A stretch of 64,000 nucleotides of DNA from Halostagnicola larsenii XH-48 (lineage in GTDB: Archaea > Halobacteriota > Halobacteria > Halobacteriales > Natrialbaceae). Made by a program: the position numbers and the translations under genes. Numbering within the stretch: the stretch's first letter is position 1; every line of letters starts with the position of its first letter. The notes beneath the pieces were generated by a model that was not told the origin of the DNA, made no database searches, and was given only the letters and a program-made list of their open reading frames with translations. Where the stretch lies: the NCBI RefSeq assembly GCF_000517625.1, contig NZ_CP007055.1:682001-746000 (forward strand), in the 5' to 3' direction. Positions 1 to 64,000 of the stretch are shown here, piece after piece.

Positions 1-112
1 TCATCGATGGGAGTCCGTCTGTGACGCCGCGGCGGAAAACTGACGACTGCGTCGGTGGCCGTGCCGGTGATGATCTGGCTGGCTGATGAGCGCGAATCGG
101 GTGCCAGCCCCG

Positions 113-256
113 TTAATCGCCCGCATGAAAGAGATTGAGTTCGCTCGTCTCGTAGATGTTCATGAGTTCCGTGATCAGTTCGTCGTAGGATTCGTCGTCG
201 ATGCGCAGTTCGTCCAGGCGCTCTACCGTCTCTTCCTCGAGTTCGACTGATGGCAT
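113..256 (-). CDS. Small antitoxin-like protein (47 aa)
   Basis: A 47-residue acidic protein that begins MPSVELEEETVERLDELR and continues with DDESYDELITELMNIY. This strand-helix-helix pattern resembles the small VapB-like/DUF7557-type proteins of haloarchaea, which often sit next to PIN toxins. I place the start at the ATG at 254-256 because upstream translation is arginine- and serine-rich and unlike a haloarchaeal protein. No toxin is visible: the 112 bases between its stop and the window edge contain no start-bearing ORF. A toxin partner is therefore unproven, and it may be a solitary antitoxin-like protein. Confidence 0.6.
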   Translation of the reverse strand: MPSVELEEETVERLDELRIDDESYDELITELMNIYETSELNLFHAGD

Positions 257-392
257 ACCCGATAGTACGGCGTCGACGGGCAAAAACACCGCGGCGACAC
301 TGTGTGTTGGTGAAACGTCTGGATCCGTGAGACCGATCGACCGGGAGGCGCAAGTCACAGCACCTTTAGGCTGGCTCCGTGAGGGTAGACGT

Positions 393-683
393 ATGACAGA
401 CGAAGTAGAGACGATCACCTTCTCGATAGACGCGGACGGCGAAGAAACGGAGACCGTAACGGTGCCGGCGGGCCTCGTCGACATCGTCGCCGAGGGCGAC
501 CAGAGCCCGACCGAAACGCTCGGCGACGTCGCGCTGCTCTCGTTCGCGAGTCGCGCCCACCACGTCGTCCACCACGGCGAAGGGTCGGACGAAGAACTCG
601 AGGCACAGGAGGCTCGAGTCATGGACCTCTTCGAGGAGCGGTTCGGCGTCACGTTCGGCGAAGCGACCGGCCACCAGCACTGA
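393..683 (+). CDS. Conserved haloarchaeal hypothetical protein (96 aa)
   Basis: A 96-residue acidic protein starting MTDEVETITFSIDADG and ending in a GHQH tail. It looks like a small beta-rich N-terminal half followed by a helical half with a His pair (AHHVVHHG, about residues 59-66). The ATG at 393 is preferred to the longer in-frame extension, which reads as Ser/Arg-rich non-coding translation. It is monocistronic and divergent from the small gene at 113-256. I recognise the style of a conserved haloarchaeal small family but assign no function. Confidence 0.7.
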   Translation: MTDEVETITFSIDADGEETETVTVPAGLVDIVAEGDQSPTETLGDVALLSFASRAHHVVHHGEGSDEELEAQEARVMDLFEERFGVTFGEATGHQH

Positions 684-826
684 TCGGACGACCGACTCGT
701 TTTTCGGCGGCTGCGATCGATCTGTAACCCTGCGTTTCTCGCGGAGTGACCGATACAACGTTGGGTCGAGGCGGTTCGAACACCGCTCTTCGCAAAATTT
801 AGGTTCGATTGCCTGAATGTCTTCCT

Positions 827-1177
827 ATGGGTTCGTTCTGGAATCTCGCTCGAGAGCGGTTCAGCCTCCGCGACACTGTCGTACTTCTCGCGATTCTCGG
901 CGTCGTTGCCGTCATCTTTGACAGCTCCGTCGGTACCTATCTCGCTATCGTCGGCGCTATCGCCGCGCTCAACCTCGGTTACGTGTTCGCCGATACACGC
1001 GGGTTCGACCGCGATCTCGTTTCGTTCGCCGTCGTGCTGTTGGCGACAGCCGTCATCGCCGTCATCATCGTCCTCGAGCCCGTCGGACTCGAGTACTATG
1101 CCTTGCTCTCCATCGGCGTTATCGGCTCTCTCTTACTGGCTAACAGCGTCTTTCCGCGCAGTCGACTTCCGTTTTGA
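827..1177 (+). CDS. Small integral membrane protein, 4 predicted TM segments (116 aa)
   Basis: A 116-residue membrane protein: a short amphipathic N-terminus (GSFWNLARERFSLRD) followed by about four hydrophobic segments, the last near the C-terminus (YYALLSIGVIGSLLLA). The ATG at 827 is chosen over the in-frame TTG at 809 because an AT-rich TATA-like element at 794-801 lies about 29 nt upstream, the normal spacing for a leaderless transcript. No catalytic motifs are visible. The function is unknown and it stands alone, convergent with the large surface-protein gene. Confidence 0.65.
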   Translation: MGSFWNLARERFSLRDTVVLLAILGVVAVIFDSSVGTYLAIVGAIAALNLGYVFADTRGFDRDLVSFAVVLLATAVIAVIIVLEPVGLEYYALLSIGVIGSLLLANSVFPRSRLPF

Positions 1178-1283
1178 AGGGGAGTACCCGCGGGAGAGCG
1201 CCCGTGGCACGAAACCAGGAAGAAGCGACTGACTGGAACGGAGACGGCGTCGAACCTCCGCCGCCGAGACGCTACGAGGCGAC

Positions 1284-4200
1284 TCAGTTGACCGCCTCGG
1301 TCACTCGAGCGCTTTCGTTTACGCCGTTCGTGGGGCCGCCATCCCCACCGGCGTCGGCCCCACCGTCGTTCTGCGGCGAGTTCGCCGGCGGCTCGTCCGC
1401 ATTCGCGTCCCCTTCTCCCGGAGAACTCTCGGATGCCTCGTCCGTCGTCGCGTCCTCCTCGAGCGGTGCGCCCTCGTTATCGCCGTCGGCGGCCCCCGCG
1501 TTTCCGGGGTCGGCAGCCTCGGCTCCGTCGCCTTCCGTTTCACCGTCGACGGGATCGCCGCCTTCGGTCGTCCCATCGTCCTCGGTCGGCTCGTCGTCTT
1601 CAGCTATCCCATTGTCCGCGGTTGATTCGTCCGCGTCCGACGTGTCCACCTCTCCGGTCACGTTCTCGCCGTCATCGACCCCCTGGTCGACTGCGCCTGT
1701 CTCCTCCGGCGGTGATTCGATGGTCACCGTCGCCGTGTCGCTGTCGTTCTCGCTCGAGACCGTCGCGTCGTACTCGCCGGGCTCGAGGTCGTCCGTTTCG
1801 ACGACGAACGAGACCGTCTCGCTCTCGTCTGCTGTGAGCGAAACCGCGTTGGACCCCGTTGTGCCGTCGACCTCGAAATCTATCGACTGTTCGCCCGCTT
1901 CTTCCCCGACGTTCTCAACGTCGACCTCGAGCGGAAGGTCCTCGCCCTGTTCGACCGGTTCGGTCGGCTCGAGAATATCGACCGCGAACGCGGCCGGCTC
2001 GGTCGGATCGATCTCGCCCGCGGGATCCGTTTCGACGACGATCGGTTCGTCGTAGTCGTAGAAGCCCATGTCGACGATCCAGGCGAGTCGTTCGTCGTCG
2101 TCCTCGGGCGTCCAGTCGACGGTGAAGGAGTTCGATCCGGGTTCGAGTTCGGTCGGCGGCTGGTCGTCGGTGGTCCCCTCGAGTTCGCTCTCGACGACCA
2201 GGTCCGCGTCGTTCGGGTTGTCGTAGCCGAACGTCACCTCGATGCCGTCGTCGGTCGGCGTCGTGTCCTCGACGGCGAGTTCGGGACGCTCCGGACGCAC
2301 CTCCTCGACGCACTCGCTCGCGTTCGGATTCGCGTAATCGATGCTCCCGGGAGTCGCGTCGGGCGAACTGAAGCCGACGATGGCCGCGCCGAAGTCGCCG
2401 CCGGGAATCTCGACGATCGGTCCCTCGTCAGTTTCGCTCACCGCGAAGTCCTCGCCGACCTCGAACACGACCGGCTCCTCGAGCGGGGCGTCGATATCGT
2501 CGCCGACCGTCACCGAGTACTCGCCCAGACTGTTTCCGATCCCGCCGCTCTCGTAGAAGGTCGTCGCCACGATGATTCGGTCGCCGTCCTCGAGCGACCC
2601 CGTCACCTCCGCCTGCGAACAGGTCGGGAACTCGGCCGCGAACGACTCGGGCGCATCGTCCGGTTCGACCGTGTACTCGACGGATTCGTTCTCGAGAACC
2701 TCGCCGTCGTCGAGCCCGTTCTCGCCCGTCGAAACCACCGTCACGTCGAGCGTCGTGTTCTCCTCGAGCGGCGGCTCGAGGGCGATCGTCTCGTTGGCGA
2801 TCGTTTCGTTCGCGTCGTACGGGCCACTCGAACCGATCTGGCTCCCCTCATCATCGGTTACGGTTAGTCCGTATTCGACCGTCGCGTTCGCCTCGTCGAC
2901 GACGAGCGTCGAGCCGTTCCCGGTCTGGTCGGCCACTTCGAGCGTCGCTTCGGGCTCGTCCGGTGGGTCGGGTTCGTCGTCCTCGAGCGTGTACTCGATC
3001 GACTCGTTGGCGAGTTCCGTCTCGTTTTCGACGTCCCGGATCGAGACGTCGACCGTCGTGTTCTCCTCGATGGGCGGCTCGAGATCGAGCGTCTCGTTCG
3101 TCACCGACTCGTTCGCCTCGAACGCGTCGCTTTCGGCCGTTTCGTTGCCGTATTCGGCAGTGATCGCGTACTCGACGGATGCGTTCGCCTCCTCGACGAG
3201 CAGCGTTTCGCCGTCGCCGTCCTGATCGCTCACCGAGAGTGTCGCCTCGGGTTCGGCCGGTGGCTCCGGCTCCTCGCCCTCGAGTGTGATGAACGCGCTG
3301 TCGGCGACCGGCGTGCCGCCCTGCGCGACGTACGGCTCGTCGTCTGCGCCGTCGCTCTCGACGTACTGGAACGTTTCTTCGCCGGTCGTGTCGTGGTGGA
3401 CCGCCGCGACGACCGGCCCGTCCTCGGAGAGCGGTTCGTTCAGTTCGATCTCGACGTCCTCGTGATCGCCCGACTCGAGATATTCCGAGTTCCCGATGAC
3501 CCCCTCCGGGTCGAGGCCGATGTCGAGGCCGCCGTAAACCGCGACGAACCCGCCCTCCGAGAGCGAGACGTTGTCGACGGTGACGGTTTCGCCGGTGCTG
3601 TTCTGGTCGTCGGTGGAAATCGATGCGTTGCCCTCGAGTTCGTCGACCGCATCGACCCGCTGGACGACCTCGATTTCGACGTACTGGACGATCTGGGATT
3701 CGTCGTCGATTCCTTCCGCAACGGCGTACGCGACCGCATCACTGGCCGTCTCCTGGGCCAGGAGTTGCAGCTGCGAGACGCTGATCTGCTGGGACTGTAT
3801 CGCGCTTGCGATCTCCTGACAGGCGCTCGAGGCCGCGATCTGCACCTGTTCGATCGACGCCTCCTGTGACTGGCCTAACGCGCCACTAGACGCACCCTCG
3901 GCCAGCGTCTGTACCTGCACGATGTCGACGACCTGCGTCTGGCGGACGGCGCCCTCGCCGGCACCGAACGCTGCGGCCTGGACCTGTTCGATTTCGACGG
4001 TCTGGCGTTGAATCGCCGAATCGAGGGCTCCCGTCGCCGCCCCGGTCGCCGCCGCCTGAATTTGAGTGATCGAGACCGCCTGTTGCTGGACGAGCACGCC
4101 CTGTGCGCTACCGTCAGCTGCAGCCTGAATCTGTTCGACCGATGCTTCTTGGCTCTGGACGATCGCGCCCGTCGCCGCGCCGAACGAGGCTTCATGAACC

Positions 4201-5330
4201 TGCGTGATCGAAATCCGCTGTACCTGCTCTATCGAGACCGTCTGGAGCTGTTTCAGCGGCCCCATGGCAGCGCCGTGGGCCGCTGCTTGCGTCTGCTCGA
4301 CGCTCACCTCTTGTTGCTGGACGAGCGCTCCTTTCGCGGCTCCCGTCGCAGCTTTCTGGATCTGCTTGATCGTTACCTCCTGTCGCTGTTCGACTTCGAG
4401 TCGCTGCTCCCCCTCGAGGGCCGCTTCGGTGCTCCCCTCGAGTGCGCCGCCTGCCGCGCCCGCCGCGGCGGACTGGACGTGCTCGAGCGTGACCCGCTGG
4501 CGCTGTTCGGTCGTGATCGTCTGGTACTGCTCTAAGACGCCGTAGGCCGATCCCTGCGCGGCTTCCTGGATCTTCGGCGCGCGATCGACCCCGGTTTCCC
4601 CCGCGCTGGCTGCTGCGCCCGTAGCTGCGCCGAAACTCGCCACCTGTAGCTGTTCGACCGTCACGCGCTGGTGGTGGGCTATCGCACCGTGGGCCGCGCC
4701 CCAGGTCGCGCTCTGCATCTGGCTCGCGTTGACCGTCTGGGATTGCGAGAGCGTGCCCTCCGTCGCACCGGAAACGACGGCCTGGACCTGCGTCGCGTTG
4801 GCCGCCTGGGCTTGCATCAGCGAGCCGTGGACCGCCCCCGCCGTCGCGGCCTGAATCTGTTCTGCATCCGCCTCCTGATATTGGCCAGCGGACGCGTTCG
4901 CCCCCTCGAGCGCCGCCGCTCGCTGCTCGGCTGTGATCTCCACGCCCTGCGATTGGGCGAGTTCGATGCCCTCCTCGACACCGGCTTCGACGGCGTCTTG
5001 ACCCTCCTGCGTGAGCGACGCGGCCGCGGTCGCCGACTGCGCCGGGCCGGATATCGGCTGTGCCGGGCTAGATACCGACTGTGGCGGACCGGATGCCGAT
5101 TGCGTCGGACCGGACGCCATCGAGACCGTCTCGAGGTGGCTGTCCTCCGTCGCGGTGAACTCTGTTACGCCAACCCGATCGCGCGCGTTCCCGTCGTCGA
5201 CGTTCTCGAGAGCGGCGTCGTTCATCGACTCCCGGTCGGACAGCCCGCCACCGAGAAACGGCAGGGCGACGACGCTCAGGACCACCGAAACGGCGATAAC
5301 CGTCGATACGGCGGGTTTCAGGTGGCTCAT
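1284..5330 (-). CDS. Large secreted repeat protein with 23-residue Gln/Ala/Gly repeats, DUF7282-like and CARDB-like domains
   Basis: A 1348-residue exported protein. Residues 8-30 form a hydrophobic signal segment (VSTVIAVSVVLSVVALPF). Residues about 73-100 hold short SGPxQS repeats. Residues about 130-540 hold roughly 16 degenerate copies of a 23-residue unit of the form (V/A)S(I/V)EQ(I/V)QAAAxGAAxGALxQxQ. Residues about 578-690 resemble the haloarchaeal DUF7282 domain (DNVSLSEGGFVAVYGG). They are followed by two copies of an N-glycosylation-sequon-rich beta module (ENTT, NESI, NETI), further beta modules of which the last is CARDB-like (about 1115-1205), and a 140-residue Asp/Glu/Gly tail. 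There is no PGF-CTERM or C-terminal membrane helix, so it may be released or held by the N-terminal segment. It is probably a cell-surface or adhesin-like protein; its binding partner is unknown. Confidence 0.8.
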   Translation of the reverse strand: MSHLKPAVSTVIAVSVVLSVVALPFLGGGLSDRESMNDAALENVDDGNARDRVGVTEFTATEDSHLETVSMASGPTQSASGPPQSVSSPAQPISGPAQSATAAASLTQEGQDAVEAGVEEGIELAQSQGVEITAEQRAAALEGANASAGQYQEADAEQIQAATAGAVHGSLMQAQAANATQVQAVVSGATEGTLSQSQTVNASQMQSATWGAAHGAIAHHQRVTVEQLQVASFGAATGAAASAGETGVDRAPKIQEAAQGSAYGVLEQYQTITTEQRQRVTLEHVQSAAAGAAGGALEGSTEAALEGEQRLEVEQRQEVTIKQIQKAATGAAKGALVQQQEVSVEQTQAAAHGAAMGPLKQLQTVSIEQVQRISITQVHEASFGAATGAIVQSQEASVEQIQAAADGSAQGVLVQQQAVSITQIQAAATGAATGALDSAIQRQTVEIEQVQAAAFGAGEGAVRQTQVVDIVQVQTLAEGASSGALGQSQEASIEQVQIAASSACQEIASAIQSQQISVSQLQLLAQETASDAVAYAVAEGIDDESQIVQYVEIEVVQRVDAVDELEGNASISTDDQNSTGETVTVDNVSLSEGGFVAVYGGLDIGLDPEGVIGNSEYLESGDHEDVEIELNEPLSEDGPVVAAVHHDTTGEETFQYVESDGADDEPYVAQGGTPVADSAFITLEGEEPEPPAEPEATLSVSDQDGDGETLLVEEANASVEYAITAEYGNETAESDAFEANESVTNETLDLEPPIEENTTVDVSIRDVENETELANESIEYTLEDDEPDPPDEPEATLEVADQTGNGSTLVVDEANATVEYGLTVTDDEGSQIGSSGPYDANETIANETIALEPPLEENTTLDVTVVSTGENGLDDGEVLENESVEYTVEPDDAPESFAAEFPTCSQAEVTGSLEDGDRIIVATTFYESGGIGNSLGEYSVTVGDDIDAPLEEPVVFEVGEDFAVSETDEGPIVEIPGGDFGAAIVGFSSPDATPGSIDYANPNASECVEEVRPERPELAVEDTTPTDDGIEVTFGYDNPNDADLVVESELEGTTDDQPPTELEPGSNSFTVDWTPEDDDERLAWIVDMGFYDYDEPIVVETDPAGEIDPTEPAAFAVDILEPTEPVEQGEDLPLEVDVENVGEEAGEQSIDFEVDGTTGSNAVSLTADESETVSFVVETDDLEPGEYDATVSSENDSDTATVTIESPPEETGAVDQGVDDGENVTGEVDTSDADESTADNGIAEDDEPTEDDGTTEGGDPVDGETEGDGAEAADPGNAGAADGDNEGAPLEEDATTDEASESSPGEGDANADEPPANSPQNDGGADAGGDGGPTNGVNESARVTEAVN
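3711..4943 (-). repeat. Tandem array of ~16 degenerate 69-bp units within the surface-protein gene
   Basis: The region encodes residues about 130-540 of the surface protein. Successive units can be read as ITAEQ..., DAEQIQAATAGAVHGSL, NATQVQAVVSGATEGTL, NASQMQSATWGAAHGAI, TVEQLQVASFGAATGAA and so on to SVSQLQLLAQETASDAV. Most units are 23 codons. A few carry insertions, for example an extra 8-residue EQRQxVTx half-unit before copies near residues 275, 313 and 367. The copies have diverged at DNA level, so this is an old protein repeat rather than a recent satellite. Confidence 0.85.
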
Positions 5331-5702
5331 CGGCTTTCTCGCCCCTTGGCGCCGGTCGTTTCCCGATCAGCCGTCGCCGCCGACTCGTTCGTTCGGCCAT
5401 TGCCGCCCGATTCACGATCCTGATTTCCCCTCGCCACGTCTCCCGTGCTATCTATCCCCATACAACCGACCACCGGGACGAATCGGCGCTTAAGCACCCC
5501 GTTCGTTCCAGTTAGGGGGGCGATACAACCTCGGATTGCCGCGAACTCGTGTTTGGAGAATCTCCCACACCGAGCGACGTCCCGAGATATTCTGCCACTC
5601 GAGACTCGAGCGAGGGACCGCTCGAATCATCGTCGTATCCGACAGGTAAGATTCGATTAGGGTCGTCGTCGCGGGGCGGTGTGGGTTGCGGGGCGAAACT
5701 CG
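5331..5702. other. Intergenic region between surface-protein gene and bioY
   Basis: About 370 bases between the divergent surface-protein and bioY genes. ORFs on both strands read as Arg/Ser-rich non-coding translation. An AT-richer stretch around 5450-5465 could hold the surface-protein promoter with a long 5' UTR. The bioY promoter and operator lie just downstream and are listed separately. I see nothing else I can support. Confidence 0.5.
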
Positions 5703-5730
5703 GTAAACCGAAGTTTTGATAGCGGTTTAC
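5703..5730 (+). promoter_or_regulatory. Putative BirA-type biotin operator overlapping the bioY TATA box
   Basis: A perfect 8-bp inverted repeat, GTAAACCG (5703-5710) and CGGTTTAC (5723-5730), separated by 12 nt. Written as GTAAACC-N14-GGTTTAC it matches the general architecture of BirA boxes known from bacterial biotin operons. The spacer holds a TATA-like TTTTGATA (5713-5720) centred about 28 nt before the bioY ATG, so a bound dimer would block transcription initiation directly. Regulation by a biotin-protein-ligase repressor is inferred; no birA gene lies in the window. Confidence 0.65.
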
Positions 5731-5744
5731 GGACGAGAAGGGGT

Positions 5745-6320
5745 ATGCAAACCGAACAGGGGTCGGTCGATCTCGTCGAGGGGGACGTGGTCCGGGTGTT
5801 CGCTCGAGCGGCGTTGCTCGCCGCGCTGATGGGGGCGACCGCGTTCGTCGCAATACCGGTTGCGGGGGTTCCGGGAACCCTTCAGATGCTCGTCGTCTTT
5901 CTCGCCGGGTTGTATCTGGGTCCGGTGTGGGGGCCGTTCGCGATCGTCCTGTACCTGCTCGCGGGCACCCTCGGTGCGCCGATCTTTTCCGGCGGCAACA
6001 GCGGACTCGGCGTCGTGCTGGGACCGTACGGTGGGTTCCTCTTGACGTTCCCGATCGGAGCCGTGCTCATCGGTGCGATCGTCCACCGCGGACGCGACCT
6101 CCGCGATCCGGCATCGGTCTCCCTCCCAGTCGTCGTCTTCGCGCTCGTCGTTGCGACGACAGCCGTCTACCTCGTCGGGTTTCTGTGGTACGCATGGGTT
6201 TCCGAAATGGCCGTTCTCGAGGCGTTCACCGTCGTTGCACTCCCGTTGATCCCGGGCGACCTGCTCAAGATGGCCGCCGCGGTCGCGATCGTTCGATCCG
6301 GCCTCATCGAGGCGACGTGA
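5745..6320 (+). CDS. bioY: Biotin transporter substrate-specificity component BioY
   Basis: A 191-residue membrane protein with about six hydrophobic helices. It matches BioY, the S component of the ECF biotin importer: ARAALLAALMGATAFVAIPV at the first helix, then a GVPGTLQMLVVFLAG block, LYLLAGTLGAPIFSGGNSGLGVVLGPYGGF, and a C-terminal LIPGDLLKMAAA helix. The length is typical of the family. The ATG at 5745 follows a TATA-like element at the leaderless spacing and a BirA-like operator. It is the first gene of a three-gene unit with the energising ATPase (22 nt downstream) and the T component. Confidence 0.95.
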   Translation: MQTEQGSVDLVEGDVVRVFARAALLAALMGATAFVAIPVAGVPGTLQMLVVFLAGLYLGPVWGPFAIVLYLLAGTLGAPIFSGGNSGLGVVLGPYGGFLLTFPIGAVLIGAIVHRGRDLRDPASVSLPVVVFALVVATTAVYLVGFLWYAWVSEMAVLEAFTVVALPLIPGDLLKMAAAVAIVRSGLIEAT

Positions 6321-6342
6321 GGACACAGACCCACCAACACAC

Positions 6343-7044
6343 ATGATCGAATTCCGATCCGTCACCTACGGCTTCGACGACCACGCGGTGCTCGAGGACT
6401 GTTCGCTCGAGATCGAAGACGGCGAGTTCGTCCTGCTGGCGGGCGCGAACGGGAGCGGAAAAACGACGCTTCTGCGGCACTGTAACGGGCTGTTATCGCC
6501 CGACTCCGGCGAGGTGCTCGTCGACGGCGTCTCGGTCGCGGAAAATCCTGTCGCCGCACGAACGGCCACCGGAATGGTGTTTCAACACCCGCGAGATCAG
6601 TTCGTCGCGGCGACCGTCGCCAGCGACGTCGCCTTCGGTCCCGAAAACCTCGGCCTCCCGCATGCGGAGATCGATCGTCGCGTCGAGGACTCGCTCGCGG
6701 CTGTGAACCTCGAGGGGCGAGGCGACGAACGCATCGATACGCTCTCGGGCGGCGAGCAATCCCGGGTCGCCATCGCTGGCGCGCTGGCGATGGAACCGAC
6801 GCATCTGCTGTTGGACGAGCCGTTTACCGGTCTCGACGAACCGTCGCGCGAGGCCGTCATCGAGCGACTCGAGTCGCTCTCGAGTGACGGAACGGGCGTC
6901 GTACTCGCGACCCACGACCTGCGAGACGTCAGCCGTCTCGCGGACCGGATCGTCGTGATGCGAGGGGGAGAGATACTCGAGGACGGCCCGTCGTCGCGGG
7001 TGCTAGAGCGCCTGGACGGCCTCGACGTGCGAGCACCGTCATGA
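6343..7044 (+). CDS. bioM: ECF transporter ATPase, biotin module (BioM/CbiO family)
   Basis: A 233-residue ABC ATPase. It has a Walker A (GANGSGKTT, about residues 34-42), Q-loop region (FQHPRDQ), ABC signature LSGGEQ (about residues 131-136), Walker B HLLLDEP (about 151-157) and switch His (ATHDLRD). The short, single-domain form and its place between BioY and an EcfT-like protein identify it as the ATPase that powers the biotin ECF importer. Its stop codon overlaps the ATG of a 46-codon ORF (ATGA at 7041-7044), which in turn runs into the next gene. Confidence 0.93.
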   Translation: MIEFRSVTYGFDDHAVLEDCSLEIEDGEFVLLAGANGSGKTTLLRHCNGLLSPDSGEVLVDGVSVAENPVAARTATGMVFQHPRDQFVAATVASDVAFGPENLGLPHAEIDRRVEDSLAAVNLEGRGDERIDTLSGGEQSRVAIAGALAMEPTHLLLDEPFTGLDEPSREAVIERLESLSSDGTGVVLATHDLRDVSRLADRIVVMRGGEILEDGPSSRVLERLDGLDVRAPS

Positions 7045-7181
7045 TCGCCACCATCGGCGCGATCGCCAGTATCGACGTAATCGCCGCCACACAGCGGGCG
7101 GGAGCCCTCGGACGCTGCCTCGAGATGTCCCATCACTCCGTCGAACGAACCGTCTCTGGGGGTGCTCGAGACGAATGTTGA
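7041..7181 (+). CDS. Possible 46-aa coupling ORF bridging bioM and bioN
   Basis: A 46-codon ORF starts in the ATGA overlap with the bioM stop and ends with a TGA at 7179-7181, four bases past the start of the bioN ATG (7175). It reads MIATIGAIASIDVIAATQRAG and ends ARDEC. About 70% of third positions are G or C, compatible with coding but not decisive. The arrangement would let ribosomes pass from bioM into bioN, so it may serve translational coupling rather than make a functional peptide. It could also be chance. Confidence 0.3.
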   Translation: MIATIGAIASIDVIAATQRAGALGRCLEMSHHSVERTVSGGARDEC

Positions 7182-7879
7182 CCTACGAGCCGGACGATAC
7201 CTTCGCACACCGCTTAGATCCGCGCTCGAAGCTGGCGGTAACGGTCGGATTCGCCGCGACGGCGCTTGCACACACCGAGGTCGTTCCGCTGATCGCGTTT
7301 ACCGGCTTCGTGCTGGTCGGACTCGCCGTCGCGGGTGTCGGGCTCTGGCAAGCCCTGTACGGGTATCGCTTCGCGCTCGTGATCCTGGCGGCCGCGCCTG
7401 TCGTTTCGATGCTCACGCTCGGCTCTCCTTGGCTCGTCCTTCCGGACGCGGTCGGTCCCGCACTGGCCAGTTACCGCGTCCTCTTGCTCCTCCTGTTCAG
7501 CACCGCCTACGTCAGATCGACTCCGGCCCGCGACTCCCGAGCGGCGATTCAACGAACGATTCCCGGCAAACTCGGTCAACTGCTCGGCATGGGAGTCGGC
7601 CTGGTCTTCCGGTTCGTTCCGGTGGTCCTGAGCGATCTTCGACAGATTCGTCGAGCGATGGCCGCCCGACTCGGAACCGAACGCAGCACCGTCGACCGCG
7701 TCCGGCGAATCGGCATTCTCGGCCTCTCGAGAGCGTTCGCTCGAGCCGATCGGCTGTCGCTCGCGATGCAAGCGCGGTGTTTCTCGTGGAACCCGACGCT
7801 TCCCGCGCTCTCGTTCTCGCGGGTCGATTGGATCGTCTCCGCGCTCGGGCTTTTGCTCGCACTCTCGGCGCTGCTCTAG
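7175..7879 (+). CDS. bioN: ECF transporter transmembrane component, biotin module (BioN/EcfT family)
   Basis: A 234-residue membrane protein with the EcfT hallmark near its N-terminus (HRLDPRSKLAVTVGF), about five hydrophobic segments, and a C-terminal Arg-rich coupling region (QIRRAMAARLGTER, then RADRLSLAMQARCF) that corresponds to the conserved cytoplasmic helices contacting the ATPases. It completes the BioMNY importer. The ATG at 7175 lies inside the end of the small bridging ORF. The downstream neighbour is convergent, with only 5 nt between stops. Confidence 0.88.
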   Translation: MLTYEPDDTFAHRLDPRSKLAVTVGFAATALAHTEVVPLIAFTGFVLVGLAVAGVGLWQALYGYRFALVILAAAPVVSMLTLGSPWLVLPDAVGPALASYRVLLLLLFSTAYVRSTPARDSRAAIQRTIPGKLGQLLGMGVGLVFRFVPVVLSDLRQIRRAMAARLGTERSTVDRVRRIGILGLSRAFARADRLSLAMQARCFSWNPTLPALSFSRVDWIVSALGLLLALSALL

Positions 7880-7884
7880 CCCGC

Positions 7885-8637
7885 CTACTCGTTCTCGCCG
7901 GTCGTACCGACCGGCGTCGGAATATCAGATCCGTCAGCTAACTGCCGTTCGAAAAAGTCCCGGTTCCGCCTGATCCGCGCTTCGTCCCACGTCCACCACT
8001 CGAGTTCGAGCAGTTTCTCTCTGATCTCCCGAGGGAATCGCCACTTGATGCGTTCGGCTGGGACGCCGCCGACGACCGAGTAGGGTTCGACGTCGCGCGT
8101 AACGACCGACCCGGCCCCGATAACCGCGCCGTCGCCGACAGTGACGCCCGAGAGAATCGTTGCGTCGACCCCGATCCAGACGTCGTTGCCGATCGTGATC
8201 GGACCGCTCGAGGTCGGCGGCAATTCGCTGTCGAGTACCTCGTCGTACAGTCGAATCTGCAGCGACGGTCTCCGCGTGTCGTGGTTGGTCTGCTGAAACG
8301 TGCTCCCCTTTGCGATCGCACAGTACCTGCCGAACTCGACAGCGCCGATCACGTCGCAGTTCGGCTCGAAGTTCGTCCGTTTGCCGACCGTCACCTCACC
8401 GTTGAGGATACACCCGCGGCTCACCCTCGTCCGCGGTCCGAGGTCGACCGACCCCCGGAACAGACAGCCGCTCGAGACGCGGGCCGAGCGGGCCACCTCA
8501 AGTTCAATCCCCTCCACGTACCGGTTGATCAGGCCGTGTGCCACCGATGGATATCCGGCCGTCGAGAGCACTCGGTCGAGCGTCGAAGCGAGGTTCACAC
8601 GTGGTACTCCACCAACGCCGTTCCGGATATAATTCAC
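7885..8637 (-). CDS. Left-handed beta-helix acyltransferase (CatB/WbbJ-like)
   Basis: About 250 residues. The centre and C-terminal half show hexapeptide-repeat acyltransferase features: repeated (I/V)GxxxxI steps such as GPITIGNDVWIGVDATILSG, VTVGDGAVIGAGSVVTRDVEP, and the closing VVGGVPAERIKWRF. A conserved catalytic-type His lies in QQTNHDTRR. The family acetylates sugars or antibiotics with acetyl-CoA; the substrate here is unknown. I choose the GTG at 8635-8637 (VNYIRNGVGG) over the more upstream TTG at 8667. A GTG at about 8598 is an alternative, so the start is uncertain. Confidence 0.8.
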   Translation of the reverse strand: MNYIRNGVGGVPRVNLASTLDRVLSTAGYPSVAHGLINRYVEGIELEVARSARVSSGCLFRGSVDLGPRTRVSRGCILNGEVTVGKRTNFEPNCDVIGAVEFGRYCAIAKGSTFQQTNHDTRRPSLQIRLYDEVLDSELPPTSSGPITIGNDVWIGVDATILSGVTVGDGAVIGAGSVVTRDVEPYSVVGGVPAERIKWRFPREIREKLLELEWWTWDEARIRRNRDFFERQLADGSDIPTPVGTTGENE

Positions 8638-8719
8638 TGAACGGATGTGAACAGTCCGTTTCGACAACCCACATCGATTCGCGATTGGGTCGAATTCGTC
8701 GCCCCGTTGAGTCCTCCTC

Positions 8720-8872
8720 TCAGTTCGCTTCGGGATCCGCTGTTGGGCTCGAGGGAAGTTCTCCGAGACAGTCTCGACAGTACGTAAAGACGAAGTCGTT
8801 CGCGGTTCCGCAGTACGGACAGCTCGCGGGCTGTTCGGGATTTCGCATACTACCGGCCGATTCAGATGTCAT
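8720..8872 (-). CDS. Small zinc-ribbon protein (50 aa)
   Basis: A 50-residue protein with two CxxC knuckles, CPYCGTAN and CRDCLG, separated by 11 residues, i.e. a treble-clef or zinc-ribbon of the kind seen in many haloarchaeal microproteins. The ATG at 8872 is chosen because a TATA-like GATATACG sequence lies about 26 nt upstream, indicating a leaderless transcript; further in-frame ATGs upstream would lie within the promoter. The C-terminus is Pro/Ser/Ala/Asp-rich. The function is unknown, perhaps nucleic-acid or protein binding. Confidence 0.7.
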   Translation of the reverse strand: MTSESAGSMRNPEQPASCPYCGTANDFVFTYCRDCLGELPSSPTADPEAN

Positions 8873-9324
8873 ATTCCGTAGTTGGCGGTTCATACGTATA
8901 TCCACTATCCGCACGTGTGCAAGCCTCCACGTCCCATGGCCAGCAGATTAATCAGGTACCTCGAGCCGGCGATAAGATTGATATGTTCGCACTTGCTATC
9001 GCAAGTTGCGAAGGAGGAGGATGGGGGGAAATCTGTTGTTGCCAACAGACCGATCATCGCTGACACACCATTCTTCCCCGACGCATCCCCGTCGCTGGGG
9101 ACCCAACGTCAGGCCCGTTCGGGCCTTTTACAGACGGGAATCAGGGAATGCCGTGCTCAATCGGCGAGAAGGGGAACTGATCGCCTTGGCCGGTTTCTTC
9201 GGACGCTTTCACACTCGCGAAATGATATCGGGAAGCGAACCGCCTGTCATGTACTCCGTTACTGTCCCGAATTAGTTGAAATCGCCGGCAACAGACGTAT
9301 CCGGGAGAGTCCGCTGACCACAGT
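8873..9324. other. 450-base region between two zinc microproteins; possible plus-strand non-coding transcript
   Basis: No convincing protein gene. ORFs here (for example from 8936 +) are poor in Asp/Glu and Arg/Ser-rich, unlike the rest of the window. The region contains the promoter of the 8720-8872 gene at its left end, and two consecutive hairpins ending at 9129, the second followed by a T run (listed as a terminator). Because no known plus-strand gene precedes that terminator, the stretch before it may be transcribed as a small RNA. Confidence 0.4.
9087..9129 (+). terminator. Tandem hairpins with T-run, plus-strand terminator-like
   Basis: CCCC-GTCGCT-GGGG (9087-9100) is followed by AGGCCC-GTTC-GGGCCT (9111-9126) and a T run to 9129. 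The second is a compact GC hairpin directly followed by Ts, as in intrinsic terminators. On the minus strand it is not followed by Ts, so it is directional. There is no recognised gene upstream on the same strand. Confidence 0.5.
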
Positions 9325-9486
9325 ATGGCAACGAAACCGCCGCTCGAGTGTCCGATCTGTCACGCACAGATCAGGCACGGCCACAAATTAGAGCACCACT
9401 TGATCGACAATCACCGAAAGCGCCAGCTCGCGAAGTTCGTTGCCACCGAAACGGTTGCCATGGAGAGCAACGAGATCTCGGAGTGA
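9325..9486 (+). CDS. C2H2 zinc-finger microprotein (53 aa)
   Basis: A 53-residue ORF, MATKPPLECPIC... to ...NEISE. It contains one classical finger: C9-x2-C12-x12-H25-x4-H30, within LECPICHAQIRHGHKLEHH and LIDNHRKRQ. The basic stretch after the finger (HRKRQLAKF) could contact nucleic acid. High GC at third positions and the intact finger make it a credible gene. Short C2H2 and CPxCG proteins are common in haloarchaea and some act as regulators. It stands alone between the hairpin region and a convergent methyltransferase gene. Confidence 0.72.
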   Translation: MATKPPLECPICHAQIRHGHKLEHHLIDNHRKRQLAKFVATETVAMESNEISE

Positions 9487-9570
9487 GACCCGAGCGCAAC
9501 GGTCGGCGAATTGCACCGAGCGGATACATACTCTCCTCGATCGGTCCGTCTCGAGCCAAGCGTTTCGCCA

Positions 9571-10299
9571 TTATTCACCGTTCACGCCCTCGAAGTCGCT
9601 GGTGTCGACGATGATGATCGGATCCTCGCGCCCGGCACCCGTGTACGGCGACGTGTAGTCAGCAACGATTCGAATATCCTCGCCGACGATGGCTCGAAGG
9701 AGGTCCGTGTAGTACTGCGAGAGCTCCTGCGCTACGTCGTTGGTTTCGCTTCCGAGATATCGATCACCTGGGGGCTCGTAGACGAACAACTCGGATTTGG
9801 CACACAGCGTCCGAATCATCGCCGCAGCCGACTCGAAACCGAACGCGCTGACCCAGTGGTGGTGAACCGTCAGAAACAGGACGACATCGGACGCGGGCAA
9901 CTCGGCGACCGTCTCCGGTGTGATCTCGGCCGCTCGGAACGACACGTCGCCGTCAGAACCCCTCTCTCTGGCGGTTCTGATCGATTTCTCGTCAGAATCG
10001 ATCCCGACGGGCTGAAGCCCGCGTTCGGCCGCTCGAACACAAAAGAACCCCTCCGCACAGCCGATGTCGAGCAGCGAATCGTGCTCGGGTTCGATGTGGG
10101 ACTCGATGCGCTTCCAGCGCTGTTCGTTGTCGATTCGCCGGTCTTGATACCGCGGTTTCTCGAGCAACGGAGTGTTTACCCGGAGATATTCTTCCGCCCC
10201 GCGTTTGAGCCGCTCCGAGCCGCCATCGCGGTAGAGTTCGACGGCGCGTTTGACCAGTGCGATCGGCTTTTGCTCCGTGGTGACGGTCGTCTCAGCCAT
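9571..10299 (-). CDS. Class I SAM-dependent methyltransferase
   Basis: A 242-residue protein with a Rossmann-type methyltransferase core. Motif I is SLLDIGCAEGFFCVRAAERG (about residues 75-94). It is followed by an acidic ribose-binding position (VGIDSDE) and a motif IV-like SDVVLFLTVHHHW. The N-terminal 70 residues form a helical extension (VKRAVELYRDGGSERL). The substrate cannot be told; the WxxxxFGFESAAAM region is not diagnostic. It is monocistronic, with upstream sequence leading into the tRNA-Thr neighbourhood. Confidence 0.8.
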   Translation of the reverse strand: MAETTVTTEQKPIALVKRAVELYRDGGSERLKRGAEEYLRVNTPLLEKPRYQDRRIDNEQRWKRIESHIEPEHDSLLDIGCAEGFFCVRAAERGLQPVGIDSDEKSIRTARERGSDGDVSFRAAEITPETVAELPASDVVLFLTVHHHWVSAFGFESAAAMIRTLCAKSELFVYEPPGDRYLGSETNDVAQELSQYYTDLLRAIVGEDIRIVADYTSPYTGAGREDPIIIVDTSDFEGVNGE

Positions 10300-10545
10300 C
10301 GTAACTCGACCCCCGGTGTGCTCTCGAGGTGGGCATGGGTGCTCGACGCCGACAACGTCCTTGATGCTTCAGCCGGCAAAGTCCGCTATTTTATACCCAC
10401 ATCCGTGTTCGTATCGTCCGATCCTCGTTGCGGACGAACACGACTTTTCATGCCTCTCACTCAAAACAGGATTCTCGAGGTCCGCTGAGTCCAACCCCGC
10501 AACCTCCCGTTTCTTGGAATTATTGTGTGAATAGGGGCATGATAT
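10300..10545. other. Intergenic region left of the tRNA-Thr repeats
   Basis: This stretch holds the probable promoter of the methyltransferase gene (an AT-rich TATTTTATACCC around 10386-10397) and no supportable gene. Translations on both strands are short and unlike haloarchaeal proteins. The tRNA-end repeats begin immediately to the right. Confidence 0.45.
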
Positions 10546-10663
10546 GGGGGGATTTGAACCACGGTCGCAGCGAAGCTGCTCCCTGATTCAAATCCCTCCA
10601 CCGGCTTGCTTCGCTCCGCACGTACTGTTCGTCGCAGAAGGCAAGCCGGTGGAGGGATTTGAA
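10546..10663. repeat. Inverted and partial copies of the tRNA-Thr 3' end (possible att-site scar)
   Basis: Three versions of the same T-arm/acceptor sequence lie here. (1) 10546-10560 matches 14 of 15 bases of the tRNA segment at 10652-10666, in the same orientation. (2) 10587-10609 is a perfect 23-base inverted copy of 10641-10663, which is the 3' end of the tRNA gene. (3) The genuine tRNA end itself. A GCAGC-GAA-GCTGC palindrome sits between copies 1 and 2. tRNA 3' ends are the usual attachment sites of tyrosine integrases, so the copies may be leftovers of integration events; no integrase is in the window. Confidence 0.6.
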
Positions 10664-10717
10664 CCCTCGACCTAATCCTTACGAAGGATTCGCTCTGCCA
10701 GTCTGAGCTACACCGGC
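10644..10717 (-). tRNA. tRNA-Thr (anticodon CGU)
   Basis: Read on the minus strand, the 7-bp acceptor GCCGGTG pairs with CACCGGC and is followed by discriminator U. There is a D-arm (TAGCTCAGACTGG), an anticodon stem AATCC/GGATT with loop TTCGTAA giving anticodon CGT (reads ACG, Thr), and a T-arm GAGGGTTCAAATCCCTC. The length is 74 nt with no intron and no encoded CCA. A uridine discriminator fits archaeal tRNA-Thr. Confidence 0.95.
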
Positions 10718-10803
10718 GCTGTCGACATCACTACGTAGGTCCGAAACGGGCCATAAGGGTTGCGAATCGTGTCCGCCCCGTCGGGCGGTGAATTTGGGCG
10801 GCG

Positions 10804-11784
10804 TCACCGCTCGAGTCGCACGTCCAGACAGACGTTGAGTTCGTGGGGCGCGTAGGATCGAACCACCCGACGGTTCTCGACGGTGACGGAATACTTCGGC
10901 TCAGCGGCCTCGCGAATCGCTCGCGCTCCGGGGCCGAACGGATCGTCTTCGTGCTGGATGTCGTAGTAATGAAGCATGCACTCCTCGCCCGCGATCTGGA
11001 CCGCAGAGTCGAGGAATTCGTCGGCACTGTGGGGGAGGTTCATCACGAGTCGGTCGGCCCACTCTTCGTACTCCGGCGCGACGGTGCGGACGTCCCCGCA
11101 GATTCCGCTGATACGATCCTCGACGCCGTTCTTCCTGGCGTTTTCGCGCAGATACTCGATTGCCGTCTCGTTGATATCTACGCCGACGCAAGTTGCGCCG
11201 CGTTTCGCGAACGGGACGACGAACGGTCCGACGCCGGCGAACATGTCGAAAGCCTGCTCGCCCGACGAGACCTGCTCGGCGACGCGGTGGCGTTCGGTCG
11301 CCAGCCGCGGCGAGAAGTACACCTCGGCGAGGTCGAGTTCGAAGGTCGCGCCGTATTCGCGGTGGACCGTCTCGGTCCCCTCGCCCTTGAGGACCTCCCA
11401 GTCGCGCGTCCGCGTCTCGCCTTTGACCTTCGAGGCTTTGTTGAGGACCGTCTCGAGGGGTAGTTCCGACTCGACGATCGCGCGCGCAATCTCCCGCGCT
11501 CTCCCGTCGTCGTCCTCGTCGAGCAGCGCGGCCGTTCCGAGTCGTTCGTAGGACGGCTCGAAACCCAACAGATCCGCCGGTCGCGTCTGCGTCTCCCGTT
11601 CGGGAACCGCTCGAGAGACGACGTCCAGATCCGCGGGAACCCCAGTAGTCTCGGTGACTGGGATATAGAGCACGCCATCCTCGACGGAAATTTCGTACTC
11701 GTCGTCGATCAGGTCCGCGTCCGCGAGCGTCTGGCGCGTCTGCTCACCCGCCTCGCTGGGCACGCGGACACACGGCACTTCCAT
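10804..11784 (-). CDS. trm5: tRNA (guanine37-N1)-methyltransferase, Trm5-like
   Basis: A 326-residue class I methyltransferase of the Trm5/TYW2 group. The N-terminal half is the D1/D2 region (LNKASKVKGETRTRDWEVLKG). The C-terminal SAM domain has VDPFAGVG-type motif I (AFDMFAGVGPFVVPFAKRG), then GVDINETAIEYL, and a catalytic-loop MNLPHSADEF. The family methylates N1 of G37 in tRNA with SAM, preventing frameshifting; archaeal paralogues may instead act in wyosine synthesis, so the exact branch is open. The ATG at 11784 is chosen because upstream in-frame translation overlaps the divergent Rieske gene. Confidence 0.87.
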   Translation of the reverse strand: MEVPCVRVPSEAGEQTRQTLADADLIDDEYEISVEDGVLYIPVTETTGVPADLDVVSRAVPERETQTRPADLLGFEPSYERLGTAALLDEDDDGRAREIARAIVESELPLETVLNKASKVKGETRTRDWEVLKGEGTETVHREYGATFELDLAEVYFSPRLATERHRVAEQVSSGEQAFDMFAGVGPFVVPFAKRGATCVGVDINETAIEYLRENARKNGVEDRISGICGDVRTVAPEYEEWADRLVMNLPHSADEFLDSAVQIAGEECMLHYYDIQHEDDPFGPGARAIREAAEPKYSVTVENRRVVRSYAPHELNVCLDVRLER

Positions 11785-11910
11785 ACCGCAACTGGCCGCC
11801 GGGCGACCGTAACGGTGACGTTTCGCACCTCGAGCGGAGATGTGCCTGCTACTGGAACCGGACGCTGCCGCTTCGCGAACTGTTTTGGGGCTCCCATCGT
11901 AGCTGCCCGT

Positions 11911-12360
11911 ATGGAGCGACTCACGACCGTCGAGACGGTCCACGAGGAAGGCTCGTGGCTGTTTACGGTCACTGACAGGCACGGCGAGCGCGAGGAAGTG
12001 ATCCTCGTCCCCTGCGAAGACAGTGTCGAGGAGAGTTCGACAAGCAGTCAGCCTGGGGCTGACGATGACGTCGAGGCGTGGATCAACCGCTGTACGCACG
12101 AAGCCCAGCGCTTCGATACGGGCCGGGGCGTGCCGATGCGAGACGGCCAGATCATCTGCCCGCGCCACGGCTCGCTTTTCGACTCCTGCTCGGGGTACTG
12201 CGACAACGGAGAGGCGGCCGACACGACGCTGCCAGCCGTCGATATCACGGTCCATACCGATGGGACTGTCTTTCTCACCGACGACGATGCGACGTTCGCC
12301 CACGAAGGGGGTATCGATGACGACGGCGGCCCGGACTCGACGTCGCACATCTCGCTCTGA
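11911..12360 (+). CDS. Rieske [2Fe-2S] domain protein
   Basis: A 149-residue soluble protein with one Rieske centre: C61-T-H63 and C83-P-R-H86 (NRCTHEA ... ICPRHGSLFD), the Cys/His pairs that ligand the 2Fe-2S cluster. An acidic, Ser-rich insertion (about residues 36-54) precedes the first ligand pair. It resembles stand-alone ferredoxin-type Rieske proteins that pass electrons to oxygenases or other redox enzymes; no oxygenase lies nearby. The ATG at 11911 is divergent from the trm5-like gene. Confidence 0.87.
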   Translation: MERLTTVETVHEEGSWLFTVTDRHGEREEVILVPCEDSVEESSTSSQPGADDDVEAWINRCTHEAQRFDTGRGVPMRDGQIICPRHGSLFDSCSGYCDNGEAADTTLPAVDITVHTDGTVFLTDDDATFAHEGGIDDDGGPDSTSHISL

Positions 12361-12508
12361 CCGCTCGATGTCGCACATCACTTCGACCGCACGAGGTCGA
12401 GCAACTTCCCCGTCCTGATCACTGCGACGAAATCGAAACGACAACAGCCCTCGAACGGCCTGAATCACGACTCGAAACCTTCTAGGCTCGGCTGGTACAA
12501 CACCGACC

Positions 12509-13321
12509 ATGCTCACGTTCATCGGTCTCGGTCTCTACGACGAACGCTCGATCACCGTCGAGGGGCGGGACGCGCTTCGGGACGCAGACCGCGTCTTCGC
12601 GGAGTTTTACACCAGTACGCTTCTCGGCACGACGGTCGAGGAACTCGAGGACCACCACGACGTCTCGATCGAGGTCCGCGACCGCGCGGGCGTCGAGCAA
12701 CGACCCGATGACATCATAGAGGCCGCCGAGACCGAATCGGTCGCCTTCCTGACCGCGGGCGATACGATGATCTCGACGACTCACGTCGATCTCAGACTCC
12801 GGGCACACGACCGCGGTATCGAGACACGGATTATCCACGGCGTGACGGCCCAGACGGCTACAAGCGCCCTGACTGGGCTCCAGAACTACCGCTTCGGAAC
12901 CGCGACCACGCTCCCGTTCCCGTACGCCCACGGAGCCGACGGGCTTCCGGCGAGCGTGACGAACACGATCGACGCGAACCGCGAGGCGGGCAGCCACACC
13001 GTCGTCTACCTCGACATCAAAGTCGACAACGAGGCTGCGACCCAGCGCGTCGAGGACGACGAGGCGGTGGCCGAGTACATGACCGCCGACGTCGGCGCGG
13101 AGCTGCTCGCCGAGGAGTACCCCGACCTCGTCGGCGTCGTCGTCGCTCGAGCGGGAAGTCCCGATCCGCTCGTCGAAGCCGGAACGATGACCGAGCTCGC
13201 GGAGCGGGAGTTCGGCGACCCGCTCCACCTGCTCGTGATCCCCGGGGACTGTCACCTGCTCGAGGCCGACGCGCTGGTCGAACTCGCCGGTGCGGATCGC
13301 GAAGCGTTGGATATCGTCTAA
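12509..13321 (+). CDS. dphB: Diphthine synthase
   Basis: A 270-residue SAM-dependent tetrapyrrole-methylase-fold enzyme. It begins MLTFIGLGLYDERSITVEG, then has DADRVFAEFYTS and the SAM-binding TAGDTMISTTHVDL and HGVTAQTATSALTGLQNYRFG blocks that are characteristic of archaeal DphB. It methylates the modified histidine of elongation factor aEF-2 during diphthamide synthesis. The length is typical of the family. It is monocistronic and convergent with leuB, with a hairpin between them. Confidence 0.96.
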   Translation: MLTFIGLGLYDERSITVEGRDALRDADRVFAEFYTSTLLGTTVEELEDHHDVSIEVRDRAGVEQRPDDIIEAAETESVAFLTAGDTMISTTHVDLRLRAHDRGIETRIIHGVTAQTATSALTGLQNYRFGTATTLPFPYAHGADGLPASVTNTIDANREAGSHTVVYLDIKVDNEAATQRVEDDEAVAEYMTADVGAELLAEEYPDLVGVVVARAGSPDPLVEAGTMTELAEREFGDPLHLLVIPGDCHLLEADALVELAGADREALDIV

Positions 13322-13375
13322 ATCGCCGGTCGCCTAAACCGCTCGTCGTCCGAATCCCTCGTCGCCTGAACTACT

Positions 13376-13392
13376 CGGCGTTTGAAACGCCG
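13376..13392. terminator. Hairpin between convergent dphB and leuB
   Basis: CGGCGTTTGAAACGCCG is a perfect inverted repeat (6-bp stem CGGCGT/ACGCCG with a 5-nt loop, or 8 bp with a 1-nt centre) located 55 nt after the dphB stop and 84 nt after the leuB stop. It lacks a long T run on either side, so termination in both directions is plausible but not certain. Confidence 0.4.
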
Positions 13393-13475
13393 GGACGAAC
13401 GCGCTCGAGCGAACCCAACCCTGTTCTTGCGAGTGAAGACCCTCGAGAATTCGAAGAAAAGCACTGGACGCGGAT

Positions 13476-14456
13476 TTAGAGGTTGTCGATGATCGCCGTC
13501 GTCACGTCCTCAGTCGAGGCTTCGCCGCCGAGATCGGGCGTCCGCGGCCCGTTCTCGAGGGTCGTCTCGACCGCGTTCTGAACCGCCGCAGCCTCCTCGT
13601 CGTGGCCGAGATACTCGAGCAACATCGCGGCGGAGATGATCGTCGCGGCCGGGTTCGCGACGCCCTCGCCGGCGATGTCCGGTGCGGTTCCGTGGACAGG
13701 TTCGAACAGCCCGCGCTCCGGGCCGATGTTGGCCGAGGGGAGCAATCCGAGTCCGCCGACCAGCCCCGCGGCCAGATCCGAGAGCACGTCGCCCGCGAGG
13801 TTCGGACAGACGACGACGTCGAACTGCTCGGGGTCGAGACAGACCTTCGTCGCGAACGCGTCCATCAGCACCTCGTCGGTGTCGACGCCCTGCTCGTCGG
13901 CCACCGACTCGATCGTGTCCCGGAAGACGCCATCGGTTTCGCGCATGACGTTCGCCTTGTGGGCGATCGTAAAGCCGTCGTGATCGCCGTCTTCGACGTA
14001 CTCGCAGGCGAACTCGCCGAGGTCTCTCGAGGCCGACTGCGTGACGACCCGCGTGAGCGTCGCAACGTCTTCCGAGAGCCGATCCTCGTGGCCGGCGTAG
14101 ACGCCTTCGGTGTTCTCGCGGAGGAAGACCAGATCCGTCTCCGGGCGCACGGCGTCGATACCCGGATAGGCTTTCGCCGGGCGAATGTTCACGAACGAAT
14201 CGACCGCCTCTCGGAGCGGGAGAATAACGTCCGCAGCCGTCTCGCCGGCCGCGCCGAACAGCGTCGCGTCCGCCGACGCCGCCAGTTCGTAGGTCTCCTC
14301 GGGCAACGCCTCGCCCGTAATCTCCTTGACGCGGTCGCCCGCGTCCGCCTCGTGGAACTCGAAGTCGATCTCGAGGGACTCGAGCACCTCGACTGCCGCC
14401 GGGGTTACTTCCTGCCCGATTCCGTCGCCGGGGATGACAGCGATCTCGTGAGTCAT
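13476..14456 (-). CDS. leuB: 3-isopropylmalate dehydrogenase
   Basis: A 326-residue decarboxylating dehydrogenase of the isocitrate/isopropylmalate family. It has [13 protein letters not shown] at the N-terminus, the [15 protein letters not shown] substrate-binding block, the [20 protein letters not shown] block, and the metal-binding stretch around [17 protein letters not shown] and [26 protein letters not shown]. It catalyses the third dedicated step of leucine synthesis (NAD-dependent). The ATG at 14456 is chosen because [12 protein letters not shown] matches the family N-terminus. It is the last gene of the branched-chain cluster, 163 nt after leuD. Confidence 0.95.
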
Positions 14457-14619
14457 GCTTTTCCATCTCGAGAGGACTGAAATGAGCGTGTCGATACCGG
14501 GATGGCTGGAGTCCTGACTGGCGGCAGTGTTCCAGTTCGCGTCGCTGCTGGACGTGGGGTCCGCTCGAGATGTCGATGAACGAAACGAGAATCTCAACGA
14601 CGGGTCCGAAACGCCGGTT

Positions 14620-15249
14620 CTACGACGAGATGGCCGAATCGTCCACGTAGGGCAGTTCGTCTGCCTTTTTCTGGACCTCGCCGGCGTTCGATTTCATCAG
14701 CGCCGTCGTATCCCAGATGCCGTCGACCAGCGCCTTCCGCTGGGCGTCGTCGACGGTGACGTCGATCCTCTCGTCGCCGTAGGTAACCGTCTCGTCTTCG
14801 ACGTCGACCTCGATCTCTCCGTCGGGGTTGTCGTCGACCCAGGCCTGCAGTTCCTGGATCGTCTCGGTGTCCGCGGTGACGGTCGGAATGCCGAGCGCCA
14901 GACAGTTGCCGGCGAAAATCTCGGCGAAGCTCTCGCCGATGATCGCGTCGATCCCCCAGCGCATCAGCGCCTGGGGTGCGTGCTCTCTCGAGGAGCCACA
15001 GCCGAAGTTGCTGTTGACGACCATCACCGAGGAGTCCTGGTAGCGCTCCTCGTTGAACGGGTGGTCCTTCTGGTTGTCGTCCTCGTCGAACCGCAGGTCG
15101 AAGAACGCGAACTCGCCCAGGCCGTCGAAGGTGACGACCTTCATGAATCGGGCGGGAATGATCTGGTCAGTGTCGATGTCGTTGCCCTGAATCGGGACGC
15201 CGGATCCGGAAGCGTACTTGACTTCCGGAATGTCGACATCGTCGCTCAT
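14620..15249 (-). CDS. leuD: 3-isopropylmalate dehydratase small subunit
   Basis: A 209-residue aconitase-swivel subunit. It has the [16 protein letters not shown] motif and the [15 protein letters not shown] block with substrate-binding Ser-Arg. With LeuC it isomerises 2- to 3-isopropylmalate, and probably citramalate in the isoleucine branch. Its start overlaps the end of leuC (ATG at 15247-15249 within the leuC stop region), consistent with translational coupling of the heterodimer. Confidence 0.95.
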
Positions 15250-16667
15250 GCGGTCGACACCTCCTTCAGTTCGCGCACGTCAGTAACCTCTCCGGTGATC
15301 GCCGCCGCGGCGACCATCCGCGGGTTCATCAGGACGGTGCGGCCGTCCTTGCTTCCCTGCCGGCCGACGAAGTTCCGATTCGAGGAGGAGGCACAGGCCT
15401 CGTCGCCCTCGAGTTGGTCCTCGTTCATGCCCAGACACATCGAACAGCCGGCGTTTCGCCACTCGAAGCCGGCTTCCTCGTAGATGTCCTTGAGGCCCTC
15501 TTTCTCCGCCGTCTCCTGTACGCGCTGACTGCCGGGGACGACCAGCGCGCGAACGTCGTCGTCGACCTGTCGGCCCTCGACGATCTCGGCACCGCGTCGG
15601 AGGTCGGGCAGTCGGGCGTTCGTACACGAGCCGAGGAAGGCGACGTCGATGTCGTAGCCGTCCATCGTCTCGCCCGGCTCGACGCGCATGTGTTCTTGGG
15701 CGCGTTCTGCCGTGTCGGCTTTGTCCGCGGGAAGGTCCTCCGGCGCGGGGATCGGCTCCGAAATCCCGATTCCCTGGCCGGGGGTCGTTCCCCAGGTGAC
15801 GACCGGCTCGAGCTCCGAGCCGTCGATGGTGACGACGTCGTCGTACTCGGCGTCGTCGTCGCTCGAGATCGACTCCCAGTAGGGTTTCAGTTCCTCGAAC
15901 TTCTCGGGGTTCTCCTGGAAGTAATCGGTCTCCTCGAGCCACTCGTAGGTGGTCTCGTCGGGGTTGACGTAGCCCGCGCGAGCGCCGCCCTCGATGGACA
16001 TGTTACAGATCGACATCCGACCCTCCATGCCGAGGCTCTCGATGGCTTCGCCGGCGTACTCGTAGACGTAGCCGACGCCGCCTTCGGTGCCCAGCTGACT
16101 GATGATCTCGAGGATGATGTCTTTGGCCTCGACGCCGTCGTCGAGTTCACCCGTAATCTCGATCTTGCGGACTTTCTGTTTCTCCATCGCGATGGTCCCC
16201 GTCGCGAGGACGTCGCGGATCTGTGAGGTCCCGATACCAAACGCCAGCGCGCCGAACGCGCCGTGGGTGCTCGTATGGGAGTCCCCGCAGACGATGGTCT
16301 TGCCGGGTTGGGTGAGTCCCTGCTCCGGCCCGATGACGTGGACGATCCCCTGATCGCCCGTCGTCGGATCCGAGAACTCGATGCCCGCGTCGCGGACGTT
16401 CTGCTCGAGTTCGGACATCATTTCCTCGGCCGAGTCCTCCTTGTAGGGACGGGACTGGTCGGCCGTCGGAACGATGTGATCGACCGTCGCGTGGGTCAGT
16501 TCGGGGTAGGCGACCTCGAGGTCTCGCTCCTCGAGCATGCCGAAGGCCTGCGGACTGGTGACCTCGTGAATGAGGTGCAATCCGACGAACAGTTGATCCT
16601 GTCCGGTCGGTAGCGTCGTAACTTTGTGTCGATCCCACACCTTGTCGTAGAGTGTTCCCTCGCTCAT
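15246..16667 (-). CDS. leuC: 3-isopropylmalate dehydratase large subunit
   Basis: A 473-residue aconitase-family subunit. Fe-S ligand regions are visible as [16 protein letters not shown] and [14 protein letters not shown], with the first cluster/His region [19 protein letters not shown]. It binds the [4Fe-4S] cluster used for dehydration and rehydration of isopropylmalate. Its ATG overlaps the stop of the preceding small gene (ATGA at 16664-16667), and its stop overlaps leuD, so the three genes are tightly coupled. Confidence 0.96.
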
Positions 16668-17002
16668 CTGTCGTCCTCGATGCCGTCGGTTCGTACCCGC
16701 CCCCGTTCGAAAACCCGATTCGTTCGGTTCGTCTCCGTCGCTTCGGTCGGCGGCGTGTGACTGACGGTTTTCATCGTCCGCTCGTCCGTCGTCGCTCGAT
16801 CCGCGTGTTCGTCGGTCGATTCGACGGCCTCCGATCGGCCGCCGTCGGCCGCAACGACGGGGCCGCGACTGAACAGGTGCCCAGTCGATTCGTCGGTGTA
16901 GGGGTTGGTGTGGCTAACCTCGGCCATAACCTTCCCTGAACCGGACGCCGACTCAGTTGTCACACCGGTATCGGACGCCGTCGATTCTGTCTCTCGTGTC
17001 AT
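16664..17002 (-). CDS. Conserved small protein between ilvC and leuC (112 aa)
   Basis: A 112-residue Thr/Glu/Ser-rich protein with a recognisable core, [16 protein letters not shown] followed by [15 protein letters not shown], flanked by low-complexity acidic or Thr-rich tails. It contains no catalytic motif. It starts 18 nt after the ilvC stop and ends in an ATGA overlap with leuC. I believe similar short proteins occur at this position in other haloarchaeal ilv-leu clusters, but that is from memory. The coupling suggests a structural or regulatory accessory role for LeuC, which is inference only. Confidence 0.65.
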
Positions 17003-17019
17003 CTGTATTCGATCGTCGA

Positions 17020-18072
17020 TTAGTCCGCCTGGACGCGCGTTTTCTCGTCCTCGTCTTCTGTCTCTTCTCCCTCGCCTTCCCACGCGAAGAGGGCGCGGAG
17101 CCGCTCGCCGACCTCCTCGATTTCGTGGTTCTTCTCGGCCTGGTTCAACTGCGTGTAGACCGGCCGGTTGGCCTGGTTCTCCGCGACCCACTCGGTCGCG
17201 AACTCGCCGTTTTGAACCTGCTCGAGCACTTCCTCCATGTTGGCTCGAGCGGTGTCGTCGATGATCTCGTCGCCGCGGGTGAGCCCGCCGTACTCGGCGG
17301 TGTCGGAGACCGAATCCCACATCGCGCCGAGGCCGCCCTCGTACATCAGGTCGACGATGAGCTTCATCTCGTTCATGCACTCGAAGTAGGCCATCTCCTC
17401 GCTGTAGCCGGCGTCGACGAGCGTCTCGTAGCCGACCTTGATCAGCTCGGCGATACCGCCACAGAGGACGGCCTGCTCGCCGAAGAGGTCGGTTTCGGTC
17501 TCCTCGCGGAACGTCGTTTCGACGACGCCCGCTCGAGCGCAGCCGATCCCCTTCGCGTACGCGAGTGCGCGTTCCTTCGCGTCGCCGGTCGTGTCCTGGT
17601 AGACTGCGAGCAGTCCGGGGGTTCCCTCGCCGCGCTCGTAGTTGCGCCGAACCAGGTGGCCCGGCGATTTGGGCGCGATCATCGTCACGTCGACGTGTTC
17701 TGGCGGCTGGATCTGGTTGTAGTGGATGTTAAATCCGTGGGCGAACTGGAGCGTGTCGCCTTCCTCAAGGTGCGGTTCGATCTCCTCGTAGACCGCCGGC
17801 TGGACCGTATCAGGAACCAGCACGGACACGATGTCGGCCTGCTTCGCCGCCTCGGCGGCGGTCGCGACCTCGAGTCCTTCCGCGCGTGCCGGCTCTCGCG
17901 AGGAGGAATTTTCGCGAAGGCCGACGATCACGTCGACCCCACTCTCGTGGAGGTTCAGCGCGTGGGCGTGGCCCTGACTGCCGTAGCCGAGCACGGCGAC
18001 GGTCGAGTTTGTGAGTTGCGATTCGTCTACGTCTTCTTCGTAATAGATTTCGGTGGTAAATTCGTCAGTCAT
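17020..18072 (-). CDS. ilvC: Ketol-acid reductoisomerase
   Basis: A 350-residue class I (short-form) KARI. It has a nucleotide-binding [17 protein letters not shown] at the N-terminus, the [19 protein letters not shown] loop, and C-terminal knotted-domain metal and substrate residues in [14 protein letters not shown] and [19 protein letters not shown]. It converts acetolactate or acetohydroxybutyrate to the dihydroxy acids of valine, leucine and isoleucine synthesis using NAD(P)H and Mg2+. It overlaps ilvN by 8 nt. The acidic C-terminal tail is a halophile trait. Confidence 0.97.
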
Positions 18073-18721
18073 CGTCTGCGTGTGGTTGTTGTGGGTTCGT
18101 TTGCTGTGCCGATTCCTCCGGTGGTGTTTCGCGAGCGGTATCGGTCATCCCTCGCGCTAACGCCGTCGTCCCGGTTCGGGAAATCTCGCGAATGCCGAAC
18201 TGGCTGAACGCTTCGATCGCCGCGGCGATCTTCTGATCGCTGCCGGTGATCTCGATGGTCGCCGTCTCGGGCGAGGCGTCGACGGTTTTGCCGCCGTACA
18301 TCTCCGCGACGGCGGCGACCTGATCGGGACGCATCGCGTTGACTTTCACGAGCGCGAGTTCGCGCCGCATCGCGTCGGGCTCGAGTTCGCGAACCGAGAC
18401 GACCGGGACGAGCTTCCGGAGTTGTTTCTTGATCTGTTCGATGCCGGGATCGGGTTCCTCGACGACGAGGGTGATCCGCGCTCGGTCCTCGTCGTCGGTG
18501 GGGCCGACCGTCAGGCTCTCGATGTTGAACTGCCGCCTCGAGAACAGCCCCGAGACGTCCGAGAGCACGCCGGGTTCGTGCTCGACGAGCGTCGAGATCA
18601 CAGTTCGGCGCGGTTCGTGTTCGGCCTCCACTTCGGGGTCGACGCGGATCCCCTGTGCGGTGCGTCGACCAGCCGGCCTTGGGCGCTCGTCTGGAGCTGG
18701 CCCATCGAGTCCGCCGGTCAT
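18065..18721 (-). CDS. ilvN: Acetolactate synthase regulatory (small) subunit
   Basis: A 218-residue ACT-domain protein. The ACT core runs from about residue 39 ([25 protein letters not shown]) through [23 protein letters not shown], followed by the conserved C-terminal domain ([28 protein letters not shown]). It binds valine and controls the catalytic subunit IlvB. Its ATG overlaps the ilvB stop (18718-18721). The extended Thr/Gln/His-rich C-terminal tail is poorly conserved. Confidence 0.95.
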
Positions 18722-20538
18722 AGCTGGTCCTCCGCCAGCGCGAACTGGCCGTTGTCACCGCCGCTTGGAACCATCGGGTAGACGTTCGCCTGCGGATCGA
18801 TATGCGCGTCGATAACGGACGGCCCGTCGTAGGAAAGCGCCTCCTCGATGGTGTCTGCGACCTCGTCGTACTCGTCGATCCGGAAGCCTCTCGCACCGAA
18901 CGCTTCCGCGAGTTTGTCGAACTCGGGCATCCAGTTGTACTCGGAGGCGGAATGGCGACCCTCGAAGAAGGCGTCCTGCCACTGTCGAACCATCCCGATG
19001 TACTCGTTGTTGAGCACCACGACGGTGATATCGAGGTTCTCACGAACTGCGACCGAAAGTCCCTGTAACGTCATCAGGAACGAGCCGTCGCCGTCGATGC
19101 AGACGACCTCTTGATCGTCGTCGGCGGCGATGCGCGCGCCGATGGCCGACGGCAGGCCGTAGCCCATCGCACCGAGTCCGTGACTCGAGACCCACGTGCG
19201 CGGTTCGGTGTAGGTCCAGTACTGGCAGGCCCACATCTGGTGTTGGCCGACGCCGGTGGTCACGACCGCGCGGTCGCTGGTCGCCTCGTCGAGCGCTTCG
19301 ACGACGAACTCCGGCTGGACCGGCCGATCCTCCGGGGCGTCGTAGGCCATCGAGTAGTCGGATTTCCACTGCTGGCACTGGGCTCGCCACTTCGTCGCCT
19401 GCGGCGAGGTCTCCATCTCCTCGGACAGCTGGGTGACGACCGTCTCTGCGTCGCCGATCAGCGGATAGTCCGCGTGGATGTTCTTCGAAATCTCCGCCGG
19501 ATCGATATCGATGTGGATCAGTTCGGCGTCGGGCGCGAACGTCTCGATGCCGCCGGTCAGGCGGTCGTCGAAGCGCGTTCCGATGCCGATCAGAGTGTCA
19601 CAGTGAGTGATCGCCATGTTGGCGTAGCCGGTGCCGTGCATGCCGGCCATCTCCATCGATAGCTCGTGATCTTCCGGGAACGAGCCGATGCCCGGCATCG
19701 TCGTGATGACCGGGATCTCGTGTTCGATCGCGAACTCGCGACAGGCCTCGCTGGCCTCGCCCTTGATGACGCCGCCGCCGAGTAGCAAGGCGGGCTTGCT
19801 CGAGTTCTCGATCCGTCGTGCGGCTTGCTCGACGATTTCGGGATCGGCTTGCTCTTGGACCTCGTAGGTGTCCGGGACTTTCGGCTCGTCGGGTTCGCGG
19901 TTGGTGTCTGCGTTCGTCACGTCCTTCGGGAGGTCGACCAGGGTCGGTCCCGGCCGCCCTTCCCGTGCGAGCGCGAACGCTTCGCTCACGTCCGAGCCGA
20001 CCGTGTCCGGATCGTTCGCGAACGTGTTGTCCTTGGTCACTGGCGTCGTGACGCCGGTGGTGTCGGTCTCTTGGAACGCGTCGTTGCCGACGAAATCTCG
20101 AGCGACCTGTCCCGTCAGCGCGACCATTGGGTCCGAATCCATATCGGCGTCCGCGATTCCCGTGACGAGGTTCGTCGCACCCGGTCCCGAGGTCGCCAGG
20201 CAGATGCCCGGTTCGCCCGAGACGATGCCGTAGGCGTCCGCCGCGTGGGCGGCCCCCTGTTCGTGGGCCATCGTCACGTGGTAGATATCCGAATCGTACA
20301 GCGCGTCGTAGACGGGCATGATCGCGCCGCCTTGCACGCCGAAGGCGTACTCGACGCCCGCGTTCTCGAGGGCTCGGATAACCGACTGTGCGCCCGTCGC
20401 GACGGGCGCTTGCTCGATATCGTCCTCGGTCGCTTGCGTCGACGTGTCCGCCGCCGTCGATTCGTCTGCGTGCTGTTCCCCTGTTTCTGGATCGTCCGTT
20501 TCGGTCGGTGATGTGATCGAGGAAGCGCGTTCGCTCAT
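18718..20538 (-). CDS. ilvB: Acetolactate synthase catalytic (large) subunit
   Basis: A 606-residue thiamine-diphosphate enzyme. It has an N-terminal PYR domain with the catalytic Glu in MAHEQGAAHAADAYG, a central FAD-binding region, and the PP domain with the TPP motif CIDGDGSFLMTLQGL ... VVLNNEYIGMVRQW. It condenses pyruvate with pyruvate or 2-ketobutyrate at the start of Val/Leu/Ile synthesis. A Shine-Dalgarno GGGAGGA lies just upstream of the ATG, so this gene has a true 5' leader of roughly 190 nt, containing a possible leader peptide. The N-terminal 45 residues are an acidic halophilic extension. Confidence 0.97.
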   Translation of the reverse strand: MSERASSITSPTETDDPETGEQHADESTAADTSTQATEDDIEQAPVATGAQSVIRALENAGVEYAFGVQGGAIMPVYDALYDSDIYHVTMAHEQGAAHAADAYGIVSGEPGICLATSGPGATNLVTGIADADMDSDPMVALTGQVARDFVGNDAFQETDTTGVTTPVTKDNTFANDPDTVGSDVSEAFALAREGRPGPTLVDLPKDVTNADTNREPDEPKVPDTYEVQEQADPEIVEQAARRIENSSKPALLLGGGVIKGEASEACREFAIEHEIPVITTMPGIGSFPEDHELSMEMAGMHGTGYANMAITHCDTLIGIGTRFDDRLTGGIETFAPDAELIHIDIDPAEISKNIHADYPLIGDAETVVTQLSEEMETSPQATKWRAQCQQWKSDYSMAYDAPEDRPVQPEFVVEALDEATSDRAVVTTGVGQHQMWACQYWTYTEPRTWVSSHGLGAMGYGLPSAIGARIAADDDQEVVCIDGDGSFLMTLQGLSVAVRENLDITVVVLNNEYIGMVRQWQDAFFEGRHSASEYNWMPEFDKLAEAFGARGFRIDEYDEVADTIEEALSYDGPSVIDAHIDPQANVYPMVPSGGDNGQFALAEDQL

Positions 20539-20646
20539 CTGGATCCTCCCGCCGCGTGGTGGCGATCAGTTGTCATGTAGTGTGTCATCTGCTGTCTGAC
20601 TGGTGGCTGTGTGATCGATGCGAGGCCGGAACGAGAAGGAGGTGTG

Positions 20647-20664
20647 AGGGGCTAGACGGCCCCT
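20647..20664 (-). promoter_or_regulatory. Hairpin overlapping the stop codon of the ilv leader ORF
   Basis: Minus-strand AGGGGC-CGTCTA-GCCCCT: a 6-bp GC stem with a 6-nt loop. The loop and first stem bases contain the TAG stop (20652-20654) of the 26-codon leader ORF. It lies about 110 nt before the ilvB start codon. A ribosome stalled at the leader's end would cover or melt it. There is no strong T run after it, so it may act on translation or on mRNA stability rather than as a terminator. Confidence 0.4.
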
Positions 20665-20732
20665 ACAATAGCGAACGGAGCGAACACGCCGGTGTCGACC
20701 GCGTCGGCCGACCGTTCTGCGTGTGACCTCAT
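20652..20732 (-). CDS. Putative 26-aa leader peptide of the ilvB operon
   Basis: A 26-codon ORF starting MRSHAERSADAVDTG and ending FAPFAIVGAV, stop TAG. Its ATG lies about 29 nt downstream of a TTATGA TATA element (20759-20764), the same element and spacing as at carA, so the predicted transcript would start essentially on this ATG and be translated leaderlessly. The C-terminal end is rich in Ala, Val and Ile, and the stop is embedded in a hairpin. This is the layout of an attenuation or translation-coupling leader for a branched-chain amino-acid operon. Neither expression nor mechanism is proven. Confidence 0.45.
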   Translation of the reverse strand: MRSHAERSADAVDTGVFAPFAIVGAV

Positions 20733-20840
20733 TACCTCGACTGTAGCTACCTCGAGTGTCATAACTCTTGTGCGTCTTGTTCGACCGCGTTGGTCCCCGT
20801 AGCCGGTGCTCGGGAACGCTGGCAAACGGGGAGAACATCC

Positions 20841-22071
20841 CTAGGCGCGCACCTCCTCTTTGTCCTGTGTGCGCTCGACGTCCGCTTCCTCCGCGAAGCG
20901 CTCTAAGTCGGTGACGGTGACGCGTCGTTTTTCCGCGCCGTAGTCTTTGACCCGTCGAGTGACCGCGCGAACCTGTTCGTCCGTGGGTTCGAACCCGCGT
21001 TCGTGCAGGCGCTCGCGGACGGAGTGCGTGCCGGTGTGTTTGCCCATGACCAGTTTGCGTTCGGCTCCGACCATTTCGGGGGTCATGACGCCCGGTTCGA
21101 ACGTATCGGAGTTTTCGATTACGCCCGCAGCGTGGATGCCGCTCTCGTGGGAGAAGGCGTTGTCGCCGACGACCGGCTTGTTGCCCGGTGTCTCCATGCC
21201 GCTTTTGTCCTCGACGATGTCGGAGAGTTCCGTGATCCGCGTGGTGTCGATACCGGTATCGACCTGGTAGAGGGATTCGACGGACATGACGAACTCCTCG
21301 TAGGCGGCGTTGCCCGCCCGCTCTCCGATGGAGTTGACCGATACCTGAGCCTGATCGGCTCCGGCTTCGATACCGGCGAGCGCGTTCGCGGTCGCCAAAC
21401 CGAAGTCGTCGTGGGTGTGGACATCAACGCGCGCGTCGGTGTGTGCACACACCTTCTCGATCATCGCCTGGAATCTGCTGGGTGTGGCGACGCCGCAGGT
21501 GTCGGGAATGTTGATCCAGTCGGTTCCTGCCTCGGTGACCGCTTCGATCACGTCGATCAGGAACGCCTCGTCGGTTCGCGTCGCGTCCATCGGGGAGAAC
21601 ATACAGGTTGCTCCCGCGTCGGTGACGCGTTCGACCGACTCGACTGCGTTCTGTACGACCTGGTCTCGTGTGGCGTGCATCGAATCTTCGATCTGGACGT
21701 CGCTTGTGCTCACGAAGACGTGAACCATCTCGACGCCGGAATCTAGCGCTGCTTCGATATCCGCATCGACGACGCGGGCTAACCCGCAGGTCGTCGTGCT
21801 GGTTGCCGAAGCAATATCCCGGACTGCCTCGAACTCCGCGTCGGAGTTGACAGGGAACCCAGCTTCGATCACGTGGGTGCCCATCTCGTCTAGAATCGAG
21901 GCGATCTGGCGCTTGTCGTCGTAAGAGAACGACGTTCCAGGGGACTGTTCGCCGTCCCGGAGCGTCGTATCGAAGACTCGAGCAGTTTCGATTTCTTCAG
22001 TGGAATCTAACGTGCCCTGGAAGAACTCGACCGCCCTGACTGGTATCAGAGCCGTTGTCTGGTGAAGACAT
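20841..22071 (-). CDS. leuA: 2-isopropylmalate synthase / citramalate synthase (LeuA family), 5' reading frame broken or recoded
   Basis: A DRE-TIM metallolyase. From 21974 down the frame reads FDTTLRDGEQSPGTSF, DMGTHVIEAGFPVNS-type and VHTHDDFGLATANALAG with GNKPVVGDNAFSHESGIHAAG, all LeuA/CimA signatures. It condenses acetyl-CoA with 2-ketoisovalerate (or pyruvate). The first in-frame ATG (21884) would cut off the essential FDTTLRDG strand. The open frame continues upstream to 22106 (..PVRAVEFFQGTLDSTEE..) but contains no ATG, GTG or TTG there. The ATG that fits the TATA box (22071) is in another frame and stops after 24 codons (21997). A +1 shift, a frameshift mutation or error, or non-AUG initiation (CTG at 22049) is needed. 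It is the first gene of the cluster. Confidence 0.8.
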
Positions 22072-22097
22072 TGTATCCAATTCGACGTGCGACGACG

Positions 22098-22106
22098 TAT
22101 ATAAAA
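22098..22106 (-). promoter_or_regulatory. TATA box of leuA
   Basis: TTTTATATA on the minus strand, centred about 31 nt before the ATG at 22071, so transcription should begin within a few bases of that ATG. A short palindrome ATCAC-TTC-GTGAT (22147-22159) lies about 45 nt further upstream and could be a regulator site. Confidence 0.6.
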
Positions 22107-22582
22107 CTACCGCTGTTACTGCTTTTCCGGTGTCGTCTGTGAGCGAATCACTTCGTGATGAGCCCAAAATCGCAAGACATCAACGTCCTAATATTCATCA
22201 CCATCTCCCTATATGATACGGTATTTCTGTGCGGACTCGACCGAGGCGTTCTCGAGAGCGAGTATAATTACGGTTTATTTCCTTTGGATTAAATTTGTGA
22301 GCGCTCGCGCGCGATTCCGGAATTAACGTTCGGGCAATAACGCTTACTGCAGACGGGTAGAATAAGACGTTCACATCCCTTTACTCGAATATGGTTGTCT
22401 ATCTACTATTCCTTCGATCATTTCACGATCTATTCCAGCTAAGTTATTGTTCGAGTATGTTCTGCTGAGTTTCGTATTGGTCGACGCCCCGCGATTCGTG
22501 TACCGCTCTGAGACACGGGATGAGTGAGATGGCCAGTGAGCGTGTCAGCATTTTAGTGCCCCTCGTGGTAGCTCTCCGTGCA
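22107..22582. other. AT-rich divergent intergenic region between leuA and the ferritin-like gene
   Basis: Markedly more AT-rich than the rest of the window, especially about 22190-22460. It holds the upstream part of the leuA promoter region, the 22147-22159 palindrome, and presumably the promoter of the 22583 gene. I find no credible ORF or RNA gene in it. Confidence 0.5.
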
Positions 22583-23038
22583 ATGTCATCCGACGAAGTC
22601 ACAGCCCTGCTCAGGGAAGCGTACCTCGACGAACTCGAGACGGTGATGAATTACCTGACGAACGCCATCGTGCTCGATGGCGTCCACGCCGAGGAAGTCA
22701 AAACGAGCCTCGAGGAGGACGTCGACGAGGAACTCGAGCACGCGCGGTTGCTCGGCCAGCGGTTGAAACAACTCGATCAGTCACCGCCCGGCTCCGAGCA
22801 GTTCGACGCCCAGCAGTCCTCGCTGCAGCCGCCGGACGACACGACGGACGTCCAGTCGGTCATCGACGGCGTGCTCGATGCCGAAGATGACGCCATCGAA
22901 ACGTACCGATCGCTGCTCGAGGCGGCTCGAGAGGCTGACGATCCGGTGACCGAAGACGTCGCCGTCACGATTCTGACCGACGAGGAGGCCCACCATTCGG
23001 AGTTCCGCGGATTCGAAAAGGAGTTTCCGATGGACTGA
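22583..23038 (+). CDS. Ferritin-like four-helix protein
   Basis: A 151-residue all-alpha acidic protein. The helices carry the carboxylate/His pattern of ferritin-like di-iron proteins: EAYLDELETVMNYLTNA, then EELEHARLLGQRL (E-x-x-H), a linker, DDAIETYRSLLEAAR and a final DEEAHHSEFRGFEKEF. It is related to bacterioferritin/Dps-type proteins and may store iron or handle peroxide; catalytic activity is unproven. The ATG at 22583 starts directly at helix 1. An upstream in-frame ATG at 22520 would add a hydrophobic 21-residue extension that I consider non-coding. Confidence 0.75.
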   Translation: MSSDEVTALLREAYLDELETVMNYLTNAIVLDGVHAEEVKTSLEEDVDEELEHARLLGQRLKQLDQSPPGSEQFDAQQSSLQPPDDTTDVQSVIDGVLDAEDDAIETYRSLLEAAREADDPVTEDVAVTILTDEEAHHSEFRGFEKEFPMD

Positions 23039-23170
23039 GTCGATCGCGAGACCAGATTTGATGGGCGTCTGGAACCGCGTCTCTCGAGGCCGTCCTGTTC
23101 GCCGCCGCGAGTCGCGTCGTGAAACCAGTTGTGGGGAACGTTTTTCTCGTCGCGCTTCGACCCAGACCAC

Positions 23171-23464
23171 ATGAGCGATTTCGATCTCGACCTGATGGCG
23201 GTCGAGGACCACATGGACGAGGAGTTCGAACTCGAGGGAAGCATCGTACTCGGCGTACTCGACGGCAGCACTGACCCGGATACGTGGCTCGAGGCGATCT
23301 CGAGCGGTAACGTGCTTGTTCTTCGGGGTGAGGGAGACATTAACGAACTCGCCTCCGGATTCGCGAGAGACGTCAAAGAATCCGGCGGAAATCTGGTTCA
23401 CTTTCGCGGGTTCTTGATCGTGACTCCTCCCGGCATCGATGTCGACACGAGTCGACTCGGGTGA
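23171..23464 (+). CDS. Conserved haloarchaeal protein, DUF5779-like (97 aa)
   Basis: A 97-residue acidic protein with a hydrophobic beta/alpha core: SIVLGVLDGSTDPDTWLEAI, NVLVLRGEGDINELASGFA, and LVHFRGFLIVTPPGIDVDT. It resembles the haloarchaeal DUF5779 family by recall of its layout. There are no catalytic motifs or membrane segments. The ATG at 23171 gives a compact N-terminus. It is monocistronic. Confidence 0.7.
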   Translation: MSDFDLDLMAVEDHMDEEFELEGSIVLGVLDGSTDPDTWLEAISSGNVLVLRGEGDINELASGFARDVKESGGNLVHFRGFLIVTPPGIDVDTSRLG

Positions 23465-23701
23465 GCACCTCGACCGATACTGTGTCAGATTCAGGATAAT
23501 AGTGGATTACCTCTACGAATCACGATCTGTTAATTCCGTCTGTTGTTCGTGCCTATAATTCACACGCTGGCCGGGAATCTCGATCACCGAACGGTTATCA
23601 TCTCGTTCTCTCAGGGACTGTAATCCTATTGGGGGACGAACCATTTCGTTTGGTTAGTTTGCCAGAATGTATTTACGACGTGGGTCAGTCTTCACAGATG
23701 A

Positions 23702-24688
23702 ATGTCGTTTGATACGCACGAGGATACCTCCGACGTAGGTGATATTACCGACGATATAGACACTGACATCGATACGGTCGACCGAACGGATATCAGTACG
23801 AACACCGACCACGAAGCGTCCGCTAAAATGGAATCCGCGGTCGATAAACTGAGCCGGAGTACGACAGAAATCGGCGACCGACTCGAGGACATCCACGACG
23901 AGGCTACTTCCCAGTACGATGCGAACATGGAGGTCGCAAACGAGGCGTCGAACCTCTCGGCGTCGGTCGAAGAGATCGCCTCGTCGTCCGAGGAGGTTGC
24001 GGCCGCGAGCGAGAAGGCTCAGGATCTCGCCGAGACGGGCCAGGAGTCCGCGACTGACCTCTCGAACGCGATGGCGGATATTCGCAGTGCCGCAGACGTG
24101 GTCGCAGAAGATGTCAGGGCGATCCGACGAAGTGCAGAGGAGATCGACAAGGTGGTCGAAGTCATCAACGACATCGCCGACCAGACGAATATTCTGGCGA
24201 TCAACGCCTCGATCGAGGCCGCTGGTGCGGACGCCAACGGCGATCGGTTCGGCGTCGTCGCGTCGGAGGTAAAGTCGTTGGCGGAGGATTCACAGACTCG
24301 TGCGGCCGAAATCGAGGGGATGATCGAAGACGTACAAGAGAACACGGGGACGGCCGTCGAGAACCTCGGTGCGAACGACGAGCGCATCGAAGAGGGGATC
24401 GAGTCGGTCGATCAGGCGATCGAGGTCCTCGACGAGATTCACGAAACGGTCGACGAAGTCTCGGAGGGAATCGCCCAGGTTGCAGATGCGACCGATCAGC
24501 AGGCGGCGAGCACGGAGGAAGTCGCGAGCATGGCCGATATAACCGTCAAAAGTGCCGAAACGATCGCTAACGAGACGCGCGAAATCGCCACCGAAGTGCA
24601 GACCCAAACTACTCAGATCGAAGACATTACACAGACGTTCGAACAGCTCGAGGACGACTTCGCTCCGAACGCGAATCCGAACGTCTAA
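23702..24688 (+). CDS. Soluble methyl-accepting chemotaxis-type transducer
   Basis: A 328-residue acidic coiled coil without membrane segments. Residues 1-40 are an Asp/Thr-rich low-complexity tail. Residues about 60-320 form the long antiparallel helices of an MCP signalling domain, whose hairpin tip is INDIADQTNILAINASIEAAG ... FGVVASEVKSLAEDS (about residues 155-195). Gln/Glu pairs in EEIASSSEEVAAASE and QQAASTEEVASM are probable methylation sites. It would signal to CheA/CheW in the cytoplasm, but it has no recognisable sensor domain, so the input is unknown. A TATA-like GTATTTACG lies about 28 nt before the ATG. Confidence 0.88.
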   Translation: MSFDTHEDTSDVGDITDDIDTDIDTVDRTDISTNTDHEASAKMESAVDKLSRSTTEIGDRLEDIHDEATSQYDANMEVANEASNLSASVEEIASSSEEVAAASEKAQDLAETGQESATDLSNAMADIRSAADVVAEDVRAIRRSAEEIDKVVEVINDIADQTNILAINASIEAAGADANGDRFGVVASEVKSLAEDSQTRAAEIEGMIEDVQENTGTAVENLGANDERIEEGIESVDQAIEVLDEIHETVDEVSEGIAQVADATDQQAASTEEVASMADITVKSAETIANETREIATEVQTQTTQIEDITQTFEQLEDDFAPNANPNV

Positions 24689-24745
24689 ATCGACTTTTCT
24701 CGGCGGCAGCCGACCCGTATCACGACGCTCCGTTCGCGTCCACTG

Positions 24746-25450
24746 TCAGGAATTTTCGGACGGGGCAAACGTCAGATGATGTCCGTCGAAGTCACGAGCG
24801 ACCGCTGTCTCGGCGTCGCCCTCGCCACGGAACTCGAGGCGTGCGACGCGGTCGGCGATCGCTTCCCCTGTGGCTTTCGGATCTTCCGTTTCGAAGCCCA
24901 GATCGACGTGGACGCCGCCGCGAGCGTCCGCGATACCGAGGTGGGGCTCCCACAGCTCGAGCGCGATCGGTCCGTCCATTCGGACCCGCGTTCGGCGGTC
25001 GCCGCGGTCGACGGTTTCGAATCCCAACTCGGCGTACAGCGACTCCGCGCGCTCGAGCGATTCGACCTCGAGAACGACTTCGAAGATGCCGTCGATGCCT
25101 GGACCATCGACGTCGGATTGCCCGAGTTCGACGCAGTTTCCGTCCGGATCGTAGAGGTACAGCGATCTCGTAGACCCGAACTGGGCCTCCTCGAGGTCGT
25201 ACTCGGCCTCGAGTCGGTCCCACCAGTCGTCGTAGGTGTCCGCCGGAATCGACAGCGCGTAGTGGGTGTGAAGGCCGCCACGCGGAACAGCCGTCGGCCG
25301 GCGAATACGGAGGTCGCTTTTCCCGGCTTCGATCGCGAGTTCTCCGTCCCGCTCGCTGCGAACGGTCATCTCGAGCGTATCCTCGTAGAATTTTCGTGCG
25401 CTGGCGAGCGATTTCGCCTCGAGTCCGAGCCAGGCGAGGCCGGTCAACAT
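24746..25450 (-). CDS. VOC-superfamily (glyoxalase/dioxygenase-like) protein
   Basis: A 234-residue protein made of two vicinal-oxygen-chelate modules. The first has SLASARKFYEDTLEM, HTHYALSIPADTYDDWWDRL and SLYLYDPDGNCVEL; the second has VVLEVESLERAESLYAELGFE and ends in DFDGHHLTFAP. The metal-ligand positions of the family (His near the start of a module, Glu in the PDGNxxEL strand) are only partly visible, so activity may be a dioxygenase, glyoxalase or resistance function. The ATG at 25450 is chosen because MLTGLAWLGLEAKSL opens the first module. Confidence 0.82.
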   Translation of the reverse strand: MLTGLAWLGLEAKSLASARKFYEDTLEMTVRSERDGELAIEAGKSDLRIRRPTAVPRGGLHTHYALSIPADTYDDWWDRLEAEYDLEEAQFGSTRSLYLYDPDGNCVELGQSDVDGPGIDGIFEVVLEVESLERAESLYAELGFETVDRGDRRTRVRMDGPIALELWEPHLGIADARGGVHVDLGFETEDPKATGEAIADRVARLEFRGEGDAETAVARDFDGHHLTFAPSENS

Positions 25451-25555
25451 AGACCCCCTTACGCGCGGCAACCGCATAGTGCCGTCGCTCGGCGGCCAAT
25501 GAGAGTCGTTTCCGCATCTCGTCTATTTATCTGTTTGCCGACCGTACGGTGAGCC

Positions 25556-26239
25556 ATGACATCCCGCGTCGACGAACGAGCGGCCGACTTCGAGGTGATC
25601 GATCGATTCGACGGCGGCGTCGGCTGGATCGCCCACCCCGACGAGCGAATGCGCCGCGCGAGCCACGCCCTCGAGATCGACGGCAACGTCTGGGTCATCG
25701 ATCCGGTCGACGCAGACGGGATCGACGAGTTGTTCGCGGAACTCGGCACGGTGGCCGGAGTCGTCACGCTGCTCGATCGCCACAAGCGCGACGCGGCGAC
25801 CATTGCGAACCGCCACGGCGTCGAAGTGTACCTTCCGGACTGGTTCGAGGGCGTCGCCGAGGATATCGACGCGCCGATCGTTCGCTTCGGTGCCGAACTC
25901 GCGGATACCGGACTCGAGGCCTCGGTGATGCGAAAAAGTCGGTTTTGGCAGGAGGTCGCGTTGTACAATCCCGCCGACGGAACGCTCGTCGTTCCGGAAT
26001 CGGTCGGCGGATCGTCGTACTTTCTGACCCGCGGCGAACGCCTCGGCGTCCACCCGGTGCTTCGAGCGATCCCCCCTCGAGAGCAACTCGGCGGGTTCGA
26101 CCCGGACCGCGTGCTCGTCGGGCACGGATCGGGGGTACTCGAGGACGCGGACGCCGCGCTCGAGGATGCACTCCGTGGATCGCGACGGCGAATACCGTGG
26201 CTCTACGGCCGGATAGTTTGGAATCTACTCCCGGTGTGA
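25556..26239 (+). CDS. MBL-fold-like protein with degenerate metal motif
   Basis: A 227-residue protein with metallo-beta-lactamase-like topology: ALEIDGNVWVIDPVD (strand and turn), then GVVTLLDRHKRDAATIANRHGVEVYLP where the HxHxDH motif would lie, and a late DRVLVGHGSGV strand. The motif reads D-R-H-K-R-D (residues 74-79), so only one of the first pair of zinc histidines is kept. It is either a divergent hydrolase with altered metal binding or a non-catalytic relative. It is divergent from the VOC gene. Confidence 0.7.
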   Translation: MTSRVDERAADFEVIDRFDGGVGWIAHPDERMRRASHALEIDGNVWVIDPVDADGIDELFAELGTVAGVVTLLDRHKRDAATIANRHGVEVYLPDWFEGVAEDIDAPIVRFGAELADTGLEASVMRKSRFWQEVALYNPADGTLVVPESVGGSSYFLTRGERLGVHPVLRAIPPREQLGGFDPDRVLVGHGSGVLEDADAALEDALRGSRRRIPWLYGRIVWNLLPV

Positions 26240-26309
26240 GCGCTGGATCGGGATCGATACCCAGTTCGCGGGGGACACAGCTAATTAGCGTCCACCCGTA
26301 GACGCTCGC

Positions 26310-26747
26310 GTGGTTTACATAACGCGCGGTCTGGTCGACATCTTGCTGGACCTCGCCGATGACGCCGATCCGAACGATGTGTCGACCGGCGTCTCGGTCA
26401 CGTCCGCCGGAGAGCTTCGTGGCGGTGAGGGGCTACCACCCGAGACGCCGGTGTTCACGGACTTCGTGTTGCCGGACGTCGGGGGCTCCGTCAACGCGGT
26501 TTTCGGCGTGGATCTCTCGACGCCGGCCCGGCAGACACAGGGGCAGTTCAACTCGCATCCGGTCCGCGAACTCGCGGTGACCAGACGCGACGATCTCGCA
26601 CAGATCGTCTTCGTCGCGGTGCCCCCCTGGACCAACGCCGACGATTCGTTCGGCGCGTTCACCCGCCGCGGAGAGCGCCTGCCCCTCGAGATCATCGATG
26701 CGGAGCCGCCGGCCGAATCGCTTCCAAGCGAATCGGTTACCGATTGA
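26310..26747 (+). CDS. Conserved haloarchaeal hypothetical protein (145 aa)
   Basis: A 145-residue soluble protein starting at a GTG (VYITRGLVDILLDLADD). A helical N-terminus is followed by a beta-rich centre: PVFTDFVLPDVGGSVNAVFGVDLSTP, then HPVRELAVTRRDDLAQIVFVAVPPW. It ends in a polar tail. I do not recognise a family; the N-terminus faintly recalls JAB/MPN proteins, but the metal-binding HxH motif is absent. It is followed closely by a convergent ribbon-helix-helix gene. Confidence 0.6.
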   Translation: MVYITRGLVDILLDLADDADPNDVSTGVSVTSAGELRGGEGLPPETPVFTDFVLPDVGGSVNAVFGVDLSTPARQTQGQFNSHPVRELAVTRRDDLAQIVFVAVPPWTNADDSFGAFTRRGERLPLEIIDAEPPAESLPSESVTD

Positions 26748-26769
26748 ACATCTGACGGGTCTGGGCCAA

Positions 26770-26979
26770 CTACTCGAGGTAGCCAAGCCCCTTTAACTGC
26801 TCAGTGATCTCCTCGAACTCGGCTTCGGTGAGCTGATCGGTCTGTTGGTGCTGGATGACGATGCTTCGTAGCAGGAATCGGACGAGGTCGCTGGTGCTCT
26901 GGAAGCTGGTGCCTTCGATCGTTTCGTCGACGCGGTCTGCCAACTCCTTCGGGATGGAAACGGTGGTGTATTCGGTCAT
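26770..26979 (-). CDS. Ribbon-helix-helix (CopG-like) DNA-binding protein (69 aa)
   Basis: A 69-residue protein: strand TEYTTVSIPKELADRVDE, helix 1 continuing to ETIEGTSF, and helix 2 STSDLVRFLLRSIVIQHQQ, i.e. the compact MetJ/CopG fold that dimerises to bind DNA through its N-terminal strand. The C-terminal third (EAEFEEITEQLKGLGYLE) is an acidic helix. Such proteins are autoregulators or antitoxins, but no toxin gene is adjacent. The ATG at 26979 matches the family's N-terminus; the longer ORF upstream looks non-coding. Confidence 0.8.
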   Translation of the reverse strand: MTEYTTVSIPKELADRVDETIEGTSFQSTSDLVRFLLRSIVIQHQQTDQLTEAEFEEITEQLKGLGYLE

Positions 26980-27131
26980 ACCTGAATCGTGCGCCGGAAG
27001 CCCCAAAGACGTGTCGCCGCGACGGCTCGCAGTCGTTCGGTTGGGCGACTTCGAGATTGATCCGTCCCGCTGATACTGGTAGGACGTCGGTATCCACACC
27101 CATTTTTATCCCCGCCTCCCAAGAGGGGTAT

Positions 27132-27461
27132 ATGGGAGTCCGGCCACCATCGAACAACGACGATAACGATCCGGAAAGCGTGGAGTTCGGTATCGCTGCT
27201 GTCGATGCGCGGCTGCGGCGATCCGACCTTTCGTTTCCGGCGACAGAAGACGACGTCTCGGCTGCACTTGGCCACGAACAGATCCCCTACGATGTCCACG
27301 GAAACGACGTCGCACTCGGGGTTATTCTCGAGGAGGTCGACCAGACTCGCTTCGAGTCACGCCAGCAACTACTCAACGCGTTACACCCGGTGTTCGAGAC
27401 CTATCGGCGAGAACACTCGGGCGGGGTCGTCCAGCAGATGCGATCGCTGCTTCCGTTTTGA
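27132..27461 (+). CDS. Conserved haloarchaeal protein, DUF5789-like (109 aa)
   Basis: A 109-residue acidic protein with VDARLRRSDLSFPATEDDVSAALGHEQIPYDV, which resembles the DUF5789 layout (a 'FPATxxEL'-type helix pair), and a C-terminal helix VFETYRREHSGGVVQQMRSLLPF. No catalytic residues are evident. The start ATG at 27132 has an AT-rich TATTTTTATC segment about 25 nt upstream, consistent with a leaderless mRNA. The assignment to the DUF is by recall and moderate. Confidence 0.6.
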   Translation: MGVRPPSNNDDNDPESVEFGIAAVDARLRRSDLSFPATEDDVSAALGHEQIPYDVHGNDVALGVILEEVDQTRFESRQQLLNALHPVFETYRREHSGGVVQQMRSLLPF

Positions 27462-27484
27462 GGCGGTATCCGGTATCTCCGCTG

Positions 27485-28432
27485 TCAGTCCTCCCGATTC
27501 GCTTCGCGCGTGATCTGCTCTAGGTGATTTCGCTGCTCGCGGTGGAGCGTGACGATCATATCCGAGAGCACGCCGAACATCAGCAACTGCACGCCGAGGA
27601 GGATGCCCGCGGCCGAGACCATCGCGAGAATCTCGTGGCCGATTCCGTACCAGAGCCACTCTACGAGGACGTACACCGCGAGTAGACCTCCGGATACGAT
27701 CCCGCCAGCGCCCAGGCTCCCGAAGTAAAAGAGCGGATTGCTCGTTTTCGCTAGCGAATACAGTGCGAGGACGATCGTGCCGCCGTCCCGAACCGGGTGC
27801 AAGTTAGTTTCCGAATCCTCCGGGCGGGCGCTGTAACTGATCGGTACGACCGCCGTCTTGACGCTGTGTTTGACGCACTCGACGGCGAGTTCGGTTTCGA
27901 TCGTAAAGCCGTCCGAATCGAGCGACAGGCGCTCGAACGAATCGACCGTAAACGCCCGGTAGCCCGAGAGGATATCCTCGTACTCCGCGCCGTGGATGAA
28001 CGTGAACGAGCGATTTATCATTCGGTTCCCGAATCCGTTAAGCGCCTTCATTGCGTCGTCGTCCATATCTGCGAACCGGTTTCCGATGACGTGATCGTAG
28101 CCCGCAGAGAGGGGCTCGAGCATCCGTTCGGCGTCAGCCGGATCGTAGGTTCCGTCGCCGTCGAGCATCAACACGTACGGCGTGTCGACGATGCTGACGG
28201 CCTCGCGGAGGGCCTGTCCCTTCCCCGACCCGGACTGAACGTGAACTCGCGCACCGCGTTCGCTCGCGATTTCCCGAGTTGCGTCGTCGGAATCGCCGTC
28301 GACGACGAGTACGTTCGTGTAACCGTGGGCGTAGAACCCGTCGATTACGTCGCCGATCGTCGCGGCTTCGTCGAGCGTCGGGATGAGGATACAGACGTCC
28401 TCGGGCGTGATCTCACGGGAAGTCTCACTCAT
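27485..28432 (-). CDS. aglJ: Dolichol-phosphate glycosyltransferase AglJ-like, S-layer N-glycosylation
   Basis: A 315-residue GT2 enzyme. It has ILIPTLDEAATIGDVIDGF (nucleotide-sugar fold), the DGDGTYDP metal motif (DxD-like; about residues 92-99), a GNRFADMDDDAMKALNGFGNR loop, and two or three C-terminal membrane helices from about residue 225. In Haloferax, AglJ loads the first hexose of the N-linked glycan onto dolichol phosphate on the cytoplasmic face. The adjacent aglM supports the same role. The ATG at 28432 follows a non-coding upstream extension. Confidence 0.88.
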   Translation of the reverse strand: MSETSREITPEDVCILIPTLDEAATIGDVIDGFYAHGYTNVLVVDGDSDDATREIASERGARVHVQSGSGKGQALREAVSIVDTPYVLMLDGDGTYDPADAERMLEPLSAGYDHVIGNRFADMDDDAMKALNGFGNRMINRSFTFIHGAEYEDILSGYRAFTVDSFERLSLDSDGFTIETELAVECVKHSVKTAVVPISYSARPEDSETNLHPVRDGGTIVLALYSLAKTSNPLFYFGSLGAGGIVSGGLLAVYVLVEWLWYGIGHEILAMVSAAGILLGVQLLMFGVLSDMIVTLHREQRNHLEQITREANRED

Positions 28433-28636
28433 GGTTATCCCCTCGTCGCCACGGGAGATCGAATCCACGCGAGCGCCATCGTTTGCCATCGCCAACACGT
28501 CTCCGCCGGGAGCGCAAAAGCGTACTGATCGATCGCTGAACGCCGATCACGCACTGAACGGGCCCGTTCGTCGCTCGGAGGCGATAGCCGGCCGGTGCGT
28601 TCGGACAGTTCTGGACGTGACGTTCGACGAACACGA

Positions 28637-29926
28637 CTACCAGGTCAGGCCGTCGTAGACCTCGAGTCCGCTCGTGTCGACGTCGATTCGCCGTCCGTCG
28701 ACGACCACCCGTCGGGCCATTCCCTCGAACGACAGGTCGACGAAGCCGTCCCAGTCCGTCGCGAGGACAGCACCGTCAGCGCCCTCGAGAGCCGATTCGG
28801 CGGTGTCGGCGTACTCGAGATCCGGATATCGCTCCCGGACGTTGTCCATCGCGACCGGATCGTAGGCCACGACCCCCGCGCCGGCGGCGCGGAGGTGGTC
28901 GATAACGTCGAGCGATCGGGATTTACGGATGTCGTCCGTGTTGGGCTTGAACGAGAGACCGAGGACGGCGATCCGAGCACCCTCGAGGGGGACGTGCTCG
29001 GCGAGCGCGTCGACGAGTCGACGCGGCTGTCGGTCGTTGACGGCGACGACGGCGTCGAGAAGTTCGGGTTCGTACCCCTGTTCTCGCGCGCCTGCCCGAA
29101 GCGCGTTGATGTCCTTGGGGAAACAGGATCCGCCCCAGCCGAGCCCCGAGCGCATGAACCGCTCGGAGATCCTGTCGTCGAGGCCGACCGCCTCGAGGAC
29201 CTCGTAGGCGTCTGCGCCGTACTCCTTCGCGATGTTTCCGAGTTCGTTGACCAGCGAAATCTTCGAGGCGAGAAAGGCGTTGTTCGCGTACTTGATGAGC
29301 TCCGCTTCGCGGATATCCGTCTCGACGTGGTCTGTCCCCTCGCGTTCGAGGATCGGCGCGTAGAGCTCTCGGAGCGTCGCCGCAGCCGAGTCGTCTGTGG
29401 TTCCGAATACAACTTTATCCGGCTCGAGGAAATCGGTGACGGCGGTGCTCATGCGGAGGAACTCGGGGTTCATTGCGAAGGAGAGCCGATCGGCGGCTTC
29501 GGTCCCAGCGGCCTCGGTGACCGTCGGCGCGACGACTTCCTCGGTGGTTCCGGGCAGGACCGTGCTCTTGACGACGACGAGGTGGTCGTCGGACTTGACC
29601 GCGAGGGCCGCCCCGAGCGATTCGGCGGCGGCTTCCATGATCGCCAGGTCGAGACTGCCGTCGTCGGCCTGTGGTGTCGGCAGACAGAGGAAGGTCACGT
29701 CGGTTTCACAGACTGCGTCGTAGTCGGTCGTCGCCCGCAATCGCGAGCCAGCATGTTCGGCGATCCGCTCTTGTAACCCGGGTTCGTGGATCGGCGCGGT
29801 GCCGGCGTTGATCGACTCGACGATGTCCTCGTCGATCTCGACGTTGATCACGTCGTGGCCGATATCCGCGAGACAGGCGGCGATGGTCGTCCCGACGTAG
29901 CCGCTTCCGATGATAGAGATCTTCAT
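28637..29926 (-). CDS. aglM: UDP-glucose 6-dehydrogenase AglM-like
   Basis: A 429-residue nucleotide-sugar dehydrogenase. It has an N-terminal NAD site MKISIIGSGYVGTTIAACLAD, the catalytic Cys in GLGWGGSCFPKDINAL, the PGTTEEVV loop, and a C-terminal UDP-binding domain (FKPNTDDIRKSRSLDVIDHL). It oxidises UDP-glucose to UDP-glucuronate, the hexuronic acid donor of haloarchaeal N-glycans. It lies 204 nt upstream of aglJ on the same strand, so they may be co-transcribed. Confidence 0.9.
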   Translation of the reverse strand: MKISIIGSGYVGTTIAACLADIGHDVINVEIDEDIVESINAGTAPIHEPGLQERIAEHAGSRLRATTDYDAVCETDVTFLCLPTPQADDGSLDLAIMEAAAESLGAALAVKSDDHLVVVKSTVLPGTTEEVVAPTVTEAAGTEAADRLSFAMNPEFLRMSTAVTDFLEPDKVVFGTTDDSAAATLRELYAPILEREGTDHVETDIREAELIKYANNAFLASKISLVNELGNIAKEYGADAYEVLEAVGLDDRISERFMRSGLGWGGSCFPKDINALRAGAREQGYEPELLDAVVAVNDRQPRRLVDALAEHVPLEGARIAVLGLSFKPNTDDIRKSRSLDVIDHLRAAGAGVVAYDPVAMDNVRERYPDLEYADTAESALEGADGAVLATDWDGFVDLSFEGMARRVVVDGRRIDVDTSGLEVYDGLTW

Positions 29927-30051
29927 GCGTGTGCGAACGACCGGTGAACGTTAGTCACTTTTGGGTTCCTGAAACTCCACGCCTGCCTTTCGCCCTCGAG
30001 ATCAGCGGGGACGAGTCGAGATCGCCGGAGGCGGGCCGAGGTCGAGGCGAT

Positions 30052-31272
30052 CTACTCTCGAGGCATCAACAATGTGACCAGAGTACTCACTCCGACGATC
30101 GCCGCCAGGAGGACGTATCCCTCGTCGAAGTAGCCGTTGTCGGCGATGAACCCGAAGAGCACCGGTCCCGTCGCGCCCAGCATCGCGGCGCTCGAGCGGA
30201 TGAGCCCCAGTCCGGTTCCTTGAATATCCCCTGGAATCGTCTCGGCGAGATACGACTGCGTGATCGCGCCCGATCCGAGCATCGTGCTGACGAGAACGGT
30301 CACGCCGGAAAGCGGCCAGAATCCCTCGACTGTCGGTAGAAGTGCGAGTCCGACGATCGAACCGACGAGGACGACGGGCAGGGAACGGCGAAGACCGATC
30401 GTATCGTAGGCCACGCCGGCGGCGGGCTTGGCGACGACGCCGACCGCGAAAAACAGCCCGAAGAGCGTTCCCGCGGCCGTACTCGAGAGCCCCTTTTGCT
30501 CGGTCAGATACGTCGGATAGAACGCCGAAAACGTTTGCCAGACGAAGATAAACAGGAACAGGATCACCCCGACGACGAGGAACTTTCGTTTGAATAGCGC
30601 CCGCAGGATGTACAAGATGTGCTCGCCGTGTCCGGCGTGCTCGCGCGAGACAGTATCGACGTTCTGGCTCTCGGTACCGCGACCGGGCAGCGTCACCCAG
30701 ATAATGCCCGCGGTGAGACACAGCACGGGGAGGACGAACCCCAGTCCGAGTTGCCAGGCGACGCCGGCTGCGAGGACGCTGGCGATGGGCGGGATAACCG
30801 TCTGACCGATGTCGCCAGACGCCATCGTGACGCCGAGTGCACGCCCGATCCGATCCGGATAGAGTCTCGAGAGGACCGTAATCCGTGCGATTGGGTACTG
30901 CGAGAGCCCGAAACCGACCACACCGGTCGCGACGAAGAGTGCGAGCGCCGTCGGCGCGACGAGGACGAGACCGACGCCCGCGACGACGAACGAGACGCTC
31001 GCGGTCAGCATCTTTCGTTCCCCGTACCGGTCGGCGAGGACGCCGCCCGGCATCTGGCCGATCGCATAGCAGAGCCAGATGATACTGACGAGCAATCCGG
31101 CGGTCGTGTGCGTCAGTCCGAAGTCATCGCTAAAATTCGGGAGCAACACCGGATAGATCATCCGGGTTCCGTTCAACAGCCCCCAACCGAGCGCGATGGC
31201 GATCAACGATTTGCCGGTGCCTCCTGCCCAGAGCCCGCTCACTTCGCGACGGATCGATAGCAGACGACTCAT
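30052..31272 (-). CDS. MFS transporter
   Basis: A 406-residue, 12-helix permease. The loop 2-3 signature is present as GVLADRYGERKML, and SQYPIARITVLSRLYPDRIGRALGVTMASGD fits helices 4-5. The central loop is short and acidic, with HAGHGEHILY. It belongs to the general MFS group of anion/sugar/drug permeases; its substrate is not predictable. It sits next to glycosylation genes but on its own transcript, 125 nt downstream of aglM's start. Confidence 0.88.
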   Translation of the reverse strand: MSRLLSIRREVSGLWAGGTGKSLIAIALGWGLLNGTRMIYPVLLPNFSDDFGLTHTTAGLLVSIIWLCYAIGQMPGGVLADRYGERKMLTASVSFVVAGVGLVLVAPTALALFVATGVVGFGLSQYPIARITVLSRLYPDRIGRALGVTMASGDIGQTVIPPIASVLAAGVAWQLGLGFVLPVLCLTAGIIWVTLPGRGTESQNVDTVSREHAGHGEHILYILRALFKRKFLVVGVILFLFIFVWQTFSAFYPTYLTEQKGLSSTAAGTLFGLFFAVGVVAKPAAGVAYDTIGLRRSLPVVLVGSIVGLALLPTVEGFWPLSGVTVLVSTMLGSGAITQSYLAETIPGDIQGTGLGLIRSSAAMLGATGPVLFGFIADNGYFDEGYVLLAAIVGVSTLVTLLMPRE

Positions 31273-31628
31273 CGAGTCCAGTTTCTAGACGTTCCCGTTC
31301 GGCGAAGAAACCGCTTCTGTTTCCGCACCGTCACCGCTCGGCTCTCACGAACCGAGGGCTGGGGCCGATGACCGGTTTCGATCGCCTGTGTCTCTGATTG
31401 CCCGTCATTTCGACTCCGTCGTCGGTCCCTCGCGGATCTGGAGCCATCGATACTCGAGTATTCAGCGGAGCGGCTGCTATCGACGCTTGCGTGTCGTGTT
31501 GCAACCACGGATAACTCGAGCGGCTAGGAGAAAAAAAGTCTACAACTGGGGGAGATATCCAAAGTATATTTTATCATAATATGAAAATAGCAAAAGGTTT
31601 AATTTATATATGTGTATCTATCGCATAC
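31273..31628. other. Intergenic region before the secreted M14 peptidase
   Basis: The left part is GC-rich with no supportable ORF. From about 31545 the DNA becomes very AT-rich (runs such as TATATTTTATCATAATATG and TTTAATTTATATATG), which is the probable promoter of the peptidase gene. An in-frame ATG at 31581 lies within this AT-rich stretch and I regard it as promoter DNA. Confidence 0.5.
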
Positions 31629-33359
31629 ATGCGACGACGAACTGCACTCGCATGGCTTGGCACGACAGCGGTTGGCGGGTCTCTCGCGTCAACGATCGGT
31701 GAGGCGTCGTCCGAAGACATGACGTTTGGCCGGTCGTGGCCCGACGACGACGAGTCGCTCGAGGCGTTTCACGACTACGAGGAGTTGATGGACCAACTCG
31801 ATTGGCTCGAGGAACGGACGCTCGGCTCGATCTCGGTTCGCTCCATCGGAACGTCCAATCAGGGTCGTTCGATTCCGATGGCCAGCGTCGGAAAAGGCGA
31901 CATCGACGTGCTGTTTTGTAGTCAGCAACACGGCCACGAACCGACCGGAACCGAAACGCTTCTCGACCTGTTACACCAGATTTCCTCGAGGTACGGGGAA
32001 GGCGGTCGGCTGCTCCAGGTCCTCGAGAACGTGACCGTCCACGCCATCGTGCGGGCGAATCCCGACGGCGGCGAACCCGACGTGTTCACCCGGTTCAACG
32101 TCGACGAGGACGCGCCGTTTCGCGATCCCGACGAGGGACTCTACACCGCCTATTCGCAGGCGGGAATCGGCTGGGACGTAAATCGGTACCACTGGTTCGA
32201 CTGGACCGAAAGCAAGCTGTATCAGAACCGCCCCGACGAGTACCCGGAGAATCCGGTTCCCGAGACGCAGGCGATCATCGATATCGTCGACGAGATCGAC
32301 CCGCTCTGGATGGTCGACATGCACAACCAACTCACGTACAAGACCGACGACGGCGACATCGTCTCGAACTCGGTGTACTGGCCGACACACGAGGACGTCC
32401 CGGACGAAACGAGACGACTCGGGAAGCAACTCTGCCGGGCGGCGTTCGAGGAAGCGGACCGCTCCGGCGACGCGACGGTCACCAAGTATCCGGGCGGGAA
32501 CGAACTCGGAATCGCGCGAAACAGCTATGGCACGGCCGGAGTCGCGTGTATGTTACTCGAGACGCGCGGGCACATGGGTCAGGAGGCGCTCGGTCGCCGA
32601 ACGCAAAACGAGTTTACGATCGTGAAACATTTGCTCGAGGCCACGGCGGACGGGTCGCTGTTCGAGATCGATCCGGCGCTCGCCGAGGACATCCCCGACA
32701 GAGGTGACAGGTACAACACGGACCTCCCGCCGAAAGACGTCCCGATGGACGAGTGGGTGAACGCGTCAGTGTCGACGGCCATGGTCGACTGGGAGATACT
32801 CAACGACGCCGTCGCGTGTTCGGTCGACGGCCGCTTCCTCGAGCGCCTCCCCGTCGACGTCGGCGGGACTCTCCTCGTACGGAACGACGTGAACGACGAA
32901 GTCCGTCCGTACCACGTCGCTCGAACCCACGACGAGGGTGGGGCGCGGGCCGTCCGACTGGGAGGGAATGCTCGAGAGCGGTTCTACGAACCCGACGACA
33001 ACGTTCCGACGAGATTCGATACGGCCATTCGCGGGTACGACCCGGGGCCGTGGGCGTTGCTGGAAGTTCGACCGGCCCAGCTCGAGTGGGACATCCTCAA
33101 CGACGCGGACGCGTGTTCGGTCGAAGAATCGTTCCTCGCGGACCTTCCCGTCTCGGTCGGCGATCGAATCTGCCTGCAAAACCACGACACCGAGCGGATA
33201 CGGGCGTTCACGGTCGCTAGGACCCATCACGTCGACGATCCGCATGGCATCGACGACGGGGAACGACGCGTGCGGATGGGACTGGCCGCCCGCAGTCGCT
33301 TCTACGAATCTGAGGAATCGGTCTCCTCGTCGTTTATCGGAAAAACGAGACCGGCGTGA
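31629..33359 (+). CDS. Secreted zinc carboxypeptidase (M14 family) with two tandem C-terminal modules
   Basis: A 576-residue exported enzyme with a Tat-type N-terminus (MRRRTALAWLGTTAVGG). The M14 domain runs from about residue 45 to 375. It has the zinc motif H101-x-x-E104 in SQQHGHEPTGTET, the third ligand probably in WMVDMHNQ, and a catalytic-type Glu in LLETRGH. Residues about 386-470 and 484-570 are two copies of an unfamiliar ~85-residue module, each starting WxILNDAxACSV and ending near RFYExxxxV. It probably digests peptides outside the cell. The ATG at 31629 is favoured over 31581 because it places the RR pair at the N-terminus, with a TATA-like TTATATA ahead of it. Confidence 0.85.
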   Translation: MRRRTALAWLGTTAVGGSLASTIGEASSEDMTFGRSWPDDDESLEAFHDYEELMDQLDWLEERTLGSISVRSIGTSNQGRSIPMASVGKGDIDVLFCSQQHGHEPTGTETLLDLLHQISSRYGEGGRLLQVLENVTVHAIVRANPDGGEPDVFTRFNVDEDAPFRDPDEGLYTAYSQAGIGWDVNRYHWFDWTESKLYQNRPDEYPENPVPETQAIIDIVDEIDPLWMVDMHNQLTYKTDDGDIVSNSVYWPTHEDVPDETRRLGKQLCRAAFEEADRSGDATVTKYPGGNELGIARNSYGTAGVACMLLETRGHMGQEALGRRTQNEFTIVKHLLEATADGSLFEIDPALAEDIPDRGDRYNTDLPPKDVPMDEWVNASVSTAMVDWEILNDAVACSVDGRFLERLPVDVGGTLLVRNDVNDEVRPYHVARTHDEGGARAVRLGGNARERFYEPDDNVPTRFDTAIRGYDPGPWALLEVRPAQLEWDILNDADACSVEESFLADLPVSVGDRICLQNHDTERIRAFTVARTHHVDDPHGIDDGERRVRMGLAARSRFYESEESVSSSFIGKTRPA

Positions 33360-33554
33360 GTACGGGCGCCTTTCGACTTCCGTACGCCTCGATGAATTCG
33401 AATAGTCCGCCTAAATGCCTGTATTCGCGGCCTCGTGTCGATTTCGATCGGTCACGTTCGTGTGCGTATATGACGCTATTACACGTCCGTATTTCCTGGC
33501 TATAGATATTGGTATTGTAAATAACCATTACGCCCTCTCGTTGTTGTCTGAGCC

Positions 33555-34580
33555 ATGGGTCCACGTATCAGACGTCGAGCGTTCATCGCGGCGAGCGGAA
33601 CGACTGGAATCGCGGCGTTCGCCGGTTGTATCGGCGAAGACGCCGAAGATCAAGAGGACGATCAGGAGGGGGGCGATGACGGCGGCGGCGGAGATATCGG
33701 CGAAGCCGATCCGGACGCGGACGGCCAGATCCTCTCCTGGCACGCGGGCGGCACGAGCGGGACGTACTACCCGCTCTCGGGCGACTTCAAAGCGATCGTC
33801 GAGGAACACACGCCCCACGGGCTACAGGTCCAATCGACCGGCGCGAGCGTGGAGAACGTCGGGAGCTTGAGCCGCGAAGACGCCCACTTCGCGTTGATCC
33901 AGAACGACATCGCACACTTTGCTGCGACCGGGACGGGAATCGACGAATTCGAGGGTGAGGAAGTCTCGAACCTTCGCGGGGTCGCGACGTTGTATCCCGA
34001 AACGATCCACATCGTTACGCAGTCCGGTTCGGACATCGAGAGCATCGACGACCTCGAGGGAGCGTCCGTCAACACCGGCGATCTGGGGAGCGGAACCCAG
34101 GTCAACGCACTGCAGATACTCGATACCGCGGGGATCGGAAGCGGCGATTTCACCGAGCAAAACGCGGACTTCGAGACGGCGGCCGATCAGCTTCGAGACG
34201 GAGACGTCGACGCGTCGTTCGTGGTCGGCGGCTGGCCGGTCGGCTCGGTCGAAGAACTCGCGACGACCGACGATATCTCGCTGATCGAACTCCCGTCTGA
34301 TCTCAGCGAGGAGATCCAATCCGAGGCGGAGTGGTTCGCGAGCGACACGGTTCCCGCCGGCACCTACGACGGAATCGACGAGGATGTCGAGACGGTCTCG
34401 GTACAGGCGATGATCGCCACGCACGACGGCGTGGACGAGGATATCGTCGAGGAGGTTACCACCGCGATATTCGACAATACCGACGATATCGGACAGAAAT
34501 CCGATTTCATCGACGCGGATTCGGCACAGGACGCGATGCCGATCGACCTTCACGCGGGCGCACAACGGTACTTCGAGTGA
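33555..34580 (+). CDS. TAXI-family TRAP transporter solute-binding lipoprotein
   Basis: A 341-residue periplasmic-type binding protein. It has a Tat RRR motif and lipobox (GIAAFAGC, Cys25) and a Gly/Asp-rich linker to about residue 55. The TAXI fold follows: LSWHAGGTSGTYYPLSGDF, then AHFALIQNDIAHFAATG, GVATLYPETIHIVTQSGS, SVNTGDLGSGTQVNALQIL and VVGGWPVGSVEELA. It captures organic acids such as glutamate or other carboxylates for the membrane permease; the ligand is unknown. It is the first gene of a three-gene uptake unit. Confidence 0.9.
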   Translation: MGPRIRRRAFIAASGTTGIAAFAGCIGEDAEDQEDDQEGGDDGGGGDIGEADPDADGQILSWHAGGTSGTYYPLSGDFKAIVEEHTPHGLQVQSTGASVENVGSLSREDAHFALIQNDIAHFAATGTGIDEFEGEEVSNLRGVATLYPETIHIVTQSGSDIESIDDLEGASVNTGDLGSGTQVNALQILDTAGIGSGDFTEQNADFETAADQLRDGDVDASFVVGGWPVGSVEELATTDDISLIELPSDLSEEIQSEAEWFASDTVPAGTYDGIDEDVETVSVQAMIATHDGVDEDIVEEVTTAIFDNTDDIGQKSDFIDADSAQDAMPIDLHAGAQRYFE

Positions 34581-34681
34581 GTTGACCACCCGCTACTGGC
34601 GAACCGCGAACATGACTGCGGATCATCGTGGTCCCGCTGCATCGAATCTCGAGCCCACACATCACGAACCGATACGCGACT

Positions 34682-35335
34682 ATGGATACACTTCGTCGTT
34701 CACTCCTCGCTGTCGCCGTCCTCACAGCGGTCGTTGCGACGGCAGCGATCGGCGCGTCCGCAACGCCTTCGGAGACGCTCGTCGTCACAGATGCCGAAAC
34801 CGGAGACACCCTTCTCGAGACCCCGGTCAGCGAGGGCGATAACGTCACGCTCGCGTACACACACAGCGTCGAGAAGACGCCGGTCAAAGACATCTACGTC
34901 GTCGACGACTCCGAGCTTCGAACCGATCGGATGGTGTTTCACTCTCACGGCGCGGGGTTACCGTCCGATGCGGATATCGAAGAGACCGACGAGGGGTTCG
35001 TCGTTCGTCCGAACGCGTCCTACGAGACGCTTTCTGTCGTGCCGGGATCGATCGCCGGCCACGAACTCGTCGTCGTCGGCGAGCGATACGATCTGGTCGA
35101 ACTGTCCGATGGACCCGTTCGTATTACGCTCGAGGATCGCTCCGTCGGCGACCGGATTACCGGTCTTTTCGCTTCGACGGGGGGTCCGAACGAGTCGCAG
35201 TGGGAACCGAATTCGGACGAGTCACCGTGGGTGCCAAATTCGAACGGGTTCCACGTTGAACCGACGCTCGAGCTATCCGACCAGCAGCTACCGGCCTCGG
35301 ACGGCCCCTCAGCAACCGATCCGGACACGAGATAG
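34682..35335 (+). CDS. DUF1850 protein associated with the TAXI-TRAP system
   Basis: A 217-residue exported protein with an N-terminal hydrophobic signal segment (LLAVAVLTAVVATAAIGASA). The DUF1850 hallmark is NVTLAYTHSVEKTPVKDIYVV followed by RMVFHSHGAGLP. The C-terminal 50 residues are Pro/Ser/Asn-rich. DUF1850 genes typically lie between TAXI binding proteins and fused permeases, as here. The function is unknown, perhaps permease assembly. The ATG at 34682 is preferred to the GTG at 34628, since it opens directly on the signal peptide. Confidence 0.85.
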   Translation: MDTLRRSLLAVAVLTAVVATAAIGASATPSETLVVTDAETGDTLLETPVSEGDNVTLAYTHSVEKTPVKDIYVVDDSELRTDRMVFHSHGAGLPSDADIEETDEGFVVRPNASYETLSVVPGSIAGHELVVVGERYDLVELSDGPVRITLEDRSVGDRITGLFASTGGPNESQWEPNSDESPWVPNSNGFHVEPTLELSDQQLPASDGPSATDPDTR

Positions 35336-35344
35336 AGAGCTACT

Positions 35345-38065
35345 ATGGGTACAGACACCGACGAGACGGAAGCGCTTTCGGACGAAGAACAGGCGGAGAT
35401 TATCCAGGAAGTCGAACGCCGACGGACGCTCCGGGGGGCCGCGGTGATCGTCGTCGCGCTCATCGGAATCTCGTTCTCGGCGTTTCAGCTGTGGCTCGCC
35501 GCTCGCAGCTACCAGTTCGCGCTCACGCTGCCGGTGCTCGGTGAGGTTCAGTTCGGCTCGCTCCAGCAACTGCAGGTCAACGCGATCCACGTCACGTTCG
35601 CGCTCGTTCTGGCGTTCCTGTTGTGTCCCACGACGCGCGGAGACGGGTTCGTCTCGAGGCGTCTCGCACGGCTCGAGCCGGCGGTACGGGATCGGTTCGG
35701 AGCGGATGCAGTCCCGACGCGGCTCGTCGAACGGCTCGGAGACGGCGTTCGCTGGGCGGCCGTCGATCCCGAACTGAACCGGATCACGCCGGTCGATTGC
35801 TGTCTGGCGCTGCTTTCGCTTGCCCCCTGTTACTACATCGTCACGGAGTTCGAGGAGATTCAGACGATCGCGTTCCAACGCTTCTCGGCGACCCGGCCGG
35901 TACAGGAGGTGTACCCGATCCTCGAGCCGATTGTCAGTGCCATCGCTACGCTGGGGATTCCGATCGACGAGGTGTCCTACGCCTTCCTCCTCGGCGTGCT
36001 CGGGTTGTTGTTGGTGCTCGAGGCGACGCGTCGGACCCTCGGGGTCATCTTGATGTCGCTGGTCGGCTTTTTCATCGTCTACGCCAAATGGGGCCACTTC
36101 GTCCCGCGCGATTCGGTGATCGGCGCGCTGGCGGTCCAGCCCGAAACCTGGACCGAGATCGTCTACAACTTGTGGTACACTGTCGAGGCGGGGGTGTTCT
36201 CTACGCCAGTTACGGTGAGCGTCCGCTTTATCTACATCTTCATCCTGTTCGGCGCGTTCCTCGAGATGAGCGGGGCCGGCAAGTGGTTCATCGATCTGGC
36301 GTACTCGCTGACGGGAACCCGAAAGGGCGGGCCGGCGAAAGCCAGCACCGTCTCGAGTGGCTTCATGGGAATGCTCTCTGGCTCGTCGATCGCGAACACG
36401 GTGACGACCGGCGCCTTCACGATCCCGCTGATGAAGCGGTCGGGATACACGCCGTCGTTCTCGGGTGCGGTCGAGTCCGCCGCGTCCTCGGGTGGGCAGA
36501 TGCTCCCGCCGGTGATGGGGGCTGCCGCGTTCCTCATCGTCGAGTTCACGGGAACGCCGTACCCGGACGTGATCGTCGCCGCGACACTGCCCGCGATCGC
36601 CTTCTTCTTCGGGATGTGGGTCATGGTCCACTTCGAGGCGATGCGGGCCGGAATCGGCGGCCTCCCGCGGGACCAGCTTCCAGACCTGCGCTCGCATCTT
36701 CGCGGCGGCTGGTTTTACCTGATCCCGCTGGCGCTCCTGTTGTATTTTCTGATCATCGCTCGACTGTCGATCAATCGGGCCGGCTGGTACACCATCGTCG
36801 CCGTCGTGGCGCTCATCGCGGCCCTCGCCGCGTACGACGAACGGACCAGACTCCCGCTGTTCGGCGGGATTGTCGCGCTCCTCGCCGCCCAGTTCGGCGC
36901 CTACGCGTTCTACGGCGGTGGAACCCTCGAGGCACTCGCGACTATCGCTACCGGGCAGCCCGCCGGTGGTGCGCTCGCGCTCGGGAGTGCGGCGACCGCC
37001 GCCGTGGCGGATCTGGGCACGATTACGATTCTCGTCAGCGTCGCCGTTCTGCTGGTTCGTCCCCGGATCGATGCCCCGCTTCTCGAGTTGGACGATTCGG
37101 TCGAGACGACGATACAGCGGAGCACACAGACGCTCGGGCGGCCATCGCTCGCGAGCAAGGCGTGGTACCGGTTCGGCGGGTTCGTGCTGAAGTCGATGGA
37201 TTCGGGCGCTCGCACGGCGACGACGGTCGTCATCGCCGTCGCCGCGGCGGGTATTATCCCCGGCGTGATCAGCCTCTCCGGTCTCGGACCGAACCTCGCC
37301 GCGCTCATCAGTTCGGTGAGCGGGGATTCGATGCTCCTGTTGCTCTTGCTCACCGGATTCGCCGCGATCATCTTCGGCATGGGGATGCCGACGACGGTCA
37401 TGTACATCATCCTCATCGCGATGCTCGAGACGCCGATCGAGCAGGGGACTGGGATCGCGATCCTCGCGGCGCACCTCTATATCCTCTATTTCGGCTTGAT
37501 GGCCGACGTGACGCCGCCGGTCGCGGTCGCCGCCTTCGCCGGTGCCGGGGTAGCGAAAGCCGACGAGTTCAAGACCGCAACGACCGCGTTCTTACTGTCG
37601 TTAAACAAGATACTCGTGCCGTTCGCGTTCGTCTTTTCCCCAGGTATCCTCCTGTTGCGCGAGCGGGAGACGGGGTGGGATATCATCGGCCTGGCGGACG
37701 TTCTCGACGTCGGCTTTTTCGTTCCGGCGGTCGTGATCCCGGTGCTCGGAATGTTTCTCGGCGTGTACGCCCTCGGCGTCACGATTATCGGATACCAGCA
37801 TTCGCCCGTCGGCCAAGTGGCGCGCGGCCTGTACTCGATCGCATCGATCCTATTGATGGTCCCGGAACTGCTCTTGCTGGTCGTCGAGGCGTTGTTGGGG
37901 ATGGCCGGGGTTCCGTCGTTTTTGACCATCTTCGCGATCACCTTCCCGCTGCGGCTCGTCGGACTGGGGCTGCTCGTCGGCCTCTCGATCCGCAATCGAT
38001 CGGGAACCGCGGGCGAAATCGACTCGAGCGTCACCGGGCCGGCGACCGGAGAGGCTGACGACTGA
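35345..38065 (+). CDS. TRAP transporter fused permease (DctQ-DctM type, TAXI family)
   Basis: A 906-residue membrane protein combining small (DctQ-like) and large (DctM-like) subunits. N-terminal helices (about residues 30-260) are followed by a TRAP large-subunit core, with MSGAGKWFIDLAYSLTG, SGFMGMLSGSSIANTVTTGAFTIPLMKRSGY, SSGGQMLPPVMGAAAFL and a second repeat GMGMPTTVMYIILIAML. It drives solute uptake with an ion gradient, probably Na+ in a halophile. It starts 9 nt after the DUF1850 stop, so the three genes form one operon. Confidence 0.92.
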   Translation: MGTDTDETEALSDEEQAEIIQEVERRRTLRGAAVIVVALIGISFSAFQLWLAARSYQFALTLPVLGEVQFGSLQQLQVNAIHVTFALVLAFLLCPTTRGDGFVSRRLARLEPAVRDRFGADAVPTRLVERLGDGVRWAAVDPELNRITPVDCCLALLSLAPCYYIVTEFEEIQTIAFQRFSATRPVQEVYPILEPIVSAIATLGIPIDEVSYAFLLGVLGLLLVLEATRRTLGVILMSLVGFFIVYAKWGHFVPRDSVIGALAVQPETWTEIVYNLWYTVEAGVFSTPVTVSVRFIYIFILFGAFLEMSGAGKWFIDLAYSLTGTRKGGPAKASTVSSGFMGMLSGSSIANTVTTGAFTIPLMKRSGYTPSFSGAVESAASSGGQMLPPVMGAAAFLIVEFTGTPYPDVIVAATLPAIAFFFGMWVMVHFEAMRAGIGGLPRDQLPDLRSHLRGGWFYLIPLALLLYFLIIARLSINRAGWYTIVAVVALIAALAAYDERTRLPLFGGIVALLAAQFGAYAFYGGGTLEALATIATGQPAGGALALGSAATAAVADLGTITILVSVAVLLVRPRIDAPLLELDDSVETTIQRSTQTLGRPSLASKAWYRFGGFVLKSMDSGARTATTVVIAVAAAGIIPGVISLSGLGPNLAALISSVSGDSMLLLLLLTGFAAIIFGMGMPTTVMYIILIAMLETPIEQGTGIAILAAHLYILYFGLMADVTPPVAVAAFAGAGVAKADEFKTATTAFLLSLNKILVPFAFVFSPGILLLRERETGWDIIGLADVLDVGFFVPAVVIPVLGMFLGVYALGVTIIGYQHSPVGQVARGLYSIASILLMVPELLLLVVEALLGMAGVPSFLTIFAITFPLRLVGLGLLVGLSIRNRSGTAGEIDSSVTGPATGEADD

Positions 38066-38104
38066 GCACCCGCCGACCAACCCCGCCGGCGAGCTGGTGG
38101 GTCA

Positions 38105-38518
38105 TCACCCGAGTTCTTCGTCGAGAATCAGCCGCGTCTTCGTGCTCACGACCTCGTCTTGCTCGCGCGCGTTCGTGATGAGTTCGTTGACGCCTCGCGT
38201 GTCCGCCGCGTCGACGACGAGCACGATGTCCTGTTCGCCGGATACTTGCCAGACGAAGTCGACTTCCTCCCACTCGGCCATGCGGTCGGACACGTTCGCC
38301 GTGTCGACGTCGACCGCGACGCTGACCTCGATCATCGCCTTTACGTTCCCTGTTCGCGTCGAAATCGTAAATCGCTCGATGATATCCTCGTCCATCATGC
38401 GCTCGACGCGGTTGCGAACCGTTCCCTCGCTGGTTCCCACCTCGTCTGCGATCTCGGTGTAGGGCGTCCGGGCGTCCCACCGGAGGACGTTCAGGATTCG
38501 CCGGTCCAACTCGTCCAT
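38105..38518 (-). CDS. Lrp/AsnC-family transcriptional regulator
   Basis: A 137-residue regulator. The N-terminal winged HTH is MDELDRRILNVLRWDARTPY ... EVGTSEGTVRNRVERMMDE, and the C-terminal RAM/ligand domain is AMIEVSVAVDVDTA ... VSGEQDIVLVVDAADTRGVNELI. Such proteins sense amino acids and bind palindromes as dimers or octamers. It is divergent from carA, and a perfect 15-bp palindrome lies between them, so it probably regulates carA and itself. The ATG at 38518 is chosen; a GTG at 38542 would add eight residues. Confidence 0.88.
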   Translation of the reverse strand: MDELDRRILNVLRWDARTPYTEIADEVGTSEGTVRNRVERMMDEDIIERFTISTRTGNVKAMIEVSVAVDVDTANVSDRMAEWEEVDFVWQVSGEQDIVLVVDAADTRGVNELITNAREQDEVVSTKTRLILDEELG

Positions 38519-38551
38519 GGGCGGTAGCTTCGATCGACTCACACTTACCGA

Positions 38552-38566
38552 TTACGAATTTCGTAA
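38552..38566. promoter_or_regulatory. Perfect palindromic operator between lrp and carA
   Basis: TTACGAA-T-TTCGTAA, a 7-1-7 perfect inverted repeat, lies 52-66 nt before the carA ATG, just upstream of its TATA element. Its size and symmetry suit an Lrp-family dimer. It also falls within the region where the divergent lrp promoter should lie, so it could mediate autoregulation. Confidence 0.6.
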
Positions 38567-38586
38567 CTCAGCTTCGAAGACAACAC

Positions 38587-38618
38587 TTATGATGGTCGCA
38601 CAAATACGTAGTTCGTAA
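38587..38618 (+). promoter_or_regulatory. carA promoter: TATA element and second operator at the start
   Basis: TTATGA at 38587-38592 is centred about 28 nt before the carA ATG, indicating a leaderless transcript. From 38604 to 38618 the sequence ATACGTAGTTCGTAA matches 12 of 15 positions of the upstream palindrome and covers the predicted transcription start and first base of the ATG. Binding there would block initiation. Confidence 0.5.
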
Positions 38619-39691
38619 TGACAGCAGCCTACGTAGCACTGGAAGGTGGCCACGTGATCGAGGGCCGTGGCCGTGCTTCGGGAACCGCTCGTGGGGAATT
38701 GGTTTTCACGACAGCGTACTCGGGATACGAAGAGAGTCTCACCGACCCCTCTTACGAGGAACAGGTGCTGACCTTTTCGTACCCGCTGATCGGTAACTAC
38801 GGCGTCCGAGAGGAACGCTTCGAGTCCGATCGCATCCACCCGCGAGCGGTCCTCGCTCGAGAACTCACCGAGGACGTTTCCGAGTGGCTCGAGAGCGAGG
38901 GCGTTCCCGCACTGGACCACCTCGACACGCGCGAGGTCGTCACCGACATCCGCGACGGCGGCGCGATGAAGTGCGGTATCGCCGTCGGCGAGGACGTCAC
39001 CCCCGAGGACGCACTCGAGGAACTCGAGGCCTGCAAGGGGATGAGCGAACACACCGAGATCGGCGAGCAGGTCAGCGTCGATGACGCCGTCGTCCACGGC
39101 GAGGACAACGACGGCGAGACGGTCGCGCTCGTCGACTGCGGCGCGAAGGGTTCGATCGTTTCCTCGCTGCTCGAGCGCGACGCGACGGTACACGTCCTGC
39201 CACACGACTCGACGGTCGCCGAGGTCGAAGCGATCGACCCCGATATCCTGTTCATCTCGAACGGACCCGGCGATCCCGCGAACTTCGAGCAGGCGATCGC
39301 GCTCGTCGAGGCGTTCGTCGAAGACACGCCCGTCGCGGGCATCTGTCTCGGCCAGCAGGTCGTCGCCCGCGCGCTCGGCGGCTCGACGGCAAAGATGGAC
39401 TTCGGCCACCGCGGCGTCAACCAGCCCGTGCTCGACCTCGAGTCCGGACGGGTCGTCATGACGACTCAGAACCACGGCTACACCGTCGCGGAACCGGGCG
39501 AGCACCTCGAGGTGTCCCAGATCAACGTCAACGACGACACGCCGGAGGGCCTCGACGGTATCGAGTACGACATCCTCACCCGTCAGTACCACCCCGAAGC
39601 TAATCCCGGCCCGGAGGACACCTTCGACTTCTTCGACGACGTGTTGGCGATGGGCGAGCGGCCCCCTCAAGCGGTCCCGGCCGACGACTGA
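38618..39691 (+). CDS. carA: Carbamoyl-phosphate synthase small (glutaminase) subunit
   Basis: A 357-residue protein. The N-terminal CarA domain has RGELVFTTAYSGYEESLTDPSY and FSYPLIGNYG. The C-terminal class I glutamine amidotransferase has the nucleophile Cys in GICLGQQ and the catalytic His-Glu in YHPEANPGPED. It delivers ammonia from glutamine to CarB for carbamoyl phosphate used in arginine and pyrimidine synthesis. carB is not adjacent: the next gene is an unrelated membrane protein. Expression is probably controlled by the divergent Lrp protein. Confidence 0.96.
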   Translation: MTAAYVALEGGHVIEGRGRASGTARGELVFTTAYSGYEESLTDPSYEEQVLTFSYPLIGNYGVREERFESDRIHPRAVLARELTEDVSEWLESEGVPALDHLDTREVVTDIRDGGAMKCGIAVGEDVTPEDALEELEACKGMSEHTEIGEQVSVDDAVVHGEDNDGETVALVDCGAKGSIVSSLLERDATVHVLPHDSTVAEVEAIDPDILFISNGPGDPANFEQAIALVEAFVEDTPVAGICLGQQVVARALGGSTAKMDFGHRGVNQPVLDLESGRVVMTTQNHGYTVAEPGEHLEVSQINVNDDTPEGLDGIEYDILTRQYHPEANPGPEDTFDFFDDVLAMGERPPQAVPADD

Positions 39692-39858
39692 GCGATCCGT
39701 AGCGCCGTTGTCGCTCGTTTTCCCGTCGTGATCGAACGTTCTTGTATCGTAATCGAGACGTCCCTAACACCGTGACCGCGTCGTTTCCCGCATCGGTTTC
39801 TGTTGTCGTCGGTTCGAACTCGCAACCTTCAACAGCCGTTCGTCCGTTATCCCGGGCA

Positions 39859-40392
39859 ATGAACCGGCCGCTCGGGCTCGAGGGCTTCGCCACGCAGAGT
39901 CGCCTCCAGCACGCGCTCACGGTGGTCGGCGCGCTCGTCGTCTTCTGGATCGGTTACTTCGGCGGCGTCTGGGCCGTCTACGGCGAGCTCTCGGCGCTTT
40001 CTCTCGAGTCGAATATCGCGGCACAACGAGTCGGCGGTGCGGCCGGTGGCGTCGTCGTCTGGACGTACTTTTCGATCGCGTTCGTCCGCGGCTACGGCGG
40101 TCCGGTCTTGAACACGCTCGCGTACCCGCTCGCCATCGTCATCGTCGCTCCGTTTCCCGCTCGTTGGCTTCTGTTCGGCCCCGATATCGGCGGCCTCGTC
40201 GACCGGTTCGTCGGCCTGTTCGTCTTCGAACCGCTTTTCACCACGATGATCGCCGCCGTTCCCGGCCTCGGCGCGTGTGCCATCGTTCTGGCTCTCTGGG
40301 CGTCGACGCTCGAGGACGACCGCAGACGCGAATGGGAGCGCCGACACCTCTCGACATCGTTCTACGAGACGTTCGTCGAACGGGATGAGTAA
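39859..40392 (+). CDS. Integral membrane protein, ~4 TM segments (177 aa)
   Basis: A 177-residue membrane protein with a short polar N-terminus (NRPLGLEGFATQSRLQ) and four hydrophobic segments: TVVGALVVFWIGYFGG, GGVVVWTYFSIAFV, PLAIVIVAPFPARWLLFG and TTMIAAVPGLGACAIVLALW. The C-terminus is a charged Arg/Glu-rich cytoplasmic tail. I recognise no family signature. The ATG at 39859 is used because the sequence upstream translates to a Ser/Val-rich stretch without haloarchaeal character. Confidence 0.65.
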   Translation: MNRPLGLEGFATQSRLQHALTVVGALVVFWIGYFGGVWAVYGELSALSLESNIAAQRVGGAAGGVVVWTYFSIAFVRGYGGPVLNTLAYPLAIVIVAPFPARWLLFGPDIGGLVDRFVGLFVFEPLFTTMIAAVPGLGACAIVLALWASTLEDDRRREWERRHLSTSFYETFVERDE

Positions 40393-40425
40393 GCTGTCGA
40401 CCGGGCGGATTACTCGCCGCGTCGC

Positions 40426-41160
40426 TCACTCGAACGAATAAACAACAGTCGCGCTCGCACGCACGGTGACCGGCCCGGAGTCGATATCGGTGGTCGGCGC
40501 GGCCCCGCCGTCCGATTCGGCGGCAGTCGTACTCGCGTCGTACCGGACCGGTTGCACGTCGGCGTTGCTCGTCGAGACCGACTTTGTTCCGGTGAGTTCG
40601 ACGCCGCGATTGTCCGCGATGTGGGCGGCTTCGTCGTCGGCGTTCTCGAGCGCACTATCGATTGCCTCGTCGCGTACCTCCGCCCGTAACTCGTCGCTCA
40701 GCGTAAAGTTCACTCGGCCGATGTCGTCGGCACCGGCCGCGGCGGACGCATCGATGATCTCCCCGACGCGGTCGACGTCGTCGATTTCGACCTGGAACTG
40801 ATGGGTTCCCACGTAACCCGACTCTTCGTATCGGGTTCGAACCTCGTACCGTCCGGACTCGATGCGTTCGTCGGGAATCTCGAGGTCGTCGAACGTCTCT
40901 CGAAGCGTCTCGGATCGGGCCGCGAGTTCGTCGCTTACCTCCTCGGCGCTGTCGCCGGTGGCTTCGATGCCGATACTCGCGACGGCCTCGTCCGGTTCGG
41001 TCTCGACCTCGCCGGTCGCCTGTACCTCGATTTCGTTGCCGCTCGAGTCGGTTTCGTCGCCGGATTGGCCCTCGTTGTCGGTCACGGCGCTGGCGAGACA
41101 GCCTGCGGTAGTTACGGTCAGTCCAGCGGCCGTCGCTGCGAGGAGTCGTCGTCGATCCAT
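40426..41160 (-). CDS. Lipoprotein with SIMPL (DUF541) domain
   Basis: A 244-residue exported protein. A Tat-like MDRRRLLAATAAGLTVTTAGC puts lipobox Cys at residue 21, followed by an acidic Asn/Ser linker. The SIMPL domain runs from about residue 43: IEVQATGEVETEPDEAVASIGIEATGD, then a long helix (LAARSETLRETFDDLEI), YEVRTRYEESGYVGTHQFQVEI and a late region VTVRASATVVYSFE. SIMPL proteins are periplasmic and surface proteins of uncertain function. It lies downstream of the purN-purH gene, with terminator-like repeats in between. Confidence 0.87.
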   Translation of the reverse strand: MDRRRLLAATAAGLTVTTAGCLASAVTDNEGQSGDETDSSGNEIEVQATGEVETEPDEAVASIGIEATGDSAEEVSDELAARSETLRETFDDLEIPDERIESGRYEVRTRYEESGYVGTHQFQVEIDDVDRVGEIIDASAAAGADDIGRVNFTLSDELRAEVRDEAIDSALENADDEAAHIADNRGVELTGTKSVSTSNADVQPVRYDASTTAAESDGGAAPTTDIDSGPVTVRASATVVYSFE

Positions 41161-41250
41161 ACACTCCGATTGGAGCAGTGACAAATAGCCTCTTCCCAAG
41201 CTGAAACGAGCGTTTGAGCTACGAAAGACGGTCGAACGGAATAGCCGTGA

Positions 41251-41428
41251 CTCCGTCGCTGCCGCTCAGTCGTGTCGAAAACAACGGAAGACTCGCTCCG
41301 CTCGTCTTCCGAGCGTTCGATACTCTGTCGCCTAACTCCATCGTATCGAAAACAACGAAAGATCCGCCCCGCTCGTCTTCGGAGCGTTCGGCATTCCGTC
41401 GCTACCGCTCAGTCATGCCGAAAACTCC
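41251..41428 (-). repeat. 71-bp degenerate tandem repeats at the 3' end of the purN-purH gene
   Basis: Two copies starting TCGAAAACAACG at 41275 and 41346 (period 71) share GCTCGTCTTC and GAGCGTTCG blocks. Both ends of the array carry another shared segment, CCGTCGCT(G/A)CCGCTCAGTC, at about 41253-41272 and 41397-41416; the right-hand one overlaps the purH stop codon. The array therefore looks like duplicated copies of the gene's own 3' end. The copies differ at many positions, so it is not very recent. Confidence 0.65.
41275..41311 (-). terminator. Intrinsic-type terminator downstream of the purN-purH gene
   Basis: On the minus strand, CGGAAGAC (41311-41304) pairs with GTCTTCCG (41292-41285), an 8-bp stem with an 11-nt loop, followed by TTGTTTTCG. 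It lies in the 71-bp repeat. The other repeat copy keeps the T-rich part, but its stem is weaker. Confidence 0.55.
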
Positions 41429-43046
41429 GCTGGCCCGTAAACGCCATCGCGATGTCGTGTTCGTCCGCGGCCGCGATCACGTCCTCGTCGTTGACCGAGC
41501 CGCCGGGCTGGACAACGGCTTCGATGCCGGCGGACGCGGCTTCTTCGATGCCGTCCGGGAACGGGAAGAAGGCGTCAGAAGCCATCACGGCTCCCTCGGC
41601 GTCCTTGCCCTCCGCGTGTTCGTCGGCTTTCATCGCCGCGAGTCGCACGGCATCGACGCGGGAGACCTGTCCCATGCCGACGCCGACCGTCTCGGTTCCC
41701 TTGGTGAACAGGATGCCGTTTGACTTGACGTGTTTGAGCGTTTGCCAGCCGAAGACCATCGACTCGAGTTCCTCGTCTGTCGGCTCTCGCTCGGTGACGA
41801 CCTCGAGGTCGTCGACGGATATCGACTGCATGTCGCGTTCCTGGACGAGCCGTCCGCCGACGAGCGGCTTTTCGGTGAAGCGCTCGGTTCGGTCGCCCAG
41901 TGCTCCAACATCGAGCACCCGAAGGTTATCCTTCTCGAAGAGAATCTCGAGGGCGTCCTCGCTGTAGCCCGGTGCGACGACGACCTCCTTGAACGAGTCG
42001 ATAACCTGTTCGGCGGTTTCGGCGTCGCACTCGCGGTTGAGCGCGACGATGCCGCCGAACGCGCTCATCGGGTCCGTCGACAGGGCCTTCTCGTAGGCCT
42101 CGGCGAGCGAATCCGCGGTCGCACAGCCCGCCGGGTTCGTGTGTTTGATCACCGCTGCGGCCGGTTCGTCGAACTCCTTGATCAGGTTGAGCGCGCCGTC
42201 GACGTCGTTGTAGTTGTTGTACGAGAGCGCTTTGGCTCCCTCGTTTAACTGCTCGGCGTGGACGACGGACGCTTCGTCGCAGGTGTGATCGATGTACACC
42301 GCAGCGTCTTGGTGGGGATTCTCGCCGTATCGAAGCGTCTCGAGTCGGTCGTTCGAGACGAGCCGTCGACCCGGCAGGCCGTCGTGGTCGCCCTCGGCGG
42401 TGGTCGCGACGTCGGCGTCGACGGTGACGGTTCCCGCGTCTTCGTCGACCGTGACCGCGCCGTCGGCGAACCACTTCACCGCCCGCGGGTACGCTCGGAA
42501 CTCGCCCTCGTAGAGCACCCGGTCGGCGAGCGAGTCCTCGTCGTCGCCCTCGTAGACCGGAATCGGTTCCTGGGTCACGATCGGGCCGGCGTCGACCTCG
42601 CTTTCGACGACGTTGCCCTCGTCGTCGGTCGCGTCGGTGACGACGTGGACCGTACAGCCGGTCGTCGAGACGCCGGCCTCGAGCGCGTCGCCCCAGGCGT
42701 CCATACCGGGGAACGACGGCAGCAGCGAGGGATGGACGTTCAGCGTCGTCGGCGCGGACTCGAGGAACGTGTCCGTCAGTATACGCATGTAGCCGTCCAG
42801 ACAGACGAGGTCGAACTCGTAGTCGGCGAGCGCCTCGAGCACGGCCTCCTCGTGGTCGGTTCGGCTCATGTCGTCCTCGAGCGGGACGACTTCGGTCGGG
42901 ATCTCCCGTTCGGTTGCGTCCTCGCGCACCGGTGCGTCCTCGCTGGTGGTGAGGACGACCGCCAGTTCTGCGCCGCCCGGCGCGCGGTCGGCGATGTTGA
43001 GCAGGTTGCGCCCGCGGTTGCCGGCCATCCCGGCGATTCGGATCAT
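41409..43046 (-). CDS. purH: Fused PurN-like formyltransferase / AICAR transformylase (PurH C-domain)
   Basis: A 545-residue bifunctional purine enzyme. Residues about 1-215 are a PurN-type formyltransferase: IRIAGMAGNRGRNLLNI, and the formyl-folate motif NVHPSLLPSFPGMDAW with TVHVVTD. Residues about 235-545 are the AICAR transformylase half of PurH: LRYGENPHQDAAVY, KHTNPAGCATA, SAFGGIVALNRE, and QPGGSVNDEDVI ... AFTGQRSFRHD. The IMP-cyclohydrolase half is absent; archaea commonly use the separate PurO. It therefore probably carries out both formyl transfers of purine synthesis. The ATG at 43046 opens the first strand. It is divergent from purB. Confidence 0.9.
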   Translation of the reverse strand: MIRIAGMAGNRGRNLLNIADRAPGGAELAVVLTTSEDAPVREDATEREIPTEVVPLEDDMSRTDHEEAVLEALADYEFDLVCLDGYMRILTDTFLESAPTTLNVHPSLLPSFPGMDAWGDALEAGVSTTGCTVHVVTDATDDEGNVVESEVDAGPIVTQEPIPVYEGDDEDSLADRVLYEGEFRAYPRAVKWFADGAVTVDEDAGTVTVDADVATTAEGDHDGLPGRRLVSNDRLETLRYGENPHQDAAVYIDHTCDEASVVHAEQLNEGAKALSYNNYNDVDGALNLIKEFDEPAAAVIKHTNPAGCATADSLAEAYEKALSTDPMSAFGGIVALNRECDAETAEQVIDSFKEVVVAPGYSEDALEILFEKDNLRVLDVGALGDRTERFTEKPLVGGRLVQERDMQSISVDDLEVVTEREPTDEELESMVFGWQTLKHVKSNGILFTKGTETVGVGMGQVSRVDAVRLAAMKADEHAEGKDAEGAVMASDAFFPFPDGIEEAASAGIEAVVQPGGSVNDEDVIAAADEHDIAMAFTGQRSFRHD

Positions 43047-43214
43047 ACTCGAACCCGCGCTCGCAAACGGGAAAGTGATTGCGGTCTCGAGCCGGACAAT
43101 ATGCACGAACGTGGGTATTGACGTGCGTAACGAGCAGCTCTCTTCGGATCGTTATACACGCTCGTGGCCTCCCGTTTCGATACGCTTTTGGACCGCGCTG
43201 GAGGATGCTCGAGC

Positions 43215-44603
43215 ATGACCGACACTCACGCGCTGTACGCCGTCTCCCCGCTCGACGGCCGGTACGGGGGTCGCACCGCCCCGTTGTCGCCCTACGCCAG
43301 CGAAGCCGCGCTCATGCGCGCCCGCGTCCGCGTCGAAGTGGAGTACCTGATCGCGCTCGCCGACTGCGAGGCGACGCCGCTCGAGCTAGCCATCGACGAT
43401 CGAAAGCGGCTTCGCGGCCTCTACAACCACTTCGCCGAGGAGGACGCGAGGCTGATCAAGACCCTCGAGACGGAGGGCTACGAGGAGTTCGAAGCCACGA
43501 ACCACGACGTGAAGGCCGTCGAGTACTTCATCCGTCATAACCTGCCCGCGGGCAGCGACGCTTCGTCCTGGATCCACTTCGGACTCACCAGCGAGGACGT
43601 GAACAACCTCGCCCATCGCCTGCTCGTCGGGGACGCCGTCGAGGACGTGTTGCTGGGCGAACTGTTCGAACTGCAAGACACGCTGTCGGCGATGGCCCGC
43701 GAACACCGGGATCTGCCGATGCTCGCCCGAACGCACGGCCAGCCCGCGACGCCAACGACGTTCGGCAAGGAACTGGCCGTCTACGCGGCCCGCCTCGGTC
43801 GAACGGCAGCGCGCGTTCGCGAAGCGACCGACAATCTCCGGGGCAAGCTTGGCGGTGCGAGCGGCACCTACGCCGCCCACGTCGCGGCGTACCCGGACAT
43901 CGACTGGCAGGCTTTCGCCGAGGCGTTCGTCACCGACCTCGGCCTCGAATTCGAACCGCTCACGACGCAGGTCAACCCCTGCGACGACCTCGCGGCACTG
44001 TTCGACGCCTTCCGCAGCGTCAACGACGTGTTGCTCGATCTCGACCGGGATATGTGGCTCTACGTCTCCGATCGCTACCTCGGTCAGGAGGCCGTCGAAG
44101 GCGAAACCGGCTCCTCGACGATGCCCCACAAGGTCAACCCGATCGACTTCGAGAACAGCGAGGGCAATCTCTCGAAGGCCAACTCGGATCTGACCTTCCT
44201 GGCGGACTACGTGACGACCTCGAGACTCCAGCGCGACCTGTCGGATTCGACCGTCAAACGAAACATCGGTGCCGCGTTCGCACACTGTCTCATCGGCTAC
44301 AAGAAGACCGCCGCGGGTCTTTCGAAGGTCGTCCCGAACGAACACGTCATGCGCGACGAACTCGAGTCGACCCCCGAGATTATCGGTGAGGCGGTCCAGA
44401 CGATCCTCAGACGGGAGGGACAGGAAGACGCCTACGAGCGGGTCAAGGCCGTCACCCGCGGGAAGGACGTCTCGCTCGAGGACTTTCAGGACATGTTCGA
44501 CGAACTCGACGTGGACGAGGACGTTCGCGAGGAACTCCACGCGCTGACGCCGGCGGGGTACACCGGCATCGCCGACGATCTGGTCGACGACGTTCCGAAG
44601 TAG
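43215..44603 (+). CDS. purB: Adenylosuccinate lyase
   Basis: A 462-residue fumarase/aspartase-superfamily enzyme. It has the N-terminal ALYAVSPLDGRYGGRT, the His region ARTHGQPATPTTFGKELA, and the superfamily signature GSSTMPHKVNPIDFEN with the mobile catalytic Ser. It splits SAICAR and adenylosuccinate, the two fumarate-releasing steps of purine synthesis. The ATG at 43215 is chosen by family N-terminus. It is divergent from the purN-purH gene, so the purine genes share a promoter region. Confidence 0.96.
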   Translation: MTDTHALYAVSPLDGRYGGRTAPLSPYASEAALMRARVRVEVEYLIALADCEATPLELAIDDRKRLRGLYNHFAEEDARLIKTLETEGYEEFEATNHDVKAVEYFIRHNLPAGSDASSWIHFGLTSEDVNNLAHRLLVGDAVEDVLLGELFELQDTLSAMAREHRDLPMLARTHGQPATPTTFGKELAVYAARLGRTAARVREATDNLRGKLGGASGTYAAHVAAYPDIDWQAFAEAFVTDLGLEFEPLTTQVNPCDDLAALFDAFRSVNDVLLDLDRDMWLYVSDRYLGQEAVEGETGSSTMPHKVNPIDFENSEGNLSKANSDLTFLADYVTTSRLQRDLSDSTVKRNIGAAFAHCLIGYKKTAAGLSKVVPNEHVMRDELESTPEIIGEAVQTILRREGQEDAYERVKAVTRGKDVSLEDFQDMFDELDVDEDVREELHALTPAGYTGIADDLVDDVPK

Positions 44604-44756
44604 TCCGGATTCCCGGTCTGCAGACCCGTCTGGCTTCTCTCGAAGTGACCGCTACTCGAACAGTTACTGCCTAATTTCGCTCGAGCGTCTGCAGTCTGTT
44701 TTTCTTCGAGCCGTCCGCATGTTTATAGCCAATCATGTAGAACTCTCTGTCATACC

Positions 44757-46409
44757 ATGCTATACCATCACGGGGAGCAGGTCGAACACATGGGAGTGCT
44801 CCCGTCGATGTCTGCAGACCGGTACGGTGACAAGACGGCGTTCTCGTTCATGGGGACCGAGCAGTCCTACGCCGAACTCGAGACGCGGTCGAACGAGGTC
44901 GCGAACGTGCTGGTCGACCACGGCGTCGAATCGGGCGACCGGGTCGGCCTATTCATTCCGAACACGATGCAGTTTCCGGCGGCGTACTTCGGCGTGATCA
45001 AGGCCGGAGCCGTCGCGACGCCGCTCAACCTGCGGATGGATCCCGAGACGCTGACGTATATCCTCGACGACGCGGGGGCGGACGTCCTCATCGGGTCGGC
45101 GCTCCTCGCGGACGAGGCTCAGGAACTGGCGGCTGCGGCGGGTATCGAGACGCTGTTTCTCCCCGGAGTCGACGACGCCGAGCGGGGGATCGTCAACTAC
45201 TCGCACGCGCTGATGGAGGCCGACGACGAGTTCGAGCGGGTCGAACGCGAGTACGGCGACATCGCCGCCCAGCCTTACACCAGCGGCACGACAGGTCGAC
45301 CGAAGGGCGTGATGCTCTCGCATCGCAATCTCCTGGCGACGGTCGAGAGCTACAGTCAGGGCGGACTCGACGTCGGTCCCGATGACACACTGTTGCTCGT
45401 CCTCCCGCTCTTTCACATCTACGGGCTCAACGCCCTGCTGGGTTCGTACGTCTACGCCGGATCGAAGATGGTTCTCCAACCCAAGCCCGAGCCGAAGAAC
45501 ATGCTCCGCGCCATCGAGGACCATCGGGTGACGAAGTTCTCCGGCGTCCCCGCGATGTACACCATGTTGTTTCGCGAGTACCGAGAGGACCCCGACGCGT
45601 ACGACCTCTCCTCGCTCGAGCACGTCACCTGCGCGGCGGCACCGCTCGCGGAGGACGTCCGCCGGACGATCGAAGACGCCTGGGAAACGCCGGTCCTCGA
45701 GGGCTGGGGGATGACCGAAACCTCCCCCGCGGGAACGCTCGAGCCCGCCATCGCCATCCACAAGGAGGCGGGGTGTATCGGTCCCCCTCTCCCGGGAATC
45801 GACCTCAAGATCGTCGATCCGGCGACGAGAGAGACGATCGTCGGCCCGGCGGACCTCGAGCCCACGCCGAGCGACGAAATCGAGTTCGACGACGAGGAGG
45901 CGGTGACCGGCGAACTCGCGATTCGCGGCGACAACGTCTTCGAGGGCTACTACAACCGCCCGGAGAAGACCGCCAAGGTTCTCGACGACGAGGGCTGGTT
46001 CTACACCGAAGACATCGCCCGCGTCGACGCGGACGGCTACTTCTGGATGGTCGACCGCGCCGACGACATGATCATTGCGGGCGGGGAGAACGTCTATCCC
46101 GCGGAAGTCGAATCCGCGCTCTACGAACACCCCGACGTGGCCGAGGCAGCCGTCGTCGCGGCTCCCCACGAGGTCAAAGGCGAAGCTCCGGTCGGCTACG
46201 TCGTCCTCGAGGAAGGTGCCGACCTGACGGAACGAGAGCTACGGGAGTTCTCGCTCGATTACGTCGCGACCTACGCCCATCCGCGGCGGATCTTCACCGT
46301 CGACGAACTCCCCCGCAGCGCGACTCAGAAGGTCCAACGCTACAAACTCGAGGAAGACGTCGCCGAGCGTCTGGACGAACCGCTCGAGTCGGGGACCGGC
46401 GACTTGTAG
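44757..46409 (+). CDS. Long-chain acyl-CoA ligase (AMP-binding enzyme)
   Basis: A 550-residue adenylate-forming enzyme. It has the P-loop-like YTSGTTGRPKGVMLSH (about residues 176-191), GWGMTETSP, the DEGWFYTEDIA hinge region, and a C-terminal domain with the catalytic Lys in PRSATQKVQRYKL. It activates a carboxylic acid to acyl-AMP and then acyl-CoA. Medium or long-chain fatty acids are the likely substrates, but aromatic or short acids cannot be excluded. A TTTATAG element lies about 33 nt upstream of the ATG. It is a single gene. Confidence 0.88.
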   Translation: MLYHHGEQVEHMGVLPSMSADRYGDKTAFSFMGTEQSYAELETRSNEVANVLVDHGVESGDRVGLFIPNTMQFPAAYFGVIKAGAVATPLNLRMDPETLTYILDDAGADVLIGSALLADEAQELAAAAGIETLFLPGVDDAERGIVNYSHALMEADDEFERVEREYGDIAAQPYTSGTTGRPKGVMLSHRNLLATVESYSQGGLDVGPDDTLLLVLPLFHIYGLNALLGSYVYAGSKMVLQPKPEPKNMLRAIEDHRVTKFSGVPAMYTMLFREYREDPDAYDLSSLEHVTCAAAPLAEDVRRTIEDAWETPVLEGWGMTETSPAGTLEPAIAIHKEAGCIGPPLPGIDLKIVDPATRETIVGPADLEPTPSDEIEFDDEEAVTGELAIRGDNVFEGYYNRPEKTAKVLDDEGWFYTEDIARVDADGYFWMVDRADDMIIAGGENVYPAEVESALYEHPDVAEAAVVAAPHEVKGEAPVGYVVLEEGADLTERELREFSLDYVATYAHPRRIFTVDELPRSATQKVQRYKLEEDVAERLDEPLESGTGDL

Positions 46410-46416
46410 CCCGCCA

Positions 46417-47076
46417 CTACAATTGGTCTGTAAAAGGCAGGTCATCACGGTCGATTCGATCGAGTCTGGTCGGAACGATTCGACCGATGCGGGTGAAAAG
46501 CAGTATCGTCGAGGCGAACAACAGTCCGATAATCGAGAGGACGACGCCGTCGGGGATGGCGAATGCATCGTCGGCAGAAGCGACGACGGAGCTCACGGCC
46601 AGGGCCGTGAGCGTTCCGTAGTAGGCGCTCTCACCGGCGACGAGCGGTCGGGCTGGCCGCTCGGATTCCGCGTTCGAGTCGTCCGAACTGCGCGGCGAAA
46701 CCTCGAAGTACGGTCGGAACAGTTCCAGGTGCGTACCCGGACTGATGACCCCACGGGACTGATCGTAGTCGATCACGTCGTTTTTGTCGAGTTTCGGCAG
46801 GTGCGACTGGTAGAGCGGGATGTAGACACGCTGGCGTTCGGTCGAACGTAACTGTTCAACGGTCGTCTCGTGTTCCCGGGCAGCGACGTGTTCTGCGACC
46901 TCGCGCATCTTGACCGGTCCGTTCGCCTCGAGGAGGTACCGAATCGTCTCCCGTCGCCGGCTCGTTTGCAGGAGATGAAAGATGGCGTCTCGCGAGAGCG
47001 GACTCGTCGCGGTTGCGTTCGGATGGCTTGGGTTCGCCTCCTCGGGAGTCCTCGGCCGGTCTGTCTGGAGGGTCAT
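46417..47076 (-). CDS. DUF7344-type winged-helix protein with C-terminal membrane helices
   Basis: A 219-residue protein. The N-terminal winged-helix (DUF7344-like) runs from about residue 28 to 115: SRDAIFHLLQTSRRRETIRYLLE, MREVAEHVAARE, then RVYIPLYQSHLPKLDKNDVIDYD. An acidic linker is followed by two hydrophobic helices (YYGTLTALAVSSVVASA and GVVLSIIGLLFASTILLF). This is a common haloarchaeal design for membrane-tethered transcription regulators. The target is unknown. It is convergent with the acyl-CoA ligase gene. Confidence 0.83.
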   Translation of the reverse strand: MTLQTDRPRTPEEANPSHPNATATSPLSRDAIFHLLQTSRRRETIRYLLEANGPVKMREVAEHVAAREHETTVEQLRSTERQRVYIPLYQSHLPKLDKNDVIDYDQSRGVISPGTHLELFRPYFEVSPRSSDDSNAESERPARPLVAGESAYYGTLTALAVSSVVASADDAFAIPDGVVLSIIGLLFASTILLFTRIGRIVPTRLDRIDRDDLPFTDQL

Positions 47077-47156
47077 ACTCGAACTGGATACTCCCTGGGA
47101 ATCACGTAAGCTTTCTCATGTCAGAAGTAATAATTATCGTGAGCGTTCGGGTAGGT

Positions 47157-47249
47157 ATGAAAACATATCCTCGGTGTGCAATGTCGCTCGAGAAATCGAG
47201 CGCGGGTACCGCATCGGTCTCACTCGAGAGTCGGTCGGCGTCCAACTAG
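47157..47249 (+). CDS. Possible 30-aa leaderless ORF
   Basis: MKTYPRCAMSLEKSS... 30 codons, stop at 47247-47249, overlapping the MATE stop by four bases on the other strand. A TAATAATTA element is centred about 26 nt before its ATG, the spacing of leaderless haloarchaeal genes. The peptide is Ser-rich with no recognisable motif, and the same element could instead serve the divergent DUF7344 gene. Low confidence. Confidence 0.2.
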   Translation: MKTYPRCAMSLEKSSAGTASVSLESRSASN

Positions 47250-48715
47250 TCCGCAGTCGGAGAGGGCGGCGTGTCGACGACGCCCTCCGTCCAGGTGCCT
47301 CGGAAGAACCAGAGGCCCGCAATAATGACGCTCACCACGTTCGAGATGGCCATCGCGTACCAGACGCCGGCTTCGCCGATTCCTGCCCACTGAATCAGCC
47401 CGTAGGCGACCGGGATCTGGATGATCCACAGCGAGAGAATTGAGAATCCCATGGCGATTCGCGTGCTCCCGCTGCCCCGGAACGCCCCCATCAGGATCTG
47501 GAAGACCCCGAGGAACGCGAACGTCGGGCCGACGATCATGAGGAAGTCGGCACCCATCCGGATAACCTCCGCCGATTCGTCGCCGGTCAGGAAGACGTCG
47601 ATAATCTCCGTTGCGAACGCGTAGACGCCGACGCTCATCGCCGCGAACGCCCCGCCGATGATCCCCGCGTTCAACAGAACGCCGCGGCGGGCGCGGTCGG
47701 TCTGCTTTGCTCCGAGATTCTGGCCAACGACGACCTCGGTCGCCTGCGCGATCCCAAGCGAGAGGAGGGTGAATACCGCGTACACGCGACTGCCGACGCC
47801 GAAGGCCGCGACGGCGTCCGAACCGGCGATGGCCACCAGCGCCGTCAGGACCGTTAGGCCGAGCGCTCGAGTGCTCTGTTCGATCCCGGCGGGAATGCCG
47901 AGGCGAACGATCGTTTTCACGGTCTCGAGTTTCAGGCGGAACTGCGAGAGCGACGGGCGAATTCCCAGTTGGCCCGAGAACAGCAGCCAGACGCCGACGA
48001 CCGCGCCGACTGCGCGGCTGAACACCGTCGCGATAGCAGCGCCTTCCACCCCGAGACCGGCAAATCCGGTCATCGAGTACAGCGACGACTCGAGGGCTTC
48101 AAATCCGAGCGCGCCGAACAGCGGGTTCCCTTCGAATCCGAGGATAAGGAACGGGTCGAGGACGACGTTGAGGACGACGCTGATGGTCATCAGATAAAGC
48201 GGCGTCCGCGTATCGCCCCAGCCGCGCAACAGCGCCTGAAACATGAAGAACGCGAAGACGGTCACCGTCCCGATGAACCAGGCGCGCGTGTAATCGACGG
48301 CCATTCCGTGGACCGCGCTTCCGGCCTCGGCACCGACGAGCGTGAGCAACTGCGGCGCGAAGATGTAGCCGACGATCGAAGCTATCAGCGAGACGAGCAG
48401 GACGAACGACATCGTCTGTCCGACCACGTGATCGACCTGCTCGTCGTTGTCCGCACCCTTGTGCTGGGCGATCAGGATAGTCCCGGCGACCGTAAATCCG
48501 CCGCCGATACTGATGACCAGAAAGATGATCGGGAACGCAAAGGAGATTGCGGCGACGGCGTCAGCGCCAATGCGGCCGACCCAGAACGTATCCGCGATGT
48601 TGTACGCGACCTGAAGCAACTGCGTCAGGATGAGCGGAATCGCGAGAAAGACGATCGGCTTCAACAACTCTCCGGTGGTCACGTCGACGGACCGGTCTTC
48701 GCCGGCCGCGCTCAT
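47246..48715 (-). CDS. MATE-family efflux transporter
   Basis: A 489-residue, 12-helix transporter with two similar halves: ELLKPIVFLAIPLILTQLLQVAYNIADTFWVGRIGADAVAAIS in the first, and TIVRLGIPAGIEQSTRALGLTVLTALVAIAGSDAVAAFGVG in the second. It exports cationic drugs or metabolites, driven by Na+ or H+. Its ATG overlaps the stop of a 46-codon upstream ORF. The promoter with a palindrome lies before that ORF, so expression of the transporter is probably regulated by a DNA-binding repressor. Confidence 0.92.
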   Translation of the reverse strand: MSAAGEDRSVDVTTGELLKPIVFLAIPLILTQLLQVAYNIADTFWVGRIGADAVAAISFAFPIIFLVISIGGGFTVAGTILIAQHKGADNDEQVDHVVGQTMSFVLLVSLIASIVGYIFAPQLLTLVGAEAGSAVHGMAVDYTRAWFIGTVTVFAFFMFQALLRGWGDTRTPLYLMTISVVLNVVLDPFLILGFEGNPLFGALGFEALESSLYSMTGFAGLGVEGAAIATVFSRAVGAVVGVWLLFSGQLGIRPSLSQFRLKLETVKTIVRLGIPAGIEQSTRALGLTVLTALVAIAGSDAVAAFGVGSRVYAVFTLLSLGIAQATEVVVGQNLGAKQTDRARRGVLLNAGIIGGAFAAMSVGVYAFATEIIDVFLTGDESAEVIRMGADFLMIVGPTFAFLGVFQILMGAFRGSGSTRIAMGFSILSLWIIQIPVAYGLIQWAGIGEAGVWYAMAISNVVSVIIAGLWFFRGTWTEGVVDTPPSPTAD

Positions 48716-48852
48716 TTTCCACCCGTCAACTGGCGGGCGTCCGCAGGCCGCTCTCTCGAGCGGAACACGGCGTCGATACGATCGGGGAGGACGTTCTGTT
48801 CGAGCGGCCGATCAGAGTCCCTCGGCCAGCGTCGATTCAGCGATTGCCACAT
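48712..48852 (-). CDS. Possible 46-aa leaderless ORF coupled to the MATE gene
   Basis: A 46-codon ORF, MWQSLNRRWPRDSDRPLEQ ... ARQLTGGK, that ends in an ATGA overlap with the MATE start. A CCTATAC element lies about 30 nt before its ATG, and a perfect palindrome sits between the two. It would therefore be the first ORF on the MATE transcript and its translation would deliver ribosomes to the transporter start. The sequence is Arg-rich and resembles no family I know; it may be a coupling leader rather than a functional protein. Confidence 0.35.
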   Translation of the reverse strand: MWQSLNRRWPRDSDRPLEQNVLPDRIDAVFRSRERPADARQLTGGK

Positions 48853-48856
48853 AGTA

Positions 48857-48870
48857 ACTGACTAGTCAGT
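48857..48870. promoter_or_regulatory. 14-bp perfect palindrome upstream of the MATE unit
   Basis: ACTGACTAGTCAGT is a perfect palindrome (the CAGT is repeated once more to the right) between a TATA-like CCTATAC (about 48880-48886) and the ATG at 48852. A repressor there would block transcription start. The TGACT/AGTCA arms resemble operators of TetR-family efflux repressors in general; no such repressor gene is adjacent. Confidence 0.5.
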
Positions 48871-49026
48871 CAGTCCGTATAGGCGTTTCGTGAGTGTGGG
48901 TTGCGGAAACAAAGATATCGAGTACCACGGCCACAGAACCAGAATCTCGGGAAACGAGGCCACCCCTTCAAAAACGCGTCCGTCTGACTGACGACCGAAC
49001 CGTCGAAAATAGCGACAAAACCCGAT

Positions 49027-49254
49027 CTATTCGGTGAGCGGGAGGAAAATCCCGAACACGAACGGCGAGAAGAAGCCGACGAGAAGACCGATGATCGAAA
49101 GAGCATACAGGAGCGTGTCTTCCCAGGCGGGGAGGCCGCCGAAGTACGTCTGGCCGACGAATTCGCCGCCGACGCCGATTACGAGCAAACTAAGACCGAG
49201 GAAGAACCCGGCTTTGGTCAGAAAGGGATAATCGAGTTTTCCGTAGCGTCCCAT
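49027..49254 (-). CDS. Small membrane protein, 2 TM segments (75 aa)
   Basis: A 75-residue protein starting MGRYGKLDYPFLTKAGFFLG. It has hydrophobic helices FLGLSLLVIGVGGEFVG and LYALSIIGLLVGFFSPFVFGIFLPL joined by a loop with YFGGLPAWEDT. It is of a type conserved in haloarchaea (DUF7860-like by recall). The function is unknown. The ATG at 49254 is chosen; the upstream in-frame extension overlaps dapE antisense sequence. Confidence 0.7.
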   Translation of the reverse strand: MGRYGKLDYPFLTKAGFFLGLSLLVIGVGGEFVGQTYFGGLPAWEDTLLYALSIIGLLVGFFSPFVFGIFLPLTE

Positions 49255-49352
49255 ACGACCGGCTACTCGTGTGGAAGTAATAGGTTTACGGAAGACTGCA
49301 GAATCAGCTGATAAGTCGATCGATGGCCTACTCGAGTGTTTGTGCGGCCCGA

Positions 49353-50465
49353 TCAGCTGAGGAGATTCTCGAGCGTCTCGCAGGTCGCCGCGGCCGCTCG
49401 CTCGATGTCGGAGAGGCGAACGTACTCGCGTTCGGCGTGAGCGACGCCGCCCTCGTCGTCCTCGAGGACGCCCGGGCCGAAGACCACCGTCGGCGCGTCG
49501 GCGGCGAAGAAGCCGGCCTCGGTCGCCGCCCCGAACGACCGCACGCCCCCGCCGCTTGCCTCCCGAAGCGTCCGAACGAGGACATCGTCGGAATCGGTCA
49601 CGAACGGCTTCGGAAACGGCGTGTCGGGTCGGATGAGCGAGACCGAGACCTGAAGATCCTCCCGAACCCGATCCGTGAGGTGCGCCTCGAGGGCCGCTCG
49701 AAACGAGTCGCTGGTCTCCGGGGGCACGCTCCGTCGGTCGAACGTGAGCCGGCACCGTTCCGGAACTCTGTTCGGCGCTTCGCCGGCCTCGAGCATGGTC
49801 GCCGTCAGTTTCGGCTCCCCGAGCGTGGCGTCCGCGTCCGGTTCAGCCTCGTCATCGTAGCTTCGTAGCGCTTCGAGGACTGTCTCGAGGCCGAATATCG
49901 CGTTTCGTTCCGCGGGTACCTTCGCCGCGTGGCCGCTCTCGCCCTCGAGGGTGATCGTCCCTTCGCACTGTCCGCGGGCGGCGATACACACGTCGAGACC
50001 CGTCGGTTCGCCGACGATGAAGCCGTCCGCAGACGGGGCCAGCGTCTCCTGTAACCCCGCCGCGCCGGTCATCAGCGTCTCCTCGTCGGTGGTGATCGCC
50101 AGCGTCAGTTTCCCGGCGGTCGGTTCGACGCCCACGAAGGCGGCGAGCAGGGCGGTGAGCGGTCCCTTCGCGTCACAGGCCCCGCGCCCGCGGACGATAT
50201 CGCCGTCGCGCTCGTATGGGACGTGCGGGGCGACGGTGTCGATGTGAGTGTTCAAGACGATGTGCGGGCCGTCGCCGTCCGTTCTGTCGGCTTCTCCCTG
50301 TTCGACAGCGCCTCGGCTGGCGAGGACGTTCCCGTAGTCGTCCACCGTGGGCTCGATCCCGGCGTCGCGAAGCGTTTCACAGAGCAGGTCCCGCATCTCC
50401 GAAACGTCCTTGTGGGAGGGCGTCCGGACCGCGTCGGCGTGGAACTGCGCGATATCGAACCCCAT
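49353..50465 (-). CDS. dapE: Succinyl-diaminopimelate desuccinylase-like M20 peptidase
   Basis: A 370-residue di-zinc M20 hydrolase. Metal ligands are visible in VLNTHIDTVAP, RGACDAKGPLTALL and AITTDEETLMTGA, with the dimerisation domain around ESGHAAKVPAERNAIFG and the last ligand near the C-terminus (GGVAHAEREYVRLSD). It lies 1-2 nt downstream of lysA, in the lysine cluster with dapD, which makes succinylated intermediates; this supports DapE over other M20 activities. It is the last gene of that transcript. Confidence 0.88.
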   Translation of the reverse strand: MGFDIAQFHADAVRTPSHKDVSEMRDLLCETLRDAGIEPTVDDYGNVLASRGAVEQGEADRTDGDGPHIVLNTHIDTVAPHVPYERDGDIVRGRGACDAKGPLTALLAAFVGVEPTAGKLTLAITTDEETLMTGAAGLQETLAPSADGFIVGEPTGLDVCIAARGQCEGTITLEGESGHAAKVPAERNAIFGLETVLEALRSYDDEAEPDADATLGEPKLTATMLEAGEAPNRVPERCRLTFDRRSVPPETSDSFRAALEAHLTDRVREDLQVSVSLIRPDTPFPKPFVTDSDDVLVRTLREASGGGVRSFGAATEAGFFAADAPTVVFGPGVLEDDEGGVAHAEREYVRLSDIERAAAATCETLENLLS

Positions 50466-50466
50466 C

Positions 50467-51714
50467 TTACTGCCCCGACTCGCGCTCGACGCGCGTTACG
50501 TCCTCGAGCGTTTCGCGCCGGCGAACGACCCGATCCTCGCCGTCTTCGAGCGCCACTTCCGCCGGTCGGGGCTGGGAGTGAAACTGGCTGGCGAGTTCGT
50601 AGCCGTACGACCCCGCGTTACCGATCGCGACGACGTCGCCGCGCTCGGGTCGGGCGACTGGACGATCGTGGGCGAAGACGTCCGCGCTGGTACAGACCGG
50701 CCCGCCGACGGTGACCTCGCGGGCCTCGCGATCGGGTGCGCTGACGTTCAGCATGGGATGGTAGGAGCCGAACATCGCGGGACGAATGAGGGTTGCGAGG
50801 CTGGCGTCGATGCCGACCACGGTCGTGTCGGGTGCTTCCTTGATCGTGTTCACTTCCGAGAGGATGAGTCCCGCGTCGGCGACGACGTAGCGGCCGGGCT
50901 CGAGTTTCAACTGCGCTTCGAGGTCGCCGATCGCCTCGCGGACCATATTCGAGGTCTTCTCGAGGTCTAAGGGCTCGTCGTCCTCGCGGTAGGGAACGCC
51001 GTAGCCGCCGCCGACGTCGACGAACTCGAGGGTGTCGTCGCCGACCCGGCGAGCCATCTCGCCGACGCGGGAAATGGCCCGACAGTGATCCTCGAGACCC
51101 GCTGTCAGCACGCCGCTGCCGGCGTGGGCGTGGAGGCCGACGAGGTCGAAGTCCTCGCGCACGCGCTCGGCGACTTCGGGGACGCGCTCGTAGGGGATCC
51201 CGAACTTCGCGTCCGCGCCGGTCGCGACCTTCTCGTGGTGGCCCGTTCCGATACCGGGGTTGATCCGGATGGCGATTCGCCCGTCGTAGCCGCGCTCTGC
51301 GAGGCGCTCGAGCGTATCGACCGCGCCGATGGTGATCGTCAGCCCCGGATGCTCCGCGGCGAGGTCGGTCGCGTAGTCGAGGTCGTGGTCCGGCGGGTTG
51401 ACGGCGGTGTACTGCAGTTCGTTCGGGTCCGCGCCCGCGTCGATCGACCGCCGGAGTTCGCCCCAGGCCGCACACTCGATGCTCCCGCCGGCCTCGAGGA
51501 CCGCCTCGAGGACCGCCTTCCCAGTGTGGGCTTTCGCCGCGTACATCACGTGTGCGTCCGGGAACGCGGCCGAAAATCGGGCGTAGTTCGCCTTCACGCG
51601 GTCGAGGTCCATCACGTAAAGCGGCGTATCGTACTCGTCGGCGAGCGACTCGAGTCGCTCGAGATCCCAGTCGTCGAGCCGGCGAACGGCCGGCGAGTCC
51701 GCGAGATCACTCAT
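50467..51714 (-). CDS. lysA: Diaminopimelate decarboxylase
   Basis: A 415-residue PLP enzyme of the alanine-racemase-like fold III group. The PLP lysine is in MYAAKAHTGKAVLEAV. The Gly-rich phosphate site is FVDVGGGYGVPY, EPGRYVVADAG follows, and the C-terminal active-site Cys is in GGPVCTSADVFAHD. It converts meso-DAP to lysine. The ATG at 51714 is supported by the family start. In this window it is separated from dapD by an oppositely oriented two-gene insertion, so it must have its own promoter in 51715-52022. Confidence 0.94.
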   Translation of the reverse strand: MSDLADSPAVRRLDDWDLERLESLADEYDTPLYVMDLDRVKANYARFSAAFPDAHVMYAAKAHTGKAVLEAVLEAGGSIECAAWGELRRSIDAGADPNELQYTAVNPPDHDLDYATDLAAEHPGLTITIGAVDTLERLAERGYDGRIAIRINPGIGTGHHEKVATGADAKFGIPYERVPEVAERVREDFDLVGLHAHAGSGVLTAGLEDHCRAISRVGEMARRVGDDTLEFVDVGGGYGVPYREDDEPLDLEKTSNMVREAIGDLEAQLKLEPGRYVVADAGLILSEVNTIKEAPDTTVVGIDASLATLIRPAMFGSYHPMLNVSAPDREAREVTVGGPVCTSADVFAHDRPVARPERGDVVAIGNAGSYGYELASQFHSQPRPAEVALEDGEDRVVRRRETLEDVTRVERESGQ

Positions 51715-52022
51715 TATCCACTGGAAGTGACCGGGAGGATTCAAGCGTTTGGGTTCGTCCGTTCGTCGGAAACTACGAGGCGACTCACCCGAATAGCTCG
51801 CGTCTCCCCACACGCCACTCGGTTCAGTATCATCACGCTGCTACCGGATGGTGAACTCGGTGGGCTCCCCGCCTGTTTCCGCTCGAGTTCCGCAGTCGAT
51901 TCTCGAAGCGGCGTTCCGCCGGCAAATTGAAAGGGTACATTAGATACGTAGAATACAAACCTGCTTCTCATACGGACAATATTTCGGATACACTCTTGGT
52001 TATCCGGTTCGTTGGTTCTCGT
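51715..52022. other. Divergent promoter region between lysA and the winged-helix/MazF pair
   Basis: About 300 bases holding two promoters. The left half is GC-rich and should contain the lysA promoter, though I cannot point to its TATA box. The right half is AT-rich (51925-51985) with CAATATTT around 51978-51985, followed by an inverted repeat (listed separately) and the winged-helix gene. I see no gene in it. Confidence 0.45.
51985..52006. promoter_or_regulatory. Inverted repeat before the winged-helix/MazF pair
   Basis: CGGATA (51985-51990) and TATCCG (52001-52006) flank a 10-nt spacer. The repeat lies just downstream of a possible TATA (CAATATTT) and ends 16 nt before the ATG at 52023, a position suited to autorepression by the encoded winged-helix protein. 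The arms are short, so chance occurrence is possible. Confidence 0.35.
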
Positions 52023-52373
52023 ATGTCGATCGATATCGAGGATTTCGAGGAACGCGCCCCCGAGGAACTCGAGGAGCCGAGTAACGCCGAACGAGTGCTC
52101 CAATTTCTCCACGAGCACAGCGACAAGGCGTGGAAGGCGTCGACGATCGCCAAACGGGCGGATGTCAACGAAAACTCGATCTCGGCTGTCCTCAATCGGC
52201 TGAAGGAGCAGGATCTCGTCCGACACAAGGGCTCGTACTGGGCGATTACGGACGACACGGAACGCCTTCGTCGTGCGCACCAGTTCCACCGGACGGCCCA
52301 GCGATTCGACGAACTATACGGCGAAGAGGATCGCGAGGAGTGGATCGAAGCGAGTGAGCGAGCGAACGAATGA
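52023..52373 (+). CDS. MarR-like winged-helix protein, possible antitoxin
   Basis: A 116-residue acidic protein. Residues about 28-80 form a winged helix: VLQFLHEHSDKAWKASTIAKRADVNENSISAVLNRLKEQDLVRHKGSYWAIT, a typical MarR/IclR-like fold. The C-terminal helix is charged (QRFDELYGEEDREEWIEASERANE). It overlaps the MazF-like gene by four bases (ATGA at 52370-52373), so the two are translated together. That pairing suggests the antitoxin/repressor of a toxin-antitoxin pair. The ATG at 52023 is chosen; the upstream extension is promoter sequence. Confidence 0.72.
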   Translation: MSIDIEDFEERAPEELEEPSNAERVLQFLHEHSDKAWKASTIAKRADVNENSISAVLNRLKEQDLVRHKGSYWAITDDTERLRRAHQFHRTAQRFDELYGEEDREEWIEASERANE

Positions 52374-52711
52374 CTCCCGGCCGAGGAACCATCGTTCTCG
52401 CGGACGATCCGTTCAAGGGCGACGATGCGAGCCGGCCCTGGCTGATAATCGGTACGGACGAGACACCCTTTCACGGCGAGCAATACATCGCACTCACGCT
52501 CTCGACGAAAACGTGGCACGACGAGCGCGTTCCGATCGATGGCGACGATATCATCGATGGTGGCCTGCCGAAAGACAGCTCGATTCTCCCGTGGGCGGTC
52601 GTATCAGTCGAAGCAACTCGAATCGATCGCGAGCTCGGCACACTCGACGAAACGCTCGTCGACACTGTCGTCAGACAGCTCGGTTCGTACGTCGGTCTCG
52701 AGCGACGCTGA
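52370..52711 (+). CDS. PemK/MazF-like toxin
   Basis: A 113-residue protein with the MazF/PemK beta-barrel pattern: RGTIVLADDPF at the start, RPWLIIGTDETPFHGEQYIALTLSTKTW, ILPWAVVSVEATRIDRELGTLDETLVDTVVRQLGSYVGL at the end. The family cuts mRNA or rRNA at short sequences. The usual N-terminal (R)G(D/E)I(V/Y)xxD and central Thr-Ser strand are recognisable, though divergent. It is coupled to the preceding winged-helix gene. Sitting between dapD and lysA in reverse orientation, it is probably an acquired cassette. Confidence 0.72.
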   Translation: MTPGRGTIVLADDPFKGDDASRPWLIIGTDETPFHGEQYIALTLSTKTWHDERVPIDGDDIIDGGLPKDSSILPWAVVSVEATRIDRELGTLDETLVDTVVRQLGSYVGLERR

Positions 52712-52778
52712 CTTCGGGATACACAGCCACCGAACCTCTCGGTCAAACGAACAGTCGGACGATGCACCGCTGCTCTCG

Positions 52779-53615
52779 TTACTCCCGCAGCGCGTCCTCG
52801 CGCTCGGTCGCCTCGAGCGTCTCGGTCTCGAGACCCGTCGCGACGACGGCTGGCTTGTACGCGCCGCCCTCGAAGAGGTCGTGGTCGCTGACCGAGGACT
52901 CGACGAACCGCGTGAACGCGCGTCGCTCGGCGGGCAGTTCGCCGTACAGTACCTCCTCCTCGACGAGATCGTAGACGGGAATACGAGGCGTCAAGAGCGT
53001 GTTCTCGCCGACGACGCTGTCTTCGCCGACGACGAACCCGCTCGTGACGCGACAGCCGGCACCCAGCGAGACGCCGTCCTCGACGATGACCGGCGCGCTC
53101 TCGACGGGCTCGAGTACGCCGCCGATGAGGGTGTTCGCGCCGAGTTTGACGTTCTCGCCGATCTGGGCGCACGAGCCGACGGTGTCACAGGAGTCGACGA
53201 GCGCGCCGTCGCCGACGTGGGCTCCGATGTTGACGAAACTCGGGCTCATCATGATGCAGTCTTCGCCGAGATACGCGCCCCGACGGATGGTCGTCCCGTC
53301 GGGCGTGTTGCGGGTGCCGCGCTCGCCCAGGTCCTCGGTTTCGCGCAGCGGGAGGACGTCGTAGTGCTCGACGCCGCCGTACTCGAAGGCCGCGTTCTCG
53401 CGAAGGCCGAAGTTCAGCAGAATTCCCTGTTTGACCCACTCGTTCGCCTCCCACTCGCCGTTTCGCTTTTCGGCGGCGCGGATCTCCCCGTCTTCGAGCG
53501 CGGAGAGGAACGCCTCGAGGGTCGCGTGTTCGTCCTCGCCGGCCGACTGCGCGTCGACGTCGCCGCTTTGCTTTCGCTCCCACAGTTCGTCGATCTCGGT
53601 CTCGAGCGCACTCAT
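52779..53615 (-). CDS. dapD: Tetrahydrodipicolinate N-succinyltransferase
   Basis: A 278-residue left-handed beta-helix acyltransferase. Its hexapeptide ladder runs from RRGAYLGEDCIMMSPSFVNIGAHVGDGALVDSCDTVGSCAQIGENVKLGANTLI (DapD-specific MxPSxVNIGA and DSxxxVGSCAQIG blocks) to GAGCRVTSGFVVGEDSVVG. It transfers succinyl from succinyl-CoA in the DAP pathway. It is followed, in reverse orientation, by the MazF-like gene, and preceded by dapB at 78 nt. Confidence 0.93.
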   Translation of the reverse strand: MSALETEIDELWERKQSGDVDAQSAGEDEHATLEAFLSALEDGEIRAAEKRNGEWEANEWVKQGILLNFGLRENAAFEYGGVEHYDVLPLRETEDLGERGTRNTPDGTTIRRGAYLGEDCIMMSPSFVNIGAHVGDGALVDSCDTVGSCAQIGENVKLGANTLIGGVLEPVESAPVIVEDGVSLGAGCRVTSGFVVGEDSVVGENTLLTPRIPVYDLVEEEVLYGELPAERRAFTRFVESSVSDHDLFEGGAYKPAVVATGLETETLEATEREDALRE

Positions 53616-53693
53616 AGCTGTCCGGGGATGGCGCGTGCAGGGCTAAAATACCATCCATTCGCGCCGGCTCAGCGGGTCAGCACGCGAGGCCCC

Positions 53694-54461
53694 TCAGTGA
53701 GCCAGCACGTCCGCGAAGTCGTAGCTGCCGGGGTCGCGCTCGGCGAGCCACACCGCCGCGTCGACCGCGCCGGCGGCGAAGACGCCGCGGTCCTCGGCCC
53801 GATGGGTCAGCCGAACTTCCTCGTGGTTGTTCGCGATGAGGATCTCGTGCTCGCCGGTCACGTTGCCCGCCCGGAGAACGTGGACGCCGATCTCGTCGTC
53901 CTCGCGGGGGTCGAATCCCTCGCGGCCGTGTTTACGTCCCGAAAAGTCCCCGTTCGCTTCGATCTCGGAGAGCAGTCGGTTCGCAGTCCCGCTCGGGGCG
54001 TCGCGCTTCCCGTTGTGGTGGGTCTCGACGAGTTCGACGTCGTAGCCCGCCAGATCCTGCACGGCGTCGCCGACGATATTCACGAGTGCTTGCACGCCGC
54101 GGGCGAAGTTCGGCGCGCGCAAAAGTGGAATCGCCTCGCCGGCGGCCTCGAGCGCTTCCCGCTGGTCGTCGTCGAAGCCGGTCGTCCCCGTCACAAATGG
54201 AACGCCCGCGTCGGCACAGGCCCGCGCGTACTCGAGCGCGGACTCGGGGCCGGTAAAGTCGATCACGGCCGCCGGTTCGCGCTCGACAACGAGGTCCTCG
54301 AACGCATCGGCGGACTCGAGGTCGACGCCTCGTACGTTTTCGCCGTCCGGATCGCGGTTGACCGCGAAGACGACCTCGACGTCATCCCGGTCGGCAACCG
54401 CGGCGATCACTTCCTCGCCCATCCGGCCCGTGGCTCCGGTGACGCCGACCCGAACCGTCAT
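53694..54461 (-). CDS. dapB: 4-hydroxy-tetrahydrodipicolinate reductase
   Basis: A 255-residue NAD(P)H-dependent reductase. It has the N-terminal VRVGVTGATGRMGEEVIAAV, the FVTGTTGFDD block, and the catalytic/substrate region VELVETHHNGKRDAPSGTAN. It reduces the DapA product in lysine synthesis. Its ATG overlaps the dapA stop (54458-54461), so dapA and dapB are translationally coupled. A typical family length. Confidence 0.96.
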   Translation of the reverse strand: MTVRVGVTGATGRMGEEVIAAVADRDDVEVVFAVNRDPDGENVRGVDLESADAFEDLVVEREPAAVIDFTGPESALEYARACADAGVPFVTGTTGFDDDQREALEAAGEAIPLLRAPNFARGVQALVNIVGDAVQDLAGYDVELVETHHNGKRDAPSGTANRLLSEIEANGDFSGRKHGREGFDPREDDEIGVHVLRAGNVTGEHEILIANNHEEVRLTHRAEDRGVFAAGAVDAAVWLAERDPGSYDFADVLAH

Positions 54462-55387
54462 CGATCACCCTCCGCTCCCGCGTCGGCGACCGCCGCGGAA
54501 TTTTCCTCGAGATCGGCGAGGACCGCCTCAAGGTCGTCGCGGTACTCGGCGGCCAGTCGGGAGAGCGGCGGACGCATGCGGGCCGGGCCGTAGCCGCGGA
54601 TCTGCATGGCCTCCTTGACCGGGATCGGGTTAGTCTCGACGAACAGTTCGCGAAACAGCGGCCCGAGTTCGTGGTGAAGCGTGCGAGCGCGTGTGAAGTC
54701 GCCGTCCAGCGCCGCGCCGACCATCGCGCAGGTTCGCTCGGGTTCGATGTTCGCCGCGACGCTGATCGCCCCCGTCGCCCCGACGGAGAGCATCGGCAGC
54801 GTGAGCGCATCGTCGCCCGAAAGCACGGCGAAGTCCTCGTCGGTCGTCCGTTCGGCGATTTCACCGATCAGGCCGAGGTCGCCGCTTGCGGCCTTGTATC
54901 CGGCGATGTTCTCGTGGGTCGCGAGGGAGACGGCCGTGTCAGGCTCGATGGATCGGCCCGTTCGCGAGGGGACGTTGTAGACGATCTGGGGTACGTCGAC
55001 GGCGTCGGCGATCGTCCGATAGTGTTCGACCAGGCCGCGCTGCTCGGGCTTGTTGTAGTACGGCGAAATGAGAAGCAGGCCGTCAGCGCCGGCGTCGGCG
55101 GCGCGTTCGGAGAGCTCGAGCGCTTCGCGGGTGTTGTTCGATCCGGTGCCCGCGATGACCGGCACGTCGGAGACGGCGTCGATGACCGCGTCGACGACCT
55201 GAACATGTTCCTCGTGGGTCAGCGTCGCGGATTCGCCCGTCGAGCCGACGGGAACCAGCCCGTCGACGCCCGCGCGCTCGAGTCGCTGTGCGTCGGTCTG
55301 TAAGGTTTTGAAGTCGATTCGTTCGTCCTCGTCGAAGGGCGTACACATTGCCGGAAAGACGCCCGTGAAGTCGATATCGTCCGTCAT
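54458..55387 (-). CDS. dapA: 4-hydroxy-tetrahydrodipicolinate synthase
   Basis: A 309-residue class I aldolase-fold (TIM-barrel) enzyme. It starts with FTGVFPAMCTPFDEDERIDF, GLVPVGSTGESATLTHEEH binds pyruvate carboxylate, the proton-relay Tyr is in VYNVPSRTGRSIE, and the Schiff-base Lys lies in GYKAASGDL. It condenses pyruvate with aspartate semialdehyde as the first dedicated lysine step. It is the first gene of the dap transcript. Confidence 0.95.
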   Translation of the reverse strand: MTDDIDFTGVFPAMCTPFDEDERIDFKTLQTDAQRLERAGVDGLVPVGSTGESATLTHEEHVQVVDAVIDAVSDVPVIAGTGSNNTREALELSERAADAGADGLLLISPYYNKPEQRGLVEHYRTIADAVDVPQIVYNVPSRTGRSIEPDTAVSLATHENIAGYKAASGDLGLIGEIAERTTDEDFAVLSGDDALTLPMLSVGATGAISVAANIEPERTCAMVGAALDGDFTRARTLHHELGPLFRELFVETNPIPVKEAMQIRGYGPARMRPPLSRLAAEYRDDLEAVLADLEENSAAVADAGAEGDR

Positions 55388-55717
55388 AGGTGTTTTATTG
55401 GTGTGTTGGTCGGTAGTCGGCTACTTGGATGTAATGATTCTGCATGAACCGGCGTCGCGACTGGCCGGTGTGATCTGGGGCGCACCCGAGACGGGACGTC
55501 ACGCCGCCTCGAGCCCTTTCAGGCCCGTTTTTTCGGAAAACGAGGTTTCGCGCCGCTCACGAGCAGACGTACCGAGTCGTGAGCGGTGCGACGCATATCC
55601 AAGCTATCACAGCGGACGAACTTATCCGTTGTGGATTCTCTTCTCTCTCGAATCGTATGCCAACTGCTATCATCATTTTTCGCGTATCTTATACCTTTGG
55701 CTTACCTATAGCAGGGC
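55388..55717. other. Divergent promoter region between dapA and htpX
   Basis: 330 bases. On the right, CTTATACCTTT (about 55687-55697) is about 27 nt before the htpX ATG, a leaderless promoter. The dapA promoter should lie in the left part, where AT-rich AATAAAACACC (55389-55399) and ATTACATCC (about 55427-55435) occur; I cannot choose between them. I find no supportable ORF. Confidence 0.5.
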
Positions 55718-56542
55718 ATGACAGACTTCGGACTAAAAGTGCGGATGGCGGTCGTGGGTACCATCCTGTTCGCACTGTATCTCGGTGCAGGAACAGTGCT
55801 GTCGGAAATGCTGAGACTGCCGTTGGTCCCCGTCTTACTCGTCGGAATCATCGTTGTTCCGGCGATTCAGTACAAACTCGGGAAGTGGATGGCGCTCAGG
55901 GGTGCAGAGGAGATGCCCGAAGACGGCCAGTATCAGCAGGTCCACCAGATGACCGAATCGCTGTCGCGCGATATGGGGATTGACAAGCCCAAACTGATGG
56001 TCATGGATATGGGCGTCCCGAACGCGTTCGCCGTCGGCCGAAAGGGTGCCGGCGTCGTTTGCATCTCGACTGAACTCATGCACCTGCTCGAGCGCGACGA
56101 GCTCGAGGGCGTCATCGCCCACGAACTCGCCCACATCAAGAACCGCGACGTGATCACGATGGTCGTGGGCCAGTCCATCGGGATGCTCGTCGGCTACGTC
56201 GCCTACTTCGCGGTGCTGATGGGTGGCGAGCGAAATATCGGGACTTGGATCCTCGCCATGGTTGCGTCGTCGCTCGCGAACATGCTCGTGATGATCTTCG
56301 TGATGGCGATCTCGCGGTACCGCGAGTACGTCGCCGACGACGATGCGCGACAGGTGATCGGTAGCGGCGATCCGCTCGCGCGGGCACTCGAGAAGATCTC
56401 TCAGGGTGCACAGGGACAGGAGTCGAAGTTAGACGATAGCATGAGCGCGCTCTGTATCCTCAACTCCGATCGAAGCATCATGGAAAAGATCTTCTCGACG
56501 CACCCGCCGACCGAAAAGCGCATCGAGAAACTCCGATATTAA
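55718..56542 (+). CDS. htpX: Membrane zinc metalloprotease HtpX (M48)
   Basis: A 274-residue membrane protease. There are two N-terminal helices (about residues 8-50), then the zinc motif in VIAHELAHIKNRDV (HExxH, about residues 131-135), two further hydrophobic helices (VVGQSIGMLVGYVAYF, TWILAMVASSLANMLVMIFVM), and the third ligand Glu in SRYREYVADDDARQ. It degrades damaged membrane proteins in quality control. It is transcribed from a leaderless promoter. Confidence 0.95.
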   Translation: MTDFGLKVRMAVVGTILFALYLGAGTVLSEMLRLPLVPVLLVGIIVVPAIQYKLGKWMALRGAEEMPEDGQYQQVHQMTESLSRDMGIDKPKLMVMDMGVPNAFAVGRKGAGVVCISTELMHLLERDELEGVIAHELAHIKNRDVITMVVGQSIGMLVGYVAYFAVLMGGERNIGTWILAMVASSLANMLVMIFVMAISRYREYVADDDARQVIGSGDPLARALEKISQGAQGQESKLDDSMSALCILNSDRSIMEKIFSTHPPTEKRIEKLRY

Positions 56543-56626
56543 CCCTCGGAACGGATAAGACGAACCGGCGCGTTTTCGGGCCGCCACGACGCGATTTTTT
56601 TACGTGTGCCCAACACATACGCGAGT

Positions 56627-57124
56627 ATGACAGATATTCATCCGGGTCAGCGCGTCGCCGTCCTCGTCGACGCCCAGAATCTCTATCATACGGCTCAGAG
56701 CATGCACAGCCGTAACATCGACTACTCGTCGCTGCTCGAGAAGGCGGTCCAGGACCGACAGCTCACCCGCGCCATCGCGTACGTCATCCGTGCGGATTCG
56801 CCCGAGGAAGGTTCCTTCTTCGACGCGCTCGTCGACATCGGCTTCGAGACCAAGATCAAAGACATCAAGCGCTTTTCCGACGGCACCAAAAAGGCCGACT
56901 GGGATGTCGGGATGAGCCTCGACGCGGTGACGCTCGCGAATCACATCGACACGCTGGTTCTCTGTACCGGCGACGGCGACTTCTCCCGACTCTGTTCGCA
57001 CCTCCGTCACGAAGGCGTCCGCGTGGAAGTGATGGCGTTCGAATCGTCGACGTCCGAAGACCTCATCGATGCCGCAGATACGTTCCTCGACCTCGGGGAA
57101 CGCCACGAAACGTTCCTACTGTGA
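56627..57124 (+). CDS. NYN-domain (LabA/DUF88-like) protein
   Basis: A 165-residue PIN-like protein. It has RVAVLVDAQNLYHTAQSMHSR (first acidic strand), ...DWDVGMSLDAVTLANHIDTLVLCTGDGDFSRLCSHLRHEGVRVEVM (central Asp pair, Asp-Gly-Asp motif). These are the acidic metal-binding positions of NYN ribonucleases. It may process RNA, but targets are unknown. The ATG at 56627 is chosen; a TTTTTTTACG element lies about 27 nt upstream. Confidence 0.85.
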   Translation: MTDIHPGQRVAVLVDAQNLYHTAQSMHSRNIDYSSLLEKAVQDRQLTRAIAYVIRADSPEEGSFFDALVDIGFETKIKDIKRFSDGTKKADWDVGMSLDAVTLANHIDTLVLCTGDGDFSRLCSHLRHEGVRVEVMAFESSTSEDLIDAADTFLDLGERHETFLL

Positions 57125-57331
57125 CGACCGTCGAGAGACGGATCGGTCGTTTCGATAGCTGGGCTCGAGACTGCTTCTGACGCGAACAGGAGAACGAAGA
57201 AACGGCGGTTCAACCGCTATAGTGGAACGAAACAACCGAAAACACCTCTCGAGTCGGTTCAAAACCCCTCGAGATGGGCATCCCGAACCGATCTCGAGAT
57301 GCCCTCCTCGAGCGGAACCACCTCGAGCGAG

Positions 57332-57517
57332 TCAGTAAGCGCGTGCGTCGGCATCGGCTCGAACGACGCCGAGTACGAGCGCACCGGCAGCTAGGGCGGC
57401 CGCGACGACCGGGACCGCGTATCCGACCGCACTCGAGTCCAGAAGCGCCGGCCCGGCGAGCGTGAGACTGCTGACGCCCAACAGCGCGAGGCCGAGGCCG
57501 ATCTGTGTGACGTTCAT
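57332..57517 (-). CDS. Small membrane protein, 2 TM segments (61 aa)
   Basis: A 61-residue hydrophobic protein with two helices: IGLGLALLGVSSLTLAGPALL and VGYAVPVVAAALAAGALVLGVV, and a short charged C-terminus (RADADARAY). Small two-helix membrane proteins of this kind are common and unassigned in haloarchaea. It is divergent from the PUA gene, with AT-rich TTTTATAACAC in between. The function is unknown. Confidence 0.55.
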   Translation of the reverse strand: MNVTQIGLGLALLGVSSLTLAGPALLDSSAVGYAVPVVAAALAAGALVLGVVRADADARAY

Positions 57518-57673
57518 CGATACCCGTACTCGGGTATGATCTTTTATAACACTCACTATCTGCCCGCGCGCCAGACTTTCGGCGCGAAACCCCTCTCGAA
57601 GTTCTGGATAGCGTCTGGTCGTAGTACGACTGCGTTCGACAGCCTTTCGAGCGCCGGGCCACGACAGGAACCA

Positions 57674-58168
57674 ATGAGCGAACGAGCAGACGGCCGAACC
57701 GGAATCGCGAACCTCCGGACGGTCGCCGACTATCAGTTCGGGGCGGGCGCTGGCGAGGCGCTGTTCCCGACGGACGCGTCGCTGACGATCAAACGGACCG
57801 CTTCCGGTCGGCCCCAGCAGGTGCTCTCCGAAACCGATCGGATCGTCTCGTTCGGAACCGACGGGCGGTTCACCCTCGGCGTCGAGGGTGGGCGACGGCT
57901 GGCCTCGGTGCTCGAGTCGCCGGCCTACCGCGTCATCGTCGACGACGAAAGCGAACCGTTCGTCCGCGACGGGAAAAACGTGTTTGCAAAGTTCGTTCTC
58001 GAGGCCGACGAGGCGATCAGGCCGGGCGACGAGGTCGTCGTCGTTCACGAGCGGGGAGACGTGATCGCCGTCGGCCGCGCGGAACTCGACGCCGAGGCGA
58101 TTCGTGATTTCGCGACAGGAATGGCCGTACAGGTTCGATCCGGCGTCCCGGCCGGCGAGTCGCACTGA
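57674..58168 (+). CDS. PUA-domain RNA-binding protein
   Basis: A 164-residue protein. The N-terminal half (NLRTVADYQFGAGAGEALFPTDASLTIKRTASGRPQQVLSE) resembles the domain before the PUA in archaeal tRNA-guanine transglycosylase-related proteins. The C-terminal PUA domain is RVIVDDESEPFVRDGKNVFAKFVLEADEAIRPGDEVVVVHERGDVIAVGRAEL. It probably binds tRNA or rRNA. The ATG at 57674 is used since the 5' part of the longer ORF is non-coding. NAC and a tRNA methyltransferase follow. Confidence 0.85.
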   Translation: MSERADGRTGIANLRTVADYQFGAGAGEALFPTDASLTIKRTASGRPQQVLSETDRIVSFGTDGRFTLGVEGGRRLASVLESPAYRVIVDDESEPFVRDGKNVFAKFVLEADEAIRPGDEVVVVHERGDVIAVGRAELDAEAIRDFATGMAVQVRSGVPAGESH

Positions 58169-58286
58169 GGCGGGTACGGAACTGGTTTTTGCTGTCCGCA
58201 TATCGGTTGGCGTCTGGACGAGCGGAACCCGAAAACGGACGGTCGAGACCGCAGGGTAAAAGGTCGCGGGTGTCGACGGTTCGAGT

Positions 58287-58673
58287 ATGTTTGGAGGAGG
58301 AGGCGGCGGACTCAATCCGCGCAAGATGGAACAGATGATGAAGCAGATGGGGATCGACGTCGACGATATCGACGCCGAAGAGGTCATCATCCGTACGGCA
58401 GACCACGACCTAGTCTTTACCGACCCGGAAGTGACGAAAATGGACGCTCGAGGTCAGGAGACCTACCAGGTCATCGGAACGCCGGAGGAACGCGACTCGG
58501 GCTCGGCGGGCGAACTCGAAGCTGGCGAAAGCGACGACGATTCGGCAGGCGGCGTCGACGAAGACGACGTCGACCTCGTCGTGACACGAACCGGCGCGAG
58601 CGAGGAGGAGGCCCGACAGGCGCTCGAGGACAACGACGGCGATCTCGCGGCGACGGTCGCGGAACTCGAGTGA
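58287..58673 (+). CDS. nac: Nascent polypeptide-associated complex protein
   Basis: A 128-residue archaeal NAC. The Gly-rich start [36 protein letters not shown] leads into the NAC beta-barrel ([26 protein letters not shown]), an acidic Gly/Ser linker, and a C-terminal UBA-like helix bundle ([31 protein letters not shown]). It binds ribosomes and shields nascent chains. It starts within a PUA-NAC-TrmI block typical of archaea. Confidence 0.95.
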
Positions 58674-58674
58674 C

Positions 58675-59409
58675 GTGACCGTCCCCGTCTTGCTCGTTCA
58701 CGAGGATCGCGAATATCTCGTCGAACCCGGCGAAGAGTTCGGAACCGACCTCGGCGTGCTCGACGTTCCGGAGGACATCGATGCCGGAACGACGCTGGAG
58801 ACGCATCTCGGCACGGAGTTTCGCGTTCGACGGCTCCGCGGTCCGGATCTGTTTCACCACTTCGAACGGACCGGCGCGCCGATGGTCCCGCGAGATATCG
58901 GACTGATAATCGGCGAAACCGGGATTTCGGTCGGCGATCGGGTGCTCGACGCCGGGACCGGCACCGGCGTGCTCGCCGCACTCGTCGCCCGGGCCGGCGC
59001 TTCCGTCGTGACCTACGAACAGGATCCCGAATTCGCCGACGTCGCGCGCGAGAATATGGTTCTCGGCGGCATCGAGGAGCAGGTCGACGTTCGCGCGGGC
59101 GACGTGACCGCCGACCTCGAGTCGCTGTGCGAGGAGGCGTTCGACGTTCTCACGCTCGATACCGGGGATGCGCCCGAGATCGTGGCGTCCGCACCCGACC
59201 TCCTCGTCGAGGGCGGATTTCTGGCGGTCTACAGCCCGTTCGTCGAATCGACTCGAGACGTCGTCGAGGCCGCTCGCGAGGCGGGGCTCTCGAACGTTCG
59301 GACTCGAGATACGATCCAGCGGGAGATGGATTTCGACGAGCGCGGATCCCGGCCGTCGACGGCACCGGTCGGACACACCGGCTATCTTACGATCGCTCGT
59401 AACGATTAG
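58675..59409 (+). CDS. tRNA (adenine-N1)-methyltransferase TrmI-like
   Basis: A 244-residue class I methyltransferase of the TrmI group. The N-terminal small beta domain (VPVLLVHEDREYLVEPGEEF) is followed by HHFERTGAPMVPRDIGLI, then the SAM-binding VLDAGTGTGVLAALVARAG with ENMVLGG and TLDTGDAPEIVASA. In other archaea it makes m1A at tRNA positions 57/58, a stability modification. It starts at a GTG (58675), one nt after the NAC stop, so it is translationally linked to NAC. Confidence 0.87.
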   Translation: MTVPVLLVHEDREYLVEPGEEFGTDLGVLDVPEDIDAGTTLETHLGTEFRVRRLRGPDLFHHFERTGAPMVPRDIGLIIGETGISVGDRVLDAGTGTGVLAALVARAGASVVTYEQDPEFADVARENMVLGGIEEQVDVRAGDVTADLESLCEEAFDVLTLDTGDAPEIVASAPDLLVEGGFLAVYSPFVESTRDVVEAAREAGLSNVRTRDTIQREMDFDERGSRPSTAPVGHTGYLTIARND

Positions 59410-59803
59410 CCGGCAGTGATGGTCGATAGCGATATGCGGTTTTATCGGCTCTCGGAGCTGTCTTGTCGACTGGCGAGTATCAGCAATCAACTGCCGTGGA
59501 CTATCTCAGGAACTTCCGCGTAGCCTCTCACTGACTGTCAACCCTGCACCCGACTGCCGAGTGCGCTGGCTTCGTTCCCTCACAGCGTAGGAAGCGGTCG
59601 TATGATACTGGTACCCCTGTCTCAAGACGCCCGCAACGAGCGGGCCAGCACACCGATCACTAGACCGCCCTACCTGGCGTCCCGCCCCATCAGAGCCACG
59701 CGACGCGTTCATCGCTCGAGTCGGGACTCGCGGCTCGTCTAATCGGGACCGGTAGCCGGTCGCGAGAACGCTCGACTCGAGGATCGGTTATTCGACTCGA
59801 GGT
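59410..59803. other. GC-rich, structured non-coding stretch; possible ncRNA or mobile-element remnant
   Basis: About 390 bases without a convincing ORF. It contains two strong hairpins, GCACCCG-ACTGC-CGAGTGC (59546-59564) and GCCCGC-AACGA-GCGGGC (59629-59645). The only ORF (59506-59712, minus) translates to an Arg/Ser/Gly-rich sequence poor in Asp and Glu, unlike the other proteins of the window. It may be a structured RNA, or the leftover end of an insertion element. I cannot match it to SRP, RNase P or rRNA from memory. Confidence 0.35.
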
Positions 59804-60112
59804 TCAGTTATCGTCCTCGCGCCACTTGTGTTCACACTCCGAGCAGATGAAAAATCGTGTCTCAGATTCGTCCGCAGAGCGGATCTGTTTCATGTACCAG
59901 TACGCCCGGTCGTGGCCGCATTCGGGACAGAGCGCATCGGTCTCGGGCAGCGACGTTTCGCCGGAGGATTCGATTACCTCGCTCGCTTCCTGGTCTTCGG
60001 TTACGGTGTACGCTGCGGCGTCGCCTTTCGGCTTGGTAAAGTCACAGCTGCCACAGACCCACGTTCCGTCCTCGGCTTTCATCATCGAACCGCATTCGTC
60101 GCAGAACTCCAT
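59804..60112 (-). CDS. tfs: Transcription factor S (TFIIS/RPB9-like)
   Basis: A 102-residue zinc protein. The N-terminal ribbon is FCDECGSMM ... WVCGSCDF, and the C-terminal ribbon CPECGHDRAYWYMKQIRSADESETRFFICSECEHKWRED carries the conserved Asp-Glu pair (RSADESE) that enters the RNA polymerase active site to stimulate cleavage of backtracked RNA. The length matches archaeal TFS. Monocistronic. Confidence 0.94.
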   Translation of the reverse strand: MEFCDECGSMMKAEDGTWVCGSCDFTKPKGDAAAYTVTEDQEASEVIESSGETSLPETDALCPECGHDRAYWYMKQIRSADESETRFFICSECEHKWREDDN

Positions 60113-60300
60113 GAACCGCCCTTGTCACTCGTCTCGCTTAAGCATGTAGAAAGCGATCGATGACATAACTTGCAGTTATTCCTGGCAGTTGACTACTGTT
60201 CGTCCCGCTATTCCGGGGTGGCACAACCGCGACGCTACTTCGCTCGAGACTCATTTCGATTCGAAATCGTCATTGGGCCGGCTTACGGACACCACGAGAG

Positions 60301-61608
60301 ATGGAGCGATCCCTTCGTCGACTCCGTGCAGCGTTTGCCGTCGACAGACGGGTACTGACGCTCGCGTTCGCTCGAATGGCCGACGGCATCGGCAACTCCT
60401 TTCTGATCGTCGTTATTCCGCTGTACGTGACCAGCGACGTGGTAACCGGGGCGACGTTTGGACTTTCAGAGTCGGTCATAATCGGTGGGATCCTCTCGCT
60501 GTTTGGCTTTCTCAACAGTAGTTTCCAGCCGTTTACGGGACGGCTGTCCGACCGAACGGGAAGACGGAAGACGTTTATTCTGATCGGACTGGCCGGGCTG
60601 GCGACCACCAATCTCGCGTACGTCGTCGCCGACACCTACCGGTCGTTGGTCCTCATCCGCGGCTTGCAGGGACTGAGCGTCGCGTTCATCATACCGGCGT
60701 CGATCGCGCTCGTAAACGAACTCGCGACGACGACGGACCGCGGCGGGAATATGGGCGTCTACAACACCTTTCGGTTGGTCGGATTCGGTGCCGGACCGGT
60801 CGCCGCAGGTGCGGTGGTTAACGCCGGTCCGTATACCATCCCGGCGCTTGGCGACTTTCCACTCGGCGGTCTCTCGATCAACGGCTTCGACGCGGCGTTT
60901 TTCGTCGCGTCGATCACTGCGACGATCAGCTACGTTCTCGTGACGATCCTGATCACCGATCCGGAATCGACCCGGGAGAACGCGGGGGCGGATCTCTCGA
61001 TCGATATCCGGGACGCATCTGGGGCGAAATTCTTCGATCCCATCTTCACGCTCGGGGTGGCGACGCTCTTTCTGGCGACCACGATCGGGCTCTTCGCGAC
61101 GATTCAACCCCAGATCAACGACCACTTAGAGCAGGGTTCGACGTGGTTCGGGCTTCAGTTCGCCGCGTTCATCGTCGCGCAAGTGCTCCTCCAGACGCCG
61201 GTCGGTCGCGCCTGCGACCGGTACGGCCGGCGACCGTTCATCGTCTTCGGGATGGTGTTTCTCATCCCGACGACCCTCGTGCAGGGGTTCATCGGCTCCT
61301 CCGAGATGATGTTTCTCGCGCGATTACTGCAGGGCGTCGCGGGTGCGATGGTGTTCGCCCCTTCGCTGGCGCTCGCCGGTGACCTCGCCGGTGCCGGCGA
61401 GTCGGGCTCGAAATTATCGGTGCTGACGATGGCCTTTGGCTTCGGCATCGCGGTCGGGCCGCTCGCCTCGGGGCTCCTGATCGGATACGGATTCCGATGG
61501 CCGTTCGTTTTCGGCGCGGTGATCGCCGCACTGGGCGCGCTATTGGTGTTCACGCAGGTAGAGGAGACTCTCGAGACGGCGGCCAGCGTTCCCGGTATCG
61601 GCGGGTAA
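60301..61608 (+). CDS. MFS transporter
   Basis: A 435-residue, 12-helix permease. The MFS loop 2-3 signature appears as GRLSDRTGRRKTF and its second-half equivalent as GRACDRYGRRPFIVFG. There is a MGVYNTFRLVGFGAGPVAAG helix 5, which resembles the drug:H+ antiporter motif C region. Its substrate is unknown. It is followed by an unrelated hypothetical gene. The ATG at 60301 is used; no alternative has a better signal. Confidence 0.88.
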   Translation: MERSLRRLRAAFAVDRRVLTLAFARMADGIGNSFLIVVIPLYVTSDVVTGATFGLSESVIIGGILSLFGFLNSSFQPFTGRLSDRTGRRKTFILIGLAGLATTNLAYVVADTYRSLVLIRGLQGLSVAFIIPASIALVNELATTTDRGGNMGVYNTFRLVGFGAGPVAAGAVVNAGPYTIPALGDFPLGGLSINGFDAAFFVASITATISYVLVTILITDPESTRENAGADLSIDIRDASGAKFFDPIFTLGVATLFLATTIGLFATIQPQINDHLEQGSTWFGLQFAAFIVAQVLLQTPVGRACDRYGRRPFIVFGMVFLIPTTLVQGFIGSSEMMFLARLLQGVAGAMVFAPSLALAGDLAGAGESGSKLSVLTMAFGFGIAVGPLASGLLIGYGFRWPFVFGAVIAALGALLVFTQVEETLETAASVPGIGG

Positions 61609-61707
61609 TCCGTCGGGTGCGGGTATTGCCCCCGCCGGTCCGCTTCGAGGCCTAGGCCGATCGTCAGGGCGCAACGCAAAAGTACTGGATACACATACGA
61701 TTCGACG

Positions 61708-62217
61708 ATGACGCTCTCGGAGGAGGCGCGAGATCGATTGGCCGACGTGGTGGAGCTACAGCCGACGAAGAATGCAGAACTACAGGAACGGTGGGGGGTC
61801 GAAAGCGGAAGCGAAGTTCACCAGATCCTCGAGAACGAACTGGGTGAGTACTACTTTCGCGACGACAACAGCCTGATCCGCGCGACCGAGGAAGCTGCGG
61901 AGCTGGTCGACGTCGAACCCGGTGTGGTCAACGACCCCGACGACGAGGGCGGCCCCTCGGCGATTCGCGTGCCGGAGTTACACGCACAGATCGTCGAGGT
62001 ACTCGCCGGGCCGGACGAGGAATCGGAAAGCGTGGTTTCGGTCCTCCACAAGCTTCGAGACGCCTACGACGTCGATCCGGAGAGCGAGGATGTTCGATCC
62101 GCCCTCCAGAGTCTTCGCCGGAAGGACGTCGTCGAGGTCGAGTACCGGACGGTGCCGACGTTTCGCCTCGCCGTCGACCGCGACGACTTAGAGGTCGCTA
62201 TTTCGGACTCGAACTGA
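61708..62217 (+). CDS. Conserved haloarchaeal protein with wHTH-like repeats, DUF5797-like (169 aa)
   Basis: A 169-residue acidic protein. Its N-terminal part (EEARDRLADVVELQPTKNAELQERWGVESGSEVHQILENELGEYYFRDDNSLIRAT) looks like a winged helix. The C-terminal part (VVSVLHKLRDAYDVDPESEDVRSALQSLRRKDVVEVEYRTVPTFRLAV) looks like a second one. This is consistent with a DUF5797-type protein by recall. It might bind DNA or RNA, but no experimental function is known to me. Convergent with the next gene. Confidence 0.7.
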   Translation: MTLSEEARDRLADVVELQPTKNAELQERWGVESGSEVHQILENELGEYYFRDDNSLIRATEEAAELVDVEPGVVNDPDDEGGPSAIRVPELHAQIVEVLAGPDEESESVVSVLHKLRDAYDVDPESEDVRSALQSLRRKDVVEVEYRTVPTFRLAVDRDDLEVAISDSN

Positions 62218-62271
62218 GCTGCGTTGCCTGCTGGTCTCGAGCGACGATTCGATCGTTACAGCCCGAGTACG

Positions 62272-63321
62272 CTATTCCTCCGCGCGTAATCCCGGTCTGT
62301 GTCGTCGTCGCCGTTTCTCGAGCAGGTGTTTGAGGCGTTTCCCGGGGCCACCTTCGATCGGCCACCCGCGGGTTCGCCAGGCGGGCGGTTCCGGTTCGAA
62401 AGCAGGACACGAGCCAGAACACTCCGCGGCGGTCGGCAGACAGTTTTTGGCTCGACAGTAGGGCAGCAACTGGTTCTGCGAGCGCAGTTCGAAGGCCTTG
62501 CAATCGGGGCGCATCGTTTCGGCGAACGAGCGCCAGCCGCGCTCGTAGGCGCGTTCTGCGATGGCGAGGCGTCGACTCGCCTTCTCGTCGGGATCGACGT
62601 ACTCGAAGCGGGCCGCCGACGCGTCTCGCCCGCTTCCGCTCGGTCGCTCGAGGATCCGCGTCCCCCGATTCTCGACCGAGAGCGTCAGCGGATGCCACGC
62701 GACTTCGGCCTCGAGTTCGTCGGGATCGAGCGCGAGGATTCCCGCTTCGACCGGCAGGTCCTCGAAAAGCGCGGGCTCGACGCGTTCGCCCGTTCGGCGG
62801 GTCGCGACCCAGACCTCGTCCGCGAGCGCCATCGCCACGTCGTACTCGAGTTGGGGACCGAGCATCCGGGCGGCGCTGGCGTCGAGATCCGGTTTGTTCT
62901 CGATCGCGACGACGCGCTCGAGCCAGTCCGGGTAGGGCCACTTCTGCCGGATCTCGATGCGATTGCCGTCGCGGCGGGTCTCGAGGATTCCCCGATTGTC
63001 GGCCTCGTGGATCGACTCGCGGACGTACCGCCAGGGGTAGCCGGGGTGGGGAAGTCCATCCCGGTAGTATTCCCACTCCGCAGGTGCGTTTCGGACGACG
63101 TGCAGCAGGTCGCCGTTCAGCCGTTCCGGGCCGAAAAGCGCCCGCCGTCTGAGTCCCTCGGGGTCACACTCGAGGACGATGGTATCCCACCGCCGCCGCT
63201 TCGTACCGAGTTGGCGGGCGACGACGACCGACCGATCGGTCTCCTCGAGCGGCCACTGGCGTTCGGCCCAGCGACAACAGGCGAGTTCGAACCCGAATTC
63301 GGAACCGCCGTGGAGACTCAC
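62272..63321 (-). CDS. Putative PD-(D/E)XK nuclease with C-terminal Cys cluster, DUF5787-like
   Basis: A 349-residue protein. The N-terminal half matches a restriction-endonuclease-like core: strand RRWDTIVLECD (acid D46), then VVAIENKPDLD (E141-x-K143) and helix-strand QLEYDVAMALADEVWVAT. The C-terminal quarter carries Cys274, Cys289, Cys294, Cys301 and Cys305 in DCKAFELRS ... YCRAKNCLPTAAECSGSC, similar in concept to Fe-S clusters of Cas4/AddB-type nucleases. It is thus probably a metal-dependent nuclease in DNA repair or RNA processing; this is inferred from motifs, and the DUF number is from memory. Confidence 0.65.
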   Translation of the reverse strand: MSLHGGSEFGFELACCRWAERQWPLEETDRSVVVARQLGTKRRRWDTIVLECDPEGLRRRALFGPERLNGDLLHVVRNAPAEWEYYRDGLPHPGYPWRYVRESIHEADNRGILETRRDGNRIEIRQKWPYPDWLERVVAIENKPDLDASAARMLGPQLEYDVAMALADEVWVATRRTGERVEPALFEDLPVEAGILALDPDELEAEVAWHPLTLSVENRGTRILERPSGSGRDASAARFEYVDPDEKASRRLAIAERAYERGWRSFAETMRPDCKAFELRSQNQLLPYCRAKNCLPTAAECSGSCPAFEPEPPAWRTRGWPIEGGPGKRLKHLLEKRRRRHRPGLRAEE

Positions 63322-63406
63322 TAGCCTGTCGTACGAACGGGGTATCGAAATGTGCTGTGGTCTCGCTGAAGGACCGATCTCGTGCTCGAGTAGGGTTCAA
63401 AGGGGA

Positions 63407-63772
63407 TTACGGCTCGATCTCTCCCCGGTTGATCTTCTCGGCGACCGAGTAGGCGTCGTAGATGGCGTAGACCCAAACGATGAAGCCAGTGAAGATACCG
63501 ATGAGTGCAAAGACTAGTAGAAGGTTGACGAACTGGATCAGCATAAGCGCTAATCCTTTTCCGACCTGCCCGTTGTAGATCTGTCCGACACCGGTGAAAA
63601 ACACCGAGAGGACGGCCGCGAGTCCTGGGTTCTTCTGCTGTGGCTGCTGTTGTCTCACACCACAATGCGGGCAGATTTCGGCTTCTCGCTTTATGATCTC
63701 GCCGCAACTCGAGCAGTACTGCTCGTCGGGGCCAGCCGTCGCGGCGGGTTCGTCTCGCTCGTCGAATGGCAT
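63407..63772 (-). CDS. TM2-domain protein with N-terminal zinc ribbon
   Basis: A 121-residue protein. The N-terminal ribbon has CSSCGEIIKREAEICPHCG (CxxC...CxxC). A Gln-rich linker is followed by a TM2 domain with two helices (GLAAVLSVFFTGVGQIYNGQVGKGLALMLIQFVNLLLVF, then GIFTGFIVWVYAIYDAYSVAEKIN), with the Asp-Ala-Tyr of the TM2 signature. The function is unknown; such proteins are common in prokaryotes. Confidence 0.88.
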   Translation of the reverse strand: MPFDERDEPAATAGPDEQYCSSCGEIIKREAEICPHCGVRQQQPQQKNPGLAAVLSVFFTGVGQIYNGQVGKGLALMLIQFVNLLLVFALIGIFTGFIVWVYAIYDAYSVAEKINRGEIEP

Positions 63773-63886
63773 TACCCGAACTGGTTACCGTGTCTAAATG
63801 AATATTTCGACAACTCGTCACGAACGAACTCGACGTTCCTCGAAACAGTAGCTCTTCGTACCGCTTACAACGGGTGCGAGAACGGA

Positions 63887-64000
63887 TTAAATCTCGTCTT
63901 CGGCTTCGAGTACGTCGAGGTAGTCGTGGGCCTGTTCGAAGATCTCTCGCGGCCCGTCCTGCGTGACGGTGTTGACCGCCTGCTCGTAGTCGCGCCACTG
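63887..64000 (-). CDS. Partial CDS at window end (C-terminus only, 37 codons)
   Basis: The 3' end of a minus-strand gene that continues beyond the window: the last 37 residues read QWRDYEQAVNTVTQDGPREI then FEQAHDYLDVLEAEDEI and stop TAA. Acidic helical composition and third-position GC fit a real gene. There is too little to assign a family. Confidence 0.6.
   Translation of the reverse strand, partial: QWRDYEQAVNTVTQDGPREIFEQAHDYLDVLEAEDEI

Follow-up and report, generated by a model that had tools for sequence, protein, structure and literature searches.

Leader locus upstream of ilvB

Between leuA and ilvB on the minus strand of the 64-kb stretch of DNA analyzed here (the window), a short open reading frame (ORF) runs into a GC hairpin, which raises the question of whether it acts as the sensor of a leader-peptide attenuator for the genes downstream. 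Leader-peptide attenuation is textbook bacterial regulation, and we know of no established archaeal case. The original prediction, made from this locus alone, named a TATA element, TTATGA, upstream of an ATG, a 26-codon ORF ending in FAPFAIVGAV, a TAG embedded in a 6-bp GC hairpin, and an ilvB gene with its own Shine-Dalgarno sequence about 110 nt further on. Every one of these features was recovered (Table 1). The TATA-like TTATGA lies at 20764 to 20759 and is preceded by the AA of a BRE (20769 to 20768), the A of the ATG (20732) is located 32 nt downstream of its first T, the TAG occupies 20654 to 20652, and ilvB starts 113 nt past the leader stop. The order along the strand is thus leuA (stop at 20841), BRE/TATA, leader ORF, hairpin, and ilvB. 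Mutants of Haloferax volcanii in ilvB1 (HVO_1508) and ilvC require Val, Leu, and Ile (PMC4300041), so the operon would be the right target for such control.

Table 1. Features of the leader locus and of the downstream genes in the window
Feature	Position	Strand	Basis
BRE/TATA promoter of the leader transcript (CAAGAGTTATGA)	20759..20769	-	Sequence and conserved spacing across loci
Leader ORF, 26 codons, MRSHAERSADAVDTGVFAPFAIVGAV followed by the stop, predicted leaderless	20652..20732	-	Sequence and conservation of frame and start
Putative control codons Ile-Val (ATT GTA), adjoining the hairpin	20664..20669	-	Codon conservation, rarity, substitution pattern
GC hairpin AGGGGC-CGTCTA-GCCCCT (arms 20664-20659 and 20652-20647, loop CGTCTA) with the TAG stop inside	20647..20664	-	Sequence, MFE, covariation
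G-free C/U tract with T cluster (TTCTC, 20637-20633), candidate termination site	20633..20651	-	Base profile
Shine-Dalgarno sequence GGAGG of ilvB	20545..20549	-	Sequence
ilvB, acetolactate synthase large subunit, first gene of the putatively controlled operon	18718..20538	-	
Operon continuation, presumably co-transcribed	14620..18721	-	Pfam
ilvN	18065..18721	-	Pfam
ilvC	17020..18072	-	Pfam
leuC	15246..16667	-	Pfam
leuD	14620..15249	-	Pfam

A scan of both strands revealed no second case of a leaderless ORF ending in a hairpin with a G-poor tail in the 64-kb window. The pattern GTAGGGG..CCCC occurs at 17 genomic sites, compared to 19 for a reversed control pattern, which corresponds to chance level, and the fold of the 212-nt leader RNA showed no excess of stability over shuffled sequences (z = 0.33). 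By itself, the window locus is therefore weak evidence, and it is the comparison across loci that lifts the predicted element far beyond chance. Between TATA and ATG, a CTCGAG and a CTAC are partly conserved (-23 to -20 and -14 to -11; window 20755-20740), possibly as a further promoter or regulator element.

Conservation of the leader across Halobacteria

A first sample comprised 80 haloarchaeal ilvB loci, one of which ends before the leader, leaving 79 intact. The window ilvB is 94 to 98% identical to the ilvB genes of L049 and L047 and groups with Halostagnicola. A short ORF of the same design was found upstream of ilvB in all 79 intact loci, ending in Ile-Val-Gly-Ala or Ile-Val-Gly-Val, with one Ile-Ile-Gly-Ala; the leader of one locus (L063) has no ATG and would start at a GTG. 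In a second sample of 80 further ilvB regions drawn class-wide, the leader was present in 77, with the strict motif in 72 and a variant in five (MVGA, LVLVGA, VVVGA, IVGPA with a rebuilt hairpin, and IRV with another hairpin). The three class-wide loci in which no leader was found are L156 and the deep-branching L177 and L178. Along with the second copy L182 and L187, they form a group of ilvB loci lacking a recognizable leader, which counts against the attenuator reading. Over the 79 intact loci, the promoter is marked by AA at -37/-36 (frequency, 0.90) and TTAT at -32 to -29 (0.87 to 0.94) relative to the ATG.

For analysis of the reading frame, the promoter was placed by BRE/TATA score and the first ATG downstream was taken, so that no ATG was chosen to fit. 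This ATG was in frame with the Ile-Val codons in 149 of 152 dereplicated loci, compared to an expected one third, and no stop intervened in 148 of the 149; six loci beyond the 152 had no ATG. The in-frame ORFs have 20 distinct lengths, from 14 to 37 codons, which means that each change in length preserved the frame. TATA and ATG are spaced 32 nt apart in 112 of the 149 loci, as in a leaderless haloarchaeal message, pointing to a leaderless start in this strain as well. Taken together, the conserved frame and start and the promoter spacing predict that the short ORF between promoter and operon is translated.

In the peptide body, no purifying selection was detected at the codon level (pN/pS of 0.95, equal to that of other frames). 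It is thus the frame and the end that matter, and the product is no small protein with a conventional function. Loss of the ORF in relatives had been named as the observation that would speak against the original prediction; instead, Halobacteria as a class have kept the ORF with its Ile-Val end as well as the hairpin and the leaderless promoter. The description of the evidence as suggestive was correct but, given this comparison, understated. Nearly all haloarchaea possess such a leader and very probably use it to sense amino acid shortage through the translating ribosome.

Rare Ile and Val codons adjoin the hairpin

Across the ilvB loci, the ORF ends in the pattern NNT-ATT-GTA-GGGG..CCCC, encoding Ile-Val-Gly. 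GTA directly precedes GGG in 79 of 80 loci, although it accounts for only 0.5% of the Val codons in the ilvB genes themselves. Likewise, the preceding Ile codon is ATT in 73 of 80 loci (ATC or ATA in the other seven), with ATT accounting for 6.2% of Ile codons in ilvB genes. At the two codons adjoining the hairpin, the combined frequency of Ile, Val, and Leu reaches 99 to 100%, up from about 10% at a distance of twelve codons. Substitutions at the Val position, seen in 5 of 127 leaders, are all to Ile, and those at the Ile position are to Val, Leu, or, in one case, Met.

The peptide had been described as enriched in Val and Ile near its end. A conserved Ile-Val at the hairpin bears this out, but the putative signal lies in where two or three codons sit relative to the hairpin and in how rare they are, rather than in a long run. 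That the control codons number only two or three counts against the attenuator reading. Furthermore, the third base before ATT is a T in 77 of 80 loci (window codon 20672-20670), with an amino acid that varies among Arg, Ile, Gly, Val, and Ala. This T reflects what appears to be a nucleotide constraint, which the codon model leaves unexplained.

Codon content follows the downstream gene

A covariance model built on the 44-nt core of the element found it in 57 of 59 genomes and detected a second site in many of them. In the window's own genome, this second site is located on contig 1 (2259949-2259992, minus strand), and the gene behind it is valS, encoding valyl-tRNA synthetase (NF009687 and TIGR00422, above cut-off). 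Endings of valS leaders include AVFVGAP, AVSVRVGAS (GTA TCC GTA CGT GTA), PPVVGAV, and VPVVGAP. Val is present in all 26 valS leaders, always with GTA against the hairpin, and Ile in none of the 26 over the six codons before Gly. Leaders of this type were detected in the window's family, f7, and part of f3, but in none of f2, f4, f6, f8, and f9. In the window's family, the stretch CGTTTCGACGGATGTATTGT is conserved about 20 to 40 nt past the valS hairpin (L194-L211). Scans with about 85% sensitivity on known cases gave no such leader for ileS (29 genomes) or leuS (7 genomes), and none was found by scan for trpC and trpD (29 genomes each).

In five genomes, a second ilvB copy is preceded by a leader that lacks Val and has Ile-Ile-Gly at its end (IIGIIGIIGAPQ in L109, SIIAIIAIIGVS in L117, SIIGASY in L180, AIIGAPQ in L184, and AIIGAAQ in L185). 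The three such copies with full genes form one clade with L072 (support, 100/100), so this paralog class is single in origin and counts as one evolutionary event, retained since. In one of these genomes (Natronomonas aquatica, G219), the leader of the primary ilvB (L110) reads SGMVGA, with Val kept and Ile lost. In the predicted leaders, codon content thus tracks the gene: Ile and Val before ilvB, Ile only before the second ilvB paralog, and Val only before valS. This match between codons and gene is the strength of the case.

The Ile-only ilvB paralog is followed by a gene for an ACT-domain subunit of 127 to 131 amino acids (L190:5587-5982, L189:7929-8312, and L192:4143-4526) that is devoid of the ALS_ss_C domain of normal IlvN. 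This arrangement suggests that the acetolactate synthase encoded here is a distinct isozyme controlled by isoleucine.

Hairpin and pyrimidine-rich tail

The stop codon lies in or beside a GC hairpin across the leader loci. Homologous hairpins have a mean MFE of -12.1 kcal/mol, compared to -1.6 to -4.9 kcal/mol for neighboring stretches of equal length. The closing pair covaries, being C-G in 95 loci, T-A in 11, and C-A in one (Fisher test, 2e-9, uncorrected for descent). A compensatory stem, GTAGGGCC/GGCCCTAC, is present in L165, and a rebuilt stem, GTAGGGCC/GGCCC, in L165 and in the valS leader of the window genome. A formal covariation test on one loop class (A2) gave a weak signal because the core stem hardly varies; the evidence for covariation comes from other loop classes.

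Past the hairpin, the positional base profile shows 2 to 5% G in the first 15 nt, compared to 20 to 30% further on, and 40% T at +11 to +15. The longest T run averages 2.5 within 35 nt, so that a true poly-U run is absent. By regular-expression counts of T tracts, the first 20 nt past the hairpin were no different from the next 20; the positional profile is the better evidence. The T cluster is short (TTCTC in the window) and lies 11 to 15 nt from the hairpin, unlike in bacterial intrinsic terminators, which counts against the attenuator reading. Mapped intergenic termination sites of H. volcanii have a T stretch ending in C, and one hairpin tested in this species terminated 59% of transcripts (PMC7237163). 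The tail resembles this motif and would therefore fit a moderate haloarchaeal terminator; hairpin and tail together are also similar to the hairpin tested in H. volcanii.

No antiterminator was found: in the 56 leaders folded, the 5' arm pairs within its own hairpin with a probability of 0.99 and upstream with a probability of 0.01. Since the 5' arm has no alternative upstream partner, a trp-type switch is unsupported, and direct masking of a single hairpin becomes likely. Of the original proposal of translation-dependent attenuation, the general idea is thus supported by conservation and by the gene-matched codons, but the antiterminator of ilvL and trpL is missing.

Proposed mode of action and alternatives

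An amino acid-responsive attenuator of some kind is very likely to reside in this leader, and the ORF is probably the sensor of such an attenuator for the ilvBNC-leuCD operon. As to its exact mode, we lean toward transcription termination controlled by direct masking, which appears reasonably probable. Transcription would begin at the ATG or within a few nucleotides of it. The ribosome would trail RNA polymerase for about 23 codons and then reach the rare Ile and Val codons against the GC hairpin; with Ile or Val in the A site, it would cover the next 10 to 15 nt, i.e., the GGGGC arm. Under a shortage of charged Ile- or Val-tRNA, the ribosome would stall at these codons and cover the 5' arm, the hairpin would be blocked, and polymerase would enter ilvB. 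If charged tRNA is plentiful, the ribosome would arrive at the stop in the loop and release, whereupon the hairpin would close behind the polymerase crossing the C/U tract and transcription would stop. Stalling, termination, and the response to Ile and Val are what we infer from the sequence comparison. For haloarchaea in general, it seems likely that branched-chain amino acid synthesis and valS are controlled by codon-sensing attenuation, with leaderless peptides, a ribosome masking a single hairpin, and the archaeal termination machinery deciding the outcome.

The same leader might instead act posttranscriptionally, with the ribosome at Ile-Val deciding whether the mRNA is cleaved or degraded or whether the ilvB start is accessible. 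In keeping with this, ilvB has its own Shine-Dalgarno sequence, and aCPSF1/FttA terminates archaeal transcription by RNA cleavage (PMC7515710, PMC8716108), so that cleavage and termination are hard to tell apart by sequence. We nevertheless regard this alternative as unlikely: the leader stop and ilvB are separated by anything from about 50 to more than 350 nt and no partner is conserved, an argument against the ilvB start being controlled directly, and the C/U tail resembles the mapped haloarchaeal termination motif.

A further alternative to tRNA sensing by a masking ribosome is nascent-peptide arrest, in which a chain ending in (I/V)VGA would stall in the exit tunnel upon binding of an effector, as in TnaC, and the peptide rather than tRNA charging would be sensed. 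The near invariance of IVG[AV] in ilvB leaders would suit such an arrest. We consider it improbable since the peptide body is free of amino acid constraint, the residues directly preceding Ile-Val vary freely, the key residues follow the downstream gene in changing to Ile-Ile, Val-Val, Phe-Val, or Arg-Val, and the rare synonymous codons are retained. Even less probable is a DNA-binding regulator that uses the palindrome as its operator, with the ORF being incidental, although the inverted repeat GTAGGGGC..GCCCC(TAC) is common to ilvB and valS, and the conserved T before ATT is unaccounted for by an amino acid. An operator would not call for a frame held over 20 ORF lengths, an in-frame stop codon at varied spacings, or the coordinated GTA-to-ATT change in the Ile-only class; moreover, conservation is asymmetric, with GTA kept and the opposite TAC full in only 40 of 126 loci. 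Both nascent-chain arrest and a DNA operator fit codon switching and frame conservation poorly. A chance ORF or an ordinary small protein, compatible with the unremarkable fold of the window sequence alone, has a negligible probability in view of the class-wide conservation, which includes the frame, and of a body without protein-level constraint.

Relation to known systems

The trpL, ilvL, ivbL, and leuL leaders of Escherichia coli switch between an antiterminator and a terminator, and ilvL and ivbL carry long runs of control codons. The haloarchaeal leaders share with this group control codons for products of the operon, a stop near a hairpin, and a presumed dependence on ribosome position. 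Unlike in trpL and ilvL, the 5' arm has no predicted alternative partner, and the codons touch the terminator-like hairpin itself. Assignment to the trp/ilvL type was rejected, as there are no mutually exclusive antiterminator and terminator structures, and the element would be a variant of leader-peptide attenuation outside that type. In the E. coli pyrBI and ampC leaders, a ribosome close behind the polymerase blocks the terminator hairpin, in response to UTP level or growth rate. The direct blocking proposed here is similar, except that a specific charged tRNA would be sensed.

In T-boxes of bacterial aminoacyl-tRNA synthetase genes, the RNA itself binds tRNA, and translation plays no part. 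As with a T-box, a synthetase gene and biosynthesis genes of one amino acid would share one sensor of tRNA charging. A T-box as such was rejected, since neither it nor any other Rfam family matches the element. Searches against Rfam gave no match in window positions 13000-25000, and in L194, L190, L120, and L205 gave only an eL15 leader away from the element and one sub-threshold match. The former is the eL15-Euryarchaeota ribosomal protein leader (RF03144) at L190:8079-8129 (plus strand), scoring above the gathering threshold.

Leaders of actinobacterial ilvB genes (Corynebacterium, Mycobacterium, and Streptomyces) described by Seliverstov et al. in 2005 (PMC1262725) are likewise short ORFs with Ile, Val, or Leu codons overlapping a hairpin ahead of ilvBNC-type operons. 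Their hairpin is a terminator with a poly-U run behind it, and they have runs of control codons, whereas the haloarchaeal leaders have two or three codons and a C/U tail with a short T cluster, in addition to a leaderless archaeal promoter and a matching valS leader. Codon replacement in a similar ilvB leader of Streptomyces coelicolor was without effect (PMC1262725), which calls for caution in the haloarchaeal case and counts against the attenuator reading. The view that attenuation is not an established archaeal mechanism agrees with our search of the open-access literature, in which no archaeal example of leader-peptide attenuation was found.

If the proposal holds, the leaders would represent in archaea what leader-peptide attenuation is in bacteria, with a codon set adapted to each gene. 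This would also imply that archaeal translation trails transcription closely enough for regulation, in a group with genetics (H. volcanii), and would provide a natural codon-defined reporter of transcription-translation coupling and archaeal termination. Because codons and genes match in ilvB, its paralog, and valS, the proposal can be put to a direct test.

Start region of the neighboring leuA

In the adjacent leuA, a leucine/isoleucine biosynthesis gene, the leaderless ATG (22071) opens a short frame, MSSPDNGSDTSQGGRVLPGHVRFH followed by a stop (window 22071-21997, minus strand). A literature search gave no published account of a leuA frameshift. The ATG frame is +1 out of frame with the enzyme (VEFFQGTL at 22031) in 70 of 71 haloarchaeal loci with leuA upstream of ilvB (L001-L078), and an ATG, GTG, or TTG in the leuA frame near the start is absent in most loci. 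The start region is thus a candidate for a programmed +1 ribosomal frameshift. At the junction, GG..G[GA]TCGAGTTCTTC.AGGGCAC is invariant, synonymous sites included, and the zero frame reads CGA GTT CTT CCA.

Follow-up and report, generated by a model that had tools for sequence, protein, structure and literature searches.

A plus-strand gene pair downstream of dapD in Halostagnicola larsenii XH-48 is probably a mobile haloarchaeal type II toxin-antitoxin module at a reused site, a reading that includes proposed toxin, neutraliser and operator roles. Judged from its sequence, its toxin would be of MazF type and its partner a winged-helix protein of a haloarchaeal kind, and the junction into which it was inserted has hosted such modules repeatedly. 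Under the mechanism that we propose, the PemK protein would be a MazF-like endoribonuclease that stops growth by cutting RNA. The winged-helix protein would be made from the shared message immediately ahead of PemK and would bind and block PemK, probably via its own acidic C-terminal tail. The same protein would also repress the promoter of both genes, by binding direct repeats of 9 bp that stand in tandem at the core promoter or close to it. The pair would move among haloarchaeal genomes and, in the genus of the window (the whole stretch of 64,000 nucleotides that was analysed), would have settled downstream of dapD. Archaeal MazF-type toxins would thereby gain a distinct partner family and a testable, unusual proposed operator, in organisms in which few toxin-antitoxin systems have been tested.

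Layout and proteins of the cassette

The DNA of the window is haloarchaeal, its relatives being haloarchaeal throughout as judged from record titles. The features discussed are listed below, the names of the dap and lys genes having been read from ORF translations.

50467-51714, minus strand: lysA (415 aa), insertion neighbour, divergent from the winged-helix gene
51965-51991, plus strand: three 9-bp units TTCTCATAC / GGACAATAT / TTCGGATAC, the window's weak form of the direct-repeat lattice, proposed operator
51978-52711, plus strand: stretch common to cassettes elsewhere by blastn (similarity from 51978 in genome G004 and from 51980 in genome G025)
52023-52373, plus strand: winged-helix ORF (116 aa), proposed antitoxin and autorepressor
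52370-52711, plus strand: PemK/MazF-family ORF (113 aa, PF02452 above cut-off), proposed endoribonuclease toxin
52779-52832, minus strand: final 54 bp of dapD; G025, G085, G107 and G141, unlike the window, have the equivalent stretch a second time past the insert
52779-53615, minus strand: dapD, insertion neighbour, convergent with the PemK gene

The layout is as the earlier note described it, a two-gene plus-strand cassette with an ATGA overlap, around which dapA, dapB, dapD, lysA and dapE all lie on the minus strand. The end of the PemK gene is 67 bp from the end of dapD, and the winged-helix gene and lysA stand head to head, their starts 308 bp apart. The placing of the pair inside a lysine operon survives only in part: the strand of the surrounding genes agrees with it, but the cassette is convergent with dapD and divergent from lysA, and dapD and lysA are separated by more than 250 bp in 30 of the 32 genomes that carry the window's type of LysA.

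Assignment of the second gene to a PemK/MazF-like family was borne out. Its product scores 36.4 bits against PF02452 (E 6.5e-9), above the curated gathering cut-off of 23.1, and 19/25 family members match that model at E<=0.01. Foldseek with the AlphaFold model (pLDDT 87) returned ten best PDB matches that are all of MazF type (TM 0.75-0.79, E 3.7e-7 to 2.3e-6), while a PDB sequence search with the PemK profile gave no match at E<=0.01. R22 is invariant in 26/26 and in 25/25 aligned relatives, residue 45 is Ser or Thr in 89/89 sequences, and both lie within predicted strands of the model (strand 2 and strand 3). These positions are in line with the Arg and Thr on strands 2 and 3 given as active residues in the account of PemK homologues in PMC11130411, suggesting that the catalytic residues are kept. 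By score, predicted fold and putative catalytic residues, the second gene belongs to the PemK/MazF family.

The first gene appears to encode a MarR-like winged helix, as had been proposed in place of a MazE-type antitoxin, and the cassette has no match to PF04014 (AbrB/MazE-type antitoxin) at E<=1. Many HTH, MarR and TrmB models of Pfam match the protein weakly, every one below cut-off, and by that measure the window's protein falls outside the MarR family (MarR_2, 20.5 against 27 bits); 32 of 33 family members match MarR_2 at E<=0.01. The predicted structure is only fair (pLDDT 74), with a core at about residues 20-75 near 90 and tails at about 50-60. In the PDB, MarR-type regulators match its fold best, and Sso10a is among the first matches. 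Like HpaR, ZitR and Sso10a it has a predicted winged-helix core, and it differs from them in a TM by query length of about 0.4-0.5, in divergent tails and in its close linkage to PemK. The last 30 residues are acidic, with a mean net negative charge of 7.2 against 3.6 per 30 residues overall. PADLOC gave matches in the winged-helix region only. At one further locus (L006, G029:C1:141558-142741) two tandem winged-helix genes stand ahead of a single PemK gene.

With MazEF and PemIK the cassette shares the PemK/MazF family, the predicted fold, the catalytic Arg and Ser/Thr and an overlapping upstream gene for a putative DNA-binding partner. It is unlike them in its partner, a predicted winged helix, and in its proposed operator, a lattice of 9-bp direct repeats. 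Makarova et al. 2009 (PMC2701414) give AbrB, RHH, MazF/ccd and XF1863 among the partners of MazF, and the terms wHTH and MarR are absent from the main text of that paper; the cassette is akin to the types given there in that a known toxin superfamily occurs with varying antitoxins. Among the open-licence papers searched, we recognised no description of a haloarchaeal pair of PemK/MazF and winged helix.

Pairing and distribution among haloarchaea

A winged-helix gene lies directly upstream of PemK in all 31 of the best-matching loci from 61 genomes. With 80 loci from named genomes added, the count is 109 of 111, all haloarchaeal; the two exceptions start inside PemK at a contig end, and the 109 paired loci comprise 98 distinct pairs. 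Conversely, 27/29 winged-helix matches (E<=1e-19, eight genomes, compared by eye) adjoin a PemK match, the remaining two being in G024 and G029. Distances between winged-helix proteins and between PemK proteins correlate at r=0.941 over 89 of the 98 pairs (nine were dropped for stops or short length), the best of 500 permutations reaching 0.157. Co-divergence of two proteins also follows from co-inheritance without binding. The pairing both ways and the co-divergence show the layout characteristic of type II, in which a DNA-binding partner is tied to the toxin within an operon of two genes. Taken together, the pairing and the correlation suggest that winged helix and PemK form a near-obligate unit and that this unusual combination is a type II toxin-antitoxin design conserved among haloarchaea. 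The earlier description of a non-canonical toxin-antitoxin combination is therefore apt against textbook MazEF but not among haloarchaeal relatives of PemK, where this pairing is the rule, and public records already annotate both genes, as a PemK/MazF toxin and an HTH or MarR regulator.

The distribution of the family is patchy, with a PemK match in 47/61 genomes and 0 to 6 matches per genome. Relatives are present on 70 plasmid records, for which the genera listed are all haloarchaeal; none was found in the phage collection. Between the window and G035, PemK is 84% and DapD 82% identical, against 87% and 98% between the window and G004. Moreover, the G035 copy occupies another locus, after a dehydrogenase-like gene, and together these observations argue for transfer. 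The toxin decays while its partner stays: in G001 PemK is frameshifted near codon 41 beside an open partner gene, and the genome of the window holds a second, diverged winged-helix/PemK pair (L002, G000:C1:400394-401082) in which PemK has two in-frame TAG stops and the partner is open.

The junction downstream of dapD

We located dapD in 123 of 125 genomes of the family and compared 121 junctions, including that of the window; two at contig ends and the two genomes lacking dapD were left out. In 79 genomes lysA is of a type 50-58% identical to the window's, with dapD and lysA no more than 100 bp apart in 35 of them. The second type (32 genomes including the window) shares at least 84% identity with the window's; in the other 10 genomes no lysA was found in the vicinity. 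The PemK pair adjoins dapD in only four of the 121 junctions (the window's genome G000, G001, G004 and G025), and is absent at dapD from G002 and G003, which are of the window's genus. In G004 the pair beside dapD is followed by a luciferase-like gene, and similarity to the window begins abruptly at 51978. The close dapD-lysA spacing in those 35 genomes, together with the rarity of the cassette beside dapD, argues that the cassette is an insertion between the two genes. The insertion that the earlier note had postulated is thus supported by the junction comparison, most relatives being without the cassette, and the pair is not a housekeeping feature of this site in all relatives.

Two side observations concern the same neighbourhood. 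The gene dapF (PF01678 above cut-off) is present in 79/79 genomes with the other LysA type, in 0/32 with the window's type and in 0/10 where lysA is not nearby (window 49353-51714). The window's lineage keeps dapA, dapB, dapD and dapE, so another epimerase, or a LysA acting on LL-DAP, would be needed. An aldo/keto-reductase-like gene, named from sequence reading, lies downstream of dapD in 12 genomes, among them G029, G121, G122 and G124.

Two other readings of the cassette's function were weighed against these data. The winged helix may be a repressor only and PemK a tame RNase, non-toxic or regulatory, the two forming a stress-response regulator and not an addiction module. The resemblance of the partner to MarR-type regulators would suit this, and we found no toxicity data for the pair in the open-licence literature searched. 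We nevertheless consider it unlikely, given that the patchy, multi-copy and plasmid-borne spread of the pair, the decay of the toxin beside an open partner and the close pairing of the two genes in both directions all fit an addiction-type module. Far less probable still is that the cassette has turned regulator of the adjacent lysine genes, an idea that draws on its position between dapD and lysA and on the 308-bp divergent promoter region in common with lysA. G002 has both flanks and no cassette; in G004 and G025 the cassette is beside dapD and lysA is not adjacent; and the close copy in G035 stands elsewhere. The earlier proposal that loss of the cassette or its transcription could alter lysine synthesis likewise finds no support: G002 keeps its flanks without the cassette and G001 keeps the cassette with a frameshifted toxin. 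A type II toxin-antitoxin module remains our preferred reading.

The junction has also received other genes of toxin-antitoxin type, which lie downstream of dapD in 24/121 genomes and fall into four groups, checked against Pfam with one representative per group. These are the PemK pair (4 genomes), PIN and/or a small AbrB-like protein (15 genomes; PIN by PF01850, the AbrB-like protein without Pfam match), PIN with a PF04014 antitoxin (3 genomes) and PIN and/or a PF02697 VapB (3 genomes), G025 being counted in two groups. From these sequences, the dapD junction appears to be a variable site reused by unrelated toxin-antitoxin modules. Moreover, in G025, G085, G107 and G141, of four genera, the last 49-54 bp of dapD occur a second time, 0.75-1.3 kb downstream. 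The cargo before the copy is the PemK pair in G025, VapBC in G085, an AbrB-like protein and PIN in G107 and a 304-aa protein with an HESSH motif in G141. A match in G121 spans 19 bp and is too short to count. As a control, internal 60-bp windows of dapD gave 6 matches out of 847, none longer than 43 bp. By eye, the gene's own dapD end in G085 and G107 resembles that of congeners and the copy differs, so that the copy looks carried in. In G025, Halopiger goleimassiliensis, dapD is followed by the PemK pair, the dapD-end copy and VapBC in that order, which would suit an arrival of the PemK pair between dapD and an insert already in place.

Near the cassettes of the window, G001 and G004 a dapD-end copy is absent, local alignments scoring below the shuffle mean, and we rejected a relic of the dapD end beside the window's cassette on those scores. 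Searches of viruses, phages and plasmids for the dapD end found no carrier; five plasmid matches span 54-72% of the query, and their labels place them in genes or stretches other than dapD. A pattern search of the 125 family genomes, which misses the degenerate G085 copy, gave 83 matches in 80 genomes, all at or just downstream of dapD by eye. Widening the search to 293 genomes of the order added one match with 3 mismatches, in G104, and matches outside the family.

How the cassette reached dapD is a matter apart from what it does. We lean towards ordinary homologous or illegitimate recombination without a dedicated site-specific system, the dapD-end copies elsewhere being by-products; such a view bears only on how the cassette arrived and is compatible with the toxin-antitoxin explanation. 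It accords with the lack of a copy at the window's own insertion, with the failure to find the dapD end on a virus, phage or plasmid, with the varied length of the repeats that flank other pairs (34 to several hundred bp) and with the ORF lists of the dapD-junction inserts, on reading which we noticed no integrase. Harder to accommodate are the ends of the copies. In all four genera, whose cargo differs, the copy begins at the same CTCGAG, give or take about one base, and its other end coincides with the stop codon. Some integrative elements use the 3′ end of a gene as their attachment site. The four copy-bearing genomes, in which the last ~50 bp of dapD recur behind the insert, are like them, as is the tRNA-Gly-bounded 4.2-kb stretch of locus L165. 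The inserts of ~0.75-1.3 kb, in which we noticed no integrase, are unlike them, and the insertion of the window, without a copy, differs too. Only tentatively, and as a less likely reading, do we suggest the dapD 3′ end to be, in the window's haloarchaeal family, an attachment site for integron-like mini-cassettes. Each would consist of a cargo module (for instance PemK with its partner, a pair with a PIN toxin or a gene of metallopeptidase-like type) and a dapD-end copy of ~54 bp, the newest landing next to dapD and pushing older ones outward, as in G025. We found no report of dapD as an integration site in the literature searched. Sites that are empty, occupied or stacked occur naturally at this junction, a series in which it could be asked how small toxin-antitoxin modules move without an obvious mobility gene.

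Repeats upstream of and around the pairs

The inverted repeat that the earlier note saw at the promoter exists in the window (51985-52006, 6-nt arms, 10-nt loop). As a candidate operator it was rejected, since inverted repeats with arms of at least 5 nt occur in 34/94 family promoters against 36% of shuffles, a frequency no better than chance. The 70 bp upstream of the winged-helix gene do repeat themselves at a step of 9 (z 10.8 over 61 non-redundant promoters, with harmonics at 18 and 27). Four tandem 9-mers scored above the shuffles' 95th percentile in 32/61 promoters, against 0 to 7 promoters at the other steps from 6 to 14; the period-9 signal was present in 18/177 promoters of other genes at the same loci. 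The units of the family lattice resemble NNNNGATAC. They are found near an AT-rich stretch, often immediately ahead of it; this stretch, ~30 bp from the start codon, we take as the putative core promoter. The lattice score of the window is 0.37 against a shuffle mean near 0.35, and the window and its closest relatives range over 0.30-0.50. We therefore put forward the 9-bp direct repeats as a candidate operator whose signal is strong in the family and weak in the window.

Direct repeats (within 1 kb, E<=1e-6) flank 13/95 pairs, against 9/335 pseudo-cassette positions at the same loci; in a looser control with mismatched loci the counts were 17/98 pairs and 1/293. They are a mixed set: at L158, the same place as in G025, the repeat is the dapD end, at L004 it is the end of a dehydrogenase-like gene, and elsewhere there are insertion-sequence-like ends, among others. 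Some look like insertion-sequence ends or gene duplications, and we claim no single mechanism. At L165 (745-4991, Halobacteriales archaeon SW_6_65_15) the 4.2 kb in which the pair lies are delimited by tRNA-Gly at one end and, at the other, by a repeat of the 43 bp at the 3′ end of that tRNA gene. Lastly, the repeats flanking the PemK pairs of L188 (3428-3488) and L224 (3425-3475) have short inverted GTTGAGAC/GTCTCAA-like ends and perhaps derive from an insertion sequence or MITE.
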